From an uncultured Prevotellaceae bacterium (GTDB taxonomy: Bacteria; Bacteroidota; Bacteroidia; Bacteroidales; Bacteroidaceae), in contig ONSR01000038.1 in assembly GCA_900320565.1 (NCBI GenBank), positions 1 to 62,478 of the forward strand: a stretch of 62,478 nt of DNA. Reading direction: 5' to 3'. Shown here piece by piece: positions 1 to 62,478 of the stretch. The position numbers were made by a program, and so were the translations under genes. Below the pieces are notes generated by a model. That model was not told the DNA's origin. It saw only the letters and a program-made list of their open reading frames with translations, and ran no database searches. Each line of letters opens with the position of its first letter. Positions within the stretch are counted from its first letter, which is position 1.

Positions 1-117
1 ACCAGTCCCACGCTTGCGCGCAGCCTCGCGAATGGTTTCTATAATTGTATCGACATACTTTTCGTGTTCGGCATCGGCCACAAGCACACGTATGTCTTCG
101 CCCTTTATATCTTTCAT
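1..117 (-). CDS. GNAT-family N-acetyltransferase, N-terminal part only
   Basis: The reading frame starts at ATG 117 and runs off the left edge of the window. The visible residues begin MKDIKGEDIRVLVADAEHEK and continue with a helix ending in ARKRGTG. AAGGAG lies about 12 nt upstream of the start. In Bacteroidales a GNAT acetyltransferase usually sits between argR and argG in the arginine operon, and this ORF lies 45 bp downstream of argR on the same strand. Assignment therefore rests mainly on context plus the N-terminal pattern. The acetyl-CoA binding motif is outside the window. Confidence 0.6.
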   Translation of the reverse strand, partial: MKDIKGEDIRVLVADAEHEKYVDTIIETIREAARKRGTG

Positions 118-132
118 TTCAAAGATGTCTCC

Positions 133-154
133 TTATATATATAATAATGTGTAG
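133..154 (-). promoter_or_regulatory. AT-rich leader motif before the GNAT gene
   Basis: On the minus strand this reads CTACACATTATTATATATAT, just before the AAGGAG of the GNAT gene. Near-identical stretches precede dnaA (32084-32106) and susC (26784-26806). A shorter relative precedes secA (8136-8152). Function is not known to me; it may be a leader or initiation enhancer. Confidence 0.4.
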
Positions 155-161
155 CGAAACT

Positions 162-585
162 TTATCCCAGTTTGGGGAACATGTCACGAACAATCTTGCC
201 AGCCACTTCCCTGTCCACACCTTCTGCCAGGACCACGATTACCGTATCGTCGCCGGCAACAGTTCCAAGGAAATTGGGGTTCTTGGCGTTATCCACATCA
301 TAGGCAACCATGCTGGCATGACCAGGTGGGGTGTGTACGACCATTAGATTTCCAGAGAAATTAAGCCGCCACTTCGTCTGGTTTACCTCTTCCAACACTA
401 TGGCCGTTACGTATCCTGACTTTACTGATGCGCAACTGCTTGAGGTCGCGACTTAAGGTTGTTTGTGTGCTGACAAAACCTTCTTCTTTCAATGCGGCGA
501 GCAAATCTTCCTGACTCTCCAGGCTGTTCGTGCTGACAATCTTGCGGATTGTTTGCAATCTGGCTTTCTTATCCAGCTTTTCCAT
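162..585 (-). pseudogene. argR: Arginine repressor ArgR, split by a frameshift
   Basis: Two overlapping frames together make one ArgR. The first (585 to 361) starts MEKLDKKARLQTIRKIVS and carries the winged-helix DNA-binding domain, with the signature TQTTLSRDLKQL. The second (398 to 162) supplies the C-terminal oligomerisation and arginine-binding domain (SGNLMVVHTPPGHASMVAYD, then GTVAGDDTVIVV). The frame changes near 425-432, just after RISK, where removing one base gives ISKSGYVTAIVLEE. Total length is 424 nt, one more than a multiple of three. A repaired protein would have about 140 residues, slightly short for the family. ArgR represses arginine biosynthesis, and the downstream acetyltransferase fits that operon. 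It is either a true null allele or a sequencing or assembly error. Confidence 0.85.
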
Positions 586-613
586 CTTTTTAAATTTTAT
601 GAGTTAACGGCTG

Positions 614-621
614 CAAAGATA
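614..621 (-). promoter_or_regulatory. Bacteroidetes -7 box for argR
   Basis: The minus strand reads TATCTTTG, matching TAnnTTTG, 29 nt upstream of the argR ATG at 585. A -33 element is not obvious. Confidence 0.55.
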
Positions 622-719
622 CAACATTTTATGCAAACAAGCATAACTTTTCACGCATAATATGCACTTTTCTCATGCTTTTTCTGCATAAGACCTTCAT
701 TTTGTCTGCATATTCAGCA

Positions 720-2021
720 TTATTCGTCGAGAATACGAAGCTGGACAAGCTCAATCTTTGTCGTGGTCTTCTTGGTGACTTTGAACTCCCATTTGCCAAT
801 CCTGACAGGTTCATTCAGCTTGGGGAAGTTCTGGAACTCATGAAGAATAAGGCCTCCGACGGTCAAATACTCGTCGCTTTCAGGCAAATCGAGGTCAAGA
901 AGTTCGTTGGCTTGAGCTATCTCGAGACGTCCTGAAAGCAGGTATTCGCCTGGAGCGGTCTGCCTGGCTGTATAGTTCTTGCTGTCGTGCTCGTCTTCTA
1001 TCTCACCGAAGATCTCTTCAACAAGGTCTTCCATTGTGACGATTCCACTCGTGCCGCCGAACTCATCGACGATAACAGCGAGGGAACGCTTCTGGCTGAT
1101 GAAGATGCCGAGCAACTTCTGAGCATTCATCGTCTCAGGCACGATAGGCACTTCACGAACGTGCTCTGTCCAATCTTCATCTTCGCCGAGGCGGAACATC
1201 TCGACGGTATGGATGTAACCGACAATATCGTCGATATCTTCCTTATATACTATAATCTTGCTATGACCACTCTCAACGAACAGGGTAAGCAAGTCTCGAA
1301 GCGAGGTTTCTGTCGATACGGCTGTTATCTCGGTTCGTGGAACAATACAGTCACGCACCTTGACAGAGCTGAAGTCAAGTGCGTTCTGGAATATCTTCAC
1401 TTCGTCTTCGATATCCTCATCGTCGGCTGCTTTATCGATATTGCTTTGGATAAGATAATCAAGGTCTTCGCGGGTAAAGGTCTTTTCCTGCTCCGTTCTC
1501 TTAACCTTCTCGCCTACCATCCAAAGCAAGAGTTTGCCAAGCGAACTCGTAAACTTACTGATGGGCCAGAGCACAATATAGAATATGTAGGCAGGCAGAG
1601 CAAAGATGCGCATCATCTTGTTGGGATTGATGCGGAAGAGCGTCTTGGGCAAGAACTCGCCAGTAACGAGGACAATGAATGTGGCAAGAATTGTTTGCAG
1701 GAACAGGCAAAGAGCTTCGTTAGGGCAATTGCCATCAGGATGGTGAATACCCAAGGGAATAAGGATTAGGGCATTGACTATCTTTGCCATCAGAATGCCA
1801 TAAACGACCAGGGCGATATTGTTTCCCACCAGAAGTGTCGAGATGAAACTGTTGGGGTGACGATAGAAGGTATCGATCAGGCGGGAAGAAAAGCCCTGTT
1901 CCTCCCTATCCATCTCAAAGCGAAGCTTGCTGCTCGAGACGAAAGCTATCTCCATACCCGAGAAGAAGCCCGAGAAGAGGAGAGTAACGATTGTGGCTAT
2001 TATGATTGATGTGTCTATCAT
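720..2021 (-). CDS. CNNM/CBS-domain transporter (hemolysin C/GldE family)
   Basis: The 433-residue membrane protein has the order seen in CorC/HlyC/GldE proteins. A DUF21/CNNM transmembrane domain (about residues 1-190, with FISTLLVGNNIALVVYG) is followed by a CBS pair (about 205-325, starting VRDCIVPRTEITAV) and a C-terminal CorC_HlyC domain (about 345-425, with DEYLTVGGLI). Members are linked to Mg/Co efflux; GldE-type members occur in gliding and T9SS organisms. The ATG overlaps the lptC stop codon by four bases (ATGA), so the two are probably translationally coupled. The specific substrate cannot be read from sequence. Confidence 0.88.
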   Translation of the reverse strand: MIDTSIIIATIVTLLFSGFFSGMEIAFVSSSKLRFEMDREEQGFSSRLIDTFYRHPNSFISTLLVGNNIALVVYGILMAKIVNALILIPLGIHHPDGNCPNEALCLFLQTILATFIVLVTGEFLPKTLFRINPNKMMRIFALPAYIFYIVLWPISKFTSSLGKLLLWMVGEKVKRTEQEKTFTREDLDYLIQSNIDKAADDEDIEDEVKIFQNALDFSSVKVRDCIVPRTEITAVSTETSLRDLLTLFVESGHSKIIVYKEDIDDIVGYIHTVEMFRLGEDEDWTEHVREVPIVPETMNAQKLLGIFISQKRSLAVIVDEFGGTSGIVTMEDLVEEIFGEIEDEHDSKNYTARQTAPGEYLLSGRLEIAQANELLDLDLPESDEYLTVGGLILHEFQNFPKLNEPVRIGKWEFKVTKKTTTKIELVQLRILDE

Positions 2022-2581
2022 TGACGAGTAGGCTCTATTTCTGTAACAGGGAAAGTTCCTGCGGAATTGAATACTGTATAGCGTGTCATTTGCTCGTTGC
2101 TATGGAACTCATCGCCTTCGAGTTCACGTTCGGGAGTTGTGATGTGCATGTATTGGGTGTTCCACATCTCATGTTTGTTCAGGTCCCAGAAGAGTTCTTC
2201 TGTACGGAAGACATCGCCGTTGACGTTGCGTATCAGCACTCTTCCCCGCAGTTCCCAGAGTTGTTGCTTGTGCAGGTAAGCCGTATCGGACTGTACGAAG
2301 AGGTCGGTATGGAACTTCTCGTCGAAGCGTTCCATGAGCAGTCCTTTCATGAACTTCCATGAGGGCGGTTCGCCATTGGAGCCATTATAGATGTCCCATT
2401 CCTCAGCGACCAGATGATAGCGCATCATGCCGCTATCGCTAATGAGGGTATTGATGCCTGTCGAATGCATGAACAGGAGAGAATCCTTCCCTGCAACGGG
2501 TTCTGCCAGATGCTCCACCTCGCCCGAGCAGCTAAAGGAGAGCAATAAGAGGAACAGGAGAACAGGAGAGAGGCTTCTCAT
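2018..2581 (-). CDS. lptC: LPS export protein LptC
   Basis: The 187-residue lipoprotein has a short signal peptide and a lipobox ending at Cys18 (LLSFSC). The body is the LptC/LptA-type beta-jellyroll that passes LPS from the inner-membrane LptBFG complex to LptA; RGRVLIRNVNGDVFRTEELF resembles the repeated strand pattern of that fold. The length matches Bacteroidetes LptC. The gene overlaps the upstream outer-membrane protein gene by one base (TGATG) and the downstream CBS transporter by four, so the three form a tight operon, probably with coaX. Confidence 0.85.
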   Translation of the reverse strand: MRSLSPVLLFLLLLSFSCSGEVEHLAEPVAGKDSLLFMHSTGINTLISDSGMMRYHLVAEEWDIYNGSNGEPPSWKFMKGLLMERFDEKFHTDLFVQSDTAYLHKQQLWELRGRVLIRNVNGDVFRTEELFWDLNKHEMWNTQYMHITTPERELEGDEFHSNEQMTRYTVFNSAGTFPVTEIEPTRQ

Positions 2582-3891
2582 CAGTTAATCTTGTACTTCA
2601 CGAACCATCGTTCATTGAATGTCATGCCGAGATTGATGACGAAGTAATCTTCTTTCAGGCCGACTGCACCAGACGAACGCCTCAACCACTGCACACCTAC
2701 ATTAACGACTGAGCGGTTGTTAATCTTGTTTGTAATGGGCAATCCAACGCCCATTCCCATGCGGAGTTCCATAGGCCCATCCTTACCGTCCACCTTGAGA
2801 TAGGGGGTGGTGTAACTGATGCCTGCACGATATTGGATACGCTTCCAATATGCCTTCACATAGGGGTCTGGAGTCCATTGAGCACCGACGCCTATCTTGG
2901 TCATATTCTTGTAAGAACCCTCCATAGGCACATAGCCTGCGGGTGTTTCGACGGGCATGCGGCAGTTGCCCCAGCGTTCGTGACGCACGTCGGCAGCCAC
3001 CATGAGGGTATTCTTGTGTTGCCATGAAGCGCCAAAGGCATAGGAGTATGGCAGGTCGAATGGAGAGGAAGCCGTATATTCTGTCGTATCGCCCTTTATG
3101 GTAAAGAGGGTGAGCGATGCGTCTTGTGCTATCTTGTGTCCTATGCCTGCCGTGATGCCGAGATTCAGCCAGTCTTGCGAGGTCAGCCTTACGGAATATT
3201 GAGCGCCCAAGTCTATCTTATAGGTCAGCATCGAGGCATAATAGGTCTTGATGGTGCTACTGTACGAGCTGCTGCTTGTGCCGCCTTCCTGAAAGTCCGG
3301 CACAACCGAATGGCTGTATTTTCCCCAGAGCAGACCGGCATTGGCACCTATCGAGAAGTTCCGAAACGCCTTCCAGCCCAATCCGATGTATGCCTGGTTC
3401 AAGCCTCCGCTACCGATATAGGTTCCGCTGAATGTCTCGGCCAACGAACTGTTCTGGTTGTAGCCGATAACCCTTTCTGGCGAATAGAACTTATACCCGA
3501 TGCTTGTATAAGGCATGAAGCCGGCGGCGAGGCCGAGCCTCTTGGCGATGTGCATACCCACATGAACATAATCGAGCGTTGCACTGTTCACACCTACGGT
3601 TTTTGCCCCTAAATTCATCTTGCCGAAGGAACCGCTCATGCCTACATCCAGAATGAGGCTTAGGGAATCGATGGCAGAATAAGAGGCGGGATTGAGCGAA
3701 TTGATGCGATTGCCGACGCGGACGCCAGCACCAACGCCTCCCATTGATTTACTGAGGCCGTTCGACTGGTCATGAAGCACACCCAGCCCGAAGCGGGAAT
3801 ACGAGGAGATTGTGCCTGTCGATTGCGCCCTCAGGGGCAAGGAGCAAGGAGCAAGGAGCAAGAGAAATGCAAGTAACTTAAGATTCTTCAT
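2581..3891 (-). CDS. Outer-membrane beta-barrel protein, function unknown
   Basis: The 436-residue protein has a signal peptide ending near LRAQ (residue 23). The mature part has alternating hydrophobic and aromatic strands, many Gly/Ser/Tyr residues and a terminal strand WFVKYKIN, as in outer-membrane barrels. The N-terminal SSYSRFGLGVL and MGGVGAGVRVGNRINSLNPA resemble FadL/PorV-like barrels of Bacteroidetes. It lies between coaX and lptC, a conserved Bacteroidales arrangement as far as I recall. The signal-peptide coding region contains three perfect copies of a 7-bp repeat (3841-3861), which could slip and switch the frame. No substrate can be assigned. Confidence 0.75.
   Translation of the reverse strand: MKNLKLLAFLLLLAPCSLPLRAQSTGTISSYSRFGLGVLHDQSNGLSKSMGGVGAGVRVGNRINSLNPASYSAIDSLSLILDVGMSGSFGKMNLGAKTVGVNSATLDYVHVGMHIAKRLGLAAGFMPYTSIGYKFYSPERVIGYNQNSSLAETFSGTYIGSGGLNQAYIGLGWKAFRNFSIGANAGLLWGKYSHSVVPDFQEGGTSSSSYSSTIKTYYASMLTYKIDLGAQYSVRLTSQDWLNLGITAGIGHKIAQDASLTLFTIKGDTTEYTASSPFDLPYSYAFGASWQHKNTLMVAADVRHERWGNCRMPVETPAGYVPMEGSYKNMTKIGVGAQWTPDPYVKAYWKRIQYRAGISYTTPYLKVDGKDGPMELRMGMGVGLPITNKINNRSVVNVGVQWLRRSSGAVGLKEDYFVINLGMTFNERWFVKYKIN
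3841..3861 (-). repeat. Heptanucleotide repeat in a signal-peptide coding region
   Basis: GGAGCAA is repeated three times on the plus strand (3841, 3848, 3855), plus a degenerate flanking copy. It encodes the hydrophobic core LLAPCSL of the outer-membrane protein signal peptide. Because 7 is not a multiple of 3, gain or loss of a unit would shift the frame. Confidence 0.75.
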
Positions 3892-3900
3892 CCTTAATTC

Positions 3901-4641
3901 TTAATTCTTCACTCTTAATTCTTTATTGTAGTCGAGTATCTTGTTGAGTCCTCTCGGGACTATGTATTTGTCTGTAAACACCAGGTTCTTGATGTCTTCG
4001 TCGAAATTGATGCGATTGCCGCCCGTCAGGAAGACCTGCAGGTGTGGGAACTTCGAGCGCATAGACTTGATGTAGCCCTCAATCTCATACTTCATGCCGC
4101 GCAGCACACCGCTGCGGATGGCTGTCTCCGTGCTGTAGCCCATGCCGGGCACCTCGCCTTCGGGATCTACAAGAGGCAGACGGGCAGTGAACTCGTGCAA
4201 GGCCCGGAGACGCATCTGCATGCCAGGAGCGATGTTGCCGCCCCAATAGTTGCCACGAGCATCGATGACCTCGTAGGTGATGCAAGTGCCTGCATCGATG
4301 ATGAGGAGGTCGGTATTGGGCTTCAGCGAACTGGCGCCAACGACGGCTGCCAAACGGTCGCTGCCAAGCGTCTCGGGCGTGCGATAACGACACGTTATGG
4401 GTATCGGGGTGTCCGACGTAAAGCGGAGCAGCGGGAACGGCAGACTATTGAGTGCTTTCTCCTCGCCTGGAGTGAGATTGCGGACGGCACCCACGATGCC
4501 TTGACGAAAACTGTGCTTACCGACGAAGGCAGCCAGTCCAGAGAGGTCTCCATTCTCAGCCCGAAGCTCATCGACGGGCTCGTCTCCACGGAAAGCCACC
4601 ATCTTGATGACGGAGTTTCCTATGTCTATTATCAATTTCAC
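3901..4641 (-). CDS. coaX: Type III pantothenate kinase
   Basis: This enzyme phosphorylates pantothenate in the first step of CoA synthesis. The ASKHA-fold motifs are present: phosphate-1 LIIDIGNS near the N terminus, GSDRLAAVVGA, phosphate-2 LLIIDAGTCITYE, then GGNIAPGMQMR and LTGGN. I chose GTG 4641 rather than the in-frame GTG 4647 because the -7 box occupies 4647-4654. The message would then start at or next to GTG 4641, giving MKLIIDIGN, the usual N terminus. The length of 246 residues is typical. It heads the operon with the outer-membrane protein and lptC. Confidence 0.9.
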   Translation of the reverse strand: MKLIIDIGNSVIKMVAFRGDEPVDELRAENGDLSGLAAFVGKHSFRQGIVGAVRNLTPGEEKALNSLPFPLLRFTSDTPIPITCRYRTPETLGSDRLAAVVGASSLKPNTDLLIIDAGTCITYEVIDARGNYWGGNIAPGMQMRLRALHEFTARLPLVDPEGEVPGMGYSTETAIRSGVLRGMKYEIEGYIKSMRSKFPHLQVFLTGGNRINFDEDIKNLVFTDKYIVPRGLNKILDYNKELRVKN

Positions 4642-4646
4642 GGGCA

Positions 4647-4654
4647 CAAAGGTA
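4647..4654 (-). promoter_or_regulatory. -7 box for coaX, abutting the start codon
   Basis: The minus strand reads TACCTTTG. Its last base is 6 nt from GTG 4641, so the transcript is probably leaderless. Confidence 0.65.
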
Positions 4655-4662
4655 CAACTTTT

Positions 4663-4695
4663 AATTCATAATTCATAATTCATAATTCATAATTT
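4663..4695. repeat. 9-bp AT-rich tandem repeat upstream of coaX
   Basis: About four copies of AATTCATAA lie in the -20 to -50 region of the coaX promoter. The reverse-oriented equivalent (AATTATG) precedes the promoter at 48005. Confidence 0.7.
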
Positions 4696-4858
4696 TGTTA
4701 TTTTAACCATATTGGGTGCAAGTCATCCGGTTAAAAGGCCACCAAACAAGACACTCTTTCCACAAATACAGATTGTTACCGAATCTAGTCTTTTGCTTTC
4801 TATCTGTCATATTTCACTGTACCCAAAAAGGGGCTAAAACAGGCCGAATTTACCAATT

Positions 4859-4920
4859 CATTAGGGAGGGTTCCCCAACGCCCTATAGGGGAATGGCAAA
4901 CGCCCTATAGGGGAATGACA
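4859..4920. repeat. 22-bp periodic palindrome array, CCCTATAGGGG type, two to three units
   Basis: Cores begin at 4881 and 4903, exactly 22 bp apart, each followed by AATG. A weak unit precedes them near 4859. The same core and spacing recur at 14616-14714 and 27034-27110. Confidence 0.8.
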
Positions 4921-5300
4921 ATTTCGGCAGTGTACCTTGGGTGACTCCTCTGTAGTAAAATTGGGCAAAAACGCTGTTAAAATGGGCGTTTTTGGCAAGC
5001 GAAGTTGTCAATCCAGTACTTTTCTCTTGGATTTTCGGTTTGTAACATATTGATTATCAGTACAGACTCGTTTTAAGCGCATTTCTCCTGAAAAATGAGC
5101 AAAACATCGTCCGTGGACATTTTCGGCGATTTTACAAGATTCTCGCAAAATCAAGATGTAAGCAAATCGGCGTATTTACTTACATTTTGCCAAACCCAGA
5201 CCCTTGGAACATGAAGTTCCAGAACACTCTTGGAGTCAGTTCCTCGCACTTCTCGCCTGACTGCACGCCCCTCATATTTCTTATTAAGGACAGAATATTC

Positions 5301-5331
5301 TTGCGAGTTTGGGGAAAAAGTTGTACCTTTG
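5301..5331 (+). promoter_or_regulatory. Promoter of the DUF4105 gene
   Basis: TTG at 5301-5303, 20 bp, then TACCTTTG at 5324-5331. GTG 5337 lies 6 nt after the box, the same geometry as at coaX. Confidence 0.7.
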
Positions 5332-5336
5332 CGCCC

Positions 5337-6539
5337 GTGTTTAAGAGATTGGTCATATTTTTATGCTTTTTTCTGTTGTCAGTTGTAAGTTGTAAGTTGT
5401 CAATTACACTAGCACAACAGGACACCCTGCGCGTGTCACTTCTCACCTGCTCGCCTGGGCAGGAGGTGTATTCCCTCTATGGACACACCGCCATTCGCGT
5501 GCAAGTGCCGAAGGACAGCATCGACGAGGTCTTCAACTACGGCGTCTTCGACTTCCGTAAGCCCCACTTCACCTGGCACTTCGTGCTTGGGCAGACGGAC
5601 TACATGATAGAGCCGCTCCCCTGGAAGTACTTCATTATCGACTATGACAGGCGTGGCTCCAGCATCACCGAGCAGGAACTGAACCTGACGCCTTCCGAGG
5701 CAAACTGCTTGCTGGCTGCACTCATCGAGAACTGCCAGCCGGAGAATCGCGAATACCGATACAACTTCCTCTACAATAACTGCACGACGAAGGTGCGCGA
5801 CATGGTGGAGCAAGTCGTCAGAGGCAGCATCCAATATCCTGACACCCTACCCCACCAGACAGCTCGCGAGATTCTGCATCATTACACGGCTCAGCATCCT
5901 TGGGCACAGGAAGGCAATGACTTACTGCTTGGCTCCGAGATGGACACCATATTGTCCGAACGGGCAGCGATGTTCATCCCGGAGAACATGATGCAAGCCT
6001 TCGATGGCGCCTTTATCCGTAATGGCAAAGGAGAAATGAGGCCTCTCGTAAGAGACAAGAAAGTTCTGCTTGAGGCAAAAGAACAAGTCGTGGAGAGCGA
6101 GTTCCTACTTTCTCCCCTGCAAGTCATGCTTTGCTTTGGAGCGCTTTGCCTCTTCATCTTGCTTCTCGAAGCATGGCTGGGGCGACACTTCTGGCTTTGG
6201 GATGTATTGATTCTCCTGCTTCAAGGAGCTGCCGGAACCTTGCTCTGCTTCATGTTCTTCTTTTCAGAACACCCCGCGGTAGACTCCAATTGGCAGATTT
6301 GGCTGCTCAATCCGATCTACTTCATCGGCATTCCTCTTGTCATAAAAGCTGCCACCAAGCATAAGGAAACACTCTGGTATGCCTTCTATTTTGCCGTTTT
6401 GGCATTATTCTTGTTATTTTCTCCATGGATACCACAAGTATTTGCGAAAATAACCGTACCTTTGGCATTGTGTTTGCTCACAAGACCTTTAAGTTATTAT
6501 TACTTCTGCCACAGAAAGAAGAAGCATGGCCGTAAATAA
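5337..6539 (+). CDS. DUF4105 membrane protein
   Basis: This 400-residue protein has an N-terminal signal sequence (LVIFLCFFLLSVVS) and a DUF4105 domain (about residues 30-180) with the family pattern YSLYGHTAIRV, FDFRKPHFTWHFVLG and YNFLYNNCTTKVRD. At least four hydrophobic segments follow (about 255-275, 285-305, 320-340, 350-385). The conserved His and Cys suggest an NlpC/P60-like papain fold, but catalysis is unproven. No in-frame ATG exists near the signal peptide, so GTG 5337, placed 6 nt after the -7 box, is the best start. Four imperfect 7-bp repeats lie inside the signal-peptide coding region. The gene overlaps the next one by 14 bp. Confidence 0.75.
   Translation: MFKRLVIFLCFFLLSVVSCKLSITLAQQDTLRVSLLTCSPGQEVYSLYGHTAIRVQVPKDSIDEVFNYGVFDFRKPHFTWHFVLGQTDYMIEPLPWKYFIIDYDRRGSSITEQELNLTPSEANCLLAALIENCQPENREYRYNFLYNNCTTKVRDMVEQVVRGSIQYPDTLPHQTAREILHHYTAQHPWAQEGNDLLLGSEMDTILSERAAMFIPENMMQAFDGAFIRNGKGEMRPLVRDKKVLLEAKEQVVESEFLLSPLQVMLCFGALCLFILLLEAWLGRHFWLWDVLILLLQGAAGTLLCFMFFFSEHPAVDSNWQIWLLNPIYFIGIPLVIKAATKHKETLWYAFYFAVLALFLLFSPWIPQVFAKITVPLALCLLTRPLSYYYFCHRKKKHGRK
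5376..5403 (+). repeat. Heptanucleotide repeat in the DUF4105 signal peptide
   Basis: Four units (TTGTCAG, TTGTAAG, TTGTAAG, TTGTCAA) encode the end of the signal peptide. In the present state ATG 5363 leads to an early TAA. Loss of one unit would put that ATG in frame with the mature protein, so slippage could exchange start codons. Confidence 0.7.
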
Positions 6540-8112
6540 ATACAGACTACTATCCTCGCTCATCGTGCTACTTGCCGTGACGGGTTCCAACGCTCAAGAC
6601 GCGCCTCAGGTGCCGTCCTTGGTCGTAAACATCGTCATCGACCAGTTGAGGAGCGACTATCTGGATGCCTTCACGCCACTTTATGGGCAGAGAGGGTTCC
6701 AACGTCTCAAAGAACAAGGGCGCTTCTATTCACAAGCAGAATACCCCTTCAGCTCGCCCGACCAAGCATCGGCTATGGCTTGCCTGATGACTGGCACCAG
6801 CCCATATGCTAACGGCATTGTGGGCGATCGTTGGCTCGACCGACAGACCTTGCGGCCCGTCTTCTGCGTGGACGACGAGACTTATCCAGGCATCCTTACT
6901 GACGAGAAGTCCTCGCCCAAGCACCTTGCCGTATCAACCATCGGCGACGAACTGAAGGTATCTTCCGAGGGGAAGAGCCTCGTCTATTCCATCGCCCCGA
7001 CTCGTGAAGCAGCCATCCTCGGTGCAGGCCACGCAGGTAACGGTGCTTTCTGGCTCGACGACTGGACAGGCAGATGGGCTACCACTTGTTACTACGACAA
7101 CTATCCCGAATGGGCTACCGAATACGACAAACTGTCTTCGCTCGAAGACCGCATTGGCGACATACACTATGAACCCCTCAATGAGCAAGTAGTCAACTTC
7201 CACTACTTCGTTTCGACTGGCGCAAAGGTCAAGCCTTTCAGCCACAAGTTTAAGTCTGGCCGCAAGTTCCGCGAGTTCAAGGCTACAGCTTGCGTCAACG
7301 ATGAGGTCAACCTTTTTGCTAAGCATACCATCGAGAAGGCTGGGCTCGGCACCGATGCCGTCACCGACCTGCTGACGCTCACCTATTATGCCGGCACTTA
7401 TGACCACCAGTCCGCCATCGGGTACGGCATGGAGATGCAGGACACTTACGCTCGTCTCGACCGGCAACTCGAGGAACTCTTTGATTTCATCGACGAGAAG
7501 GTAGGCTCGGACAAGACGCTGTTCGTGGTTACCAGCACAGGTTACTTCGATTCCGAAGAGATGATGGACCTGAGCAAGTACCGCATCCCTACAGGTGTCT
7601 TCTCCATCACGAAGGCACAGGCTCTGCTCAACATGTACCTCATCGCCGTTTACGGGCAGGGCAATTATGTTGAGACAGCCATCGACAACCAACTCTATCT
7701 TAACCTAAAACTCATTGAGAACCGCAACCTCAACCTGACGGAAGTGCTCGACCGTTGCAGCGCTTTCCTCATCCAGTTGAGTGGCGTTAAGGATGTCTAT
7801 ACGAGTCAGCGCCTTGCTCTTGGCGCCGGCACTCCAGGCATCAGCAAGCTCCGCAATGCATACAACCCGAGATGCTCTGGCGACATCCTAATACAAGTCT
7901 CGCCAGGATGGGTGCTCAAGAACGAGGAAACGCACGACCAATCACTCAGTCGAGAGTCGTACCTAAGCTTCCCACTCTTCTTCCTCGGCGCAGGCATCGT
8001 ACCCGAAAAGGTTCGAATCCCCGTCAGCATCGACCAGGTTGCACCCACAATAGCACAGACTCTGCGCATCCGAGCTCCGAACGCTTGTCCGCAGGCTCCA
8101 CTTAACTACTAA
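6526..8112 (+). CDS. Alkaline-phosphatase-superfamily protein, probably inactive
   Basis: The 528-residue exported protein (signal peptide to about residue 23) is related to type I phosphodiesterase/PafA-like enzymes: VVNIVIDQLRSDYL with Asp39, then a nucleophile region (76-100) with TGTSPYANGIVGD, a D293-H294 region, and a C-terminal FPLFFLGAGIV plus APTIAQTL. The nucleophile loop is SSPDQA instead of the usual T-x-P-x-H. The usual TADHG metal-binding motif is replaced by TSTGYFD (336-342). Two expected metal ligands are therefore absent. It starts inside the DUF4105 gene and precedes secA, so a non-catalytic role in envelope work is possible. Confidence 0.75.
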   Translation: MAVNKYRLLSSLIVLLAVTGSNAQDAPQVPSLVVNIVIDQLRSDYLDAFTPLYGQRGFQRLKEQGRFYSQAEYPFSSPDQASAMACLMTGTSPYANGIVGDRWLDRQTLRPVFCVDDETYPGILTDEKSSPKHLAVSTIGDELKVSSEGKSLVYSIAPTREAAILGAGHAGNGAFWLDDWTGRWATTCYYDNYPEWATEYDKLSSLEDRIGDIHYEPLNEQVVNFHYFVSTGAKVKPFSHKFKSGRKFREFKATACVNDEVNLFAKHTIEKAGLGTDAVTDLLTLTYYAGTYDHQSAIGYGMEMQDTYARLDRQLEELFDFIDEKVGSDKTLFVVTSTGYFDSEEMMDLSKYRIPTGVFSITKAQALLNMYLIAVYGQGNYVETAIDNQLYLNLKLIENRNLNLTEVLDRCSAFLIQLSGVKDVYTSQRLALGAGTPGISKLRNAYNPRCSGDILIQVSPGWVLKNEETHDQSLSRESYLSFPLFFLGAGIVPEKVRIPVSIDQVAPTIAQTLRIRAPNACPQAPLNY

Positions 8113-8135
8113 GACAATCATCATAAACAACGAAC

Positions 8136-8152
8136 AATACATTATATAATAT
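8136..8152 (+). promoter_or_regulatory. AT-rich leader motif before secA
   Basis: AATACATTATATAATAT directly abuts the secA ATG at 8153. It resembles the leaders at dnaA, susC and the GNAT gene. No Shine-Dalgarno sequence is visible here. Confidence 0.4.
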
Positions 8153-11100
8153 ATGGACATATCCAAGTTTCTAGTAAAACTCTTCGGCGATAAGAAAAGC
8201 CGCGACCTGAAAGCCTATCGTCCTCTGGTAGAGGCCGTGCTGCAGGTCTATCCAGAAATACAGGCACTCTCGAACGACGAACTCCGCGAACGCTCCAAGG
8301 CAATAAGGCAGCGCATACAGGATTCCGTCAAGGATTTGCGCGAGCAGATACAAGTGCTCAAGGACAAGATTCCTTCAACCGACATTCAAGACCGCGCTCC
8401 CATCTTCTCACAAATAGACAAGTTGGAGAAGGACGTGCTCGAAACCTTCGAGAAGGCTCTTGACAGGGAACGCGCTGAAGTATTCGCCATCGTAAAGAGA
8501 ACCGCAGAGCTCTTTGCAACAAACGAAAACGTCGAGGTCACAGCAAACGACTTCGACCGCAACCTTGCCGCATCGCATGACTTTGTTGACATCGAAGGCG
8601 ACAAGGCTATCTACCACAATCACTGGGTAGCAGGTGGCAACGACCTGAAGTGGGACATGATTCACTTCGACGTCCAGCTCTTCGGTGGCACCGTTCTGCA
8701 TCAAGGCAAGATTGCCGAGATGTTCACGGGTGAAGGTAAGACCCTCACCGCCACACTCCCCGTCTTCCTCAATGCACTTACAGGTAACGGCGTACACGTC
8801 GTCACTGTCAATGACTATCTGGCAAAGCGTGACTCGGAATGGATGGGCCCCATCTATATGTTCCACGGCTTGAGTGTCGATTGCATCGACAAGCATCAAC
8901 CCAATAGTGAGGAGCGTCGCAAAGCATACCTTGCCGACATTACCTTCGGCACGAACAATGAGTTCGGCTTCGACTACTTGCGCGACAACATGGCGCAAGA
9001 CCCGAAGGACCTCGTGCAACGTGCCCACAACTATGCCATCGTCGATGAGGTGGACTCAGTCCTCATCGATGATGCCCGCACCGTACAAAGGCAGCTGGCA
9101 ACACAATATCTTGCCGACGCGAAGAAGCAGATAACCGAAGGTACAGAGGCAAACGACAAACAAAAGACGGCCGAAGGTTTCCTTGCCCTCTTCCGCAGCC
9201 ACAAGGCTCTACCAAAGAACAAACCGCTCATCAAGTTCCTCTCCGAACCAGGCATCAAGGCTGGCATGCTCTCCACAGAAGAGATCTATATGGAGAACAA
9301 CAACCGCCGTATGCACGAGGCTACCGACCCACTCTATTTCGTGGTTGATGAGAAACTAAACAGCGTGGAACTGACCGACAAGGGCAACGAATGGCTGGCC
9401 TCTCAGGTCAACGATCCCGACCTCTTTATCCTGCCAGACATCGCTACAGTCCTCTCGCAGATTGACCATTCAGGCAAGACAGACGAGGAGAAGCTCGAAG
9501 AGAAGGATCGCATCTTCAACGACTATGCAACCAAGAGCGAGCGCGTACACACCATACAGCAATTGTTGAAGGCCTATACAATGTTCAACCTCAACGACGA
9601 GTACGTTATTCAAGACGGTGAAGTCAAGATTGTGGATGAGCAGACAGGTCGTATCATGGAAGGCCGCCGTTGGAGCGATGGCTTGCATCAGGCCGTCGAG
9701 GCAAAGGAACATGTGCAGGTACAAGCTGCCACGCAGACATACGCGACTATTACCCTGCAGAACTACTTCCGCATGTACCACAAGCTTGCTGGTATGACAG
9801 GTACAGCCGTCACCGAAGCAGGCGAGTTCTGGGACATCTATAAGCTTGATGTTGTTGAGGTGCCGACGAACCGTCCTGTTGTACGTATAGACATGAACGA
9901 CCGCGTCTACCGTACGCAGCGCGAGAAGTACAAGGCTGTCATCGAGGAAGTCGAGTTGATGCGCACCAACGGCCGACCCGTGCTTGTTGGTACCACGAGT
10001 GTCGAGATTTCCGAGATGCTTTCCAAGATGTTGCAAATGCGTAAGATACCTCATCAGGTATTGAATGCAAAGCTTCACCAAAAGGAAGCCGACATCGTGG
10101 CCTTGGCAGGTCAGAGTGCTTTGGGCACCGTCTATGTCGCAACCGACGGCAGGGCTTTCAACGAGAAGAGTACAGCCATAAGCTATCAGACACGCATCGA
10201 GGCCGAAGCAGCCAAGAAGGAGAAGCGTGAGCCTCGCGAAGCAGCCGAACTCCTCAAGACCGAAGAGCGTATGCTGGGCACCGTAACCATCGCCACCAAC
10301 ATGGCAGGTCGTGGTACGGACATCAAACTCTCGCCCGAGGTGAAAGCAGCAGGCGGTCTGGCAATCGTCGGCACAGAGCGTCACGAGAGTCGTCGTGTGG
10401 ACCGTCAGTTGCGCGGACGTTCCGGCCGTCAAGGCGACCCAGGCAGCAGCGTCTTCTTTGTCAGCATCGAGGACAAACTGATGCGACTCTTCGCCAGCGA
10501 GCGTATTGCCCGAGTGATGGACACCCTCGGCTTCAAGGATGGCGAGATGATTGAACATAGCATGATTACCCGCAGTATCGAGAACGCACAGAAGAAGGTC
10601 GAAGAGAACCACTTCGGCATCCGTAAGAACCTGCTCGAGTACGACGACGTCATGAATAAGCAGCGTACGGTCATCTATGAGAAGCGTCGCCATGCACTCA
10701 TCGGCGAACGTCTCGGCATGGACATCAGTAACATGATTTGGGACCGCGTCTGCAACATTCTGGAGAACAATGATTACGAAGGATGTCGCCAACGTTTCCT
10801 CGAAATCATGGCAATGGAAGTACCTTTCACTGCCGAGCAACTTGAGACAATGAAGCTCGACGATGTGGCCGAGCTGGCTTACCAGAAGGTTCTGGAGCGC
10901 TTCCAGCAGAAGACGGAAATCATGATGACCAATGCCAACAAGGTTGTGACTGCCATCTATGAGAGTCCTCAGGGCAGCATGTATGAGAACCTTATGGTGC
11001 CCGTCATCGCAGGCAACCGCCAGTACAACATCCCGTCGAACCTCAAGGAAGCCTATGAGAGTCAGTCTCGTTCTGTCGTAACATCCTTCCACAAGGCCAT

Positions 11101-11533
11101 CATCCTGCACATCATCGACGATGCATGGAAGGAGAACCTGCGACTGCTCGATGAGTTGAAGCACAGCGTACACAATGCCAGCTACGAACAGAAGGACCCC
11201 TTGCTCATCTTCAAATTGGAGAGTGCAAAGCTGTTCGACGACATGATAAACCAAATCAACGACCGCACCGTCAGCATCATCATGCGTGCCATGATACCGG
11301 AACTGCAGATTCAGGGAGCGCCTCAGCAGGAGATGCCTCGCCGAGAGCAGCCTCGTCTGCAAGAGTCGCGCGGAGAGTTGACCGACGCAGGAATGCAACA
11401 GGCTGCTGCTCGTGACACGCGTGACCGTCAGCCCGTACAGCCCATTCGCCGCGAGAACCTGCCTGGCCGCAATGACCCTTGTCCTTGCGGTAGCGGCAAG
11501 AAGTTCAAACAGTGTCACGGAAGAAATCTATAA
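8153..11533 (+). CDS. secA: Preprotein translocase ATPase SecA
   Basis: SecA drives Sec-dependent export through SecYEG. The 1126-residue protein has the full set of parts: N-terminal helicase domain with Walker A GEGKT (193-197) and the [11 protein letters not shown] box, the preprotein crosslinking domain, the second ATPase domain ([14 protein letters not shown] and [14 protein letters not shown]), the helical wing/scaffold, and a C-terminal zinc-binding tail [14 protein letters not shown] (1110-1123). The length is normal for Bacteroidetes, which carry extra segments compared with the roughly 900-residue E. coli protein. It is followed four bases after the stop by a small acidic ORF. Confidence 0.98.
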
Positions 11534-11537
11534 TTCT

Positions 11538-11978
11538 ATGGAAGCAAGCAAACAGACAATCCAGCAGATTGAGCGCACACTGCGCAAAGTCATCGCCAAG
11601 TTCCCAACCGAGGCCGAGCCTGTCATGACAGACATCCACCTCTTGGTAAGTAACTATACTGGCGAGATACGCACATATAATGACGATGACGAGGAGCTCG
11701 ACCGATGCGTTGTTGAGGAATGGATAAAGAGTTCCGACGAGGAGTTCTACGAGGACATCGTGCCCATCCTGCGCAAATGTATCGAGGACATGCGTCCGAG
11801 CATCGAGAAGATGAGCATCATGCAACCCTTCAGTTTCGTACTCATCGACGAAGACCACGAGACACTACAGGACTTGGTCATCATCGACAGCGAAGAGACA
11901 GTGATGCTCGACAGCACGTTGCTCGATGGACTTGAGGACGACCTCGATGCCTTCCTTAAGCAATTGCTGGAGGAGTAA
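11538..11978 (+). CDS. Acidic protein of unknown function downstream of secA
   Basis: This 146-residue protein is strongly acidic, with DDDEEL near residue 40, many Asp/Glu throughout and an LLEE end. It has no signal peptide or membrane segment. The start is the ATG four bases after the secA stop codon, which suggests cotranscription. An upstream in-frame ATG at 11412 would lie within secA and is unlikely. I do not recognise the family; alternating Ile/Val/Leu patterns suggest a compact alpha/beta fold. Confidence 0.7.
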   Translation: MEASKQTIQQIERTLRKVIAKFPTEAEPVMTDIHLLVSNYTGEIRTYNDDDEELDRCVVEEWIKSSDEEFYEDIVPILRKCIEDMRPSIEKMSIMQPFSFVLIDEDHETLQDLVIIDSEETVMLDSTLLDGLEDDLDAFLKQLLEE

Positions 11979-12079
11979 TTGGTCCCTCGACGGGCACTGC
12001 TGTGACGTTTGCAAAGCAAAAACGGCAAAGGAACGCACATTTTCTTCATGTAAATGTCTGTTATATGAAAAAAAATGCG

Positions 12080-12087
12080 TACCTTTG
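12080..12087 (+). promoter_or_regulatory. -7 box for the SurA/PpiD-like gene
   Basis: TACCTTTG lies 45 nt before the ATG at 12132, so this gene probably has its own promoter separate from secA. Confidence 0.65.
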
Positions 12088-12131
12088 TGCGCTTTTTAAG
12101 CTAACAATAATAAACAAAACATAAATAACAC

Positions 12132-14285
12132 ATGGCAACATTACAAAAAATTCGCAACAGAGGCAAGATCCTCATCTTTACGGTCGGCCTTGCTCTGTTC
12201 GCTTTCATTGCCGAAGAGTTCGTGCGCTCTCTCTCTTACACACAGACAGAGCGTCATCAGCGCGTCGGCAAGATTTATGGTGACAAAATCAACGTACAGG
12301 ATTTCAATGCACAGGTCGAGGAATACACCGACGTTGTGAAGTTCACTCAGGGTGTCAACACATTGAACGACGACCAGCTCTCCATGATGCGCGACCAAGT
12401 TTGGCAGACGCTTGTCAACGACAAGATCATGCAGCACGAGTGCGAGAAACTTGGCATCACCGTTACAGACGCTGAGATGCAGGACATCATCAACAACGGC
12501 CGCAGCCCAATGCTTGCACAAACTCCTTTCCGCACCCAGCAGGGCACATTCGACGTTAACGCACTGAAGCAGTTCCTGAACCAGTACAACGAGGTCATGA
12601 CAAATCCTGACCTGAGCAGCGAGGTCAAGGAACAGTACCAGCAGATGAACAACTACTGGAAGTTCATCGAGAAGACCATTCGCCGCCAGACGCTGAACAA
12701 TAAGTATCAGGCTCTGCTCAACGGCTTGATGGTAAGCAACCCCGTTGCTGCCAAGGCCAGCTTCGAAGGTCGCACCAACGAAACAGACATCTACATGGCT
12801 GCATTGCCCTTCACTAGCATCAAGGACGACGACGTGAAGGTTGAGGACAGCGAGCTCAAGGCTAAGTACGAAGAGCTGAAGGAGTTGTTCCATGCAGACG
12901 AGGAGACACGCGACATCAAGTACATCGACATCAACGTTACTGCCAGCGAAGCCGACAAGGCTGACCTGCAGAAGGAGATGGAAGGCTATGCTCAGGCTCT
13001 TACCGAGGGTGCTGACCCCGCCAAGACTGTCCGCGAGGCTGCAAGCCAAGTTCCCTACAGCGTTCTTCCCGTAAGCGCAAAGAGTCTTCCTCACGACATT
13101 GCCGAGAAACTCGACTCTATGAGCGTAGGCCAGCAGGTTGGTCCCTTCGTGCATGAACACGACAACACCATCAACATTGTTCGCCTCATTGAGAAAGTCA
13201 ACCTCCCCGACTCTATCGAAGTACGCCAGATTGCTGTTCCCGGCAACGACATGGCAGCCATCGAGAAGACAGCAGACAGCATCATGAATGCTCTTGCCGC
13301 TGGTGCCAACTTCGATACCATTGCCAAGAAGTACGACCAGCCTGCCACAAAGGCTTGGCTCACCAGCAGCCAGTATGAGGGTCAGGCTATTGACGAGAAC
13401 AACCGCAAGTTCCTGAGCACCCTCAGCAACGCAGCTGTTGGCAGCACCAACAAGATTGTCTTCGACGGCCAAGGCGCTATCATTGCACAGGTTACCGATC
13501 GTCGTAACATCATCGCAAAGTATAACGTCGCAGTCATCAAGCGTACCATTGACTTCAGCAAGGATACTTACAACAAGGCATTCAACGACTTCAGCAGCTT
13601 CCTTGCCGGCAATCCTAAGGCAGAGGACATTGAAGCCAATGCAGCACAGGCAGGCTACACCGTACAGACCCGCAACAACCTCCGCTGCACAGAGCACAAC
13701 GTCGCAAACGTACGCAGCACAAGAGAGGCTCTCCGCTGGATCTTCGACGAGAAGACCAAGGTTGGCGATGTGTCTCCCCTCTATGAGTGTGGCGAGAACG
13801 ACCACCTGCTGGTTCTCACACTTGCAGGCATCCACAAGAAAGGTTATCTTGCTTGGGACGACGAGCAAATCCGCGAATACCTGACCAGCGAAGTGATGAA
13901 GGACAAGAAGGCTGCCATGCTTCAGGAGAAGATGAAGGCAGCAAAGAGCATAGCCGACGTGGCTAAGATGGAAGGCGCAGTAACCGACACCATCCACCAC
14001 ATCACCTTCATGAGCAACGCCTTCGTTTCGAAGATCGGTGCAAGCGAGCCCGCCCTGAGCGGTTCTGTAAGCAAGGCCAAGAAGGGCGACTTCAAGTCTG
14101 GCCTCAAGGGCAAGGCTGCCATCTATGCTTATCAAGTGCTCGACCAAAAGAAGAGCGACGCTAAGTTCGACCAGAAAGAGGAAGAGCAGAAACTCCAGCA
14201 GACAATCGCTCGCAGCCTCGGCAACTTCCAGAGCGAGTTGATTCAGAAAGCCGATATCAACGACAAGCGCTACATCTTCTTCTAA
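12132..14285 (+). CDS. SurA/PpiD-type periplasmic peptidyl-prolyl isomerase
   Basis: The 717-residue protein is anchored by one N-terminal transmembrane helix (about 14-31, GKILIFTVGLALFAF). It continues with a SurA_N/PpiD chaperone domain (TLVNDKIMQHECEKLGITVT) and a parvulin-like PPIase region (about 360-450, VRQIAVPGN then AKKYDQPATKAWLTSSQYEG), ending in a second chaperone-like segment. Such foldases assist outer-membrane protein folding in the periplasm. In Bacteroides this gene is usually beside the LptC/CBS-transporter genes; here it lies beyond secA. A terminator follows at 14310. Confidence 0.88.
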   Translation: MATLQKIRNRGKILIFTVGLALFAFIAEEFVRSLSYTQTERHQRVGKIYGDKINVQDFNAQVEEYTDVVKFTQGVNTLNDDQLSMMRDQVWQTLVNDKIMQHECEKLGITVTDAEMQDIINNGRSPMLAQTPFRTQQGTFDVNALKQFLNQYNEVMTNPDLSSEVKEQYQQMNNYWKFIEKTIRRQTLNNKYQALLNGLMVSNPVAAKASFEGRTNETDIYMAALPFTSIKDDDVKVEDSELKAKYEELKELFHADEETRDIKYIDINVTASEADKADLQKEMEGYAQALTEGADPAKTVREAASQVPYSVLPVSAKSLPHDIAEKLDSMSVGQQVGPFVHEHDNTINIVRLIEKVNLPDSIEVRQIAVPGNDMAAIEKTADSIMNALAAGANFDTIAKKYDQPATKAWLTSSQYEGQAIDENNRKFLSTLSNAAVGSTNKIVFDGQGAIIAQVTDRRNIIAKYNVAVIKRTIDFSKDTYNKAFNDFSSFLAGNPKAEDIEANAAQAGYTVQTRNNLRCTEHNVANVRSTREALRWIFDEKTKVGDVSPLYECGENDHLLVLTLAGIHKKGYLAWDDEQIREYLTSEVMKDKKAAMLQEKMKAAKSIADVAKMEGAVTDTIHHITFMSNAFVSKIGASEPALSGSVSKAKKGDFKSGLKGKAAIYAYQVLDQKKSDAKFDQKEEEQKLQQTIARSLGNFQSELIQKADINDKRYIFF

Positions 14286-14309
14286 ACAAGAAGACTCAGC
14301 ATAAAGCCA

Positions 14310-14349
14310 AGCCCCTTGCAGACACGCTCTGCAGGGGGCTATTTTTTTT
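14310..14349 (+). terminator. Rho-independent terminator after the foldase gene
   Basis: A 13-bp stem (AGCCCCTTGCAGA / TCTGCAGGGGGCT) is followed by A and eight T. Confidence 0.9.
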
Positions 14350-14374
14350 GTACGCAGCAATGTCCATTCAAAGT

Positions 14375-14484
14375 ATTAGCAGTGCCTAAATAAAATTATA
14401 GCAGTGTTTAAACAAGAGTTTAGCAGTGCTCGGACGGAAGTTTAGCAGTGCTTAAATGAGAGCTACAGCACTGTTACAAAAGAT
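14375..14484. repeat. 22-bp periodic array, TAGCAGTG type, five units
   Basis: TAGCAGTG occurs at 14377, 14399, 14421 and 14443, exactly 22 bp apart. A degenerate unit (ACAGCACTG) follows at 14465. Units are usually followed by CTTAAA or TTTAAA. Confidence 0.85.
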
Positions 14485-14610
14485 GTATAGATCCTTGCCA
14501 AAAGGTACAGGCCTTTGACGAAGAAGATAATACCTATTGGGAGACAAAACACCACCTCTTCAGAACAGAGGTACTGGCATGCTTTGACAGACACATACAG
14601 GAGCGTCGTT

Positions 14611-14720
14611 CAACCCCCTATAGGGGAAAAGCAAACGCCCTATAGGGGAAGCGTCATCCCCCTATAGGGGAAGCGTTATTCCTCTATAGGGGAAGAGCCA
14701 CTCCTCTATAGGGCGTTTGC
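14611..14720. repeat. 22-bp periodic palindrome array, CCCTATAGGGG type, five units
   Basis: Core starts are 14616, 14638, 14660, 14682 and 14704, a perfect 22-bp spacing. The last two have CTCTATAGGG. Spacers between cores differ in sequence but not in length. Confidence 0.88.
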
Positions 14721-14842
14721 TATTGCTGTACAGAGGCATTCAGACTGCCCGCCATATCGGACATAAAAAACAAATGGGGCGACTCGATATGAGCCGCCCC
14801 ATTTATCATGGACTTGTGCGGGGGCACAAGTTGTTTAACAGA

Positions 14843-17800
14843 TTACTTCTGGAGAACCTTTCTGCCTGCCTTTACGACAATACCCTTGTAGTTCTTGCCC
14901 ACACGCTGGCCGGCAATATTGAAGGTTGCAGCCTTCTCATCGTCAGCAGCCTCAACAGTATCAATTGCGTCGGGGTGGCTAGCTGGCAGAAGCTTAGCGC
15001 CGCTCAAGAACGCTGACAGATAGTTCATCGCATCAACAAAGTTGGAGTTCTCAATCATGTATGTGAGAGTGGTGAAGATACCTGTCTCCTCATCATACGA
15101 CATCATGAATTCAGTCAGTCCAACAGAATCATCGAAGCCAGCTAAGAAGGCAAAGACATCTCTTCCTCTAGAATTCTGAGTCTGGCCCAGGAACTGACCA
15201 AGAGCAAATACATAATTGCCGTTCTCGTCCTTCGTACCCTTAATCCAAGCTTCTGAATTAACAGTGCTGATGCCCTTAATATATATGTCGTCTTCAACGA
15301 AGGCAACCTTCACACCACCGATGACATAGCCAGCACGAGTGTCGTAGTTTGTACCTTGGAATTCATAGTCGAGGGCCTCAGCGCCATCAGGCAGGCTGAC
15401 TACCTGAGGCTTGATTACCTCGTACCAACTAATATCGGAAGAATTGATCTCATCGCCACCAGCATAGATGCTCTGGATGCCAATAGCTGTCCAGCCACTG
15501 ATGTCCATGTTCAGATACAAGCGGCCGTCGTAGAAGTCATATCCTACAGGATTGCCCTCCTCATCTTCATCATCGAGGAAGCCATAAGGAATGACAGTCA
15601 TATCCTCGGCGAGGTACTCATAGAGGTCGGTAGTGAAGGTCACCTCGTTCTGCACGCCCTCTGCATCTAAGTAGTAGAGTTTGTAGGAGAGCAGAGAGTC
15701 GATGACAGCATTGCCTTCAGCGTCCTCAGCGGTGATAGTAAAGTCGATGAATGCACCAACGGGAGAATAAGCCATGTCGTCAATAGAAGGCTGAGCAGGA
15801 ACAGCTGCCACATTGGGTATAGGCTTGATTACTGCACCTGCAGCAATATTATTGTAAGCGTACCGGTTGTCCGTGTAGTTGGCATTCTCGACGAGAGTGT
15901 TCGTCGTCGTGTAGCTGTCGGTCTCAGCATTGTATGTCATCTTCACATCCATCACGCCGAGCGTACTGTTGTAGCCCAACAGGTAGATGTTGAATCTGCT
16001 CTGCTGACCAGCGAACACGCCGAGGAACTGACCCTTCGGGAAGGTATAGACATTGGAGTCGTCACTCTTCGTACCCTTAATCCAAGACTCGCTGTCCACT
16101 GTGGCAATGCCCTGGATATAGACATCGTTGTCCACCTTGGCAATCTTTACGGTTCTTGAGAACTCGCCGTCGCTGTCAGTGCCGGTGAAGGCGTAAGACT
16201 GAGTCTCAGCACCTTCAGGCAACTCAACGGTAAATGGACGCGTGGGGGTGTACCAGCCAATCTCGGATGCATTGGTCTCGTCGCCACCATTGTAGATGGT
16301 CTGGATGCCGATGCGCTTCCAAGCACTGTCGTCCATATTCAGATATACTGCAGAAGCGTAGAAGTCCCACTTTTCAGTGAAGCCGTAAGGAATGACGGTC
16401 ATATCCTCCTCAATCTTCTCATAGAGGTCAGTGGTAAAGACTACTTCCTTAGCTTCACCGTCGCCCTCGTCGTAGTAGAGTTTGTAGGAAACAAGGCTGT
16501 CAACAAGGCCTTCGCTATTGGTGTCAATCAACGGAATGTTGAACTCAACGACATTGCCCACGTTAGTGTAGCGCAACGTTGTGACAGAAGGAGTGGCAGG
16601 AGTAGCAGCCCGATTCACAACCTTGGCAATCTTCGTGGTGTTGTAGAACTCATATATAGATTTCTGTACCTTATCTTTATAAGCATTGACTCCAAGTTGC
16701 AAGTCGGGGTTGTCGTTGTAGAACCTGCCAGCATCTTCGTCGTATGTCATCACATAATCAACGATGCCGGAATTCAAGTTGTAGCCGATAAAGAAGAGAG
16801 AATCGGCACCGCCAAGGAACTGGCCGGTAGCGAATGTAACCTCGTCACCTTCCAACGTTCCCTTTATCCATGCAGCAGGTACTTCGGAGGATAGACCCTG
16901 GACATAAACATCGTCGCCATCGAAGCCAACCTTCACGCTGCGGGCAACCTGCTTGCTGTCAAAGTAGTCGGTGCCGGAGAATATCCAGCTCTCTGTCTGC
17001 AAACCTTCTGGAACCTCGACCAACGTGGGCACTTCGGGCACAACCTCACCCATCTCGATAGTAGCACCGACTTCATATCTTCTCACATAGTAACTCTTGT
17101 CCGTATAATCAGCGTTCTCGATAATCTCTGTAGTAAACTTATATACGCTATTGGCGGCGTCAACACTGAGAATCGGGTCTGTGAATGACAACTCTTCAGT
17201 ATAACCAACAAAGAAGAGGCGGTCTTCGTCATAATAATTGCCGAGAACCTGTCCATTGGGGAAGACATAGTCACCATCGGCATTCTTTGTACCCTTCACC
17301 CAGATATCCTCGTTTGTCTGACCTAAGCCACGAATATAGATGTCGTCACCATCGAAGGCAAGACCGACAGTCATTTCGGCGTCTCCACCATTATTGAATC
17401 TCGATCCTTTGAAAGTATGCTCCGTAACAGTGAGGCCTTCGGGCATGGAGAATTGCTTTGGCCAAACAGGAGTGTACCATACAATCTCAGACTCGTGACG
17501 CTCATCACCTCCATAATAGACTCCCTGAAGACCAATCCGTACCCAGGTATCATGGGCCATATTGAGTTTCAGATTACCATCCACAATATCTTTACCATCA
17601 GTAAACGTAGCAGGCATCTCTTGCAGATTTTCAGTCAAGCTGGGGTAATCCTCTGTCGTGAAAGTAACAGGTACTTCATTACCCTCAGCATCCTCATAAT
17701 AAAGAATGTATGATAGCTTCTCGGCAACCATACCTTCACCCTCTGTATCAACCTTAGCCAGAGAGTATAAAAGAATATCACCATCAATCGCATACTTCAT

Positions 17801-18913
17801 GTTGGAAATAAGAGATTGGGCTGGTGTGGCGGGCTGTTCCGTAATAGGCTTAATGACATAGCCATAGTAGAACTGCCAAACGGAACGATCAATCTTATCC
17901 TTGTAAGTATTAATTATCGGTGCGTAATCACCTTCCTCGAATGATCCAGTCTCCTCATCATAAATAAGGGTATATTCTTCGGCAATGTCAGAGTTGTCGT
18001 TTACAGAAATGAAGTACACTTCCTCTTCATCAGTCAGCAATTGTCCGGAAGGGAAAGATACAGTTTTGTCATCTACGAATTTACCCTTAATCCAAGCTTC
18101 AGGATAATCTGTGGACATACCCTGAATATAAACTTCTTCGCCATAGATGCCGATATTCAGATTACCAGAAACTTCTTTCTTTTCGAAATAGTCCATTGCA
18201 GAATAAGCATATGTCTCAATCTCCAGATCTTGAGGAATCTGAACAGGAATGTCAGGCACATCACCTGTGGGAGCGATAAGGACACCAGGTGCAAGGTAAG
18301 CATAGCACCCCGTGCTCTTCGGATCGCCCGTATCAAGCAGATATTCAGAGAATGTAAATGTGCTCTCTTTTTCATTGAACTCTGCTACAGCATCCACAAT
18401 TTCATTAGTCTTGGGATCTTGTGGTACGAAATACAAATCAATACCTTGTATATTGCCAAGATACTGGCCACTCGCAAAAGTAACCTGGTCACCCTCCTTA
18501 TTGAAGGTGCCCATGACAAACGCTTTGGGCATATAGTAACTTAAGCCCGAGATGTAAACGACATCTTCGTCCTCGTCATCCCATACAACAGTAATTATAC
18601 GGGAAATATCTTCAGACGTAAAGCTTGTTCCGTTGTAGTAAGCGCCTGTACCTGTAAGTTGATAGTACTCTACATCACCCTTCTCGGGGGGAGTGACTAC
18701 TTCAGGAGCCTTGGCAGGAGCCTTAGCACTGCGTGAAGGAGTACTTGGTTGATTCACAGCAATAGCAGATATGCTATTCTGCTTAACCATCTTCTGAATC
18801 GTCGTCTGACGATTGATGGCAACATCATTCCGCGGGGTAAAAGACTTCTGCGCGAAGCCTGCTACCGAGAAGAGGACTGCCATCAGCATAAGGGTAAAAT
18901 TCTTAATCCTCAT
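14843..18913 (-). CDS. Large secreted modular repeat protein
   Basis: The 1356-residue protein has a signal peptide (to about residue 21, VAGFAQ). Two module types alternate. Six A modules of about 110-130 residues each carry a DDVYIQGLS-type strand, then AWIKGT and FATGQFLG. Three B modules of about 120 residues carry LSYKLYY, VTFTTDLYE, MTVIPYGF and GIQSIYAGGDE, resembling fibronectin-like folds. The order is A-A-B-A-A-B-A-B-A. The last 40 residues (FNIAGQRVGKNYKGIVVKAG) look like the C-terminal sorting tails of T9SS cargo. It lies 120 bp downstream of the DUF4302 gene on the same strand and may be part of the SusCD locus. The function may be carbohydrate or protein binding at the surface; this is inference. 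Confidence 0.75.
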   Translation of the reverse strand: MRIKNFTLMLMAVLFSVAGFAQKSFTPRNDVAINRQTTIQKMVKQNSISAIAVNQPSTPSRSAKAPAKAPEVVTPPEKGDVEYYQLTGTGAYYNGTSFTSEDISRIITVVWDDEDEDVVYISGLSYYMPKAFVMGTFNKEGDQVTFASGQYLGNIQGIDLYFVPQDPKTNEIVDAVAEFNEKESTFTFSEYLLDTGDPKSTGCYAYLAPGVLIAPTGDVPDIPVQIPQDLEIETYAYSAMDYFEKKEVSGNLNIGIYGEEVYIQGMSTDYPEAWIKGKFVDDKTVSFPSGQLLTDEEEVYFISVNDNSDIAEEYTLIYDEETGSFEEGDYAPIINTYKDKIDRSVWQFYYGYVIKPITEQPATPAQSLISNMKYAIDGDILLYSLAKVDTEGEGMVAEKLSYILYYEDAEGNEVPVTFTTEDYPSLTENLQEMPATFTDGKDIVDGNLKLNMAHDTWVRIGLQGVYYGGDERHESEIVWYTPVWPKQFSMPEGLTVTEHTFKGSRFNNGGDAEMTVGLAFDGDDIYIRGLGQTNEDIWVKGTKNADGDYVFPNGQVLGNYYDEDRLFFVGYTEELSFTDPILSVDAANSVYKFTTEIIENADYTDKSYYVRRYEVGATIEMGEVVPEVPTLVEVPEGLQTESWIFSGTDYFDSKQVARSVKVGFDGDDVYVQGLSSEVPAAWIKGTLEGDEVTFATGQFLGGADSLFFIGYNLNSGIVDYVMTYDEDAGRFYNDNPDLQLGVNAYKDKVQKSIYEFYNTTKIAKVVNRAATPATPSVTTLRYTNVGNVVEFNIPLIDTNSEGLVDSLVSYKLYYDEGDGEAKEVVFTTDLYEKIEEDMTVIPYGFTEKWDFYASAVYLNMDDSAWKRIGIQTIYNGGDETNASEIGWYTPTRPFTVELPEGAETQSYAFTGTDSDGEFSRTVKIAKVDNDVYIQGIATVDSESWIKGTKSDDSNVYTFPKGQFLGVFAGQQSRFNIYLLGYNSTLGVMDVKMTYNAETDSYTTTNTLVENANYTDNRYAYNNIAAGAVIKPIPNVAAVPAQPSIDDMAYSPVGAFIDFTITAEDAEGNAVIDSLLSYKLYYLDAEGVQNEVTFTTDLYEYLAEDMTVIPYGFLDDEDEEGNPVGYDFYDGRLYLNMDISGWTAIGIQSIYAGGDEINSSDISWYEVIKPQVVSLPDGAEALDYEFQGTNYDTRAGYVIGGVKVAFVEDDIYIKGISTVNSEAWIKGTKDENGNYVFALGQFLGQTQNSRGRDVFAFLAGFDDSVGLTEFMMSYDEETGIFTTLTYMIENSNFVDAMNYLSAFLSGAKLLPASHPDAIDTVEAADDEKAATFNIAGQRVGKNYKGIVVKAGRKVLQK

Positions 18914-19033
18914 AATGCGTAAATTTAAGTTTGTTAGATAATTTAGTTGATATTTTGTTATTCTTCATCTTTCTTAAGCTTGAATGAGCTTTCTCCTTCA
19001 AGAGATTGGAAAAGGACCTCTGTCGGCACAAAG

Positions 19034-20302
19034 TTATTGTTGGGCGTCATCTGATAAGTACCAGCCAAAAAGATCAACAAGCGCTGCATCTTTATCAAGG
19101 AGATCCTTCATGTCATTGTCTGTAGTTGAATTCTCCTCGTAAGTAATTGTCATCTGTCCCATGACAGGAACGCTGCGCTTCATCGTCAGGCCACCCCTCG
19201 TCAGAGAAGGTTTGGTCAATCGTCTGTTAGAGTACCATTCTATAACAAGACCCACCACACTGTTAGCACCTGATGTAAGCGCGGAACGTCCAATACCGAT
19301 GCGCGGAGAATAAACCTTATTGGCTGTTTCCAGGACGGCCATCAACTGGTCATACTTAGCTTTCAAATCGGCAGACAAAGTTTCACCATCGAACCACATC
19401 ACCTCATCACTTTCAGCCAAATTGGTATCCCAAGTAGCTATAATACGAACTGAGCCATCCTCACTGAGAAGAGCAGAACCATCTTCCGCCATCTTGAACT
19501 CCTGGAAGATATGACCTGCCAATGTATCGACACTTTCGTTACGGAAGCCATAAGGTGTGAAGCAGCAGGAAAGAGAATCGACCTTCAGAGGATTCTTTAC
19601 ACGCTCGGAAATACGATAACGTCCATTCTTGAGCCCGACAACATACATCGTCTGATCGCCTGCTGTTATATAATAAGAGTCAATATCGTCGCTCGTAAAG
19701 CGCTCTTTCATTGCCTTAGTGTCGGCAATGTATGTCTGCCAATCGCGGTCGGCCTTCACCAAACGCACCTCGGCATCATAACGTTCGCCACGGAGAATAA
19801 TCTGGTTCTCGGACATAAACTTGACAACAAGGTTCTGGTCGCCCTGCATTCCTTCACCGTCTTTTACCAGAATATCCGGTGCTGCCCAGAAGGCAACAGG
19901 ATCGACAAAAGGAGTGAGCACGTCATTCCAAGTATTGAAAGCAAGCACGAGGCCATCCTCACGAATCAGCTCGTAGAGGCTCGAATGTTCGGTATATTTG
20001 CCGGCATTGCCGTTACGCAGGAAACGATGGTCGCCAGCAAGTGTCACCTTACCACTCCTCTCGAACTTAGCAAACAGGTTGAACCCTTCGAAGACTGAAA
20101 TGCCCCTACCTGTATAGTATTGCAAAACCCAACCATTTGGTGCGTCAACAAGGATATTCTGCAGTTTCTCAGCATTATGCTCTATACGCAGAGCAGCACT
20201 CTCTTCAAAGAGGTTATCCTCTTGGAACTGAGAACAGCCAGCAAGTGCAACAGTGGCAAATGCCACACCCATTGCAATGTATCTTATATCTTTCTTCATC
20301 AT
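19034..20302 (-). CDS. DUF4302 lipoprotein
   Basis: The 422-residue lipoprotein has a lipobox at Cys23 (VALAGC). Its body (ILVDAPNGWVLQYYTGRG, then FAKFERSGKVTLAGDHRF) matches DUF4302 proteins, which in Bacteroidetes are encoded beside a SusC/SusD pair and a zinc metallohydrolase lipoprotein, exactly as here. It probably sits on the outer-membrane surface with the transporter. The ligand is unknown. The start is MM; the second Met is equally possible. Confidence 0.82.
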   Translation of the reverse strand: MMKKDIRYIAMGVAFATVALAGCSQFQEDNLFEESAALRIEHNAEKLQNILVDAPNGWVLQYYTGRGISVFEGFNLFAKFERSGKVTLAGDHRFLRNGNAGKYTEHSSLYELIREDGLVLAFNTWNDVLTPFVDPVAFWAAPDILVKDGEGMQGDQNLVVKFMSENQIILRGERYDAEVRLVKADRDWQTYIADTKAMKERFTSDDIDSYYITAGDQTMYVVGLKNGRYRISERVKNPLKVDSLSCCFTPYGFRNESVDTLAGHIFQEFKMAEDGSALLSEDGSVRIIATWDTNLAESDEVMWFDGETLSADLKAKYDQLMAVLETANKVYSPRIGIGRSALTSGANSVVGLVIEWYSNRRLTKPSLTRGGLTMKRSVPVMGQMTITYEENSTTDNDMKDLLDKDAALVDLFGWYLSDDAQQ

Positions 20303-20317
20303 GGTAAATCTTGGAAA

Positions 20318-21595
20318 TTATTTAAGCTCATAAATGGTGACTTCGTCCTTAAGGAAGTCGTTAATCTTGGCCTGACGGTCACCTACTTCACGACGAAGCG
20401 TGAAGGCATAAAGGCCCCAATTCTCTTTGTACCATTTCGTAGCTATGTCCAGTTTCTTAAGCAAAGAGTTAATGCCCGTCAAATCCTCATCGGGAGACAC
20501 TTTCACCCAAGGCAGGAAGTCATCCTTGAAGGAGGTGAACTTGCGAAGCTCCTTGTATTTATACTGATCTACATAAGCATCTGCAGCCTTGTTTACAACC
20601 TGATAGGTATGAGTTGTAGGGTCTGCCAGCAGACGATGCTCGTCGAGCACATAGCGGTTCGTTGGATCATACTCATCTGTCTGGTCATTGTACTCAGACT
20701 CTTCATAGAGTGTAAAGTTGTTCCAGTGAGATTTTGGAGCATCCAATACTATGTCGAGAGAATCAATGAGTTCAAGAATATCTTCCTTATCACCCTGACG
20801 TACACCCATAGCGGCAGCATTGATAATGCGATTCATCCAACGATGCTTGGTGTCGGTGATGATACATGAAAGAGTTTCCACGAAATCCTCATAGGTAGCA
20901 GAAGAGGCATAGTGAGTAACATAGCCGTGCTGGTGTGTCCAAACAGAGTCGCGATCCTGCCATCCGATAGGGTCGTAGCTACCAGAAGTCACCTGACCAA
21001 AGGTAACAGGATAGGACTTCGTCTGGTGCAGGATATGGGAGAACTCATGATGCATGGTATGGAAATACTTCTCATTAAGAACATCCACATCAGCGCCATT
21101 GTACTTGACTCTATCGCTATATGGCTTCATTTCATTAACGTTGTAAAGCGTAATCTTTACACCGCCTGATGCAGTACCCAATACCTCAGTTCCCGTGGTA
21201 GGACTATAGCCCGAAGAACCAATGAAATGGAATATGCGGGGGCCATACCTCTTCATAAAGTCTTCGCCAGCAAACTTGGTATATACATCATAGAACAAAT
21301 ATCTTATGAAATGAGACAACAATTGCGAACGATTATAGTCGGCAGGCGTCAACTGGAAGTTAAGGTCGGAAGCAGACATATCGAAACGATACTTTACCTC
21401 GACATTGTAGGGAACCATAAAGTTATCGTAGAGCCACTGGTCGAACTCGTATGTTGCCTTAGTAGGATCAACAGCAGGAATATCCGTATTGAAGATAGAC
21501 TCCGTGAAGTCTTCCTCACCACGGCAAGAGGAGAACGCAGCAACTATAGCTGCAATACCTATTATATATAATATCTTTTTCATCTTCTTCCTCAT
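20318..21595 (-). CDS. Substrate import-associated zinc metallohydrolase lipoprotein
   Basis: The 425-residue lipoprotein (lipobox at Cys24, VAAFSSC) has a zinc-peptidase motif HEFSH near residue 183, within FHTMHHEFSHILHQ, and a downstream Glu-rich helix (YEDFVETLSCII) that could give the third ligand. This is the HExxH family found with TonB-dependent transporters (TIGR04549 type). In operon order it lies between susD and the DUF4302 gene. It probably trims a peptide or conjugated substrate at the cell surface. The start could also be Met5. Confidence 0.85.
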   Translation of the reverse strand: MRKKMKKILYIIGIAAIVAAFSSCRGEEDFTESIFNTDIPAVDPTKATYEFDQWLYDNFMVPYNVEVKYRFDMSASDLNFQLTPADYNRSQLLSHFIRYLFYDVYTKFAGEDFMKRYGPRIFHFIGSSGYSPTTGTEVLGTASGGVKITLYNVNEMKPYSDRVKYNGADVDVLNEKYFHTMHHEFSHILHQTKSYPVTFGQVTSGSYDPIGWQDRDSVWTHQHGYVTHYASSATYEDFVETLSCIITDTKHRWMNRIINAAAMGVRQGDKEDILELIDSLDIVLDAPKSHWNNFTLYEESEYNDQTDEYDPTNRYVLDEHRLLADPTTHTYQVVNKAADAYVDQYKYKELRKFTSFKDDFLPWVKVSPDEDLTGINSLLKKLDIATKWYKENWGLYAFTLRREVGDRQAKINDFLKDEVTIYELK

Positions 21596-21600
21596 GTTTA

Positions 21601-23324
21601 TTAGTTAGCATTTTGCTCCGAATCATTGTTTTCCTGGAGGTCGTAATCTACAGGCACAGCTTTCAAGCCGCCGTCACCATCTTGACTGCTCATTCTCTGT
21701 GAGCGGTTGTTGGAAGGATAGCCGGCATTGATAACATTCTGCGGAATCTGCAGAACACGACGCGGGTCATTCCATTCGAGATAGTCATGATGTATCTCGT
21801 CCTCGTGCGGATCACGATAGGCATGATGCACCTTTATGCCGTAACGCTTGATGTCGAACCAGCGCAGGCCTTCGAACATTGTCTCGATACGACGGAAGTG
21901 AAGAACACAGTCAATCAAACGCTTTGAATCGTCCGACAGATTATCATATGTCCATTCAGGACTCATATCCGTTGGATGCAGTTCGCTAACGTAATCGTTC
22001 TTTGAAGGCTCTCCTTTATAGAACTTGTTGATTTTATCCTGTGTAAGAGGATCATCGGCCATGTGAGATGCAGTCCAGAAGCCAAGGTCTGCAATAGCTT
22101 TGTCCGGTTGATTTAGATAAACCTCTGCCTCAGCACGGCAAAGAAGCGTCTCTTCAGCGGTGAATGGCTGGTAGATAATATGGACAAAACCGATACCTGC
22201 TATCTTGTCGGTGTATTCAAAGTACTCATACACGCGGAACAGCCAAGAACCGTACTCGGAACCTGCGCCCCAACGAAGATTTTACCATCGAAAGCTTTTA
22301 GACGTCCGTCCCAGTTTGGACCGCCACCTTCATAAAGAATATTGTATGTATTGTCAACCTTCTCTGCAGTACTACCTTTGTTGATGGCATATCGACAAGC
22401 AGAAAGCATACGGTCGAACAACGAATAAGTTGCTTGCAAGAGGTAATTGCAAGGAGCGGTCTCGTCGTTGAAGTCGTTAAGCAAGGTATTTATGGTATTG
22501 GAACTCATCGTTGCCCACTTACGGAGAGAAGAGGCGGGATTCGTTCCCAAAGCATCCGTAGCATACTTCACACACTTCTCATAGTCGCGCTTATAAAGAT
22601 AGAAGCGGGCTGCTAATGCATTGGCAGCATTACGATTAAAGTGGTAAGCCGGCACCTTATACTTTGCATCATCAATAAGATCTACACCCTCGAGGATGTC
22701 TTTTTCAATCAGACGATAGACTTCAGCCACGCTCTTGCGGAACTTGGGGTTGCTATAGTCAACAGTAACAGTCTTCTCGACCTCGCTAACATAGGGAATA
22801 CCTACATCAAGAGCACTCTGGGTCTCATCCTTATAGGCCTCAGCGAACACGTTAACAAGCACAAAGTGAAGATATGCGCGAAGCAAGTGTGCCTCGCCCC
22901 ATGAGTGTGCAAGTTCAGGATCATGTGCAGGGTCCTTACTCATTTCAAGCATGGCTTCGATAGCATGATTGGCTACGGCTATACCTTGATAATATGACTC
23001 CCATATGGTGTATGGGGTATCGTCCTCGCCCGTGCTGTAATTATCGATATCCTCCCATTCGTATGCTTGTTCATGGAACTTTGCATAGGGATCATTATGA
23101 GTAGCGGGGACACAAACATTGTTATCAACAAGATTGTCGCCACTAAGTTCACATACGACCGCTGGAACTGAGACAGGATAGGCTGAGGTCAACAATTTGC
23201 TCACCTTGTCTGGATTGTCTATTTCCGTACGATTGTCTGGAGCCTCGTCAAGATCTTTGCAAGAGCATATCGTTACGATGCAAAGCAAGCAGAGGGGAAT
23301 GAGGCTGTATATATTTCTATTCAT
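21601..23324 (-). pseudogene. SusD/RagB nutrient-binding lipoprotein, frameshifted
   Basis: The first frame (23324 to 22200) starts MNRNIYSLIPLC, has a lipobox at Cys22 and the SusD N-terminal TPR-type helices (WGEAHLLRAYLHFVLVNVF). The second frame (down to 21601) holds the conserved C-terminal part (PFTAEETLLCRAEAEVYLN and RRIETMFEGLRWFDIKRYG). The junction is near 22262-22275 beside a run of four C on the plus strand. Adding one base there gives VGGAGSEYGSWLFRVYEYFE, the expected SusD sequence. Restored length is about 574 residues. SusD caps the SusC channel, so the break would damage uptake if real. It may also be a homopolymer error. Confidence 0.85.
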
Positions 23325-23345
23325 ATCCTTATATTATTATATCCA

Positions 23346-26300
23346 TTAAAAGCCTAAACGTACTGTTGCTGTGATTTGTTTGGAGATAGGAGCTGCTACA
23401 CCACCAGAGTTGATGAACTCGGGGTCTTGGCCATTCAGCTTCTTGTCGGCATAAAGCAGACAAAGGTTCGTTGCAGCAACCTTCACAGAGGCTCGGTTGA
23501 TGAACACCGTCTTCTTGAGCCATTCATCGGGCAGCACATATGTGACAGCCACTTCCTTCAATCGGATGAAATCGCCGTTTGCAATACGCTCTGTAGAATA
23601 GTTGTATGCGTTGTATGCTGTACGCAAAGTATAGGAACCATAACGGTCAACCTGATTGCGAGAGGCAACGACAGGGATTGTCGTTACTGCCTCGTCACCG
23701 GCCATCATCCAACGGTTCTTGAACTCGCGAGGCAGAGCTGAGAGGTCGCTATAAGCAGAGGAGAAGACAGGATCGAGGCGAACCACATTTCCTCCTGCGT
23801 ATGTGATAAAGAGGTCCAGTGAAAGGCTTCCCCAATTCTTGCTCTTATAGCTGAGGGTATTATTGAATGAGCCATAGAATGTGGGGTCTGACGGGCCTTC
23901 ATAAACAAGGAACTTATCCAATCCTTCTGTCTCCTGGAAGTTCACATCACCCACTGTCTTATGCCCGAGTTCATTATAGACTTGAGGCAGACCTTCTGAG
24001 TTGAGTCCTGCGAACTTGTAGCTGAAGATTGAACGGACGGGATAGCCCTCGATAGCATAACCTTGGCCTGTTACGAGGTCAACAGCACGACTGGCCACTT
24101 CAAGAGAGGTAATCTTGTTCTTTGCCTTCGAGAAGATGAAGTCGGAAGTCCACTTGAAGCCCGCTTTATCGATATTGACGGTAGACAGACCCAGTTCCAC
24201 ACCATGAGATTCCATGTCGGCCACATTGGCATACTTGGCAATCTCGCCACCAGCACCTTGAGTATAGGTGCGACCTATCAGGTCATAGTTGTTACGGCCA
24301 TATACGTCGAAGGTCAGGGCTATGCGCTCCTTCAGGAAGCTCAGGTCAACGCCGAAGTTCCATTCGTGCTTCTTTTCATAGGTTAACTCAGAGTTGCCAA
24401 GCGAGGAGATGTAAATCTGTGTCTCAGCAGCCGATGTGAAGGGACGCCAAGAGTTTTTGGTCATAAAGATGGCCTCTGCATTGGTTACCCAAGATGGACC
24501 TGTATCGGCAGTCAGCGAATAGCTGCCACGGAACTTCACCTGCGAGAGCCAAGACTTGGTTCTCTCCATGAACTTTTCGTTAGTCAGGTCATATGAGCCT
24601 GAGATATTCCATGTTGGCAGCCAACGGCTCTGATGGCTCTTGCCGAGGCGGTTTGTTCCTTCGTAGCGGAAAGTGCCATTCAGCGTATAACGCTGGTCAT
24701 AGTTATAATTGACCTGACCATAATAAGCCAAGGTATTGGTCAACGTATAGGATTCACCAAAGTATTCGGTATTCTCTTCGTTCATCTGCTTAAGCCAGAG
24801 ATACGGCGTATAGGTGATGCCACCATTGTCGAACTGGTAACCCCAGCCTGTCCATGTGGTTGCTGTACGGCGAACAGAAGAGTACTCGGTACCAACCATT
24901 CCATTGAGCGTATGCACGTCATTGAAGACATTGTTGTATCCGGCCATGAGGCGGAATGTGTTCGAGCGCATGTTGTCATCATACTGATACTTAATACCAC
25001 CAGAGGGAAGAATGGATTCAGGGAGAGCCAATTCATTATCACGGTCAGTATAAAGCAGGCTGTTGTTGTCGCGAATCGTAGAGTTGTCGTCCTGTGCATC
25101 TACACCAGCGCGATAGGCATTAGCCTGATTGGCCTTGTCCATTACATTGTGCTGACGTTTGGTGTGGGAGATACGAGACGAAATCAAACCATTTACTCGC
25201 CATGCCTTCGTGGGTTTATATTCCAACTCACCGCGGAACATCAACTCCGTCACGTTAATGTCGTTATAGTTATACTCCAATTCATCGAAGATGTTGAAGC
25301 CTGTATAGAAACGTGTATAATTGATGTTGGGATCGAGACAGCGGCTTGTGTTCAAAGCGTAGCTGAAGGGGTTGATGTCGAAGTCACGCTTCACCTCACC
25401 TGTCACGACATCGGTTGTACGATTCAGCGAGCCAGGAGCTTCCTGTTTACGATAGCTGCCTTGTGCGGCCAACTTCACGGCAAGAAGATTGCAACCTTTC
25501 TTATCTTTCAGGATATCGTAGGAGGTGTTGCCGTTGAAAGTATAACGGTTGACGCTGCTACGATTGACGAACTGTCCAGGGTCAGTGAGGACAGACATCG
25601 AGAAATATGTCTGCGAACGATCTGTACCACCAGAAACGCTAAGAGAATGGTTCTGCTGTATGCTGTTTGTGAACAGGAGGTCGAACCAGTCTGTGTTACG
25701 GAACTCGGCAGCACGAAGGTAGGCATTGCGAGCGGCTTCTGTATTTTGCAAGCCGAATGTACCCGTAATGGGGTCGTATTTACGCAGCTGTTGGAACATA
25801 TAGCCATAGACACCAGTGTTCTGGGCATTGACCATATTGTCGAGCTGCAACCAACCCTTGTCGTACATCTCCTTATAGACACCCATCATCTCTTGCGAGT
25901 TCATGATGTTGTAGTTGTTGTAGCTAGGCTTCAAGCGTGTGGTAAGTTCACCAGTATAGTTCACACTGGCACGTCCCTTGGTACCGCGCTTTGTGGTAAC
26001 CACAATCACACCACCCATGGCTCTTGCACCATAGATAGAGGTTGCCGAACCGTCCTTCAGGATGGTGAATGACTCGATATCGTCCGAGTTCAAGCCGGCA
26101 ACGGCAGACGAAATAAGGGTCTTAGCATCACCGGAAGCGAGGTCGTCGGCACTGACGTCCACATTATCCTCGTAGATAACGCCATCTACCACCCAAAGGG
26201 GCTTGGAGTTACCATAGATAGACGTTGCGCCACGCACACGAATCTTTGGTGAAGCACCGAAAGTGCCTGTCACATTGGTTACTTGCACACCGGCCACACG

Positions 26301-26732
26301 ACCTTCCAGCGAGCGGCTCACGTCGGCCATACCTGAGAGTTTTATCTTCTCAGCATCGACCGTAGTAGCAGCACCTGTAAACAGTCGCTTGTCGATTTGT
26401 TGCTGACCGTTCACGACAACCTCCGTCATCTGTACATTGTCAGCCTGCAACATGATGCGCATACCATTCTTGGCTTTCACCTTCTGAGTGCGCATACCAA
26501 TCATCGAAACTACCAAAACGGCATTCGACTTGACTTCTTTCAACGTGAAATTACCGTCGAGGTCCGTAATGGCTCTAATCTGTGTACCTTCCACCAAGAT
26601 GTTCGCGCCCATCAGCGGCTCGTTGTCATCGGCAGAAAACACAGTTCCTGAAACTGTTGTCTGCGCTATCGCCACTCCGATAGATAAGAATAGCAGCGCC
26701 AAGACAAGACTTAATCTTCTATATAAAAACAT
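23346..26732 (-). CDS. SusC/RagA TonB-dependent outer-membrane transporter
   Basis: The 1128-residue transporter has a signal peptide to about residue 23, a carboxypeptidase-regulatory-like domain (TVSGTVFSADDNEPLMGANI), the plug (SLEGRVAGVQVTNVTG, IRVRGATSIYGNSKPLWVVDG, FTILKDGSATSIYGARAMGG) and a 22-strand barrel ending VRLGF. It imports an oligosaccharide or peptide across the outer membrane with TonB energy, together with the SusD downstream. No sigma/anti-sigma pair is present nearby. The promoter box is at 26836-26843, giving a leader of about 100 nt. Confidence 0.95.
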   Translation of the reverse strand: MFLYRRLSLVLALLFLSIGVAIAQTTVSGTVFSADDNEPLMGANILVEGTQIRAITDLDGNFTLKEVKSNAVLVVSMIGMRTQKVKAKNGMRIMLQADNVQMTEVVVNGQQQIDKRLFTGAATTVDAEKIKLSGMADVSRSLEGRVAGVQVTNVTGTFGASPKIRVRGATSIYGNSKPLWVVDGVIYEDNVDVSADDLASGDAKTLISSAVAGLNSDDIESFTILKDGSATSIYGARAMGGVIVVTTKRGTKGRASVNYTGELTTRLKPSYNNYNIMNSQEMMGVYKEMYDKGWLQLDNMVNAQNTGVYGYMFQQLRKYDPITGTFGLQNTEAARNAYLRAAEFRNTDWFDLLFTNSIQQNHSLSVSGGTDRSQTYFSMSVLTDPGQFVNRSSVNRYTFNGNTSYDILKDKKGCNLLAVKLAAQGSYRKQEAPGSLNRTTDVVTGEVKRDFDINPFSYALNTSRCLDPNINYTRFYTGFNIFDELEYNYNDINVTELMFRGELEYKPTKAWRVNGLISSRISHTKRQHNVMDKANQANAYRAGVDAQDDNSTIRDNNSLLYTDRDNELALPESILPSGGIKYQYDDNMRSNTFRLMAGYNNVFNDVHTLNGMVGTEYSSVRRTATTWTGWGYQFDNGGITYTPYLWLKQMNEENTEYFGESYTLTNTLAYYGQVNYNYDQRYTLNGTFRYEGTNRLGKSHQSRWLPTWNISGSYDLTNEKFMERTKSWLSQVKFRGSYSLTADTGPSWVTNAEAIFMTKNSWRPFTSAAETQIYISSLGNSELTYEKKHEWNFGVDLSFLKERIALTFDVYGRNNYDLIGRTYTQGAGGEIAKYANVADMESHGVELGLSTVNIDKAGFKWTSDFIFSKAKNKITSLEVASRAVDLVTGQGYAIEGYPVRSIFSYKFAGLNSEGLPQVYNELGHKTVGDVNFQETEGLDKFLVYEGPSDPTFYGSFNNTLSYKSKNWGSLSLDLFITYAGGNVVRLDPVFSSAYSDLSALPREFKNRWMMAGDEAVTTIPVVASRNQVDRYGSYTLRTAYNAYNYSTERIANGDFIRLKEVAVTYVLPDEWLKKTVFINRASVKVAATNLCLLYADKKLNGQDPEFINSGGVAAPISKQITATVRLGF

Positions 26733-26783
26733 CTTAAAACTATTAATTCTCTTATTCCGTTTTTTATCTAACTTTAGAATATC

Positions 26784-26806
26784 TTATTATATATAATAAT
26801 GTATAG
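26784..26806 (-). promoter_or_regulatory. AT-rich leader motif of the susC operon
   Basis: The minus strand contains TATACATTATTATATATAAT about 50 nt before the susC start, inside the presumed 5' UTR. It closely matches the leader before dnaA. Confidence 0.4.
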
Positions 26807-26835
26807 TATTACGCGTAACTCGACAATTCAAGCGG

Positions 26836-26843
26836 CAAAGGTA
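26836..26843 (-). promoter_or_regulatory. -7 box for the susC operon
   Basis: The minus strand reads TACCTTTG. A canonical -33 TTTG is not clear. Confidence 0.55.
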
Positions 26844-27011
26844 AGAAGTTTTTTTGAATTATTTGCATATTTGACCGCAAAAAATGTTGTTTTTTAACAT
26901 TCTGGCATTCCAAACCGACCTTTTACGAATAAAAACACACCTTTTTGACAGAAATCGTGACACCACAACACATCATGCATCATCCGGTTCATAGAGGAAT
27001 TAGAAATCAGT

Positions 27012-27132
27012 CTGTTAAGGGGAACCTGAAACGCCCTATAGGGGAATGCTCATTCCTCCATAGGGGAGTGACACTTCCTCCATAGGGGAATGGCTCTTCC
27101 CCTATAGGGGAGTGAATCACCCCCATATAAAA
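27012..27132. repeat. 22-bp periodic palindrome array, CCCTATAGGGG type, four good and two weak units
   Basis: Core starts are 27034, 27056, 27078 and 27100. Degenerate units lie at 27012 (CTGTTAAGGGG) and 27122 (CCCATATAAAA). Spacing is exactly 22 bp throughout. Units 2 and 3 carry CTCCATAGGGG. Confidence 0.88.
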
Positions 27133-27207
27133 GGTTGGTAATAAAAACGTGCGCCTCCGGTTGGGAAGCGTACGTTGATTATCGGTTTTGCTTTTTGTGA
27201 CTGCTGA

Positions 27208-28980
27208 TTATGCCTCCCTTTCTATCCAAGCCAGCGTGTCGCCACGACGGACATGGGAAGCCTTCTTGGCAGAGATATCGACGAGTTTGCCACCGATGCC
27301 GGCAGGAATGGGAACGAACTCGCCCCAAGTGGCCTGAACGTAGCACAGGATATCGCCTTCTTCGTACTTCTGACCGATGGCGGGTTCCAGGCAAGGAATG
27401 CCTTCGCCGTCGCCCTTGAACTCGTAGAATACCTGACCATCGACGGGGCTGACCACAGCATCGGCTTTAGCATGCTTGAAGGCTGCAAGTTCCTCTGGCT
27501 TAATGGATTTGCTCAGCTTTGCTTCCTTAGCTTTCTGGAGGTCAGCGAGGAAATTCTTCTTAGCCTGCCCGCTCTTGAAGTTGCGGTACTGCTCTGGGTG
27601 CATCGCAAGTTCGAACAGCTCTTCGTCGTCCTGTCCGTAATCCCATCCATTCTCGTCCATCTCCTTGCGGAAATCGTCGAGAGCATTGGGATAGAGGGTA
27701 TGGGGGTCGGTATCGGTGAACTCCTTGCCCTTCTGCTTTGCAAGTTCCACGAGCTCGGGAGCAATGGTGCCGGGCACCTTGCCGCTCTTGCCGAGTATCA
27801 TGCCCCACATGGCATCGTCCATCATCACGAAGCGACCTTTGCCTTGAGCCATGGTGAGCAGGTTCATCAGGGCAATGTTCTTGGTGTACTGGCTGAAAGG
27901 CGTTACCAATGGAGGATAGCCGACCATCGGCCATACATACTCTACCTCGTTGAAGAGGGCAACAAGCATGTCGTCAGTATTCAGTTCGGGTTCGCCCTTC
28001 TGCTTGCGCAGACTGTTGATGGCAGCCTGAATACCGCCAAGGTCGGCCATCATGGAACCCATCATGCCGCCGGGCAGACCGCAGCCAAGCAGCAGGCTCG
28101 ACATGTGTTTGTTGGCAGGGTTAATGAAGTAGCCCAGCCAGTCGTCGATGAACTCCTGCGTGAGGGAGCGAGCCTTCATGTAAGCGTTCATGTTGATTTC
28201 TGGCACATCGAAACCTTCGTTCTTCAGCATCGACTGCACAGAGATAATGTCCGGATGCACCTTTCCCCAAGAGAGAGGCTCGATGGCAGTATCAATGATG
28301 TCGGCACCATTGTTGCAGACCTCAAGAATGCTGGCCATTGAGAGACCAGGACCACTATGACCATGATACTGAATGATGATGTCGGGATGGTTCTTCTTGA
28401 TCATGCCCGTGAGTTTGCCAAGCATTGCAGGCTGACCGATTCCGGCCATATCCTTCAAGCATATCTCAGCAGCACCAGCCTCTATCAGCTGGTCGGCAAT
28501 TGCAGAGTAGTACTCGGCCGTGTGAATGGGACTTGTCGTGATACAAAGGGTTGCCTGCGGAATCATGCCGCCTTCCTTAGCCCACTTGATACTGGGAATG
28601 ATGTTGCGGACATCGTTCAGGCCGCAGAAGATGCGGGTGATGTCGGTTCCCTGCTTCTTCTTGACCTTGTACATCAACTGGCGCACATCGTCAGGAACAG
28701 GGTACATACGCAATGCATTCAGGCCACGATCCAGCATGTGAGTCTTGATGCCGACTTCGTTGAAAGGTTTGCAGAAAGCACGAACTGCCTCATTGGGGTT
28801 CTCGCCTGCCAGGAGGTTCACCTGTTCGAATGCACCACCATTGGTTTCAACGCGGTCGAAGCATCCCATCTCGATGATGACGGGTGCGATGCGTGCTAAC
28901 TGATCCTTGCGCGGCTGGAACTTGCCGCTGCTCTGCCACATGTCTCTATATACGAGACTGAAACGAACTTTCTTCTTCAT
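27208..28980 (-). CDS. Pyruvate/oxaloacetate carboxyltransferase (PycB/OadA-like)
   Basis: The 590-residue protein has the carboxyltransferase TIM barrel (about residues 5-290: YRDMWQSSGKFQPRKDQL, CLKDMAGIGQPAMLG, then the metal-binding QYHGHSGPG) and the conserved PYC_OADA region (about 310-470). The C terminus (about 510-590) folds like a biotinyl/lipoyl domain (VVSPVDGQVFYEF then GQKYEEGDILCYV). Where the biotin-accepting AMKM should lie, the sequence reads VQATWGEF with no lysine. It could act in oxaloacetate/pyruvate interconversion with a separate biotin carrier. The -7 box is at 29021-29028. Confidence 0.82.
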   Translation of the reverse strand: MKKKVRFSLVYRDMWQSSGKFQPRKDQLARIAPVIIEMGCFDRVETNGGAFEQVNLLAGENPNEAVRAFCKPFNEVGIKTHMLDRGLNALRMYPVPDDVRQLMYKVKKKQGTDITRIFCGLNDVRNIIPSIKWAKEGGMIPQATLCITTSPIHTAEYYSAIADQLIEAGAAEICLKDMAGIGQPAMLGKLTGMIKKNHPDIIIQYHGHSGPGLSMASILEVCNNGADIIDTAIEPLSWGKVHPDIISVQSMLKNEGFDVPEINMNAYMKARSLTQEFIDDWLGYFINPANKHMSSLLLGCGLPGGMMGSMMADLGGIQAAINSLRKQKGEPELNTDDMLVALFNEVEYVWPMVGYPPLVTPFSQYTKNIALMNLLTMAQGKGRFVMMDDAMWGMILGKSGKVPGTIAPELVELAKQKGKEFTDTDPHTLYPNALDDFRKEMDENGWDYGQDDEELFELAMHPEQYRNFKSGQAKKNFLADLQKAKEAKLSKSIKPEELAAFKHAKADAVVSPVDGQVFYEFKGDGEGIPCLEPAIGQKYEEGDILCYVQATWGEFVPIPAGIGGKLVDISAKKASHVRRGDTLAWIEREA

Positions 28981-29020
28981 TATGTTATCTCGGAATAACT
29001 GCGTAAATAATTATTGGGCG

Positions 29021-29028
29021 CAAAGATA
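29021..29028 (-). promoter_or_regulatory. -7 box for the carboxyltransferase gene
   Basis: The minus strand reads TATCTTTG, about 40 nt upstream of ATG 28980. Confidence 0.6.
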
Positions 29029-29068
29029 CATCTTTTTCTTCACTTTGCGAACCTTCGCGGCAAAAAAC

Positions 29069-29437
29069 TTATCTTGTTTGCTCAAATTTGACGCTTACGC
29101 TTTCACAAGAGACGCCAAGAGGGGGATTCACCTTATCAATTGCTACGCTTACCTGCATAACAGAAGGGCACTCATCGAGAATTGCCGAAGCAATCCTTGC
29201 TGCCACATGCTCTAACAAATTCGAGGGAACAGCCATCTCCCTTTTGGCGATGCCGACAAAGCGGGAATAGTCGGCCGTGCCTTCCAATTGATCATTTTGC
29301 CAAGCAGACGACTCCACTTCCACCTGAGCGGAAACAGTGACATAGAAATCGCCACCAACAACGCGCTCTTGTGCCTCGCAGCCATGATAGGCATACAGTT
29401 TGATGCGATTGACACTTATTTCGACAACGTGTTTCAC
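29069..29437 (-). CDS. folB: Dihydroneopterin aldolase
   Basis: The 122-residue enzyme of folate biosynthesis converts dihydroneopterin to 6-hydroxymethyl-dihydropterin. Visible family features are VNRIKLYAYHGCEAQER (the usual HHG and catalytic Glu region), DYSRFVGIAKREM, LLEHVAARIASAIL and the substrate-binding VAIDKVNPPLG with the catalytic Lys. Length is typical. It overlaps the upstream nitroreductase fusion gene by four bases. Confidence 0.92.
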   Translation of the reverse strand: MKHVVEISVNRIKLYAYHGCEAQERVVGGDFYVTVSAQVEVESSAWQNDQLEGTADYSRFVGIAKREMAVPSNLLEHVAARIASAILDECPSVMQVSVAIDKVNPPLGVSCESVSVKFEQTR

Positions 29438-30678
29438 TCTGTATCCTCCTCATCAAGCATCTGTGAAGAATCGGGCAGATACCTCTTCAGCACCCTTGCC
29501 ACACCAGCCGTCCAGGAGTTCATTGTGTCGTTCTCCAATTGCAGAGATGTGATGAGACGGATGACGTGCTCGATGGGCATACGATAGCGGAGCACACCAC
29601 TGATGAGCTTTGCATAGTCCCAATACTTGGGGTTGAAGCGTTCGCTCAAGCCTTCGATGGTGGTCTTGTAGCCACGCTTATTGACGAACTGGAAGTCATA
29701 GCGCTTCTGTCCCTCTCGGTCATAATGCTTGATGATAAAGCCATTCATCACACTCTTCGGAATGGCGATACCTTCTTCATCATCCTGCAGACCGGTGAAG
29801 ATTTCATAAGGAACGCCATCGAGCATACCGACGAAGGCCACCCACTTCTCTTTCTTGTTCTGGAAGCGAACCACATCGCACTCCAAGACTTCGGGCCTGC
29901 GTTCCACAACCGATGGGATGATACCACCCGGGAAGCCTTCTGTCTTCAGGAACTTCTGTTGAGCAAGCATCGAGAGCAAGACTTCCGACATTGCCTCGTT
30001 GTCCTTTCTCGTATAGCGGATGTCGGTAAAGACTTGTGCCAGGGTCTGCTTGTCGTTGATTTCCACAAAATGCTTGTTCGAGGCAAGCGACTCGCGCTTC
30101 TTGTAGCAAGCATCGATGCGCTCTGGCGTGAAAGGATTGTAGGTTTCCTGATGCACAATAGCCTGGAGAGGCAAACGGTCTGTCTGCCTTGGCTTCTCAG
30201 CAGGCCAACCGACGGTCAGTGTGGCGACAGGGAAGACGAGTTCGGGCAAGTCCAGTGTCGCGATGATGGCCTGTGGCTGGTAGATGGTTGTACCGAGGAA
30301 ACAAATGCCGAGCCCTTCTTCCTCTGCCAAGCAGCAGAAGGTCTGGGTAAAGAGCAGAGCGTCGGTTGCGGCATTGATGAAGCTCAGGGCATTGTCGTAG
30401 CCCGGATTTGCCTCTCGCTGCAAGCACCAGTCGGTCACTCGGCGGAAGTCGGCACAAATAGTCAGTACCACAGGAGCCTGTGTCACCATTGGCTGGAAGA
30501 AATGAGCCGGAGCCAACTGTTCCTTCTTTTCTTCCGAGCGAGTCACAATGACGCTATAGAGTTGCAGGTTGCCCATCGTCTGTGTTCGAGAGGCTTCCTC
30601 TATTAAGCGATTCAGCAGCTCGTCACTGACGGGCTGCTGAGTGTATTTGCGGATGGTTCTTCTCTGCTTGATGTTCAT
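29434..30678 (-). CDS. Nitroreductase fused to the C-terminal part of class II ribonucleotide reductase
   Basis: Residues 1-250 are a flavin nitroreductase: MNIKQRRTIRKYTQQPVSDE, SRTQTMGNLQLY, GICFLGTTIYQPQAI and a C-terminal ETLAQVFTDIRYTRKDNEAM helix. From about residue 255 the sequence changes to the C-terminal region of adenosylcobalamin-dependent ribonucleotide reductase (NrdJ): VLECDVVRFQNKKEKWVAFV, GVPYEIFTGL, YDFQFVNKRGYKTTIEGLSE, YAKLISGVLRYRMPIEHVI and ARVLKRYLPD. The usual Cys-rich tail is missing. The frame is open through the junction. It overlaps dnaA by four bases and folB by four. It probably arose by deletion between neighbouring nitroreductase and nrdJ genes; whether the tail works is unknown. 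Confidence 0.78.
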   Translation of the reverse strand: MNIKQRRTIRKYTQQPVSDELLNRLIEEASRTQTMGNLQLYSVIVTRSEEKKEQLAPAHFFQPMVTQAPVVLTICADFRRVTDWCLQREANPGYDNALSFINAATDALLFTQTFCCLAEEEGLGICFLGTTIYQPQAIIATLDLPELVFPVATLTVGWPAEKPRQTDRLPLQAIVHQETYNPFTPERIDACYKKRESLASNKHFVEINDKQTLAQVFTDIRYTRKDNEAMSEVLLSMLAQQKFLKTEGFPGGIIPSVVERRPEVLECDVVRFQNKKEKWVAFVGMLDGVPYEIFTGLQDDEEGIAIPKSVMNGFIIKHYDREGQKRYDFQFVNKRGYKTTIEGLSERFNPKYWDYAKLISGVLRYRMPIEHVIRLITSLQLENDTMNSWTAGVARVLKRYLPDSSQMLDEEDTE

Positions 30679-32084
30679 AGTGCCTTTCCTATTAGTTTCT
30701 CTTCCAGCTCTTCAAGGTGGCGCTGCAACCCTTTGTCCACTTTCAGCCTCCCGTCTATGGTTTTTATGCCATGCAAGACGGTGGCATGGTCTCTGTTGCC
30801 GACGTAAATGCCTATCTTGCTTGCTGTCAGTTTCGTGTGCTTATGAGCCAGATACATGCTCATCTGGCGGACAGTTACGATATCTGCCTTCCTGCTCTTG
30901 CCGAAGATTTCCTCTTCTTTCACATTGAAGTGCTCACAAGTGCAGGAGATAATCTGGTCGATGGTGACAATCTTCTTCTCCACCTTTGTCCTGCCTGCCA
31001 GAATCCTTTGGGCGAACTCCAGGTCGATGTCCTTGCCATAGACGACGGAATAGGCCAACAAGCTATGGATGATGCCTTCCAACTCGCGGACACTGTTGCT
31101 GACATTGCTCGAGATGTAGTCCAGCACATCATCGGGGATGTTCAGGCCATCGTGCTTCACAATGCTGTGCAGGATGCTGCGACGCAGACCTTCTTCGGGC
31201 TTCTCCATCTCTGCCATCAGTCCGCTCTTGAAACGGGTGATGAGCCTGTCCTCCATACCTTGCAGCGAAACGGGCGGACGATCGCAGGTCATGATAATCT
31301 GCTTGCCGTTCCTCCTGAGGTGGTCGAAGATGTGGAAGAAAGCATTCTGAGTAGCCGTCATACCTGCCAACTCCTGCATGTCATCCACGATGAGCATATC
31401 GATGCTCTGGTAGAAGTGCATAAAGTCGTTGAACACATTGTTCTTCCTGGCATCGGTGAACTGCACCATGAAGAGATGTGCGCTCAAGTAAAGCACTCGC
31501 TTGTCGGGATGCAGTTCCTTTGTGCGCAAACCGATGGCATTCACCAAATGCGTCTTGCCCACACCGCTCGGACCATAGATGAAGAGCGGATTGAACGTCA
31601 TCTGTTCGGGATGCTCGGCTATGGCCTGACCCACACTTCTAGGCAACTTGTTACTCGTGCCTTCGATGAAGTTGGCGAAGGTCTGGTGAACATTGAGCTG
31701 CGAATCGAGGTCTTCTGCCATTCCCACAGCCTGTGCCAGCGTGGGCGACTGGTTGGCGGCAAAGGCACTGGGAGCAGGCTCCACAACCATATTGCCATCA
31801 CTCTCCTGACTGACTGTCACATTGTCGGCCACCTCTACCTGATAGTACAGGGCCACGTCTTCGCCAAAGAAACGGCTTATGGTAATGTGAATGAGACGGC
31901 GATAGTGTTCCTCCAGATATTCGAAGAAGAACTGAGACGGCGTAAACACCGTCAGTTCTTTCTTCGCAGCATCATACTGCTTGACTCTCATTGGCGAGAA
32001 CCAAGTCTGGTACTGCTGCTCGCTAACGTTGCTGCGGAACATTTCCATGCAACGCTGCCATAATATCTGAGTTTTCTCGTTCAC
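30675..32084 (-). CDS. dnaA: Chromosomal replication initiator DnaA
   Basis: The 469-residue initiator contains all four domains: N-terminal DnaB-interaction domain (LWQRCMEMFRSNVSEQQYQT), linker (about 95-140), AAA+ ATPase with Walker A GPSGVGKTHL and Walker B MLIVDDMQ, and the domain IV helix-turn-helix (YLAHKHTKLTASKIGIYVG then RDHATVLHG). The start is GTG at 32084. The -7 box TAACTTTG is at 32167-32174. An AT-rich leader motif directly precedes the start codon. The order dnaA then nitroreductase on one strand is probably one operon. Confidence 0.97.
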   Translation of the reverse strand: MNEKTQILWQRCMEMFRSNVSEQQYQTWFSPMRVKQYDAAKKELTVFTPSQFFFEYLEEHYRRLIHITISRFFGEDVALYYQVEVADNVTVSQESDGNMVVEPAPSAFAANQSPTLAQAVGMAEDLDSQLNVHQTFANFIEGTSNKLPRSVGQAIAEHPEQMTFNPLFIYGPSGVGKTHLVNAIGLRTKELHPDKRVLYLSAHLFMVQFTDARKNNVFNDFMHFYQSIDMLIVDDMQELAGMTATQNAFFHIFDHLRRNGKQIIMTCDRPPVSLQGMEDRLITRFKSGLMAEMEKPEEGLRRSILHSIVKHDGLNIPDDVLDYISSNVSNSVRELEGIIHSLLAYSVVYGKDIDLEFAQRILAGRTKVEKKIVTIDQIISCTCEHFNVKEEEIFGKSRKADIVTVRQMSMYLAHKHTKLTASKIGIYVGNRDHATVLHGIKTIDGRLKVDKGLQRHLEELEEKLIGKAL

Positions 32085-32106
32085 TTAATATATATAATAA
32101 TGTATA
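32084..32106 (-). promoter_or_regulatory. AT-rich leader motif directly before dnaA
   Basis: The minus strand runs CTATACATTATTATATATAT into the GTG start with no Shine-Dalgarno sequence. Confidence 0.45.
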
Positions 32107-32166
32107 GTCACTCTCCCCTCAAAGGGGCACATAAATAGGCCATTTTCATTTTGGCGAATTCGAGTG

Positions 32167-32174
32167 CAAAGTTA
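32167..32174 (-). promoter_or_regulatory. -7 box for dnaA
   Basis: The minus strand reads TAACTTTG, giving a leader of about 75 nt. Confidence 0.6.
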
Positions 32175-32606
32175 CTACAATTTCCGCAAAACGCCAAACT
32201 TTTTGTCTTGCTCCGAAAAGTGCTCAAAATCCTAACTTGTTGTATTTCAACATGCCGAATAAATAACCCCATCTCAGCCCACTTCTACCCTCTTGCGAAA
32301 TTATAATTGTTTGACATACAACATCTTCACGAGCTCTCAGCCTCTATTTCCTAATCTCAACCACACACTCTTCACACTTCATTTTTAGTCAGTTAGTATT
32401 TTGGTAACATACCGTTTTTTGTTCCATACTATTTCACAAAAGTCTAAATAGATAGAAAAGCAACATAAACTATAAAAACATACACAATTCTCACAATAAA
32501 ACGCCTAACTTTTTCGTTTTTTTATTAGAAAGTCGAAAACAAACCCATTTGCCCTATTAAGGCAGAACTCTAAACTTTAAACTCTCAACCCATCATCCAC
32601 CCGCCT
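32175..32606. other. AT-rich region upstream of dnaA
   Basis: This divergent region is AT-rich and could suit an origin, but I find no convincing DnaA box. The nearest is TCATCCACC at 32593, with seven of nine matches. No gene or periodic repeat is apparent. Confidence 0.4.
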
Positions 32607-32723
32607 ATGGAACAACCATTACCCCTTCCCTATTTTCAGCCAAGCACAGCCGTACTGGCAAAGATTCGTCAATTTGCCCGCACCTATCGGCCACAGCCCA
32701 ATGTTTGCACAGCGATGGCATAA
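32607..32723 (+). CDS. Small protein of 38 residues, unknown function
   Basis: ATG 32607 opens a 38-codon frame: MEQPLPLPYFQPSTAVLAKI, followed by RQFARTYRPQPN and CTAMA. The P-Y-F-x-P-S...I-R-Q-x-A-x-x-Y-R pattern resembles very small Bacteroides/Prevotella proteins that I recall from annotations. It lies between the dnaA upstream region and rpe, 36 nt before the rpe start. It could be cotranscribed with rpe. Expression is unproven. Confidence 0.45.
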   Translation: MEQPLPLPYFQPSTAVLAKIRQFARTYRPQPNVCTAMA

Positions 32724-32759
32724 AGCATTTCAATCTTATTTTTAATCTTTAATATTCCA

Positions 32760-33401
32760 ATGCTCTCCCCATCCCTATTATCTGCCAACTTCGCCAATCT
32801 CGAAGCCGAGATGAAGTGGTTCAACCAGAGCAGTGCCGACTGGCTCCATATTGATGTCATGGATGGCGTCTTCGTACCCAACATCTCCTTTGGCTTCCCC
32901 GTTTTGAAGCACGTAGCCCGCATTTGCAAGAAACCACTCGACGTGCACCTCATGATTGTGCAGCCCGAGAAGTTCGTGGGCGAAGTAAAGGCCCTCGGTG
33001 CCTACCTGATGAACGTCCACTACGAGGTCTGCCCACACCTGCATCGCGTCGTAGGTCAGATACACGAAGCGGGCATGAAGGCTGGCGTAACGCTCAATCC
33101 TGCCACACCAGTTAGCGTTCTCGAGGATATTGCTTGCGATGTGGATTTGGTGCTTTTGATGAGCGTCAACCCAGGCTTTGGCGGACAGAAGTTCATCCCC
33201 CACACTTTGGAGAAGGTCAAGGAACTGCGTCGTTTGCTCGACCGAACTGGCAGTAAGGCCCTTATCGAGGTGGATGGCGGCGTGAATATGGAGACCGGCA
33301 AGCAATTGAAGCAAGCTGGTGCCGACGTCCTCGTTGCCGGCAATGCCATCTTTGCAGCTCCCGACCCCGCAAAGGCCTGCGAGGAACTCGCCAAACTGTA
33401 A
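32760..33401 (+). CDS. rpe: Ribulose-phosphate 3-epimerase
   Basis: The 213-residue TIM-barrel enzyme interconverts ribulose-5-phosphate and xylulose-5-phosphate in the pentose phosphate pathway. Diagnostic motifs are LSPSLLSANFANL, WLHIDVMDGVFVPNISFG (catalytic Asp and metal ligands), LDVHLMIVQP, LLMSVNPGFGGQKFI and IEVDGGVNMET (second catalytic Asp), with a phosphate-binding end VAGNAIF. The length is usual. A bidirectional terminator follows. Confidence 0.97.
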   Translation: MLSPSLLSANFANLEAEMKWFNQSSADWLHIDVMDGVFVPNISFGFPVLKHVARICKKPLDVHLMIVQPEKFVGEVKALGAYLMNVHYEVCPHLHRVVGQIHEAGMKAGVTLNPATPVSVLEDIACDVDLVLLMSVNPGFGGQKFIPHTLEKVKELRRLLDRTGSKALIEVDGGVNMETGKQLKQAGADVLVAGNAIFAAPDPAKACEELAKL

Positions 33402-33453
33402 AGTTGTAGCACAAGTCAAAAAAACTCCCACGAGAGCTATAAGAAACAAAAGC

Positions 33454-33491
33454 AAATCCCGCAGCGACAAACCGTTGCGGGATTCTTCTTT
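33454..33491. terminator. Bidirectional terminator between rpe and tRNA-Cys
   Basis: A 12-bp stem (AATCCCGCAGCG / CGTTGCGGGATT with one G-T pair) is followed by CTTCTTTTT. It serves rpe on the plus strand and could end the tRNA transcript on the minus strand. Confidence 0.8.
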
Positions 33492-33494
33492 TTG

Positions 33495-33569
33495 TGGAGG
33501 TGCCTAGCAGATTCGAACTGCTGTAGACGGTTTTGCAGACCGTTGACTAAGCCACTCATCCAAGGCACC
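33495..33569 (-). tRNA. tRNA-Cys (GCA)
   Basis: On the minus strand the acceptor stem GGTGCCT pairs with AGGCACC. The discriminator is T and CCA is encoded. The anticodon loop around 33530-33540 contains GCA (complement of 33534-33536). The T arm has GTTCGAATC. Total length is 75 nt including CCA. Confidence 0.95.
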
Positions 33570-33685
33570 AACAAGATTTACAATTTGACTATTTCTTTGA
33601 TTCTTTTGAATAAAGGCGCGATTGTAGTCGCGGAGTCCAATTTACGATTTGAGCGTAAACAGACTTCTTTCGTCGAATTGCGGTG

Positions 33686-33693
33686 CAAAGGTA
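33686..33693 (-). promoter_or_regulatory. -7 box for tRNA-Cys
   Basis: The minus strand reads TACCTTTG, about 115 nt upstream of the tRNA. A 14-bp repeat (GTGAAAAGAGAAAA, twice) flanks it at 33702-33730. Confidence 0.5.
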
Positions 33694-33785
33694 CAACAAA
33701 AAGTGAAAAGAGAAAAGTGAAAAGAGAAAAATTTTTGTCTTTACGCTATTTTTTTTCCTTTAAGTCGTGTTTTGCTTACCTTTCC

Positions 33786-35360
33786 CTACTTCACGAAGAC
33801 TTTTCGTCCACCTATTATATATATACCGCGAGGCAGGTTGCTACCTTCCCATTTGCCATTTACCATTCTTCCGCTCAGGTCGTAGATGGGAGCATCGTCA
33901 TTTTGAATCTTGGATTTCGGATCATGAATTGTTGCGATGCCTGTTGCGTAGTCTTGTGCAGCTTGATAGGAGGTTTGCAGTTTTTCTATTGCTTGGCGGA
34001 ACTGGTAGGAGCTGTAGTTGCTTGGGCTTGCCATTATTTCTGAAGCGGTCTGCATGTCATTGCTAAAGGTGACGAAGATGGGGTCACTTTCAAAACCAGG
34101 TTCAATGGAGAGTTTACTGCATTCCGTCACGAGTGTGCCGAGTTCGTAGCGGTCCACGATGGCGCGACACATGCGAGCCGTGTTCTCCATCAAAGATGTT
34201 CCGCTGCACATGGCTCCCATCGAGGCATTCTCGTCGGTGCCGGTGTAGGGATAGCGCCAGCTGTAGTTGCAGAAGACGATTGGATAGCGTGAGAGGTCGA
34301 GGTTCTTCCACATCATTTTGGTGTTTGCCAGGATGTAGTTGAAGATGCTTCTGCGATTGGTTGCCGTCATATCTTCATCGAGGACATAGTTGACGGCATA
34401 GGGGATGAGCACGGCCTTGAAGATGCTTTGGTCGCCGCTGGAACCTTCATCGCGCAGGATGTTGTTGCCGCTGGTGCAACGACCGCTGGTAAAGGCATAA
34501 TTAATATATGTATAGGCCAGTGCCTTGTACTTGTTCTTTATGGTTGTTGATTCGTCGGTGACGTGATAGAGGATGCGGCAAGCCTCGCCGAATGTGCCTT
34601 GTGTATAAGTCAATGGAGGGTCCTCGACACGTCCGTCGCTCTTGACAATTTTCTTGGATGTGTAGGCATAGAGTTTCTTGGCATACTCCAGATACTTTGC
34701 TGTGCCGTATTTCTGATAGAGCTTAGCAGCAATGAGGGTTGCGGGCGATTGTGTGCAGGCGTTGGGACCTTCGCCGCCGCCATTCGTGTGCCAAGGCAAC
34801 TTCAGTCCGCCAGTCTCTTCGTCCTCTGTAGCACGCTTGATAATGTAGTTGTCGAAGACTTTTCTGGCAACAGCGGAGTAAGCTGCAATGCCTGTTGCCT
34901 CACCTATGTGAAGAAGCGTGAGTGTAATCCAGCACATATCGTCGGTAAAGGGATTCTCGAACATACCGAGGTCGGAGCTGGTGTTGGGTGTTGTGGAGGA
35001 ACTTGCTGGAGAGCCGGCATAGTTGTTTGCCTTGTTCTTGTACCAGAGCTTGATGTAGTTGAGGTACTTGCTGGCGAGCGCAGCATCAATGTTCTTGTGG
35101 CGCTGGTAGTTATAGATGACAACATCCATGGCGTGCGCTTGCGTCCAATATGCGTTGAAGGCATAATGGTTATAGCTAACGTTGAAATAACCCTTGGTCT
35201 TTATCATAAACGACTCGATAAAGGCATTGGTCATGGAGTCGGCCTTCGTCTCGTAAGTGTCTTTGACGAGTCTGTAAAGTTGTTTGGTACCAGAGGATTG
35301 GGCAAATGCTCCCATCACTGCTAACATCAACAATATAAGGGCAACAAGTCTTTTTGTCAT
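33786..35360 (-). CDS. Glycoside hydrolase family 76 protein (alpha-1,6-mannanase type)
   Basis: The 524-residue secreted protein has a signal peptide to about residue 21 (VMGAFAQ) and an (alpha/alpha)6 barrel typical of GH76. The catalytic Asp pair is D140-D141 in ENPFTDDMCW. Supporting stretches are GGLKLPWHTNGGGEGPNACT and SPATLIAAKLYQKYG. GH76 enzymes cut alpha-1,6-mannan backbones of fungal walls. The C-terminal 35 residues (IYDLSGRMVNGKWEG then LPRGIYIIGGRKVFVK) resemble a T9SS sorting tail. No Sus genes are adjacent, so it is a solitary enzyme here. Confidence 0.85.
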   Translation of the reverse strand: MTKRLVALILLMLAVMGAFAQSSGTKQLYRLVKDTYETKADSMTNAFIESFMIKTKGYFNVSYNHYAFNAYWTQAHAMDVVIYNYQRHKNIDAALASKYLNYIKLWYKNKANNYAGSPASSSTTPNTSSDLGMFENPFTDDMCWITLTLLHIGEATGIAAYSAVARKVFDNYIIKRATEDEETGGLKLPWHTNGGGEGPNACTQSPATLIAAKLYQKYGTAKYLEYAKKLYAYTSKKIVKSDGRVEDPPLTYTQGTFGEACRILYHVTDESTTIKNKYKALAYTYINYAFTSGRCTSGNNILRDEGSSGDQSIFKAVLIPYAVNYVLDEDMTATNRRSIFNYILANTKMMWKNLDLSRYPIVFCNYSWRYPYTGTDENASMGAMCSGTSLMENTARMCRAIVDRYELGTLVTECSKLSIEPGFESDPIFVTFSNDMQTASEIMASPSNYSSYQFRQAIEKLQTSYQAAQDYATGIATIHDPKSKIQNDDAPIYDLSGRMVNGKWEGSNLPRGIYIIGGRKVFVK

Positions 35361-35386
35361 CTTTTTACCTGATAATAAATAAGTGA

Positions 35387-35418
35387 AGAGTGAAGAACGA
35401 AGTCTCGTCCTTCACTCT
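35387..35418 (-). terminator. Hairpin downstream of mscL
   Basis: AGAGTGAAG pairs with CTTCACTCT around an inner ACGA/TCGT stem. The following T tract on the minus strand is weak, so terminator function is only likely. Confidence 0.5.
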
Positions 35419-35436
35419 AAGTTCTTCAATTGTTTT

Positions 35437-35832
35437 TTACTTCTTCAGCAAGTCGCGAATCTCGGTGAGCAGCTTCTCTTCTGCGCTGGGTTCTGGAGCA
35501 GGAGCAGGAGCGGGCTCTTCCTCCTTCTTACGGTTCAAGGCTGCGATGCCCTTCACCATGAAGAAGATACACAGAGCGATGATGAGGAAATCGACCACGT
35601 TCTGGATGAACTGACCGTACTTGAGCACAGCAGCACCTTCGCCTTCGCCAATCTGATAAGAGAGGTTTGCAAAGTCGATGTTGCCTGTTGCCATACCGAT
35701 GAGGGGCATCAGCACGTCGTCCACCAAGCTGCTGACAATCTTACCGAAAGCACCGCCGATGATAACACCGACTGCCATGTCCATCACATTACCTTTAAGC
35801 GCGAACGCTTTGAAATCTTGAATAAATGACAT
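35437..35832 (-). CDS. mscL: Large-conductance mechanosensitive channel
   Basis: This 131-residue protein has the MscL layout: the amphipathic N terminus [20 protein letters not shown], first transmembrane helix [16 protein letters not shown], periplasmic loop, second transmembrane helix [16 protein letters not shown] and a charged cytoplasmic end rich in Pro-Ala-Pro-Glu ending in [11 protein letters not shown]. It opens under membrane tension to release solutes during hypo-osmotic shock. Length is typical. Confidence 0.97.
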
Positions 35833-35968
35833 AGTGATTAAGAGTTTAAGGGTTTAAGGGTTTAAAAGTTTAAGTCAATTTTGTTGCAAATTGGAATTTT
35901 GATTTTGCAATTTGATACTATTAGACATTTTTTATAGGTTATCGAGTGCGAATTTAAAAAGAATTTCG

Positions 35969-35976
35969 TAATTTTG
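35969..35976 (+). promoter_or_regulatory. -7 box for the small lipoprotein
   Basis: TAATTTTG lies 20 nt before the GTG at 35997. Confidence 0.5.
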
Positions 35977-35996
35977 CACCGCGAAATAAAGAAAAA

Positions 35997-36089
35997 GTGA
36001 AGAAAAAGGTCATTTTTGTATCAATTTGCCTGCTTTTGGCACTAATTGTAGCAGCTTGCAAGTCATCACATTACTGCAATTGCGGCTGA
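35997..36089 (+). CDS. Very small lipoprotein (30 residues)
   Basis: GTG 35997 opens a frame MKKKVIFVSICLLLALIVAA, followed by CKSSHYCNCG and a stop. It has a basic start, a hydrophobic core and a lipobox (VAAC), so the mature lipopeptide would be only CKSSHYCNCG, with three Cys and a His. A -7 box stands 20 nt upstream. Such tiny Cys-rich lipopeptides are usually missed by gene callers. Its role is unknown. Confidence 0.55.
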   Translation: MKKKVIFVSICLLLALIVAACKSSHYCNCG

Positions 36090-36098
36090 AGAGCAGTT

Positions 36099-36150
36099 CA
36101 TAGTTCATAATTCATAGTTCATAGTTGAAATTTATAGTTCAAATTTATTA
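36099..36150. repeat. AT-rich repeat (TTCATAG/TTCATAA) before gap
   Basis: AGTTCATAGTTCATAATTCA and similar units precede gap. It belongs to the same low-complexity class as 4663-4695, 47965-47998 and 60530-60566. Confidence 0.6.
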
Positions 36151-36177
36151 TAAACCCTTTTAATTAACACAAACACA

Positions 36178-37206
36178 ATGGCAAACGTAAAAGTTGCAAT
36201 TAACGGTTTCGGCCGTATCGGTCGCCTCGCTTTCCGTCAGATGTTCGAGGCTGAAGGTTATGAAGTAGTCGCTATCAACGACCTGACCAGCCCCAAGATG
36301 CTGGCTCACCTCCTCAAGTACGACACCGCTCAGGGCGGTTTCTGTGGCAAGTTCGGTGAGAACAAGCACACTGTTGAGGCTACTGACAACTCTATCATCG
36401 TCGATGGTAAGGAGATTACTATCTACGCAATTCCCAACGCTGCCGAGCTGCCCTGGGGCAAGATTGGCGTTGACGTAGTTCTGGAGTGCACAGGTTTCTA
36501 CACAAGCAAGGAGAAGGCTTCTGCTCACATCCAGGCTGGTGCCAAGAAGGTTGTCATCTCTGCTCCCGCAGGCAACGACCTCCCCACCATCGTCTTCAAC
36601 GTAAACCACAAGACTCTGACTCCCGCTGACACCGTTATCAGCGCAGCTTCTTGCACAACAAACTGCCTCGCTCCCATGACGAAGGCTCTCAACGACTACG
36701 CTCCCATCCAGAGCGGTATCATGACAACCGTACACGCTTACACTGGCGACCAGATGATTCTCGACGGTCCTCAGCGCAAGGGTGACCTGCAGCGCGCTCG
36801 TGCCGGTGCTCAGAACATCGTTCCCAACAGCACAGGTGCAGCCAAGGCTATCGGTCTCGTAATTCCCGAACTGAACGGCAAGCTCATCGGCGCCGCTCAG
36901 CGCGTTCCCACTCCCACAGGTTCTACCACCATCCTGCACGCAGTTGTTAAGGGTGACGTGACTGTCGAGGGTATCAACGCAGCCATGAAGGCCGCTACAA
37001 ACGAGAGCTTCGGCTACACCGAGGAGAAGCTCGTCAGCAGCGACATCATCGGCATGAAGTTCGGCAGCCTCTTCGACGCTAACCAGACCATGGTAAGCAA
37101 GATGGAGGACGGCAACAGCCTCGTACAGGTAGTTAGCTGGTACGACAACGAGAACAGCTACACAAGCCAGATGGTTCGCACCATCAAGTACTTCGCTGAG
37201 CTCTAA
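36178..37206 (+). CDS. gap: Glyceraldehyde-3-phosphate dehydrogenase, type I
   Basis: The 342-residue glycolytic enzyme has the NAD-binding N terminus [17 protein letters not shown], the catalytic Cys159 in [10 protein letters not shown], the catalytic His region TVHAYTGDQ, the phosphate-binding RRAR-like stretch ([20 protein letters not shown]) and the C-terminal [14 protein letters not shown]. Codon use is highly biased, as expected for an abundant enzyme. A strong terminator follows 25 nt after the stop. Confidence 0.98.
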
Positions 37207-37228
37207 ACCGAGTATAAGCTCAATACAG

Positions 37229-37264
37229 AGAGAGAGGGTACCACAAAGGTGCCCTCTCTTTTTT
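37229..37264 (+). terminator. Rho-independent terminator after gap
   Basis: A 12-bp stem (AGAGAGGGTACC / GGTGCCCTCTCT with one G-T pair) is followed by a T run. Confidence 0.9.
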
Positions 37265-37896
37265 GTGTCTTCATGGCTCGATGATTCGCCGAACCAAAAT
37301 AAAACAATGTAAGCAAAAATACACGTTCTGCTGTCAAAGTGTCAGAAATTGCACACGCTGAAAAGTGTCGAAAAAGGGCGCTTTTCACGTCGAATTTGTC
37401 AACGCGACGTGAGGACTTTCAAAAGTTCACACGTGAAGTTTGAAAAGTTCACGTGTCGTGTTTGAAAATTTCTCGTGTGAAATTAGTGGAAACTTCACGT
37501 CGAAAAGTGTGCAATTTCGGGTCAAAACGGCTGTTTTTGCCATGTGTTGTTAGCAAAATGACGAATCGGAATAAAATAGCCGTCGTGTAAAGGCTCTTCT
37601 AACAGCCTGTGGCAGAGACATTTAAGAAGTCGTCTTCGATTTAAGCCCATATTTTTGCTCTGGGGTCGAAAAACAAGGTCAGAGGCAAAAGAAGCGATTC
37701 TGAGGCGTTTTGGAAAATTTGGCCTGTAAGCAAAACGGCTGAAATGCTTGCATTTTGTCAGAGTGCTAAAATGGCACTTCAAATCGCGAACGGCAGAAAT
37801 AAAAGCCACGGATTTCGTTCATTGACGTCAGTTCGGAGAATTAGCATTAGACAATTATCTCACCCAAACTCACGTTAAGCCCCAAGGCACTTCTCT
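37265..37896. other. Intergenic region between convergent genes
   Basis: No reliable gene is present; a 95-codon minus-strand frame at 37522-37809 has no support. The region holds a 22-bp TTCACGTG-type array (37382-37513) and a palindrome TGTAAGCA/TGCTTGCA (37728-37755) related to 5157-5187. Confidence 0.5.
37382..37513. repeat. 22-bp periodic array, TTCACGTG type, six units
   Basis: Units start at 37382, 37404, 37426, 37448, 37470 and 37492, each 22 bp. Each contains a variant of TTCACGTG/ACGTGAA followed by an A/T-rich half (TTTGAAAAG, TTTGAAAAT). The core differs entirely from the CCCTATAGGGG arrays. Confidence 0.82.
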
Positions 37897-39606
37897 TTAA
37901 ATCATCAGCAGCCATTCGTAAGCCTCAGCACTTGTGGAGCATTTCCAACCATGCGCCTTCTGAAACAATCGGGTGCACGTATTTGTCACCGCCGCTTGGC
38001 TATGCGCTGTCAGTACGCCCACTTCTGTCTTCGTCAACCCCATACGCAACAACAGGAAACAATGCATTTCTGTTTCGGAATAGTTCGGCAATAGCTTGCT
38101 GAACCGATGCAGTAGCGTTGCATCTCTTTCAGAAAGAAGAACTTTTACTTGTTCATAGTCTTCTTTTGTAGCTATACCATTATTCCTTGCCTTATCTAAC
38201 AAAGTCTGGAAAGAAGAAGTTGTACAGTATCGCTGCCGGAGTGTTTTAGAGTTTGTACGCACATGCTTCCGCAGTTCGTCCAATTTCCCTGACCAGGTCA
38301 AGACCTGTACCCTCGTATCTTCAGTCTCTTTCTCTGCCTTTTCTATTTTCTCCTTTAAACTTATGCTCTCCGCCTCATCCTTTGATCTCGCTAATTCCTC
38401 ACGTAGCATTTCAAGGTTGTTCTCTTGTTCACCCAAATTGGCATTAGCCCGTTCCAGTTCCAACTCAACACTGGCAATCCTTTGTTTATACCACAAGTGA
38501 AGGTAAAAGAAGAAGAACACTGTGCTTACAATAGCAACCACCAAGAAACTCCAGAGGTATAAAGCCTTCCGACGATTCTCTTGCAACAGCAACTCCTTTT
38601 GGTCGTTCTCCTTTTGCAAGCGAGTATAGTCATACATCTCATTTAGATTCTGTAAATTCTTTGACAGCTTTTCCTGATAGGAACTGTCCACAGCGTCACA
38701 TTGCAAAGGAGCATACTTGCAGACAGAATCCATCTGGCCTTTCTGTTCAAACAGCAAACGAAGTCCACGGTAAGCTGCTTGGCGGTTATTCCAGTCCGCG
38801 TCCTCTGTCAACTCCTTTCTATAGAAGAACTCTGCAGAGTCCAGTTTGCCCAAGGCAGCCAACACCCTGCCCTTCGCGTAGTAATATATAGGAAAAGAGC
38901 TTTCATGCGTTTTGGTATTTACCTGGCCGCTGTGCTGCTCATAGATAGAAAGCAACTTTGCTGCATCCGTCACTCGTCCCAACTCTATATTTGCCAAAAC
39001 ACATGTGCAGAGCCTTCTTGTGCCATAAGCATACACTCCCATTCGTTTGCTCTCTTCCAACAAGTCCCAACATTCATTGGCAATGGTCTTATAGTCGCTG
39101 AGAGCATAATGGCCACCAAGGTTCCACCATTTGGCTGTCACCATAAAAAGAGTATCCTTTGCAAGAAGTGCGTATTTATAACAATTCTTGTTATCCTCTA
39201 TTGCCTGGTTATATATTCCTTGCAGATACATGATGTCACTTTTCTGCCCATAAAGACGTGCTAATATGTCGTAGCGGCAGTTTTCATCGGCCAAATCTGC
39301 TGCGTTAATCCCATTCAGGAACGCCTCCAAAGCCTTTGGCGCTTCGTGCAAATCACGATATGCACTGCCCGACAGATAGTAGGCCTCCATCAGTTCGTTG
39401 CTCGTCCCGTGCTCTTCGTAGTACACCAATGCCCGCCGCATCAGGCTGTCATCCCGCTCGGTCAAAGGGATGTATGCCATGTTCCGCCCTCGCACCTCAT
39501 CCATGATGCCGGAGGCTTTCTCTCTGCTTATAACGGACGGACGAGACGACTGCTTGCATGCAAAGATGCATATCAGTAACAGACATACAATGAAGAGATG
39601 TTTCAT
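37897..39606 (-). CDS. TPR membrane regulator with C-terminal LuxR-like HTH
   Basis: The 569-residue protein has a signal sequence with a possible lipobox at Cys17 (ICIFAC), several TPR repeats (about 60-310), one transmembrane helix (about 350-370, SFLVVAIVSTVFFFFYLHLW), a coiled coil (about 375-435) and a C-terminal helix-turn-helix (about 500-565, SETEMHCFLLLRMGLTKTEV then AAVTNTCTRLFQKA). This one-component design is common in Bacteroidales: a periplasmic TPR sensor with a cytoplasmic DNA-binding domain. It is divergent from the island at 39790 onward, with both promoters inside the 183-bp gap, so it is a good candidate regulator of the island. Confidence 0.8.
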   Translation of the reverse strand: MKHLFIVCLLLICIFACKQSSRPSVISREKASGIMDEVRGRNMAYIPLTERDDSLMRRALVYYEEHGTSNELMEAYYLSGSAYRDLHEAPKALEAFLNGINAADLADENCRYDILARLYGQKSDIMYLQGIYNQAIEDNKNCYKYALLAKDTLFMVTAKWWNLGGHYALSDYKTIANECWDLLEESKRMGVYAYGTRRLCTCVLANIELGRVTDAAKLLSIYEQHSGQVNTKTHESSFPIYYYAKGRVLAALGKLDSAEFFYRKELTEDADWNNRQAAYRGLRLLFEQKGQMDSVCKYAPLQCDAVDSSYQEKLSKNLQNLNEMYDYTRLQKENDQKELLLQENRRKALYLWSFLVVAIVSTVFFFFYLHLWYKQRIASVELELERANANLGEQENNLEMLREELARSKDEAESISLKEKIEKAEKETEDTRVQVLTWSGKLDELRKHVRTNSKTLRQRYCTTSSFQTLLDKARNNGIATKEDYEQVKVLLSERDATLLHRFSKLLPNYSETEMHCFLLLRMGLTKTEVGVLTAHSQAAVTNTCTRLFQKAHGWKCSTSAEAYEWLLMI

Positions 39607-39627
39607 AGTCTATAGCGTTTCTCACGG

Positions 39628-39658
39628 CAAAGATATAACATTTATATCAAATGGCAAA
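39628..39658 (-). promoter_or_regulatory. Promoter of the TPR/HTH regulator
   Basis: On the minus strand TTTG (39655-39658), 19 bp, then TATCTTTG (39628-39635). Perfect Bacteroidetes geometry. Confidence 0.75.
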
Positions 39659-39718
39659 ACATTTATTACCGATGAAATCGGGCAAGATGAAATCGTGAAG
39701 TTTTTGTGAAGTTTTTTC

Positions 39719-39750
39719 TTTGGTGGAATCATCATAATGATGTACATTTG
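39719..39750 (+). promoter_or_regulatory. Promoter of the accessory island
   Basis: TTTG (39719-39722), 20 bp, then TACATTTG (39743-39750), 39 nt before ATG 39790. Confidence 0.78.
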
Positions 39751-39789
39751 CGACAAGAAACCTGATTATTAACCTAAAAACATTCAAAC

Positions 39790-40182
39790 ATGAAGGCAAA
39801 CGCACTTTTCACAAGAACAGCATTTCTTGCTGCCACATTATTAATTATGGTATCTGCTCGCGCATGGGAACCACTTCCCCCAGTGGCTGGCGTTAGAATC
39901 TTTTTCTCTTTGGCTGATATCCGTCCAGAACCTCTTCATCCTCATGCTCCCGTCGTGGCTCCACAAGTGGAACAGGTAGGTCATACACTCTATTTCCTCG
40001 ATGAAACCGAACTTTTTCTCAACATCTACTCTGTGGATGAAGAAGAGAATGAGACTTTGGAGTATCAGACTGCCGTATCATCATCTACGACATCAGTCCA
40101 GTTGCCAGATGACCTTTCAGGCACTTATATCATAGAAGTTGTTGTGGGAGGATTATATTTTCGAGGCGAAATAGAACTCTAA
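39790..40182 (+). CDS. DUF3244-like secreted protein
   Basis: This 130-residue protein has a signal peptide to about residue 25 (VSARAW) and a single small beta-sandwich domain ending SGTYIIEVVVGGLYFRGEIEL, the pattern of DUF3244 proteins in Bacteroides and Prevotella. Similar proteins often accompany C10 peptidases or TPR regulators; the regulator is the divergent neighbour here. It is the first gene of the island, 18 bp before the DUF6734 gene. It has no duplicate in the decayed second cassette. Confidence 0.65.
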   Translation: MKANALFTRTAFLAATLLIMVSARAWEPLPPVAGVRIFFSLADIRPEPLHPHAPVVAPQVEQVGHTLYFLDETELFLNIYSVDEEENETLEYQTAVSSSTTSVQLPDDLSGTYIIEVVVGGLYFRGEIEL

Positions 40183-40200
40183 CTTCATTAATTTGGTCTT

Positions 40201-41607
40201 ATGCGTATTGTGCAGACCTTTTGGACGGCAGGACGCAACCCTCTGGAACATAGCTTCGGATGGTTGCGTCCCGAGTACAACCTCATGTCGTGGGCATTGA
40301 GCTGCCTTAGCCTCCGTGAGCATTACGACGAGGTGGCACTCTACACCGATGAACAAGGAAAGCATGTGCTCATAGATCTCCTGCACTTGCCCTACACCGA
40401 AGTGCATGTCGTATATGACGAGCATCTCTGCCTGCCGCAGCATTGGGCATACGCAAAAATAAAGACCTATTCGCTACAGACAAAGCCCTTCCTGCATGTC
40501 GATGGAGATGTCTATCTGCCCAAGCCTGTATCAGAGGATATTATGGATGCGCCGCTCATTGCACAGAACAGGGAGATTGGAACAACCTATTATCGGAAGA
40601 TAATGGATAGACTCTTCGAGGGTTCGGTTATAGAACTTCCAGAGTATTTAGAGGTAGGGCTGAGGGAAGAGTCTATCGCTTCCTATAATATGGGACTGTT
40701 CGGAGGCAATGATATGGCATTCATTCATTCTTATTGTAAGGAGGCACTTGCTGTCTGCGACATGAACAAAGCTACATACCTGAATGGAAACTTTAATTTG
40801 CTCTTTGAGCAGATGCTTTTTGCAGATAAAGCCAAAGAAGAAAATATACCCGTGAGTACCATATTCCCTCAGGTATTCAACGACAATGGTTATACTGTTG
40901 CAGGCTTTTGCCAACTGAGCAGGTACGAAGAGAAAGGATTCTTTCATCTGCTGGGTGGGCATAAAAGGAACATGGAAGTAATAGAGACCTTCGTTGAAAC
41001 TTTCATGACTTTGTATCCCGACTACTATAAGCAAATCCTGTCCCTTTATCCTCATCATTACCAGAGAGGTATTACAAAAGGGGGGGTCTGTTTACTAATG
41101 ACAAACACTGACATACCTATCAAAGCATTTATTGATTTCTTGAACAAGGCAGAAATGGATTGGAGCACACTTTCTTGGGAAGACCTGTTGGAAGTGGAAC
41201 GGAGATGTATTAATGGTAAAAGGCTTTCCTTCCACAAAGATAAGTTAAACGACATCTGCGTCTGTTGCAACCCCTATCTGAAGTGCTTTGATGTACTGGA
41301 CTCATGGGACGAGGAAGCAATACGGATAATGAGAAAACGATTGTCATGCAAAGAAGATGCTCCGATAGAGAAGGTTGCAGTCGTTCCTATGCTTTCATTC
41401 AAAACGAGGAAAGAGTATGTCCTGTATGAATTAGAGCATCAAGTTCTGGAACAACTGAAGGGCTGTTCGATGAAAGTCTATGAATTATTGAACAAACTTA
41501 TCGCCAAAAACAGTTCAGAAGAGATGCGTACTCTTTGGCTGACAGAAATACAAATACTATTAAACGAAGGATTATTAATCCCTTATAACAATTTTATTAA
41601 TCATTAA
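40201..41607 (+). CDS. DUF6734 protein, glycosyltransferase-like
   Basis: The 468-residue cytoplasmic protein begins MRIVQTFWTAGRNPLEHSFG with WLRPEYNLMSWALSCLSLRE, the DUF6734 signature. It has a probable DxD nucleotide-sugar motif, D101-G-D103 in LHVDGDVYLPKP, followed by SYNMGLFGGND, as in GT-A folds. The last 45 residues (KVYELLNKLIAKNSSEEMRT, then LLIPYNNFINH) form a separate helical piece that is kept almost exactly in the decayed copy at 45300-45473. It probably modifies a peptide or glycan made by the island; this is inference. GC content is lower than in flanking housekeeping genes. Confidence 0.65.
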   Translation: MRIVQTFWTAGRNPLEHSFGWLRPEYNLMSWALSCLSLREHYDEVALYTDEQGKHVLIDLLHLPYTEVHVVYDEHLCLPQHWAYAKIKTYSLQTKPFLHVDGDVYLPKPVSEDIMDAPLIAQNREIGTTYYRKIMDRLFEGSVIELPEYLEVGLREESIASYNMGLFGGNDMAFIHSYCKEALAVCDMNKATYLNGNFNLLFEQMLFADKAKEENIPVSTIFPQVFNDNGYTVAGFCQLSRYEEKGFFHLLGGHKRNMEVIETFVETFMTLYPDYYKQILSLYPHHYQRGITKGGVCLLMTNTDIPIKAFIDFLNKAEMDWSTLSWEDLLEVERRCINGKRLSFHKDKLNDICVCCNPYLKCFDVLDSWDEEAIRIMRKRLSCKEDAPIEKVAVVPMLSFKTRKEYVLYELEHQVLEQLKGCSMKVYELLNKLIAKNSSEEMRTLWLTEIQILLNEGLLIPYNNFINH

Positions 41608-41619
41608 AACGTTATTATT

Positions 41620-42516
41620 ATGGCAGCAAAAGGATCAAGAAAGAACCCCTACACTCTGAGTGAATATAATGGAATTGGTTCAGACAGTTGGACTGGAGGA
41701 TGGGTACAAGAAAGCGAGAATTATGTCATTTATAGGAACAGGTTTAAAACCGTGACCTATACTGGTTTTTGCACGAAGGGCAATCCTGTACCCGGTGACC
41801 TCTACAACGAGATGACGCAAAATCACATCTGGCTAGGAGGATGGGTATTGTTTGGGACAATTAAAAAATATGTTGATTCAAATGACGACGAATATAATAG
41901 CACTCTGGGAACTCAAAGTGATCCCTGCTCTATGTTTATATACAATGAAATGATTTCAAATGGAATCTGGGAAGGAGGATGGGTACAAGATTCTAATGGA
42001 CAGGCTCATTATATGCAAAATTATAATTTAATATTGGATTTCGGTTCCGGCTGTGGCTGCGGCTGCGGCTGCGGCTGTGGATATGGTTCTGGATATGGTT
42101 CTGGAGCATACAGTGGTTCTTGTCCTGCCTACGGTTCTGGTAGCGGTAGTGGCGAACTTTCGTCCGAAGGGTTCCCTATCTGTGCTGGCAATTATAAAGT
42201 CGGAGGTATTGTGGATCGCAGCCAAAACAACAACAATAATAATAACAATGGTAATAATTATAATTCGGTCGGTGAATTGCATATATCTTGGACAGAAGGA
42301 AATACTCAGGGGCAAAACGATTTGTCAGAAGTAACTGTTTCAGCGAAAATGACCAATTATAGATATTGTGTCCTTCAGAACAACTTATATACGACATGGG
42401 TAGCTCCATATGAAGTAGCAATTCATGGTACCATTGTTTTTCAACGCGACAGTGAACAGCTCGAATATTCAATAGATGGAAGATACACTATCCCAATGGA
42501 GTATTATCAAATATGA
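41620..42516 (+). CDS. GGW-repeat protein with a Cys-Gly run, unknown function
   Basis: The 298-residue protein has no signal peptide. Three repeats end in WxGGWV (residues 24-29, 71-76, 117-122), each preceded by a Y-x-E-(Y/M) helix such as IYNEMISNGIWEGGWV. Then follow a run with five Cys alternating with Gly (145-153), a Gly/Ser/Tyr linker, a poly-Asn stretch (203-212) and a C-terminal beta-rich domain (from about 216, VGELHISWTEG to TIPMEYYQI). The layout suggests a leader region, a modified or cross-linked spacer and a passenger domain. Its stop overlaps the next start (ATGA). A shortened copy is at 45486-45665. I do not know the family function. Confidence 0.6.
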   Translation: MAAKGSRKNPYTLSEYNGIGSDSWTGGWVQESENYVIYRNRFKTVTYTGFCTKGNPVPGDLYNEMTQNHIWLGGWVLFGTIKKYVDSNDDEYNSTLGTQSDPCSMFIYNEMISNGIWEGGWVQDSNGQAHYMQNYNLILDFGSGCGCGCGCGCGYGSGYGSGAYSGSCPAYGSGSGSGELSSEGFPICAGNYKVGGIVDRSQNNNNNNNNGNNYNSVGELHISWTEGNTQGQNDLSEVTVSAKMTNYRYCVLQNNLYTTWVAPYEVAIHGTIVFQRDSEQLEYSIDGRYTIPMEYYQI

Positions 42517-43389
42517 TTATCCGCAATATTATATTTATAATAATACTGCTATTCGCAGACTTGTCTGTTTCCAGCCAAGAGTTTCCTGACTCCGCAAAGC
42601 TGATGGTGGAGATGGAAGACTCTATCAGCGGGATGTCCATCGTCCCTATCAAGCATCCGAAGGAACTGCTGGACAGCATCGTAGAACAGGTCGTACTCGA
42701 TTTGCAGCAAAAGCGTGTTCGCTGCAAGTATGCAGACCTCTGGCTTACATACTTCCCGTCCGACCACTTCCAGTTGCATCATTCATGCTGTTGCAAACAT
42801 ACAGATTCATGCAACAGGAGAAGGAGAGGAATTTCGCTTTGATGGGCCACGTCGCCTAAGAAACCTCAGAGACACAACTTATGCGTATTATGATTTGAAG
42901 GACTATCTGGTGGAGTATTATATGTTGAGAATGGTGCAGACTGATTCCGAGAGGACAGTAATTCAAGGCTTGAAATATTTGGTTAGTCTGCATCATATAA
43001 AAGTGTACAGCATCAGCGATGAAAAGGGCAGAGTCGTATATCGTGTGGACTTCTCTCCGAGGAAACATATAGGATATGGCTATTGTCGTGTGGACTTCTC
43101 TCCGAGGAAACATATAGGATATGGCTATTGCGGCTCAAAATTTAACGGTACGGCATATTTCGACAAGAACTTCCATATTCAACAAATCGAAACAGACAAA
43201 ATCGGGCCCACCTCCTATGACATTACGGGCAGACAGGATAAGGATGGCCTCCTCTCCCACATTATCTGCCAACACTATCGGATGGATTTCGATGAAGTCG
43301 ACGGCACAACTGTTGTCAAACAGATTGATTCCACTCTTTCATTAGATAACCAAATAACGGGAAAGTATACAGTTCAAAGGCTTCCATGA
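42513..43389 (+). pseudogene. Exported GTAYFD-type protein, copy 1, broken
   Basis: The first frame (42513 to 42842) starts with a signal peptide MIIRNIIFIIILLFADLSVS and EMEDSISGMSIVPIKHPKEL. It loses frame near 42735-42760, where about 8 bp are missing compared with copy 2. The second frame runs from about 42740 to 43389 with HHIKVYSISDEKGRVVYRVD, GTAYFDK and QDKDGLLSHIIC. A perfect 45-bp tandem duplication at 43041-43130 repeats RVDFSPRKHIGYGYC. The intact relative is at 43428-44267. Confidence 0.8.
43041..43130 (+). repeat. 45-bp tandem duplication within copy 1
   Basis: Two identical 45-bp units (43041-43085 and 43086-43130) encode the same 15 residues twice. Copy 2 has only one unit. 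Confidence 0.95.
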
Positions 43390-43427
43390 TAACATTTGTG
43401 GCAAGGAATCAGACAAGAAATAAAACA

Positions 43428-44267
43428 ATGAAACGATTACTACCCTTCATATTCCTGCTTTGGGCGATACAGGCTAATAGCCAAGTGCCGTTAGACTCCG
43501 CTTACTGGGACACAGAGATGGAGGATTCTATCAGCGCGATGTCCATCGTCCCGATTAAGCATCCGAAGGAACTGCTGGACAGCATTATAGAACAGGTCAT
43601 ACTCGATTCAAAGCAAGAGCCTGTCCGCTGCATGTATCAGACAATGTACACCACAGACCTGCATACTTCCAGTCCGGCCACTTCCAGATGCATTCTTCAT
43701 GCTATTGCAAACATAAAGATTAAAGCGACGGGAAAAGGAGAGAAATTCCACTATGAGGGGCCAATACTCCCGAAAAACCTTAACGACACGGCTAGGGTGT
43801 ATTTTGTCTTGAGGGATCTCCTTGAGAGTAGCTTATTGATATGTATGCAGGAAGATAATTACTTTTATACGGTGCCTGTATTTCATGAATTTAAGAGATG
43901 GATGAGTATGCATCATATAAAAGTGTACCGCATCAGCGATGAATCTGGCAGGGGCGTATATCGTGTGGACTTCTCTCCAAAGAAAAACATAGGATATGGC
44001 TTTCATGGCACAAAATTTGATGGCACAGCGTATTTTGACAAAAAGACACTCCGCGTGATACAAATCAAGACTGACCTGATTCAACCCTCATCTTTTGACG
44101 TCTTAGGAAGACAGGACAAAGATGGCCTCCTCTCCCACACGGTTTGTATTCGCGAACAAACTGCTTTTGAAGAAGTCGGCGACACGCTTGTCGTCAAACA
44201 GGAAGAAAGAACACTTTTTGTTGACGGCTATTTGACGTCGAAGTATCAAGCTCAGAGACTTCCATGA
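43428..44267 (+). CDS. Exported GTAYFD-type protein, copy 2, intact
   Basis: The 279-residue protein has a signal peptide to about residue 19 (WAIQANSQ). Features shared with its relatives are EMEDSISAMSIVPIKHPKEL, HHIKVYRISDESGRGVYRVD, GTKFDGTAYFDKKTLRVIQI and a C-terminal YQAQRLP. The GTAYFD-type beta segment resembles secreted Bacteroides proteins of unknown function. I chose ATG 43428 because it begins a proper signal peptide; an upstream ATG at 43386 would add 14 charged residues. No enzyme motif is visible. Confidence 0.68.
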   Translation: MKRLLPFIFLLWAIQANSQVPLDSAYWDTEMEDSISAMSIVPIKHPKELLDSIIEQVILDSKQEPVRCMYQTMYTTDLHTSSPATSRCILHAIANIKIKATGKGEKFHYEGPILPKNLNDTARVYFVLRDLLESSLLICMQEDNYFYTVPVFHEFKRWMSMHHIKVYRISDESGRGVYRVDFSPKKNIGYGFHGTKFDGTAYFDKKTLRVIQIKTDLIQPSSFDVLGRQDKDGLLSHTVCIREQTAFEEVGDTLVVKQEERTLFVDGYLTSKYQAQRLP

Positions 44268-44290
44268 TATAACAAATAAACCTGACTCTT

Positions 44291-44335
44291 ATGAAACACG
44301 CACGGTTTCTGTTCTCAATTCTTCTTCCCCTGTAA
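44291..44335 (+). other. Tiny ORF before the Stealth gene
   Basis: MKHARFLFSILLPL then stop. A matching tiny ORF (46598-46636, MKHILFLFSFFL) precedes the Stealth remnant in the second cassette. This is either a remnant of a lost gene or a short leader peptide; both sequences are preserved at the same position. Confidence 0.35.
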
Positions 44336-44360
44336 TACAAGCTAAGCATTCGCAGAATCT

Positions 44361-45263
44361 ATGCCCATAGATTATGTAATACCGTTTGTGGATTGTAGCG
44401 ACGGGAACTGGCTCGTTGAGTATAAGAAGTATGTATCTGCCAAGATTGACTGGAGCAATAACGCAACGCGTTTCCGAGACTGGGAGACACTGCGCTATCA
44501 ACTTCGCAGCATAGAAAGATACATGCCTTGGATAAGGGACATCTATATAGTAATGTCTGTTTCTGAAAGTCAAATCCCTAAATGGCTGAACACACAACAT
44601 GAAAGAGTACACATTGTATGGGACTGGGAAATAGTGCCCCAAGAATATCTGCCTATCTTCAACTCCAACGTCATTGACCTGTACATTCCTCACATAGAAG
44701 GACTGAGCGAACATTACCTGTATGCTTGCGACGATTACATCGTTATGAGGAGTTTAAAACCAGAGGATTTCTTTACAGAGAATGGGATTAAGTTGAAAAT
44801 GGGTAAATACAAGCTTATGGATTGGACTTACACTCGGACTATCATTAACTCGAACCTGCTAATCTGTCCTCAGCATGTCACTAAGATAGATACTTATTTC
44901 CTTGCACTTTATTGTGACCATGCTATTGTGCCACATTTAAAGTCAGAAAACTTGAAAGTGATGGAAATGTACCATCAAGAGATAGAAGAGTCCCTTTCAA
45001 GATTCCGAGAAAGCAAGAACCTAACTTGGCTCATCTATCCGTTAAGTCTCATGAAGAATGGATTGCTTCAGAAAGGAAACATCAAAACGCGATTCAGCGC
45101 ACTTCGCGATGAGAATAGTATCCGAGCCCTTGATTTTGCAGGTTGTGATGTGATAGCACTCAATGATGAGTACCGCGATAATTTCCTTGTTGGCAAATCT
45201 CATCTAATAGGCCGTTTGGAAGAAGTCCTGCCTTGCAAGTCTGAGTTTGAAAAGCAAAGATAG
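44361..45263 (+). CDS. Stealth-family phosphotransferase
   Basis: The 300-residue protein has the Stealth conserved regions: CR1 IDYVIPFVDCSDGNW; CR2 FRDWETLRYQLRSIERYMPW, IRDIYIVMSVS, FNSNVIDLYIPHI and LSEHYLYACDDYIVMRSL; then weaker CR3/CR4. Stealth enzymes transfer hexose-1-phosphate units when making phosphodiester-linked polysaccharides. In this island it is the fourth cassette member, so it may decorate a surface glycan or the GGW-repeat protein; this is inference. A truncated relative lies at 46661-46722. Confidence 0.85.
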   Translation: MPIDYVIPFVDCSDGNWLVEYKKYVSAKIDWSNNATRFRDWETLRYQLRSIERYMPWIRDIYIVMSVSESQIPKWLNTQHERVHIVWDWEIVPQEYLPIFNSNVIDLYIPHIEGLSEHYLYACDDYIVMRSLKPEDFFTENGIKLKMGKYKLMDWTYTRTIINSNLLICPQHVTKIDTYFLALYCDHAIVPHLKSENLKVMEMYHQEIEESLSRFRESKNLTWLIYPLSLMKNGLLQKGNIKTRFSALRDENSIRALDFAGCDVIALNDEYRDNFLVGKSHLIGRLEEVLPCKSEFEKQR

Positions 45264-45299
45264 CACACGAGCCTCATTTCTTTCATTCTTTTGGCAAAA

Positions 45300-45473
45300 G
45301 GTTTGGATGGAACAACCTATTATAACGTGAGTTCGATGAAAGCCTATGAATTATTGAACAAGCTTATCGCCAAAAATAGTTCAGAAGAGATGCGTACTCT
45401 TTGGCTGACAGAAATACAAATACTATTAAACGAAGGATTATTAATCCCTTATAACAATATTATTAATCATTAA
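45300..45473 (+). pseudogene. DUF6734 gene remnant (second cassette)
   Basis: The sequence from about 45332 to 45473 is nearly identical to 41466-41607 (the last 45 codons of the DUF6734 gene). A fragment TGGAACAACCTATTAT at about 45307 matches the earlier part at 40576. The internal sequence is deleted. Confidence 0.85.
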
Positions 45474-45485
45474 AACGTTATTATT

Positions 45486-45680
45486 ATGGCAGAAAAGGTT
45501 CAAGAAAGAATCCCTACACACTAAGTGAGTTTAACCATTTGGGAAGTAGCTGGACTGGAGGATGGGTATTGTTTGGGACAATTAAAAAGTATGTTGACTC
45601 AAATGACGGCGAATATAATAGCACTCTGGGATCTCTAAGTAACCCCTGCTCTATGTTTATGTTCCTTCAGAATACCACCA
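45486..45680 (+). pseudogene. GGW-repeat gene remnant (second cassette)
   Basis: Homology to 41620-41940 is clear. One base is missing near codon 3, causing an early stop. Repeats 1 and 2 have been fused at their shared GGATGGGTA. Most of the C-terminal part is gone except a CCTTCAGAA stretch. Confidence 0.85.
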
Positions 45681-46538
45681 ATGACTAATCACACTATCTT
45701 CTTTTCGACTCTCCTACTCTTGGCTGACTTAGTCGTAGCGCAGGAACCTCAGGAGTTCTCTTCCCCGAACGAGAAGAAGGACTCCCTGAGTTCACTTTCC
45801 GTTATTCCACTCAAATCGGCACAGGCAAGCAAGGTGCTAAGACTGGTCATAAAGCAATATGACAAAGACATGAATAAAATCAATGAAAAATATAAATATC
45901 ATGTTAGTGCAACATTCCGACATGATTCGTTAGCACCATTCACAGCCAGGTGTGTTGTCTCGCCTTATGCCGGCATGGATTTTTTTGATAACATCTCTGT
46001 TTTTACAGAAAATTTCGTCTACGACGGACAATACGACTTGACTGAAGTAGACAGCATCTTAATTCAACGATATCTTAAGCATTTTGCACGGATGAGTCCT
46101 ACCTATGTGCCCATGATTTACTCTTTACATAGCGGAGGGTCTTTAGGCCTAAACATGAAGAATCTACTCTATCCACTTGTGGAGTATGGCATGACACAGC
46201 AGTATTACAATTATTCTGTTTCCCGCATCGAAGATTCTGCGGGCAGAAGAGTTTACCGCATTGTATTTAGCAGGAACAAAAAGAAAAAGCAGTATATGTA
46301 TGCCGGCAATGTATATAATGTAGGCGAGGTGACTGGTACGGCATATTTTGACGGTAAGACTATGCGTCTGACACAGTTCAAAGGCAGGGCACGCCGGCCA
46401 ACCGACAGATATGATATCAATATAAGGTATCGAAACGACTACGAGGAGAAGAACGATACTCTTGTGCTCAAGCAAACCATAATTGTGTGGGAAGCGGGTC
46501 ACACGGAAATACAAGCACGGGTCACACGCCTAGAATAA
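45681..46538 (+). CDS. Exported GTAYFD-type protein, copy 3
   Basis: The 285-residue protein has a signal peptide to about residue 20 (ADLVVAQ). The family features are DSLSSLSVIPLKSAQASKVL, SVSRIEDSAGRRVYRIVFSR and EVTGTAYFDGKTMRLTQFKG, ending ARVTRLE. It is diverged from copies 1 and 2 and is the only intact gene of the second cassette, which hints that it is kept for a reason. The function is unknown. Confidence 0.68.
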   Translation: MTNHTIFFSTLLLLADLVVAQEPQEFSSPNEKKDSLSSLSVIPLKSAQASKVLRLVIKQYDKDMNKINEKYKYHVSATFRHDSLAPFTARCVVSPYAGMDFFDNISVFTENFVYDGQYDLTEVDSILIQRYLKHFARMSPTYVPMIYSLHSGGSLGLNMKNLLYPLVEYGMTQQYYNYSVSRIEDSAGRRVYRIVFSRNKKKKQYMYAGNVYNVGEVTGTAYFDGKTMRLTQFKGRARRPTDRYDINIRYRNDYEEKNDTLVLKQTIIVWEAGHTEIQARVTRLE

Positions 46539-46660
46539 CTCTTCATCATCACTAATAATCTTTATATTAGATTCAGAAAGGCATTAGTGTCCACATTATG
46601 AAACATATACTGTTTCTGTTCTCATTTTTTCTGTAAAACAAATTAAACATTCGAAAATCT

Positions 46661-46722
46661 ATGCCTATAGATTATGTAATACCATATGTGAACTGTAACG
46701 ACATGAACTGGTCTATAGAGCA
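46661..46722 (+). pseudogene. Stealth gene remnant
   Basis: MPIDYVIPYVNCNDMNWSIE matches the start of the Stealth protein at 44361, and the homology stops abruptly near 46722. The next sequence is the ROK gene terminator, so this marks the right edge of the island. Confidence 0.85.
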
Positions 46723-46734
46723 TGTAATAAGAAG

Positions 46735-46775
46735 AGCCCCTTCGCCTAATGAGCGAAGGGGCTGTTTGATTTTTG
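46735..46775. terminator. Bidirectional terminator, island edge / ROK kinase gene
   Basis: AGCCCCTTCGC pairs with GCGAAGGGGCT around a 7-nt loop; a T-rich tail follows on the plus strand. Confidence 0.85.
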
Positions 46776-46806
46776 AATTAATTAATTTTGAATTCCCGAG
46801 GGGCTT

Positions 46807-47778
46807 TTATTCTTCCCAACCCAGGGCGCTGGCGCCGAGGACGGCGGCGTTGGCGTTCATCAGGCCGGAAACGAGGAACTTAGCCTTGCCCTGGAAAATC
46901 TTGAGCACGGCTTTGTTGTAGGCCTCTTCGATGGGCTTCATGATGAGGTCGCCTGCTTTGCACAATCCGCCGAAGAAGATGAATGCTTCGGGGCTGGAGA
47001 AGGCTGCGAAGTCGGCACAAGCCTCGCCCAGCATCTTGCCGGTGAACTGGAAGATTTCGTTGGCAACTTCATCGCCCTTGCCTGCTGCGATGCTGACGTC
47101 GAGAGACTCAATCTCTTCTGCTGGCTTGTCGCGAAGCAGAGAGGGACGGTCGGTGGTGGCAAGAATCTCGCGAGCGGTACGTGCCACACCAGTAGCGGAG
47201 CAATAAGCCTCGAGGCAGCCAGTACGTCCGCAACCACAGCTGCGACCTTTCTCTGTGCGGTCCATGATGACGTGACCGAGCTCGCCAGCAAAACCGTCGC
47301 TACCATAGACGATCTGTCCGTTTACGACAATACCGCTGCCCACACCTGTTCCGAGGGTGATGACGATGAAGTTCTTCATGCCACGAGCTGCGCCATAGGC
47401 CATCTCGCCCATTGCTGCGGCGTTGGCGTCGTTGGTGAGCTTCACGGGAATGCCTGTTGCCTTGTTGAACATGTCGGCCAGAGGAATGATGCCCTCGTGA
47501 GCCCAAGGCAGGTTGGGAGCGAACTCGATGGTGCCGTTGTAGTAGTTACCGTTAGGAGCACCGATGCCCATGCCCTGCACTTGGTCAGCTCCGCCAATCT
47601 GTGCCAGAAGGGGCTTCAGGCAAGCCACGCCAGCCTCGACGAAGGCTTCAGCGGTCTTGTACTGCTGCGTCTTGATACTGTTCTCTGCAACGACCTCGCC
47701 ACGAGCGTTAACGACTCCGAATGCGGTGTTGGTACCACCCAGGTCCACACCAATTACATAAGGTTTCACTTTGTCCAT
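46807..47778 (-). CDS. ROK-family glucokinase
   Basis: The 323-residue sugar kinase has the ATP-binding DLGGTNTAFGV near the N terminus, the sugar-binding region with NDANAAAMGE, the glycine-rich VITLGTGVGSGIV, the ROK zinc motif CGCGRTGCLEAY and FFGGLCKAGD near the C terminus. It phosphorylates glucose or a related hexose. The -7 box TAACTTTG is at 47870-47877. Length is normal. Confidence 0.92.
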   Translation of the reverse strand: MDKVKPYVIGVDLGGTNTAFGVVNARGEVVAENSIKTQQYKTAEAFVEAGVACLKPLLAQIGGADQVQGMGIGAPNGNYYNGTIEFAPNLPWAHEGIIPLADMFNKATGIPVKLTNDANAAAMGEMAYGAARGMKNFIVITLGTGVGSGIVVNGQIVYGSDGFAGELGHVIMDRTEKGRSCGCGRTGCLEAYCSATGVARTAREILATTDRPSLLRDKPAEEIESLDVSIAAGKGDEVANEIFQFTGKMLGEACADFAAFSSPEAFIFFGGLCKAGDLIMKPIEEAYNKAVLKIFQGKAKFLVSGLMNANAAVLGASALGWEE

Positions 47779-47869
47779 TGTTTTAGTTTAGTGTTAAATG
47801 TATATATAATTTTAATGTTTATAAGCAAGTTTTGGTCGCTAAAGAGAACAAAAACGCATAGTTTCTGTA

Positions 47870-47877
47870 CAAAGTTA
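47870..47877 (-). promoter_or_regulatory. -7 box for the ROK kinase gene
   Basis: The minus strand reads TAACTTTG, about 90 nt before ATG 47778. Confidence 0.55.
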
Positions 47878-47964
47878 GGAAAAAAATTGAACATTGAAAA
47901 GTGAAAAGTGAAAAATTATTTGTCGTCATGCTATTTTTTGTCCTTTATAGGCCAAAATGTCTTT

Positions 47965-47998
47965 AATTATGAATTATGAATTATGAATTATGAATTAT
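47965..47998. repeat. 9-bp AT-rich tandem repeat upstream of the LysE gene
   Basis: AATTATG is repeated about four times at 9-bp steps immediately before the promoter at 48005-48012. It is the reverse complement of the 4663-4695 repeat. Confidence 0.75.
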
Positions 47999-48004
47999 TT
48001 GTTG

Positions 48005-48012
48005 TATCTTTG
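48005..48012 (+). promoter_or_regulatory. -7 box for the LysE-family gene
   Basis: TATCTTTG, followed by a 5' UTR (48024-48066) made of TTAACTC/TTAATTC repeats. Confidence 0.6.
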
Positions 48013-48069
48013 CACCCGCAAAATTCTTAACTCTTAACTCATAACTCTTAATTCTTAACTCTTAGCTCA

Positions 48070-48717
48070 GTGTTGTGGATTGAATCAGTCAACGCCCTCG
48101 ACCTTGCCGTGCGAGGTATGGTGGTGGGAATCGTGGCAAGCGCACCGATGGGACCTGTCGGGGTGCTGACCGTTCAGCGTACCTTCAACAAGGGCCGCTG
48201 GTACGGTTTTGCTACGGGCTGTGGGGCTGCTGTGAGCGACCTCATCTACGCTGTGATGACGGGTTTGGGCATGAGCCTGGTGATGGACTTCGTCGAGCGG
48301 CCCACGACAATCTTCTACCTCAAGATACTGGGCAGCATCCTGCTGTTCTGCTTCGGAGCCTACACCTACTACACGAAACCAGCCGAGCCACATAAGTCGA
48401 GTGGCAAGCGAGGAACGCTTTGGCACAATGCCTTCACGGGCTTTGCCATTACGGTCAGCAATCCGCTCATCGTCTTCCTCTTCCTCGCCCTATTTGCTCG
48501 GGTCGGCTTCGTCGTGCCAGAGCATCCGATAGAGCAGAGCATCGGATATATAGGCGTGCTGACAGGCGCAATAGTCTGGTGGCTCATCTTGACGACGGCA
48601 CTCAATCGTCTTGGCTCGCGCTTCGACATGAGTACCATCAGCCTACTGAACCGCTTGCTCGGCTTGCTGGTCATGGTGGCATCTGTGGTAGGACTCTTCT
48701 ATACGCTGTTCAGGTAA
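48070..48717 (+). CDS. LysE/RhtB-family amino acid exporter
   Basis: The 215-residue inner-membrane protein has five to six transmembrane helices. The family N terminus is VGIVASAPMGPVGVLTVQRT, then GFATGCGAAVSDLIYAVMTG, the central NAFTGFAITVSNPLIVFLFL and a C-terminal LLGLLVMVASVVGLFY. It is expected to export amino acids or related small molecules; the substrate is not deducible. The start is GTG 48070. Confidence 0.88.
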   Translation: MLWIESVNALDLAVRGMVVGIVASAPMGPVGVLTVQRTFNKGRWYGFATGCGAAVSDLIYAVMTGLGMSLVMDFVERPTTIFYLKILGSILLFCFGAYTYYTKPAEPHKSSGKRGTLWHNAFTGFAITVSNPLIVFLFLALFARVGFVVPEHPIEQSIGYIGVLTGAIVWWLILTTALNRLGSRFDMSTISLLNRLLGLLVMVASVVGLFYTLFR

Positions 48718-48795
48718 ATGAAGAATGAAGAATTAAGAGTGAAAAATTTGCTACCGCGCTGTAAATAGTAAATCGTCAAATCGTAAATAAACAAG

Positions 48796-49317
48796 GTGTT
48801 TATCGCAAAGAAACTCAGAAGCCAAAGCGTCAGTGCTTACCTTATATATATGTATCAGGTGGAGGACTTGATTCGTGCATACGGACTTGATGCCGAACGC
48901 ATCGCTGCCGAGTACTTGCCGCGTTTCGGATACGACGAGGCGCAGATGAAGGAGGCAAAGGAATGGTACGAGTCCCTTGCTCGCATGATGAAGGAAGAAG
49001 GCAAGGAACAGGCGGGACATGTCCGTGTAGTGCAGAACACCCTCGACCTCCTCGAAGACCACCACAAGGAACTCCTAGCCGACAACGACGAGCAGGAGTA
49101 CAAGTCTGCCTACTACAAGGCTCTGCCGCAAATCGTGGCTTTGAGGACGCAAGGCAACAACAAGGACAAATCCGAAATGGAGAACTGCATCGATGCCCTC
49201 TACGGCGCCACACTGCTTCGAATGCAGGGCAAAGAACTCTCAGCAAGTACCCAAGCAGCCTTGAAGCCCATCAGCGAACTGCTCCTCCTCGGAGAAGAGA
49301 AGGCGAAGCAATCTTGA
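48796..49317 (+). CDS. DUF4924 protein
   Basis: The 173-residue soluble helical protein starts IAKKLRSQSVSAYLIYMYQV with EDLIRA, the DUF4924 pattern common in Bacteroidales. No signal peptide or catalytic motif is evident. The start GTG 48796 is the first plausible one. It lies 32 bp before prfC and may share its transcript. The function is unknown. Confidence 0.8.
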   Translation: MFIAKKLRSQSVSAYLIYMYQVEDLIRAYGLDAERIAAEYLPRFGYDEAQMKEAKEWYESLARMMKEEGKEQAGHVRVVQNTLDLLEDHHKELLADNDEQEYKSAYYKALPQIVALRTQGNNKDKSEMENCIDALYGATLLRMQGKELSASTQAALKPISELLLLGEEKAKQS

Positions 49318-49349
49318 ATTTTGAATTTATAAATTTTGAAATATAATCA

Positions 49350-50969
49350 ATGGTAAATGAAATAGCGCGTCGTCGCACCTTCGCCATTATCTCGCATCCC
49401 GATGCTGGTAAGACAACCCTTACCGAGAAGCTGCTCCTCTTCGGTGGACAGATTCAGGTGGCTGGTGCCGTGAAGAGCAACAAGATACGCAAGACCGCCA
49501 CCAGCGACTGGATGGAAATCGAGAAGCAGCGTGGCATTAGTGTGACAACCTCCGTCATGGAGTTTGATTACAGACCCACCCCCAACCCCTCCCGTGAGGG
49601 AGGGGAGACAGAGAGTCCGCTTTATAAAATAAATATCCTCGATACCCCAGGTCACCAGGACTTTGCCGAGGACACGTTCCGCACCCTAACGGCCGTCGAT
49701 AGTGCCATTATTGTGGTCGATAGCGCGAAAGGCGTTGAGGCTCAGACGCGAAAGCTGATGGAAGTCTGCCGCATGAGGAAGACGCCCGTCATCATCTTCA
49801 TCAACAAGATGGACCGCGAAGGCAAAGACCCCTTCGACCTGCTCGACGAGTTGGAGGAAGAGCTGCAAATTAGTGTGCGTCCTCTCTCTTGGCCCATCAA
49901 TCAGGGTGCCAAGTTCAAGGGCGTCTATAACATCTACGAGCAGAACCTCAACCTCTTTACGCCCGACAAGCAGAAGGTGACGGAAAAGGTCGAGGTGGAC
50001 ATCAACAGCCAGGAACTCGACGAAAGGGTTGGTGAGCGTGATGCAGAAAAACTTCGCGAAGACCTCGAACTGGTCGATGGCGTTTATCCTGAGTTCGACG
50101 TGCAGACCTATCTTGATGCAGATGTTGCTCCGGTCTTTTTCGGCTCAGCCTTGAACAACTTTGGCGTACAGGAACTGCTCGATTGCTTCGTTCAGATTGC
50201 TCCCTGTCCCCGTCCAACCGTTGCTGAGGAAAGGACTGTTACGCCCGACGAACCGAAGTTCACGGGTTTCATCTTCAAGATAACGGCCAACATCGACCCG
50301 AACCATCGCTCGTGCATCGCTTTCTGCAAAGTCTGCTCCGGCAAGTTCGTCCGCAACGCACCTTATCTTCATGTTCGTCAAGGCAAGACGCTTCGTTTCT
50401 CCAGTCCCACACAATTCATGGCGCAACGCAAGGAGACCATCGACGAGGCTTGGCCGGGAGACATTGTCGGATTGCCCGATAACGGCATCTTCAAGATTGG
50501 CGACACGCTGACAGAAGGCGAGAACCTGCATTTCCGCGGTCTGCCCTCTTTCTCGCCCGAGATGTTCAAATACATCGAGAACGCCGACCCCATGAAGACC
50601 AAGCAACTGGAAAAAGGCATCAACCAGCTCATGGACGAAGGCGTGGCTCAGCTCTTCATCAATCAGTTCAACAATCGCAAGGTCATCGGCACCGTCGGTC
50701 AGTTGCAGTTCGAAGTCATCCAGTACCGCCTCGAGAACGAATACGGCGCCAAGTGCCGCTGGGAGCCTATCAGTCTCTACAAAGCCTGCTGGGTGGAAGC
50801 CATGCCGGGTTACGAGAGCGAACTCGAAGCCTTCAAGAAGCGCAAGCATCAGTACATGGCCCGCGACCGCGAAGGCCGCGACGTCTTTCTCGCCGATTCA
50901 GGCTACGTCCTGCAAATGGCCCAACAGGACTTCGAGCATATCAGGTTCCACTTCACCTCAGAGTTCTGA
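49350..50969 (+). CDS. prfC: Peptide chain release factor 3
   Basis: This GTPase removes RF1/RF2 from ribosomes after termination. G motifs: G1 [17 protein letters not shown]2 [13 protein letters not shown]3 [21 protein letters not shown]4 NKMD, followed by domains II and III ([13 protein letters not shown]-like barrel, [20 protein letters not shown]). Between G2 and G3 (about residues 75-91) there is an extra segment [17 protein letters not shown] absent from usual RF3, encoded by a GC-rich palindrome at 49573-49612. The 539-residue length is about 15-17 more than the Bacteroides norm. The frame stays open, so the protein may still be functional. Confidence 0.95.
49573..49622 (+). repeat. 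REP-like palindromic element inserted in prfC
   Basis: ACCCCTCCC / GGGAGGGG arms around GTGA, preceded by CCCACCCCCA. It translates as [10 protein letters not shown], a peptide I know from in-frame insertions of such elements in other bacteria. A partial relative (CCCCCCCTTAGGGGGAATG) stands at 52752-52771. Confidence 0.85.
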
Positions 50970-51007
50970 AATCCCATGCCCACCACGGGCAAGGGATTTC
51001 TTTTTTC
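50968..51007 (+). terminator. Terminator after prfC
   Basis: GAAATCCC...TGCCC pairs with GGGCA...GGGATTTC, followed by a T run; the stem begins at the stop codon. Confidence 0.85.
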
Positions 51008-51056
51008 ATCGCACTCTTGCCCGCCCTGAACATACGTGTTTTTATTTTTCAAGAGC

Positions 51057-51090
51057 CTTGCCCACGTTGGGCAAGCTGTTATTTTTTTGT
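51057..51090. terminator. Terminator hairpin between prfC and the GDPD gene
   Basis: CTTGCCC / GGGCAAG arms with a 5-nt loop. T and A runs flank it, so it could work for either direction. Confidence 0.7.
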
Positions 51091-51091
51091 C

Positions 51092-52009
51092 TCAATGCCT
51101 TCGCTCGGTGCGGAGGTAGTCGATGAGGTCCTTTGGGAAGTTTGTCTCCAGGATGGTGAAGCCTTGCTCCACGAGCCAGCCCCAGCCTGCCGACGGACTC
51201 TGGAAGATGGAGACGAGGTCGTCGTGTCCGGCAGTGTGCTGTGGCCAAGTGGCTGCCGTGAAAGCTCTGCTTCCGGAAGACAAGACGCGATGCAGCTGGC
51301 GGGAGGTCTCGCTTTCTGTCGTTGCCATGCGGAACTGGAAGGCCACGGGGTGCAGCTCGCGGATGTACTCCTCGACGTAATTGGCGAGGCCCTCTATGCG
51401 GTCGTCAATGACGGGGCAGTAAATGACGCTGTCGAGGGCGGTGCCGAAGATGCGGCGAGCTTTGGCGTAAGGCCAGTCGAGCACGAACATTGTCTCGCCG
51501 AGCGTGCCGTGCTTGCGGAGCACTTGCAGCAAGGCGCGTACGGTGCTTCCCTCTTCTGCGCCCGGCAGGTCGATGCCGGCCTTGTCGAGATAGAGGCAGG
51601 AGCGTCCGCGAGCCTCTTCGATGAACTCGTCGAGCGTTGGCACTGGCAATTGCGTGCTTTGGCCCCAGTTCGTCTTGAGTCGCAGGGTGCGTATCTCGTC
51701 GAGTGTCATCTGGCTGATGGTGCCTGTGCCGTTTGTCGTGCGGTTGACTGTGGCGTCGTGCATCATGATGAAATGTCCGTCGCTTGTCCTGCGGACGTCT
51801 GTCTCGATGATGTCGGCGCCGAAGAAGATGGCGTTCTTCAGAGCTTGCAGGGAGTTCTCGGGGGCATACTTCCAGTCGGCGCGATGAGCAGCGACGAAGA
51901 CGTGCTCCCTGTCTTTCGCGTTGCGCAACCTCTGTGCAGGACTGGCTTGTGACCATGCCATTTGCAAGGAAAGGAGGACGAGCAGCAGGGAGATGACGGT
52001 TTGTTTCAT
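51092..52009 (-). CDS. Glycerophosphodiester phosphodiesterase family protein
   Basis: The 305-residue exported enzyme has a signal peptide to about residue 20 (QMAWSQ) and a GDPD TIM barrel. The catalytic pair is in VAAHRADWKYAPENSLQALK (His42, Arg43) with IIETDVRRTSDGHFIMMHD (Glu69, Asp71, His84) and LYLDKAG. It probably hydrolyses glycerophosphodiesters from phospholipid turnover in the periplasm. The -7 box TAACTTTG is at 52045-52052. Confidence 0.9.
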   Translation of the reverse strand: MKQTVISLLLVLLSLQMAWSQASPAQRLRNAKDREHVFVAAHRADWKYAPENSLQALKNAIFFGADIIETDVRRTSDGHFIMMHDATVNRTTNGTGTISQMTLDEIRTLRLKTNWGQSTQLPVPTLDEFIEEARGRSCLYLDKAGIDLPGAEEGSTVRALLQVLRKHGTLGETMFVLDWPYAKARRIFGTALDSVIYCPVIDDRIEGLANYVEEYIRELHPVAFQFRMATTESETSRQLHRVLSSGSRAFTAATWPQHTAGHDDLVSIFQSPSAGWGWLVEQGFTILETNFPKDLIDYLRTERRH

Positions 52010-52044
52010 GGCTTGATAGTATTGTCGTAGGCTTTCTTTCTCCG

Positions 52045-52052
52045 CAAAGTTA
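52045..52052 (-). promoter_or_regulatory. -7 box for the GDPD gene
   Basis: The minus strand reads TAACTTTG, 36 nt before the ATG. Confidence 0.6.
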
Positions 52053-52136
52053 CGATAATATCTGTTTCTTCGCTTCCTTTTTCCTATATTTTTTAATTAA
52101 AGTAGGCATTTCTCGCCGTATTTGTCAAAAAAGCCG

Positions 52137-52144
52137 TACCTTTG
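52137..52144 (+). promoter_or_regulatory. -7 box for the Sua5/YrdC-family gene
   Basis: TACCTTTG, 23 nt before ATG 52167. It rules out the upstream in-frame ATG 52122. Confidence 0.7.
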
Positions 52145-52166
52145 CAGGCGATTAGAAAACAGAGGC

Positions 52167-52745
52167 ATGACACAGAAAGAGATTGCAGAAGACATCAAGA
52201 CTGCGGTGCAGACGCTCAGGCAGGGCGGACTTATCCTGTACCCGACGGACACGATATGGGGCATTGGATGCGACGCTTCGAATGAGGAAGCTGTCCGTAG
52301 AATCTTCCAACTCAAAAGGCGCGAAGACTCGAAGGCGATGATTTGCCTGGTGGATAGTGCCGACAGGATGCAACGCTACCTTCGGCAGGTGCCAGATGTA
52401 GCTTGGGACCTCATTGAGTTTGCCGAAAAGCCGCTTACCCTCATTCTCGACGGCGCTTCCGGTCTTGCCCCAAGCCTCATTGCCGAGGACGGCAGCATCG
52501 GACTTCGTGTCACCAAGGAAGCCATCAGCCACGAACTTTGCTACCGCTTCCAGAAGGCTGTCGTGAGCACGAGCGCCAACATTAGCGGCGAGCCATCGCC
52601 CGCTTGTTTTGCCGAGATTTCCGACGAGATAAAGCAGGGCGTGGATTACATCATGCTGTCCCGCCAAAACGATACAAGCAAGTCGAAACCCAGCCAAATC
52701 ATCAAGTTAAGCCTCGACGGCCGCATACAAATAATAAGGAAATAG
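52167..52745 (+). CDS. Sua5/YciO/YrdC-family protein (threonylcarbamoyl-AMP synthase type)
   Basis: The 192-residue protein carries the YrdC fold used to make threonylcarbamoyl-AMP for tRNA t6A modification: GGLILYPTDTIWGIGCDASN, IFQLKRREDSKAMICLV, LTLILDGASGLAPSLIAEDG, SIGLRVTKEAIS and VVSTSANISGEPSP. The start at ATG 52167 is set by the promoter box. It could be TsaC itself or a YciO-like paralogue; I cannot separate these by eye. Confidence 0.85.
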   Translation: MTQKEIAEDIKTAVQTLRQGGLILYPTDTIWGIGCDASNEEAVRRIFQLKRREDSKAMICLVDSADRMQRYLRQVPDVAWDLIEFAEKPLTLILDGASGLAPSLIAEDGSIGLRVTKEAISHELCYRFQKAVVSTSANISGEPSPACFAEISDEIKQGVDYIMLSRQNDTSKSKPSQIIKLSLDGRIQIIRK

Positions 52746-52791
52746 ACCCCCTACCCCCCCTTAGGGGGAATGCTTAAGTCAGAAGATAAAT

Positions 52792-54597
52792 TTGAATTTT
52801 GAATTTTTAATTTTGAATTATCGTAACTCCATAGCATGGCTTATCCGTTGGCGCCGCAGACACTTCTCTGAGGGCAGGTTCGTGCTGCTCATCAGCTTCC
52901 TTGTCGGTATCTTCACTGCCTGTGCGGGTTTGCTCCTAAAGTGGCTCATCGGGCAGATTGAGGACCTATTGACGCACGAGTTTGTCGAGACTGGCGCCAA
53001 CTGGCTCTACCTCGTCTATCCCGTCATCGGCATTTGGTTGACGATGCTCTTCATCAAATACATCGTTCGAGACGACATAAGTCATGGCGTCACGAAGATT
53101 CTCTTTGCCATTGCCCGCAAACAGAGTCGCATCAAACCCCATAATACCTGGACTTCCGTGGCGGCTTCTGCCATTACGATTGGTTTTGGCGGTAGTGTGG
53201 GAGCCGAGGCGCCTATCGTCCTGACTGGCAGCGCGATAGGTAGCAGTCTTGGTCAGGTTTGCCGACTCTCCAATAAGTACATGATGCTTTTGGTAGGTTG
53301 CGGAGCTGCTGGAGCCATTGCTGGCATCTTCAAAGCCCCGATAGCCGGCCTCGTTTTTGTGCTCGAAGTGCTGATGTTGGACTTGACCATGACCAGCCTT
53401 TTGCCGTTGCTCGTCACGAGTGTGACGGCTGTGGGTCTCACTTTCGCGGTTTCCGGCACCAATCCCATCTTCGAGTTCCATCTGCAAGACGCCTTCTCGG
53501 TCAATCGCATCCCAGCCTATCTGGCCCTCGGCATCGTTTGTGGACTGGTGGCGCTCTACTTCACGAGGACCATGAACTTCCTGGAAGGCATCTTCCGCAA
53601 GCTGCAAGGTCGCTATAAGAAGTTCCTCTTGGGAGCCGCCATGCTGAGCCTGCTCATCTACCTTTTCCCGTCGCTCTACGGCGAAGGTTACGACCTCATC
53701 ACCCTTTTGCTTAACGGCAACGGACAAGCCGACTGGGATACTGCGATGGATAGGTCGCTCTTCTATGGCTCTAATCACTTGCTCATCTACCTTTTCCTTA
53801 TAGTCGTCTTCAAGGTGTTTGCCTCAACGGCGACCAACGGAGGCGGTGGCTGCGGCGGTATCTTCGCGCCCAGTCTGTTCCTGGGCTGCATCTGCGGCTT
53901 CATTTTCTGCAGGCTCTGGAACATGTACGACGTGCTTGGCATCGACATTCCGGAAAGGAACTTCGCCATGTTGGGCATGTGCGGACTGATGAGCGGCGTG
54001 ATGCATGCACCCTTGACGGGCATCTTCCTCATCGCCGAACTGACGGGAGGTTACGCCCTCTTCATGCCGCTGATGATAGTGGCGACGGGTTCCTACCTCA
54101 CCATCAAGTACTTCGAGCCGCACAGCATCTATGCGATGAGGCTTGCACAAAGAGGCGAACTACTGACTCACCACACAGACAAGTCCATCCTAACCCTCAT
54201 GAGCATGGACAGCGTCATTCAGCATTACGACCAAGTCCTCTATCCCGACATGAATCTGGGCGATGTCGCTGCTCAAGTCTCGAACAGCAAGAACCACGTC
54301 TTCCCCGTCGTGAACAAGCAGATGCAGTTCGTCGGAGCAGTTTACTTGGATGACATCCGTCACCTTGTCTTCCGTACAGAATTGTACAGAAACTTCGCCG
54401 TCTCGCAACTCATGACGCAGCCCGAGGCCCTTCTCTCTGTGAACGACCCGATGGAAGTGGTGGTCAGCGTATTCGACAAAACAGGCGCCTGGACGCTGCC
54501 CGTCGTAGATGAAGAGGGCATTTTCGTAGGCTTCATCCGCAAGAGCACAGTCCTGACCGTCTATCGTCAGATGTTGGCCGACCTCTCTAATGACTAA
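52792..54597 (+). CDS. ClC-family chloride channel with CBS domains
   Basis: The roughly 600-residue protein has the ClC core (about 20-420) with the selectivity motifs GGSVGAEAPIVLTGSAIG, NGGGGCGGIFAPSLFLG and MHAPLTGIFLIAELTGGY, followed by a CBS pair (about 455-590: VFPVVNKQMQFVGAVYLDDI, LPVVDEEGIFVGFIRKS). No ATG exists in frame near the start. Possible starts are TTG 52792 or TTG 52813, inside a low-complexity TTGAATTTT repeat, so the N terminus is uncertain. The preceding 52746-52791 stretch holds a palindrome fragment of the prfC-insert class. Confidence 0.9.
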   Translation: MNFEFLILNYRNSIAWLIRWRRRHFSEGRFVLLISFLVGIFTACAGLLLKWLIGQIEDLLTHEFVETGANWLYLVYPVIGIWLTMLFIKYIVRDDISHGVTKILFAIARKQSRIKPHNTWTSVAASAITIGFGGSVGAEAPIVLTGSAIGSSLGQVCRLSNKYMMLLVGCGAAGAIAGIFKAPIAGLVFVLEVLMLDLTMTSLLPLLVTSVTAVGLTFAVSGTNPIFEFHLQDAFSVNRIPAYLALGIVCGLVALYFTRTMNFLEGIFRKLQGRYKKFLLGAAMLSLLIYLFPSLYGEGYDLITLLLNGNGQADWDTAMDRSLFYGSNHLLIYLFLIVVFKVFASTATNGGGGCGGIFAPSLFLGCICGFIFCRLWNMYDVLGIDIPERNFAMLGMCGLMSGVMHAPLTGIFLIAELTGGYALFMPLMIVATGSYLTIKYFEPHSIYAMRLAQRGELLTHHTDKSILTLMSMDSVIQHYDQVLYPDMNLGDVAAQVSNSKNHVFPVVNKQMQFVGAVYLDDIRHLVFRTELYRNFAVSQLMTQPEALLSVNDPMEVVVSVFDKTGAWTLPVVDEEGIFVGFIRKSTVLTVYRQMLADLSND

Positions 54598-54641
54598 AGA
54601 AGCCTCATCATTCCCATATCCTCCACTATTTCCAAAAGACC

Positions 54642-55421
54642 ATGAACCGCGAAATTGATTTGAGTGTATCTGCCTACGGCGTTACACGTCCTCTTGACTA
54701 TGATGTAGTCATCCTGCCTTGGGGTGCCACAGAACCCCACAACTTGCACCTTCCATACCTCACCGATGCCATTCTCTCCCATGATGTGGCTGTTGATGCT
54801 GCCCAACGCGCTCTTGATGACTATGGTATCCGCACAATGGTGCTGCCGCCTGTGGCGATGGGCGCACAAAACCCTGGACAGCGTGACCTGAAGTTCTGCA
54901 TCCATTACCGACAAGACACACAGTGTGCCATCCTTGCCGATACCGTTGCTTCGCTTCATCACCAAGGCTTTCGTAAACTTCTAATTATCAATGGACATGG
55001 CGGCAATACCTTCAAGGGCATGATCCGCGATTTAGCGGTTGATTATCCCGACTTTTTTATCCTTTCAAGTGAATGGTTCGCCGTTTTGCCTGCAAAGGAA
55101 TGGTTCGACAACCCGGGCGACCATGCCGACGAGTTGGAGACATCCGTTATGATGCATTATCATCCCGAACTTGTCAACCTCAGCGAAGCAGGTTCAGGCC
55201 TCGCTTATCCTTTTGCTCTGCAAAGCCTTCGCGAGAAAACCGCTTGGCTGCCACGCCATTGGACGCTTGTTACAGAGGATACAGGCATTGGCAATCCTCG
55301 TATGGCTTCTGCCGAGAAAGGCTGTCGCTTTGCAGAAGCCGTTGCTAAGAAGTATGCTACCCTATTGAAAGAACTGGCCGCAGTCCAATGCGAACAGGAT
55401 TTCTATGCCACTTCCCTTTAA
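54642..55421 (+). CDS. Creatininase-family amidohydrolase
   Basis: The 259-residue protein has the creatininase metal-site motifs: LPWGATEPHNLHLPYLTD (Glu31, His33, His36, Asp42), then LLIINGHGGN and PGDHADELETSVMM. Family members open cyclic amides, for example creatinine or mycofactocin-type substrates. The true substrate here is unknown. It lies 44 bp after the ClC gene on the same strand. Confidence 0.88.
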   Translation: MNREIDLSVSAYGVTRPLDYDVVILPWGATEPHNLHLPYLTDAILSHDVAVDAAQRALDDYGIRTMVLPPVAMGAQNPGQRDLKFCIHYRQDTQCAILADTVASLHHQGFRKLLIINGHGGNTFKGMIRDLAVDYPDFFILSSEWFAVLPAKEWFDNPGDHADELETSVMMHYHPELVNLSEAGSGLAYPFALQSLREKTAWLPRHWTLVTEDTGIGNPRMASAEKGCRFAEAVAKKYATLLKELAAVQCEQDFYATSL

Positions 55422-55476
55422 CTCCCCCTTGTCATCAACCGAGTGATGGCCAAGAGTATCAAAGCGAAACGACCGA

Positions 55477-57486
55477 TTATCTTGCGTTAATCCTAACTGT
55501 TTCTCCAGGCTTCACTTTGTAGGTCTTGATGGTCTTGCCGTTCTTCTCAACCTTTACAAGGAGTTTACCTCCGTTTGAGCGCTGCACAGAGATATTGATA
55601 GGCTGGTCTGTGCATGCATAAATATTGCTGAGGCTATACTCGTTCCACTCTGTCGGCATTTGCGGCGTGAGGGTAAAACTCCTGAAACCTGTGGGACGGA
55701 AGCCAAGCAAACCCTCTGTGACGATGCGACAATACAGTCCACTCTCAGCAGAAAGGTGGCGCTGACCACCTTCGGGCCAAGCCTCCACAACATAGGGAAC
55801 ATGTTCTCCAAGCAAGCGGAAAGTGCTGAACTTCTTCAGGTACTCCAGCGCCTTGTCCGCATAGCCTGCTGCAAAGGCACCGCGGAACCCGTAGAGCGTG
55901 GAGCGGTCCCAGAATATCTTGTCGCCACTTTGACTGAGCATGCCGTTCTCCGTCCAGAGTTGTGGCGAGAACATGGCTTGCAAAGTGCCCTGAGCCCTGT
56001 CGTAGATGCCCATAGTCAAAGGGATGCAAATCCAGGAGCGAAGCACATCGTTGCCCTCATAGTAGCGATAGGTGTCGTAGCCCTCCACAGTTGCATGGAA
56101 GAACTTGTCAATGTTCTGTCGCAACTCGGCAGCCTGCTTCCTATAGGTCGCTGCTTCCTGCTTTCCTCTGCCCAGTTCCTCTGCCAGATACGCACTACTG
56201 ATAAGTGCATCGTAATAAAGACTGCTTGTGCACAGATTGGCGTCCCCACTTGGCAAACGATGCTCAAGTTCATCGCCCTCGCTCGCTACCACACCATTCT
56301 GGTTGATGCGCCGATGGCAATACTCCAGGCACCATTCAATCAGAGGCCAGACCTGCTGTGCGATGTCACGCTCCCCTCTTTCCAGGCAATAGCGGCTTGC
56401 TCCATAGGCCAGCATGGCTGCATCGCCTCTGTCAAAGGGACCGAACACGTCGTCTCCACCACAAATAATGCTCCAAGGCACGAACTTGTACTCCGGATTG
56501 ATTAGCTTGAGGTAGCACCGCCAAGTGGTCATCGCGCTCTCGTTGCCCTTGTCGTAACCGAGGAAAGGAAAGAAGGGATTGACATACTCAGCCTGGTCGT
56601 TGCACCACATCGCGGCATAATACGACTCGCCTCCTGGTGCATGCATCAGGCCGTTCTGGGTGTGGAAGATGCTCTCGCTGGCACGTATCTTGCTCATCTC
56701 GAAAAGCGTCTGTATCGTGTTGTCAGGACAACGGAACTGCAGCTTCTTCATGGTGACCTCGTCCACATAGGCTTTCCTGTTCGCCAGTTCCTGCTCTACA
56801 TCCAGCGCAATCTCGCGTTCGTCGGCCAAGGCAAAGGCTTGGATGGAGCAATAGAAGGAAGTGCTTTCTCCTGGCTCCAAGGTTGCCTTGAAGTCCTCCT
56901 CGAACTCTGTCCGAGCCAAGAGGCAGTAGCTGCCGCGAGTACCATCCTGCTTGTTGGTGGTGCGAGCCCAACGTAGAGCGGGCACCAGGACCGTCTCTTT
57001 CTTCTGTCCGATGTTCTTTATGGTGTACTTCTCGCAAACGGCAGTCTTGGAAGTGCTTGGGAAGAATTGGCACATCAGCTCAAAGTCGTTGCCGTCGCCC
57101 TTGACGATACCCGAAACATTCAGAATGCCGTCAATGGTCACCACCTTAACCTGCTGCGGACTCATGGCGCGTTTGTTGGCCGTCATGCCCTTGAGGAAGT
57201 CTACGTCGCAACGAGGCATCCAACTTGCATGGGTGTTGTTGGGAATAGTTCTGAGCATGGGGAACACTAGGTGGCGGTCCATCGAGAAACGCCTTCCTCC
57301 GTCCACGCCCCAGTAATAAACCACGGAGGCTCTGAGGCCCGACATCTCGATGTGGTCGTTGTAGGGCAGTTCTCCCTTCGAAGTTTCCCATTGAACAGAG
57401 TGATTGCCGTTCACCAGCCATCTGTTTTCCTTGGCCTGCAGTATTGCGGCAGCCATAACGAGGATGATAAATAAGATCTTTCTCAT
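55477..57486 (-). CDS. Six-hairpin glycosidase-like protein
   Basis: The 669-residue exported protein has a signal peptide (VMAAAILQAKE) and an alpha/alpha toroid domain from about residue 250 (SKIRASESIFHTQNGLMHAP, MWCNDQAEYVNPFFPFLGYD, FDRGDAAMLAYGASRYC, EAWPEGGQRHLSAESGLYCR), preceded by a beta-sandwich. This is the layout of GH78-like and other six-hairpin glycosidases; I cannot name the exact family. I chose ATG 57486, which begins MRKILFIILVM; an upstream ATG 57576 would lack a signal peptide. The -7 box TATCTTTG is at 57520-57527. Confidence 0.78.
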   Translation of the reverse strand: MRKILFIILVMAAAILQAKENRWLVNGNHSVQWETSKGELPYNDHIEMSGLRASVVYYWGVDGGRRFSMDRHLVFPMLRTIPNNTHASWMPRCDVDFLKGMTANKRAMSPQQVKVVTIDGILNVSGIVKGDGNDFELMCQFFPSTSKTAVCEKYTIKNIGQKKETVLVPALRWARTTNKQDGTRGSYCLLARTEFEEDFKATLEPGESTSFYCSIQAFALADEREIALDVEQELANRKAYVDEVTMKKLQFRCPDNTIQTLFEMSKIRASESIFHTQNGLMHAPGGESYYAAMWCNDQAEYVNPFFPFLGYDKGNESAMTTWRCYLKLINPEYKFVPWSIICGGDDVFGPFDRGDAAMLAYGASRYCLERGERDIAQQVWPLIEWCLEYCHRRINQNGVVASEGDELEHRLPSGDANLCTSSLYYDALISSAYLAEELGRGKQEAATYRKQAAELRQNIDKFFHATVEGYDTYRYYEGNDVLRSWICIPLTMGIYDRAQGTLQAMFSPQLWTENGMLSQSGDKIFWDRSTLYGFRGAFAAGYADKALEYLKKFSTFRLLGEHVPYVVEAWPEGGQRHLSAESGLYCRIVTEGLLGFRPTGFRSFTLTPQMPTEWNEYSLSNIYACTDQPINISVQRSNGGKLLVKVEKNGKTIKTYKVKPGETVRINAR

Positions 57487-57519
57487 AATGCAAGAGGTGT
57501 TAGTAGTCCGTTTCGCATG

Positions 57520-57527
57520 CAAAGATA
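57520..57527 (-). promoter_or_regulatory. -7 box for the six-hairpin glycosidase gene
   Basis: The minus strand reads TATCTTTG, 33 nt before ATG 57486. It rules out ATG 57576 as the start. Confidence 0.65.
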
Positions 57528-57572
57528 TCAAAAAGTCACGACATACACAAGGGGAAAACCCGAAAAAGGAAC

Positions 57573-58694
57573 TCATCTGGTTCGCAGTCGAATGATGGCC
57601 ACGAGCATCGCCCCATACATCATTGCCACAACTGGGATGCTGGGATAGATGTCAGTCAGCATCGAGCCCGGAATGCTACCGGCAAAGTCAAGAATCCGTT
57701 CCTGCAGGGCAACGACACCATTCAACAACCATCCCAGAGGCATGATGGGCAGAATCATTGTGGCAATTGTCAGGTAAACGATGAGCGTTGTCATCGGAAT
57801 TAGAACAAGGCTTAGCAACGGTCCTAACAAAGCTATCCGGTGGAAGTAATAAGCAATCAAGGGCATTGTCCCCAGAGTCGCGACGCAGGAAACAGCCAAC
57901 AACTGTATTGTCCAATGCAGTTTGGGGACCATTTCTGAAACGGGTCTCCATAGAGCGAGGATAAACAGCATGGCGGCAAAAGAGAGCTGAAAGCTGATGC
58001 TAAGCAGGTCAGTGGGGGCAATCAGCAGAATGACGATGGCACTCAGGGCAAGCACATGCAACGGATCTGTATCGTATTGCATTAAGGAAAGAATGGTAAA
58101 GATGCTGAGCATCAAAGCCGCTCTCGTCAAAGAAACTGGCATTCCCGCTATCAAGGTATAGCTCCAAAGGAACAACAAGATGATGGGCAATGCGAACCAA
58201 CGCCATCGGCTGTGCCGAACCCAACCGATGAAGACGAGATACAAGACTCCGTAAACGATGCCCAGATGCATGCCGCTCAAAGCCAGGAGATGAGCCGCCC
58301 CAACCTTCCTGTAAGCCTCCTTCGTTTCATACCCTAAACCATCTTTCTTGCCGATAGTCAGCGCAGAAGTCAGCGCCAAAGTCTTTGGCGACACACCAGA
58401 CCGCTCCAGTCGCGCTGCCAAGCTCGTCTGCACAGTCCTTGCCTCCTGCCTGATAGATTGTTGCCACGCAGGCACCGTGCCAGAGAACGTGACGGATGCC
58501 CTGCTGCAACCCAACAGCAGCCAAACAACGAGCGTCAGAACATCGTGCAAGTGTTTTGTTCTTCTTGTCAAGGTGCAGGCAATGACAAAAATGGCAAGCG
58601 TCGGCAAGTAATAGGGCAAAGGGTGGTTCAGTCCAACGGCAATGCCCGCCATCAATGCAGCGGCACACCAAAGCATTGGATGCTGAACAATCAT
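57573..58694 (-). CDS. comEC: ComEC/Rec2 competence-domain protein, short form
   Basis: The 373-residue polytopic membrane protein contains the Competence domain (about 115-360), with TIGKKDGLGYETKEAYRKVG, HLLALSGMHLGIVYGVLYLV and FQLSFAAMLFILALW. ComEC forms the DNA-uptake channel in natural transformation. Usual Bacteroides versions are near 680-700 residues; here the OB-fold region (DUF4131) is missing, with only about 110 residues before the channel domain. There is also no C-terminal metallo-beta-lactamase-like domain. The -7 box is at 58724-58731. Confidence 0.82.
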   Translation of the reverse strand: MIVQHPMLWCAAALMAGIAVGLNHPLPYYLPTLAIFVIACTLTRRTKHLHDVLTLVVWLLLGCSRASVTFSGTVPAWQQSIRQEARTVQTSLAARLERSGVSPKTLALTSALTIGKKDGLGYETKEAYRKVGAAHLLALSGMHLGIVYGVLYLVFIGWVRHSRWRWFALPIILLFLWSYTLIAGMPVSLTRAALMLSIFTILSLMQYDTDPLHVLALSAIVILLIAPTDLLSISFQLSFAAMLFILALWRPVSEMVPKLHWTIQLLAVSCVATLGTMPLIAYYFHRIALLGPLLSLVLIPMTTLIVYLTIATMILPIMPLGWLLNGVVALQERILDFAGSIPGSMLTDIYPSIPVVAMMYGAMLVAIIRLRTR

Positions 58695-58723
58695 AGAGCA
58701 AGCGAATTAATGTATTTCAACCG

Positions 58724-58731
58724 CAAAGGTA
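58724..58731 (-). promoter_or_regulatory. -7 box for comEC
   Basis: The minus strand reads TACCTTTG, 29 nt before the start codon. Confidence 0.6.
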
Positions 58732-58901
58732 AGAAAAAAGTGGTAAATAAGAAAATGAGAGAATAAGAAAAAAAGAGAATAAGAAAACTTTTATTGCAGA
58801 GAAGAAATGCACGACCAAGGCATAAACACATTCTGTCTCTACCACAACAAAGGAAGAACTCCAATGAATCAAGCAAGCAACAAGGTAATAGCTCATATTC
58901 A

Positions 58902-59032
58902 TGTCCGGTATATGTCCGGTACTTGTCCGGTACTTGTCCGGTATATGTCCGCTTTTTTTACCGGACATATACCGGACATATAGGGAACATATAGCGGACA
59001 ACGATAGGAGAAACATAGGAGCTACGCAGGAG
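58902..59032. repeat. 11-bp periodic array with inverted halves
   Basis: TGTCCGG begins at 58902, 58913, 58924, 58935 and 58946, exactly 11 bp apart. After a T7 tract, the inverted unit CCGGACA (or variants) begins at 58961, 58972, 58983 and 58994. ATAGGAG/CAGGAG continues at 59004, 59015 and 59026. The two halves can form a hairpin with a perfect 15-bp stem around the T tract. It lies in the divergent gap between comEC and metY. Confidence 0.88.
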
Positions 59033-59201
59033 TTACTGTATGGATAAGACGGAGAGTAGTATAAGATACGCTTGAGAGTAGCCTTCCAAGCCCTTGCCAA
59101 TTCTATTCATTTAAAATGCCCATTAATCGGGAGAACAGGTTGTTTTAAACGGACAGCAATAATTTTGAATTTATAAATTTTGAATTTTGAATTAACCTTC
59201 G

Positions 59202-59209
59202 TACCTTTG
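59202..59209 (+). promoter_or_regulatory. -7 box for the sulfhydrylase gene
   Basis: TACCTTTG, 34 nt before ATG 59244, preceded by TTGAATTT-type AT repeats (59163-59195). Confidence 0.65.
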
Positions 59210-59243
59210 CACGACAAAAAGAAATCAAACAAACCATTGTATT

Positions 59244-60524
59244 ATGAAAAAGAAAAACCTTGAAACCATCTGCATTCACGGCGGATGGAAGCCTGGGAAG
59301 GGCGAGCCACAACAACTTCCCATCTATCAGAGTACAACATACCGCTACGAGACAAGCGACCAAATGGCGCGACTCTTTGACCTCAAGGACAGCGGTTATT
59401 TCTATACCCGCCTTGCTAACCCCACGAACGATGCTGTCGCTCAGAAGATTGCTGCCTTGGAAGGCGGAGTTGGGGCTGTGCTGACCAGCAGCGGACAGGC
59501 TGCTAACTTCTACGCCATCTTCAACATCTGTCAGGCTGGCGACCATTTCATTACGGCCAACACGATTTACGGCGGCACCTTCAACCTCTTTGGCGTGACG
59601 CTGAAGAAACTTGGCATCGAGTGCACTTTCGTTGACCCCGATTGGGACGATGCGCGCATTGAGGCTTGCTTCCGCCCCAACACGAAGTGCTTCTTTGGTG
59701 AGACCATCTCGAACCCCGGTTGCAATGTCTTTGACATTGAACGTTTTGCCAAGATGGCTCACAAGCATGGTGTGCCCCTCATCGTGGACAACACCTTCGC
59801 CACACCCATCAATTGCCGTCCCTTCGAATGGGGTTGCGACATCGTCACGCACTCCACCACAAAGTACATGGACGGTCACGCAACTCAAGTAGGCGGTGTA
59901 GTTGTGGATAGCGGCAACTTCGATTGGGACAAGTACGCCGAGAAGTTCCCCGGCCTTTGCACACCCGACGAGTCGTATCACGGATTGACCTATACGAAGG
60001 CTTTCGGCAAGATGGCTTACACCACCAAACTTGTTGCCCAGTTGATGCGCGACCTGGGAAGCATTCCCGCTCCGCAGAACTCCTTCCTCCTTAACCTCGG
60101 ACTCGAAACGCTCCACCTCCGCATGCCTCGCCATTGCGAGAACGCGCAGAAGGTTGCCGAGTGGCTCGAGAAGAATCCCAAGGTGGGATGGGTGAACTAT
60201 GCAGGTCTGCCCTCGAACAAATACTATGCTTTGGCACAGAAGTACATGCCGAAGGGAACTTGCGGTGTGATTGCTTTCGGCCTGAAAGGCACAAAGGAAG
60301 AGGCCATCCGCTTCATGGACAACCTCGATTTCATCAGCATTGTGACGCATGTGGCAGATGCCCGTACCTGCGTCCTGCATCCTGCAAGCCATACTCACAG
60401 ACAACTCAGCGACGAACAACTCAGGGAAGCCGGCATTGCTCCCGACTTGGTTCGACTGAGCGTTGGCATAGAGAATGTCGAAGACATCATTGCCGACCTG
60501 GAACAAGCTATGGCGAAGATGTAA
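59244..60524 (+). CDS. metY: O-acetylhomoserine aminocarboxypropyltransferase (sulfhydrylase)
   Basis: The 426-residue PLP enzyme makes homocysteine or methionine precursors from O-acetylhomoserine and sulfide. It has the Cys/Met-metabolism fold: YQSTTYRYETSDQMARLF, GYFYTRLANPTNDAVAQKIA, LTSSGQAANFYAIFNI, LIVDNTFATPINCRPFEWG and the PLP-binding Lys207 in HSTTKYMDGHATQVGG. The C-terminal RLSVGIENVEDIIADL is typical. It could also be a cystathionine gamma-synthase, but length and the AEWLEKNPKVGWVNYAGL region favour the sulfhydrylase. Confidence 0.9.
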   Translation: MKKKNLETICIHGGWKPGKGEPQQLPIYQSTTYRYETSDQMARLFDLKDSGYFYTRLANPTNDAVAQKIAALEGGVGAVLTSSGQAANFYAIFNICQAGDHFITANTIYGGTFNLFGVTLKKLGIECTFVDPDWDDARIEACFRPNTKCFFGETISNPGCNVFDIERFAKMAHKHGVPLIVDNTFATPINCRPFEWGCDIVTHSTTKYMDGHATQVGGVVVDSGNFDWDKYAEKFPGLCTPDESYHGLTYTKAFGKMAYTTKLVAQLMRDLGSIPAPQNSFLLNLGLETLHLRMPRHCENAQKVAEWLEKNPKVGWVNYAGLPSNKYYALAQKYMPKGTCGVIAFGLKGTKEEAIRFMDNLDFISIVTHVADARTCVLHPASHTHRQLSDEQLREAGIAPDLVRLSVGIENVEDIIADLEQAMAKM

Positions 60525-60529
60525 ATAGT

Positions 60530-60566
60530 GCATAGTTCATAGTGCATAGTTCATAGTGCATAGTTA
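60530..60566. repeat. CATAGT low-complexity repeat
   Basis: GTGCATAGTTCATA recurs about three times. A related CTATGAACTATGAAC stretch (60631-60645) lies next to the -33 region of the following promoter. Confidence 0.65.
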
Positions 60567-60654
60567 TATGATGACAGTTGGCTTTTTCAGTGCCTCATCA
60601 TCATAAAAATTCTTAATTCTTTCATAAGGACTATGAACTATGAACTTTTATTTG

Positions 60655-60662
60655 TATCTTTG
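60655..60662 (+). promoter_or_regulatory. -7 box for the DUF4369 gene
   Basis: TATCTTTG, 25 nt before ATG 60688. Confidence 0.6.
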
Positions 60663-60687
60663 TCAGTCGAAACAAGTAAAATAAGTA

Positions 60688-61386
60688 ATGAACAAGTCCC
60701 TCTATCTGCTTTTGACGTCTTTGTTGGCGTTGATATCTTGCAAGAGCCAGTATATGGTGAGAGGTTCATCGAATGTGGATGAACTGGAGGGCAAGGTGTT
60801 GACGCTCAAGGTCTATGTAGATGGCGAGATGAAAAGCATCGACTCGACTAGAGTGGTGCACGGTCGCTTCAACTTCGGTGGCGGGATGGATTCAACCATG
60901 CTGGCAAATGTCTTCCTTGGGGACTTGAGCGTGATGCCTATCGTACTGGAAGAAGGAGAAGTCAGCCTGAACATCAGCGAGACACAACAGAGCGCAACCG
61001 GTACTCCCCTCAACGACACCCTTTCTGGCTTCATTCAGCGCAAGACACAACTCGATGCCAGAATGGCCGAGTTACCTCACCTCGAGGCACAGATGATCAT
61101 GAACGGGACAGACGATGACGAGAGGTTGTTCGAACTGGGCAAACAGTCGAAACAGTTGGCAGAAGAGAACGACCAGCTCATCACACATTTCATACGCGCG
61201 AATTATAACAATGTTTTAGGGCCTGGCATCTTCATGATTCTGACCAGCAGTCTGCCCTACCCCATTCTCACACCACAACTCGAAGAAATCATTACGAACG
61301 CTCCACCATATTTCCTGGGACATCCTTATGTCAAGGAATACATCAAGAAAGCGAAAGAATACCAAGAAAAAGCGAAGGAGTACTGA
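60688..61386 (+). CDS. DUF4369 lipoprotein
   Basis: The 232-residue lipoprotein has a lipobox at Cys18 (LLALISC) and a DUF4369 beta domain (about 30-115: LTLKVYVDGEMKSIDSTRVV, FNFGGGMDSTMLANVFLG, VLEEGEVSLNISE), followed by a helical segment ending in a charged repeat KEYIKKAKEYQEKAKEY. DUF4369 often precedes a thioredoxin-like domain, but none is present here. It is probably cotranscribed with the acyltransferase, which starts 4 nt after its stop. Confidence 0.85.
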   Translation: MNKSLYLLLTSLLALISCKSQYMVRGSSNVDELEGKVLTLKVYVDGEMKSIDSTRVVHGRFNFGGGMDSTMLANVFLGDLSVMPIVLEEGEVSLNISETQQSATGTPLNDTLSGFIQRKTQLDARMAELPHLEAQMIMNGTDDDERLFELGKQSKQLAEENDQLITHFIRANYNNVLGPGIFMILTSSLPYPILTPQLEEIITNAPPYFLGHPYVKEYIKKAKEYQEKAKEY

Positions 61387-61390
61387 TACC

Positions 61391-62149
61391 ATGAAACTTC
61401 TTTACAGACTTTACCAACTCCTTATCGCCCTGCCAATCATCATCATAGCAACAACCTTGACAGCTATTGTCACCATCATCGGTTGCACATTGGGCAAGGC
61501 GAGAACCTGGGGTTATTATCCTGCAATGGTTTGGAGCAGGTTGATGTGCTGGGTGATGCTCCTGCCTGTTAAAGTTGAGGGACGAGAACTGCTGGACAAG
61601 AAGCAGTCCTACGTCTTCGTCGCCAACCATCAGGGAGCATTCGACATCTTTCTCATCTACGGCTTCCTCGGTCGCAGTTTCCGCTGGATGATGAAGAAGT
61701 CGCTGCGAGGCCTTCCGCTCATCGGCAAGGCAAGCGAGAGCGCTGGTCACATCTTCGTGGATAAGAGCGGGCCGAAAGCCATCCACAAGACCTATGAACA
61801 GGCACGCGCCGTCCTCCGTCACGGCGTGTCGCTCGTCGTCTTTCCCGAAGGAGCACGCACCTTCACGGGGCACATGGCAAAGTTTCGTCGCGGTGCCTTC
61901 CAGCTGGCCGACGAGCTCGGACTGCCCATCGTGCCCATCACCATCGACGGAAGTTTCGATGTCCTGCCCCGTCAGCGAGGCTTCAACTTTGTCACATGGC
62001 ACAAACTCCGCCTCATCATCCATGCTCCCATCACGCCCGAAGGCCAAGGTCCAGAGGAAGTGCAACGCGTCCTCGAGCAGAGCTACGAGACCATCATGCG
62101 CGACCTCCCGCTCCACCATCAAGGCTTCGAGGCCAATCCCGACCAGTAG
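61391..62149 (+). CDS. 1-acyl-sn-glycerol-3-phosphate acyltransferase (PlsC family)
   Basis: The 252-residue membrane-bound acyltransferase transfers an acyl chain to lysophosphatidic acid in phospholipid synthesis. It has the HX4D motif NHQGAFD (His80, Asp85), a second block (FRWMMKKSLRGLPLIGKASE), FPEGARTF and the fourth block (VPITIDGSF). The N-terminal hydrophobic helix is about residues 7-33. I chose ATG 61391 because an upstream in-frame ATG falls inside the preceding gene. Confidence 0.93.
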   Translation: MKLLYRLYQLLIALPIIIIATTLTAIVTIIGCTLGKARTWGYYPAMVWSRLMCWVMLLPVKVEGRELLDKKQSYVFVANHQGAFDIFLIYGFLGRSFRWMMKKSLRGLPLIGKASESAGHIFVDKSGPKAIHKTYEQARAVLRHGVSLVVFPEGARTFTGHMAKFRRGAFQLADELGLPIVPITIDGSFDVLPRQRGFNFVTWHKLRLIIHAPITPEGQGPEEVQRVLEQSYETIMRDLPLHHQGFEANPDQ

Positions 62150-62266
62150 GAAGATAGAGGAAGTTAGAGGAAGTTAGAAGAAGATAGAGGACATTAGCTT
62201 TTTGCAGCTGGCAAATGTATCGTCTTCTATCTTCGTGGCGAAGCCACATATCTTCCTCTATCTTCT
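62150..62266. repeat. GAGGAAGTTA/GAAGATAG repeats with inverted copy
   Basis: About four direct units (AGATAGAGG, AAGTTAGAGG) at 62150-62193 face complementary units (TCTTCTATCTTC, TATCTTCCTCTATC) at 62222-62266. A small GTGGC/GCCAC hairpin lies between the latter. Function unknown; it may be a low-complexity element or a terminator-like stem. Confidence 0.7.
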
Positions 62267-62315
62267 TCTATCTCATTTTTCTCCTCATTTTCTTTGGTAG
62301 TACAGAATAAATCAC

Positions 62316-62323
62316 TAACTTTG
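62316..62323 (+). promoter_or_regulatory. -7 box for the last ORF
   Basis: TAACTTTG, 11 nt before ATG 62335. Confidence 0.55.
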
Positions 62324-62334
62324 CAGCAGCAACC

Positions 62335-62478
62335 ATGCAGTTTCCGCCCATGACGACAGAGCAGATGATACAGAAGATTGCCGTGGCCGTCTGCTCGACA
62401 TTCAGGAGTATTCGGCCAATGCCATGCAGTTTGCAGCAGGCGTCAGCTACGACGAGCTCGTGGCCGACGATATAGTTT
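62335..62478 (+). pseudogene. Partial ORF at the right edge, probable frameshift
   Basis: From ATG 62335 the first frame reads MQFPPMTTEQMIQKIAVAVC and stops at 62474. The second frame reads CRGRLLDIQEYSANAMQFAA then GVSYDELVADDIV, which looks like real coding sequence and faintly recalls HepT-like (DUF86) proteins. A gene with a frameshift near 62370-62385 would join them. The rest lies outside the window, so the identity is open. Confidence 0.3.

What the first reader, a model, noticed from the sequence alone, without database searches (positions are those of the whole stretch)
40201..46722. Tandemly duplicated four-gene accessory cassette, one copy decaying
Order in copy 1: DUF6734 glycosyltransferase-like, GGW-repeat/Cys-Gly protein, GTAYFD exported protein (two genes, one broken), tiny ORF, Stealth phosphotransferase. 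Copy 2 repeats the order: DUF6734 tail, shortened GGW gene, intact GTAYFD copy 3, tiny ORF, Stealth start. The set combines two sugar/phosphosugar transferases with a repetitive protein lacking a signal peptide and several exported proteins, next to a TPR/HTH sensor-regulator. I know of no described system with this composition; a glycosylated or phosphoglycosylated exported peptide system, or an antagonism system with diversifying copies, is possible.
Basis: partly seen in the sequence, partly recalled or inferred. Interest (0 to 1): 0.85.

Follow-up and report, generated by a model that had tools for sequence, protein, structure and literature searches.

The report
Peptide-maturation-like locus with sugar transferases
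A gut bacterium carries a locus in which putative sugar-transferring enzymes sit beside an unusual glycine-, serine- and cysteine-rich protein, an arrangement that in relatives resembles loci making chemically modified peptides; if the enzymes do decorate that protein, it is a new kind of bacterial sugar-coated protein.

Summary
The genes are real, but "tandem duplication of a four-gene cassette" is only partly right. Copy 2 is a mosaic of relics (91-92% identical DUF6734-tail and GGW-start pieces, an 80% Stealth start) around an old paralogue (GTAYFD copy 3, 27% identical to copy 2).

The core recurs. Of 17 full-length DUF6734 genes in the genus, 15 have an ORF with at least three consecutive Ser/Cys-Gly dipeptides within 3 kb; none of 572 ORFs in 60 other sugar-enzyme loci does. 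Elsewhere in the phylum, 7 of 13 DUF6734 loci have a double-glycine-leader-like ORF (background 30 of 120 windows), some with LanB/LanC or radical-SAM genes. The C-terminal domain resembles PqqD-type RiPP recognition elements (weak to moderate evidence). Three sister loci keep the frame with GT14 or GT25 enzymes instead.

Best reading: a RiPP-like locus where DUF6734 docks on the WxGGxV protein and modifies its Ser/Cys-Gly run; Stealth (3 of 17 loci) is an optional second transferase. Sugar transfer, acceptor and export are unproven: transferase fold tests failed, the genome has no C39 exporter hit, the GGW protein no classical leader, and GT14 sister precursors lack the run. New variant of a known kind.

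The parts
37897..39606 (-). TPR / coiled-coil / HTH-type membrane regulator, divergent from the locus
   Evidence: TPR_2 E 0.002 only, below cut-off; relatives in 9 of 17 DUF6734 stretches, window included; the HTH is recalled from the family type, not scored
39790..40182 (+). small exported protein (130 aa, signal-peptide-like N-terminus), DUF3244-like
   Evidence: no Pfam hit itself; same-place relatives match DUF3244 at E 0.011, 2e-5 and 2e-4, all below that family's cut-off; relatives in 11 of 17 DUF6734 stretches
40201..41607 (+). DUF6734 protein, 468 aa: putative sugar transferase domain (aa 1-281) plus C-terminal extension
   Evidence: PF20508 E 8e-94; HxDxD motif in 25 of 25 sequences
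40495..40509 (+). HVDGD (DxD-type motif, putative metal/nucleotide-sugar site)
   Evidence: the meaning of DxD is established knowledge of GT-A enzymes, not tested
41371..41583 (+). PqqD/RRE-like winged-helix domain at the C-terminus of DUF6734 (aa 391-461)
   Evidence: confident part of the model; Foldseek list with RRE structures, weak E; hhalign to PqqD E 1.6e-4, probability 50
41620..42516 (+). GGW / Cys-Gly protein, 298 aa, putative acceptor protein; no signal peptide or double-glycine leader seen
   Evidence: no family hit above a curated cut-off
41620..42030 (+). three WxGGWV modules (about 45 aa each; helix plus two strands in the model)
42043..42162 (+). Cys-Gly / Ser-Gly repeat stretch (aa 142-181), disordered in the model; putative modification zone
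   Evidence: (pLDDT below 50)
42166..42513 (+). C-terminal beta-rich domain (aa 183-298)
   Evidence: no PDB match better than E 0.41
42513..43389 (+). GTAYFD exported-protein gene, copy 1, split over two frames, with an internal 45-bp tandem duplication (43041-43130)
43386..44267 (+). GTAYFD exported protein, copy 2, one open frame
   Evidence: relatives with a CarbopepD_reg_2 domain in L004 and L009
44361..45263 (+). Stealth-family putative sugar-phosphate transferase (CR2 region)
   Evidence: PF11380 E 5e-36
45331..45568 (+). relic of the DUF6734 tail and GGW start
   Evidence: 91.3% to 41465-41706
45550..45660 (+). relic of the second GGW module, ending before the Cys-Gly stretch
   Evidence: 92% to 41829-41939
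45681..46538 (+). GTAYFD exported protein, copy 3, one open frame, distant paralogue
   Evidence: 27% to copy 2
46596..46711 (+). relic: signal-peptide-like start plus Stealth start
   Evidence: 80% to 44289-44411
46735..46773 (+). terminator-like hairpin followed by T-rich stretch, end of the locus
   Evidence: sequence shown; read by eye, no terminator scan was run

Best explanation
The region is a RiPP-like (recognition-guided) protein-modification locus. The DUF6734 protein is a cytosolic sugar transferase whose C-terminal PqqD-like domain binds its partner, the WxGGxV or Ser/Cys-Gly protein encoded next to it, and modifies the flexible Ser/Cys-Gly run of that protein. The Stealth protein, where present, makes a second (sugar-phosphate) modification. 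The modified protein then acts outside the cell together with the exported CarboxypepD/GTAYFD proteins, most likely in competition with other bacteria, under control of the divergent TPR/HTH regulator. The GGW and GTAYFD genes expand and decay, which explains the relics. Shown: the recurring gene neighbourhood, the association of the run with DUF6734, and RiPP-type neighbours of DUF6734 elsewhere. Supported but weak: the recognition-like fold. Inferred: sugar transfer, acceptor residues, export, and biological role.
For: 15 of 17 full-length DUF6734 genes of the genus have an ORF with at least three consecutive [SC]G within 3 kb; the two misses are L005, whose neighbour has three WxGGWV modules but a longest run of two, and L049, at a contig end; 0 of 572 ORFs in 60 Stealth/GT14 stretches have it. 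Co-occurrence 16/6/6/172 of 200 genomes. Outside the genus, 7 of 13 DUF6734 loci examined have a double-glycine-leader-like small ORF within 3 kb on the same strand, against 30 of 120 background windows; of these L249 has LanC (E 3e-35), LanB (E 3e-136, other strand) and a second leader peptide on the other strand (lanthipeptide leader, E 8e-12), and L246 two proteins matching radical-SAM maturase models; L248, without a leader ORF, has a C39 ABC exporter (E 1e-29). C-terminal domain: block pLDDT 78-93 for residues 311-460; hhalign to 24 PqqD sequences score 26.6, E 1.6e-4, against at most 12.4 for 30 column-shuffled versions, 13.3 reversed, 15.6 against MarR_2, and 17.8 for MarR_2 against PqqD; 7 of 37 Foldseek rows are RRE-bearing structures, the top one 3dee, named an RRE in a passage of PMC12710340. 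Sister loci keep regulator, small exported protein, transferase, double-glycine precursor and, where the stretch reaches, an MG2/CarboxypepD-type protein, with GT14 (L162, L169) or GT25 (L102, with one more gene between). In another genus L262 (same stretch as L256) joins a double-glycine leader, the WxGGYV module and a CHAP-like domain in one protein, beside a TIGR04157-like glycosyltransferase (E 3e-60, 204 bits, cut-off 400).
Against: No test showed that the DUF6734 N-terminal domain is a glycosyltransferase: model pLDDT below 50 there, hhalign against GT32, Stealth and GT14 all negative, no PDB sequence match. No PqqD hit in Pfam; Foldseek E-values are 0.06 or worse and the aligned ranges were not shown. 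The long DUF6734 forms outside the genus do not align to PqqD, and only L241 aligns to the genus C-terminus. Precursors of the GT14 sister loci (L101, L152, L157, L162, L169, L170) and the L256 protein have no Ser/Cys-Gly run (longest 0-1), so the run goes with DUF6734, not with the whole locus type. This genome has no Peptidase_C39 hit, and in the genus C39 is no commoner with DUF6734 (4 of 21) than without (20 of 118). The GGW protein lacks a classical leader. 6 of 13 phylum loci had no leader-like ORF: L243 (contig end near), L248, L251, a prophage-like one (L252) and two eCIS-like ones (L253, L254); the leader motif is lax, 25% of background windows contain it.
Confidence: 0.45

Rival explanations
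1. A secreted-effector (antagonism) locus with diversifying copies: WxGGxV proteins are effectors with interchangeable C-terminal domains and neighbouring immunity-like exported proteins; the transferases only modulate them or are incidental.
For: C-terminal domains vary: CHAP in L157 (E 1e-9) and L256 (E 6e-5, just below cut-off), C39-like by eye in L042/L043 (best Pfam E 0.14 for L043, none for L042), beta-rich in the window. A protein family (seed L007:10743-11576) recurs near WxGGxV, Stealth or DUF6734 genes or relics in L096, L108, L110.
Against: Of 10 WxGGxV or Ser-Gly proteins scanned, one reached a Pfam cut-off for an enzyme domain (CHAP, L157), and it does not explain the regular presence of DUF6734 with the Ser/Cys-Gly run. 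It does not exclude the best explanation; it concerns what the product does.
Confidence: 0.2
2. A surface-glycan island: DUF6734 and Stealth build a polysaccharide, and the GGW and GTAYFD proteins are unrelated surface proteins.
For: Stealth proteins are known capsule enzymes (recalled); 38 of 139 genomes of the genus carry Stealth, and the 40 further Stealth stretches fetched hold no ORF with a Ser/Cys-Gly run. L007 has two GT32-type genes as well.
Against: DUF6734 is followed or closely preceded by a WxGGxV or Ser/Cys-Gly protein at 16 of 17 genus loci, and stands near double-glycine peptides, LanB/LanC or radical-SAM proteins elsewhere. No further polysaccharide gene was seen in the window's own locus.
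Confidence: 0.15
3. A decaying remnant without function in this strain: frameshift, relics and lack of exporter mean the system is dying here.
For: One split gene and several relics; no C39 hit in the genome; genome 89% complete.
Against: DUF6734, GGW, GTAYFD copies 2 and 3 and Stealth are open frames, and L004, L005, L261 show similar expanded arrays with mostly full-length genes.
Confidence: 0.12

Closest known systems
RiPP gene clusters of Bacteroidota with double-glycine leaders, C39 exporters and glycosyltransferases (BGC3 and BGC9 in PMC10352776; NCBIfam TIGR04149 and TIGR04157)
   Same: Sugar transferase beside a precursor; TPR or HTH regulators reported there (section read); at L262 the same WxGGYV module behind a double-glycine leader beside a TIGR04157-like transferase
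   Different: In the window there is no double-glycine leader and no C39 exporter hit in the genome; the putative substrate is a 298-aa protein; the transferase is DUF6734
RRE-glycosyltransferase fusions flagged by RRE-Finder (PMC7470986; PF00535 fusions in PMC12710340)
   Same: A putative transferase with a PqqD/RRE-like domain
   Different: DUF6734 is not named in the main text of PMC12710340 and is another Pfam family than PF00535; here the RRE resemblance is weak to moderate
Glycocins (sublancin, glycocin F; peptide S/O-glycosylation)
   Same: Idea of sugar on Cys/Ser of a ribosomal product beside its transferase (recalled; starts of abstracts listed)
   Different: Small disulfide-bonded peptides with their own transferase families; no such precursor here; no sugar shown
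Serglycin-type Ser-Gly repeat proteoglycan cores
   Same: Ser-Gly run; the Pfam Serglycin model picks the repeats of 5 of 10 proteins scanned, all below its cut-off
   Different: Animal proteins; resemblance is compositional, not homology
Stealth capsule phosphotransferases
   Same: Stealth_CR2 region
   Different: The 40 further Stealth stretches of the genus carry no ORF with a Ser/Cys-Gly run

Membership tests
RiPP biosynthetic locus | precursor with recognisable leader followed by a core | tested here: not met
   no leader in the window protein; double-glycine-leader-like ORFs in sister loci L102, L105, L162, L169, L170 and phylum loci L241, L242, L244-L247, L249
RiPP biosynthetic locus | modifying enzyme with a leader-binding RRE domain | tested here: inconclusive
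   hhalign E 1.6e-4, probability 50; Foldseek E 0.06 or worse; no Pfam hit
RiPP biosynthetic locus | C39 peptidase exporter or other leader protease | tested here: not met
   0 hits for PF03412 in this 89%-complete genome; other proteases not searched
RiPP biosynthetic locus | ribosomal product carrying a modification | not testable with these tools
   needs mass spectrometry
Glycosyltransferase (GT-A type), for DUF6734 | conserved DxD motif | tested here: met
   HxDxD in 25 of 25 sequences
Glycosyltransferase (GT-A type), for DUF6734 | GT fold or sequence relation to a known GT family | tested here: inconclusive
   N-terminal model pLDDT below 50; hhalign to GT32 (2 sequences), Stealth (18) and GT14 (18) negative; no PDB sequence match at E 1
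Stealth family | conserved region CR2 | tested here: met
   E 5e-36; no other Stealth region was listed at E 1 or better
   no match in 50,697 phage records, no PHROGs hit for the GGW protein; one IMG/VR contig carries the cassette (L261), with no phage gene recognised by eye in the 6.8 kb held
Glycocin | small two-helix, disulfide-bonded precursor with its glycocin transferase | not tested
   feature recalled; NCBIfam gave no bacteriocin hit for the window protein, which at 298 aa is far larger

The most novel reading that the evidence does not exclude
A bacterial counterpart of Ser-Gly proteoglycan cores: an RRE-guided transferase family (DUF6734) loads sugars onto Ser/Cys-Gly runs of leaderless WxGGxV proteins that reach the outside without a Sec signal or a C39 exporter, the WxGGxV module itself being the recognition or export signal; the same locus frame is reused with other transferases (GT14, GT25) and other precursors.
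Probability: 0.2. Interest if true: 0.85.

Novelty: new variant of a known kind. Interest (0 to 1): 0.6.

Why it matters
It would give a function to DUF6734, a Pfam family of unknown function for which the open library held no paper by name, and link it to RiPP-type modification in several Bacteroidota lineages. It would add a protein class (WxGGxV modules plus Ser/Cys-Gly run) to the products of gut and rumen Bacteroidaceae, and it shows a locus frame in which the sugar-transfer enzyme and precursor are swapped while the regulator, small exported protein and CarboxypepD/MG2 partner stay. It makes a direct test possible: one enzyme, one neighbouring protein, one mass measurement.

Tried and rejected
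Phage or tail-protein origin: rejected. One IMG/VR contig (L261) holds the cassette; within its 6.8 kb no phage gene was recognised, so the nature of that contig is open.

Clean four-gene tandem duplication: rejected, because the pieces differ in age.

PDB matches of the GGW model were all at E 0.41 or worse. Hits of the GGW profile to PDB sequences (best E 3e-5) align mostly to the Cys/Ser-Gly stretch, many in fusion constructs; ignored as compositional.

NCBIfam FEA1_rel_lipo (E 0.001, 17.6 bits against a cut-off of 250) and Pfam SpoIISA_toxin on Stealth (E 0.007, below cut-off) were treated as compositional or chance.

C39 exporter as route of export: not supported.

WxGGxV module as phylum-wide: rejected; found in 3 of 395 genomes including this one, the third at E 8e-4.

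Full report
WHAT IS THERE. The window is contig 19 of a 2.63-Mb, 89%-complete genome of unnamed species. Its six named relatives are Bacteroidaceae or Prevotellaceae metagenome-assembled genomes; four of the six titles name ruminant gut samples (buffalo, yak, roe deer twice), one (RUG837) is rumen by recall, one (L005) names no host. The locus runs from the divergent regulator (37897-39606, minus strand) over a small exported protein (39790-40182), DUF6734 (40201-41607), the GGW protein (41620-42516), two GTAYFD exported-protein genes (the first split over two frames) and Stealth (44361-45263) to a relic part (45331-46711) around a third GTAYFD gene, and ends at a terminator-like hairpin. The relic part has pieces of different age: 91-92% for the DUF6734-tail and GGW pieces, 80% for the Stealth start, but only 27% protein identity between GTAYFD copies 2 and 3. 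Relatives show the same habit: L004 has two GGW genes and five GTAYFD-type genes plus one CarboxypepD form, L261 has DUF6734-GGW-GTAYFD-GGW-GTAYFD, and L005 has a second GGW-type gene after Stealth (read by eye). The window is one stage in a birth-and-death array.

THE GGW PROTEIN. Three modules of about 45 residues (consensus KG..NPY...EY..M..G.W.GG.V.....Y; W, G, G, V invariant in 26 of 26 module copies aligned, but the copies were picked by that very motif) precede a disordered Cys-Gly/Ser-Gly stretch and a beta-rich domain. No Pfam or NCBIfam cut-off is reached. Module number and C-terminal domain vary between loci; CHAP in L157 (E 1e-9) and, just below cut-off, in L256 (E 6e-5). In an even draw of 395 Bacteroidota genomes 3 match the module, including this one; the second is in another genus of the family.

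CO-OCCURRENCE. PF20508 hits 22 of 200 relatives, the GGW profile hits 22 of 200, 16 share both; Fisher p 3e-14. The genomes are related, so p is indicative only, and several weak GGW hits (for example G159, G174) are probably compositional. In the genus 21 of 139 genomes have DUF6734. All 17 full-length genes were examined; partial matches were left out. 15 have an ORF with three or more consecutive [SC]G within 3 kb, one (L005) has a WxGGWV neighbour with a longest run of two, one (L049) lies at a contig end. Of the same 17 stretches 11 hold a relative of the small exported protein, 9 a GTAYFD relative, 9 the regulator, 3 Stealth (window, L005, L007) and 1 two GT32-type genes (L007; E 3e-17 and 7e-18); several stretches are cut. 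In 60 control stretches, 40 around Stealth genes and 20 around GT14 genes, 0 of 572 ORFs have such a run; with a looser criterion (six or more xG in a row) 1 of 572 does, a WxGGYV protein in L157. The 40 Stealth stretches cover the places not already held, except one partial match; the 20 GT14 stretches are part of the 54 places. The Stealth-linked Gly-rich protein of L104 was known beforehand and is not among the 60; its longest [SC]G run is two, its xG run eleven.

DUF6734 ELSEWHERE. In an even draw of 395 genomes of the phylum, 16 have PF20508, this one included. I fetched 14 stretches and examined 13 for leader peptides, leaving out L250, whose gene has stops; weak matches in G391, G462 and a second place of G242 were not fetched. 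Seven of 13 have a double-glycine-leader-like small ORF within 3 kb on the same strand, against 30 of 120 background windows; the motif is lax, and some hits are spurious ORFs. The best cases by neighbourhood: L242 and L245 with Cys-rich peptides directly beside DUF6734; L241 likewise; L246 with two proteins that match radical-SAM maturase models (below the equivalog cut-offs; one above the SPASM-domain cut-off); L249 with LanC on the same strand, and on the other strand LanB and a lanthipeptide leader (E 8e-12). L248 has no leader ORF found but a C39 ABC exporter and a VKOR protein. Against the pattern: L252 lies among prophage-like genes and L253/L254 among eCIS-like genes (my reading), L251 shows nothing, L243 ends near the gene.

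THE C-TERMINAL DOMAIN. AlphaFold gave no usable model for residues 1-257 but a confident one for about 311-460. Foldseek found nothing at E 0.001; of 37 rows seven are structures of RRE-bearing proteins: 3dee, 6m7y A and B, 5lq4 A and B, 6jx3 B, 4wd9 B. That 3DEE is an RRE is stated in a passage of PMC12710340; for the others it is recalled or suggested by the title, and the aligned ranges were not shown. hhalign of the last 100 residues (17 sequences) with 24 PqqD sequences from relatives (one of 25 dropped as too short) gives E 1.6e-4, probability 50, score 26.6; 30 column shuffles reach at most 12.4, the reversed alignment 13.3, a MarR_2 alignment 15.6, and MarR_2 against PqqD itself 17.8. 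A first run with some PqqD rows from the wrong strand gave 20.4 and is superseded. The MarR_2 control rests on 11 of 12 rows, of which one (L223) is probably out of frame. Pfam finds no PqqD there, and a PDB sequence search with the profile gives only two winged-helix regulators and a kinase, best E 0.018. Long DUF6734 forms outside the genus do not match PqqD; L241 alone matches the genus C-terminus (E 9e-5). I rate the RRE reading likely but unproven.

SISTER LOCI. The frame regulator - small exported (DUF3244-like) - transferase - precursor - MG2/CarboxypepD-type protein recurs with other transferases: L169 with a GT14-type enzyme (methyltransferase-like C-terminus, below cut-offs) and a precursor with a double-glycine motif; L162 the same but cut soon after the precursor; L102 with a VKOR/C39 protein, a GT25-methyltransferase fusion, a precursor whose leader ends in ISGG and continues in Gly-Ser repeats (run of 13), and an outer-membrane-barrel protein; L170 with a radical-SAM enzyme, GT14 and a Cys-rich precursor (the regulators of L162 and L169 by eye; MG2 in L169 only at E 0.02). 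WxGGYV proteins also stand near GT14 genes in L101, L152 and L157. The GT14 precursors have no Ser/Cys-Gly run, so if each transferase has its own acceptor, the run belongs to DUF6734 and perhaps GT25. In another genus L262 joins a double-glycine leader, one WxGGYV module and a CHAP-like domain in one protein, beside a TIGR04157-like glycosyltransferase (204 bits, below its cut-off of 400) and genes that read by eye as C39 ABC exporter, HlyD, TolC-like and LanC-like proteins. This is the strongest single link between the module and exported, RiPP-type proteins. There the module lies after the leader; in the window family the leader is missing, so the module is not a classical leader.

EXPORT. 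The window genome has no PF03412 hit. In the genus 24 of 139 have one; 4 of 21 DUF6734 genomes against 20 of 118 others. The GGW protein therefore leaves by another route, or stays inside, or the exporter lies in the missing part of the genome; this is the largest gap in the story.

MECHANISM, STEP BY STEP. (1) DUF6734 binds its neighbour through the PqqD-like domain: inferred from fold and neighbourhood. (2) It transfers a sugar: inferred from the DxD motif (25 of 25) and from its replacement by GT14/GT25 enzymes in sister loci; profile comparison with GT families failed. (3) The acceptor is the Ser/Cys-Gly run: inferred from its regular presence beside DUF6734. (4) Stealth adds a second group: inferred from its family. 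(5) The product acts outside the cell, perhaps on cell walls or neighbours: inferred from CHAP members and exported partners.

LITERATURE. DUF6734 by name: 0 papers in the library. Other searches. Seen: PMC10352776 (passages and one section), PMC12710340 (abstract, outline, passages), PMC7470986 (one passage). The others in the lists were seen as listings with the start of the abstract only. RRE-glycosyltransferase fusions were already noted there as not present in known classes, which is why I call this a new variant of a known kind. Nothing can be said about papers outside the open library.

Noticed in passing
L252, L253, L254 (around the DUF6734 matches): Divergent DUF6734 proteins among prophage-like genes (L252) and, as tandem pairs, among eCIS-like genes (L253, L254), by eye; so the family has non-RiPP contexts too.
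   Followed up: partly
L261 (IMG/VR contig of 63.8 kb): A contig classed as viral carries DUF6734-GGW-GTAYFD-GGW-GTAYFD in open frames; no phage gene recognised in the 6.8 kb held, so mobile element or misclassified bacterial DNA.
   Followed up: partly
L170:5860-8233: Radical-SAM protein next to a 75-aa double-glycine precursor with CSCSG motifs, within the same regulator/small-exported/GT14 frame.
   Followed up: partly
L007:10743-11576, L096:7128-8114, L108:9019-9843, L110:7859-8662: An exported protein family recurs near WxGGxV, Stealth or DUF6734 genes or relics; possible immunity protein.
   Followed up: no
window 14610-14713, 27034-27129, 4877-4921: Interspersed 22-bp tandem units containing CCCTATAGGGGAA, palindromic, apparently intergenic.
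   Followed up: no
window 58900-59000: Two 11-bp tandem arrays, CATGTCCGGTA and its near reverse complement, facing each other.
   Followed up: no
L248:8749-10455, L102:10367-11914: VKOR-thioredoxin fusion proteins (with a C39-like N-terminus in L102) at two sugar-transferase/peptide loci, suggesting disulfide chemistry on the products.
   Followed up: no
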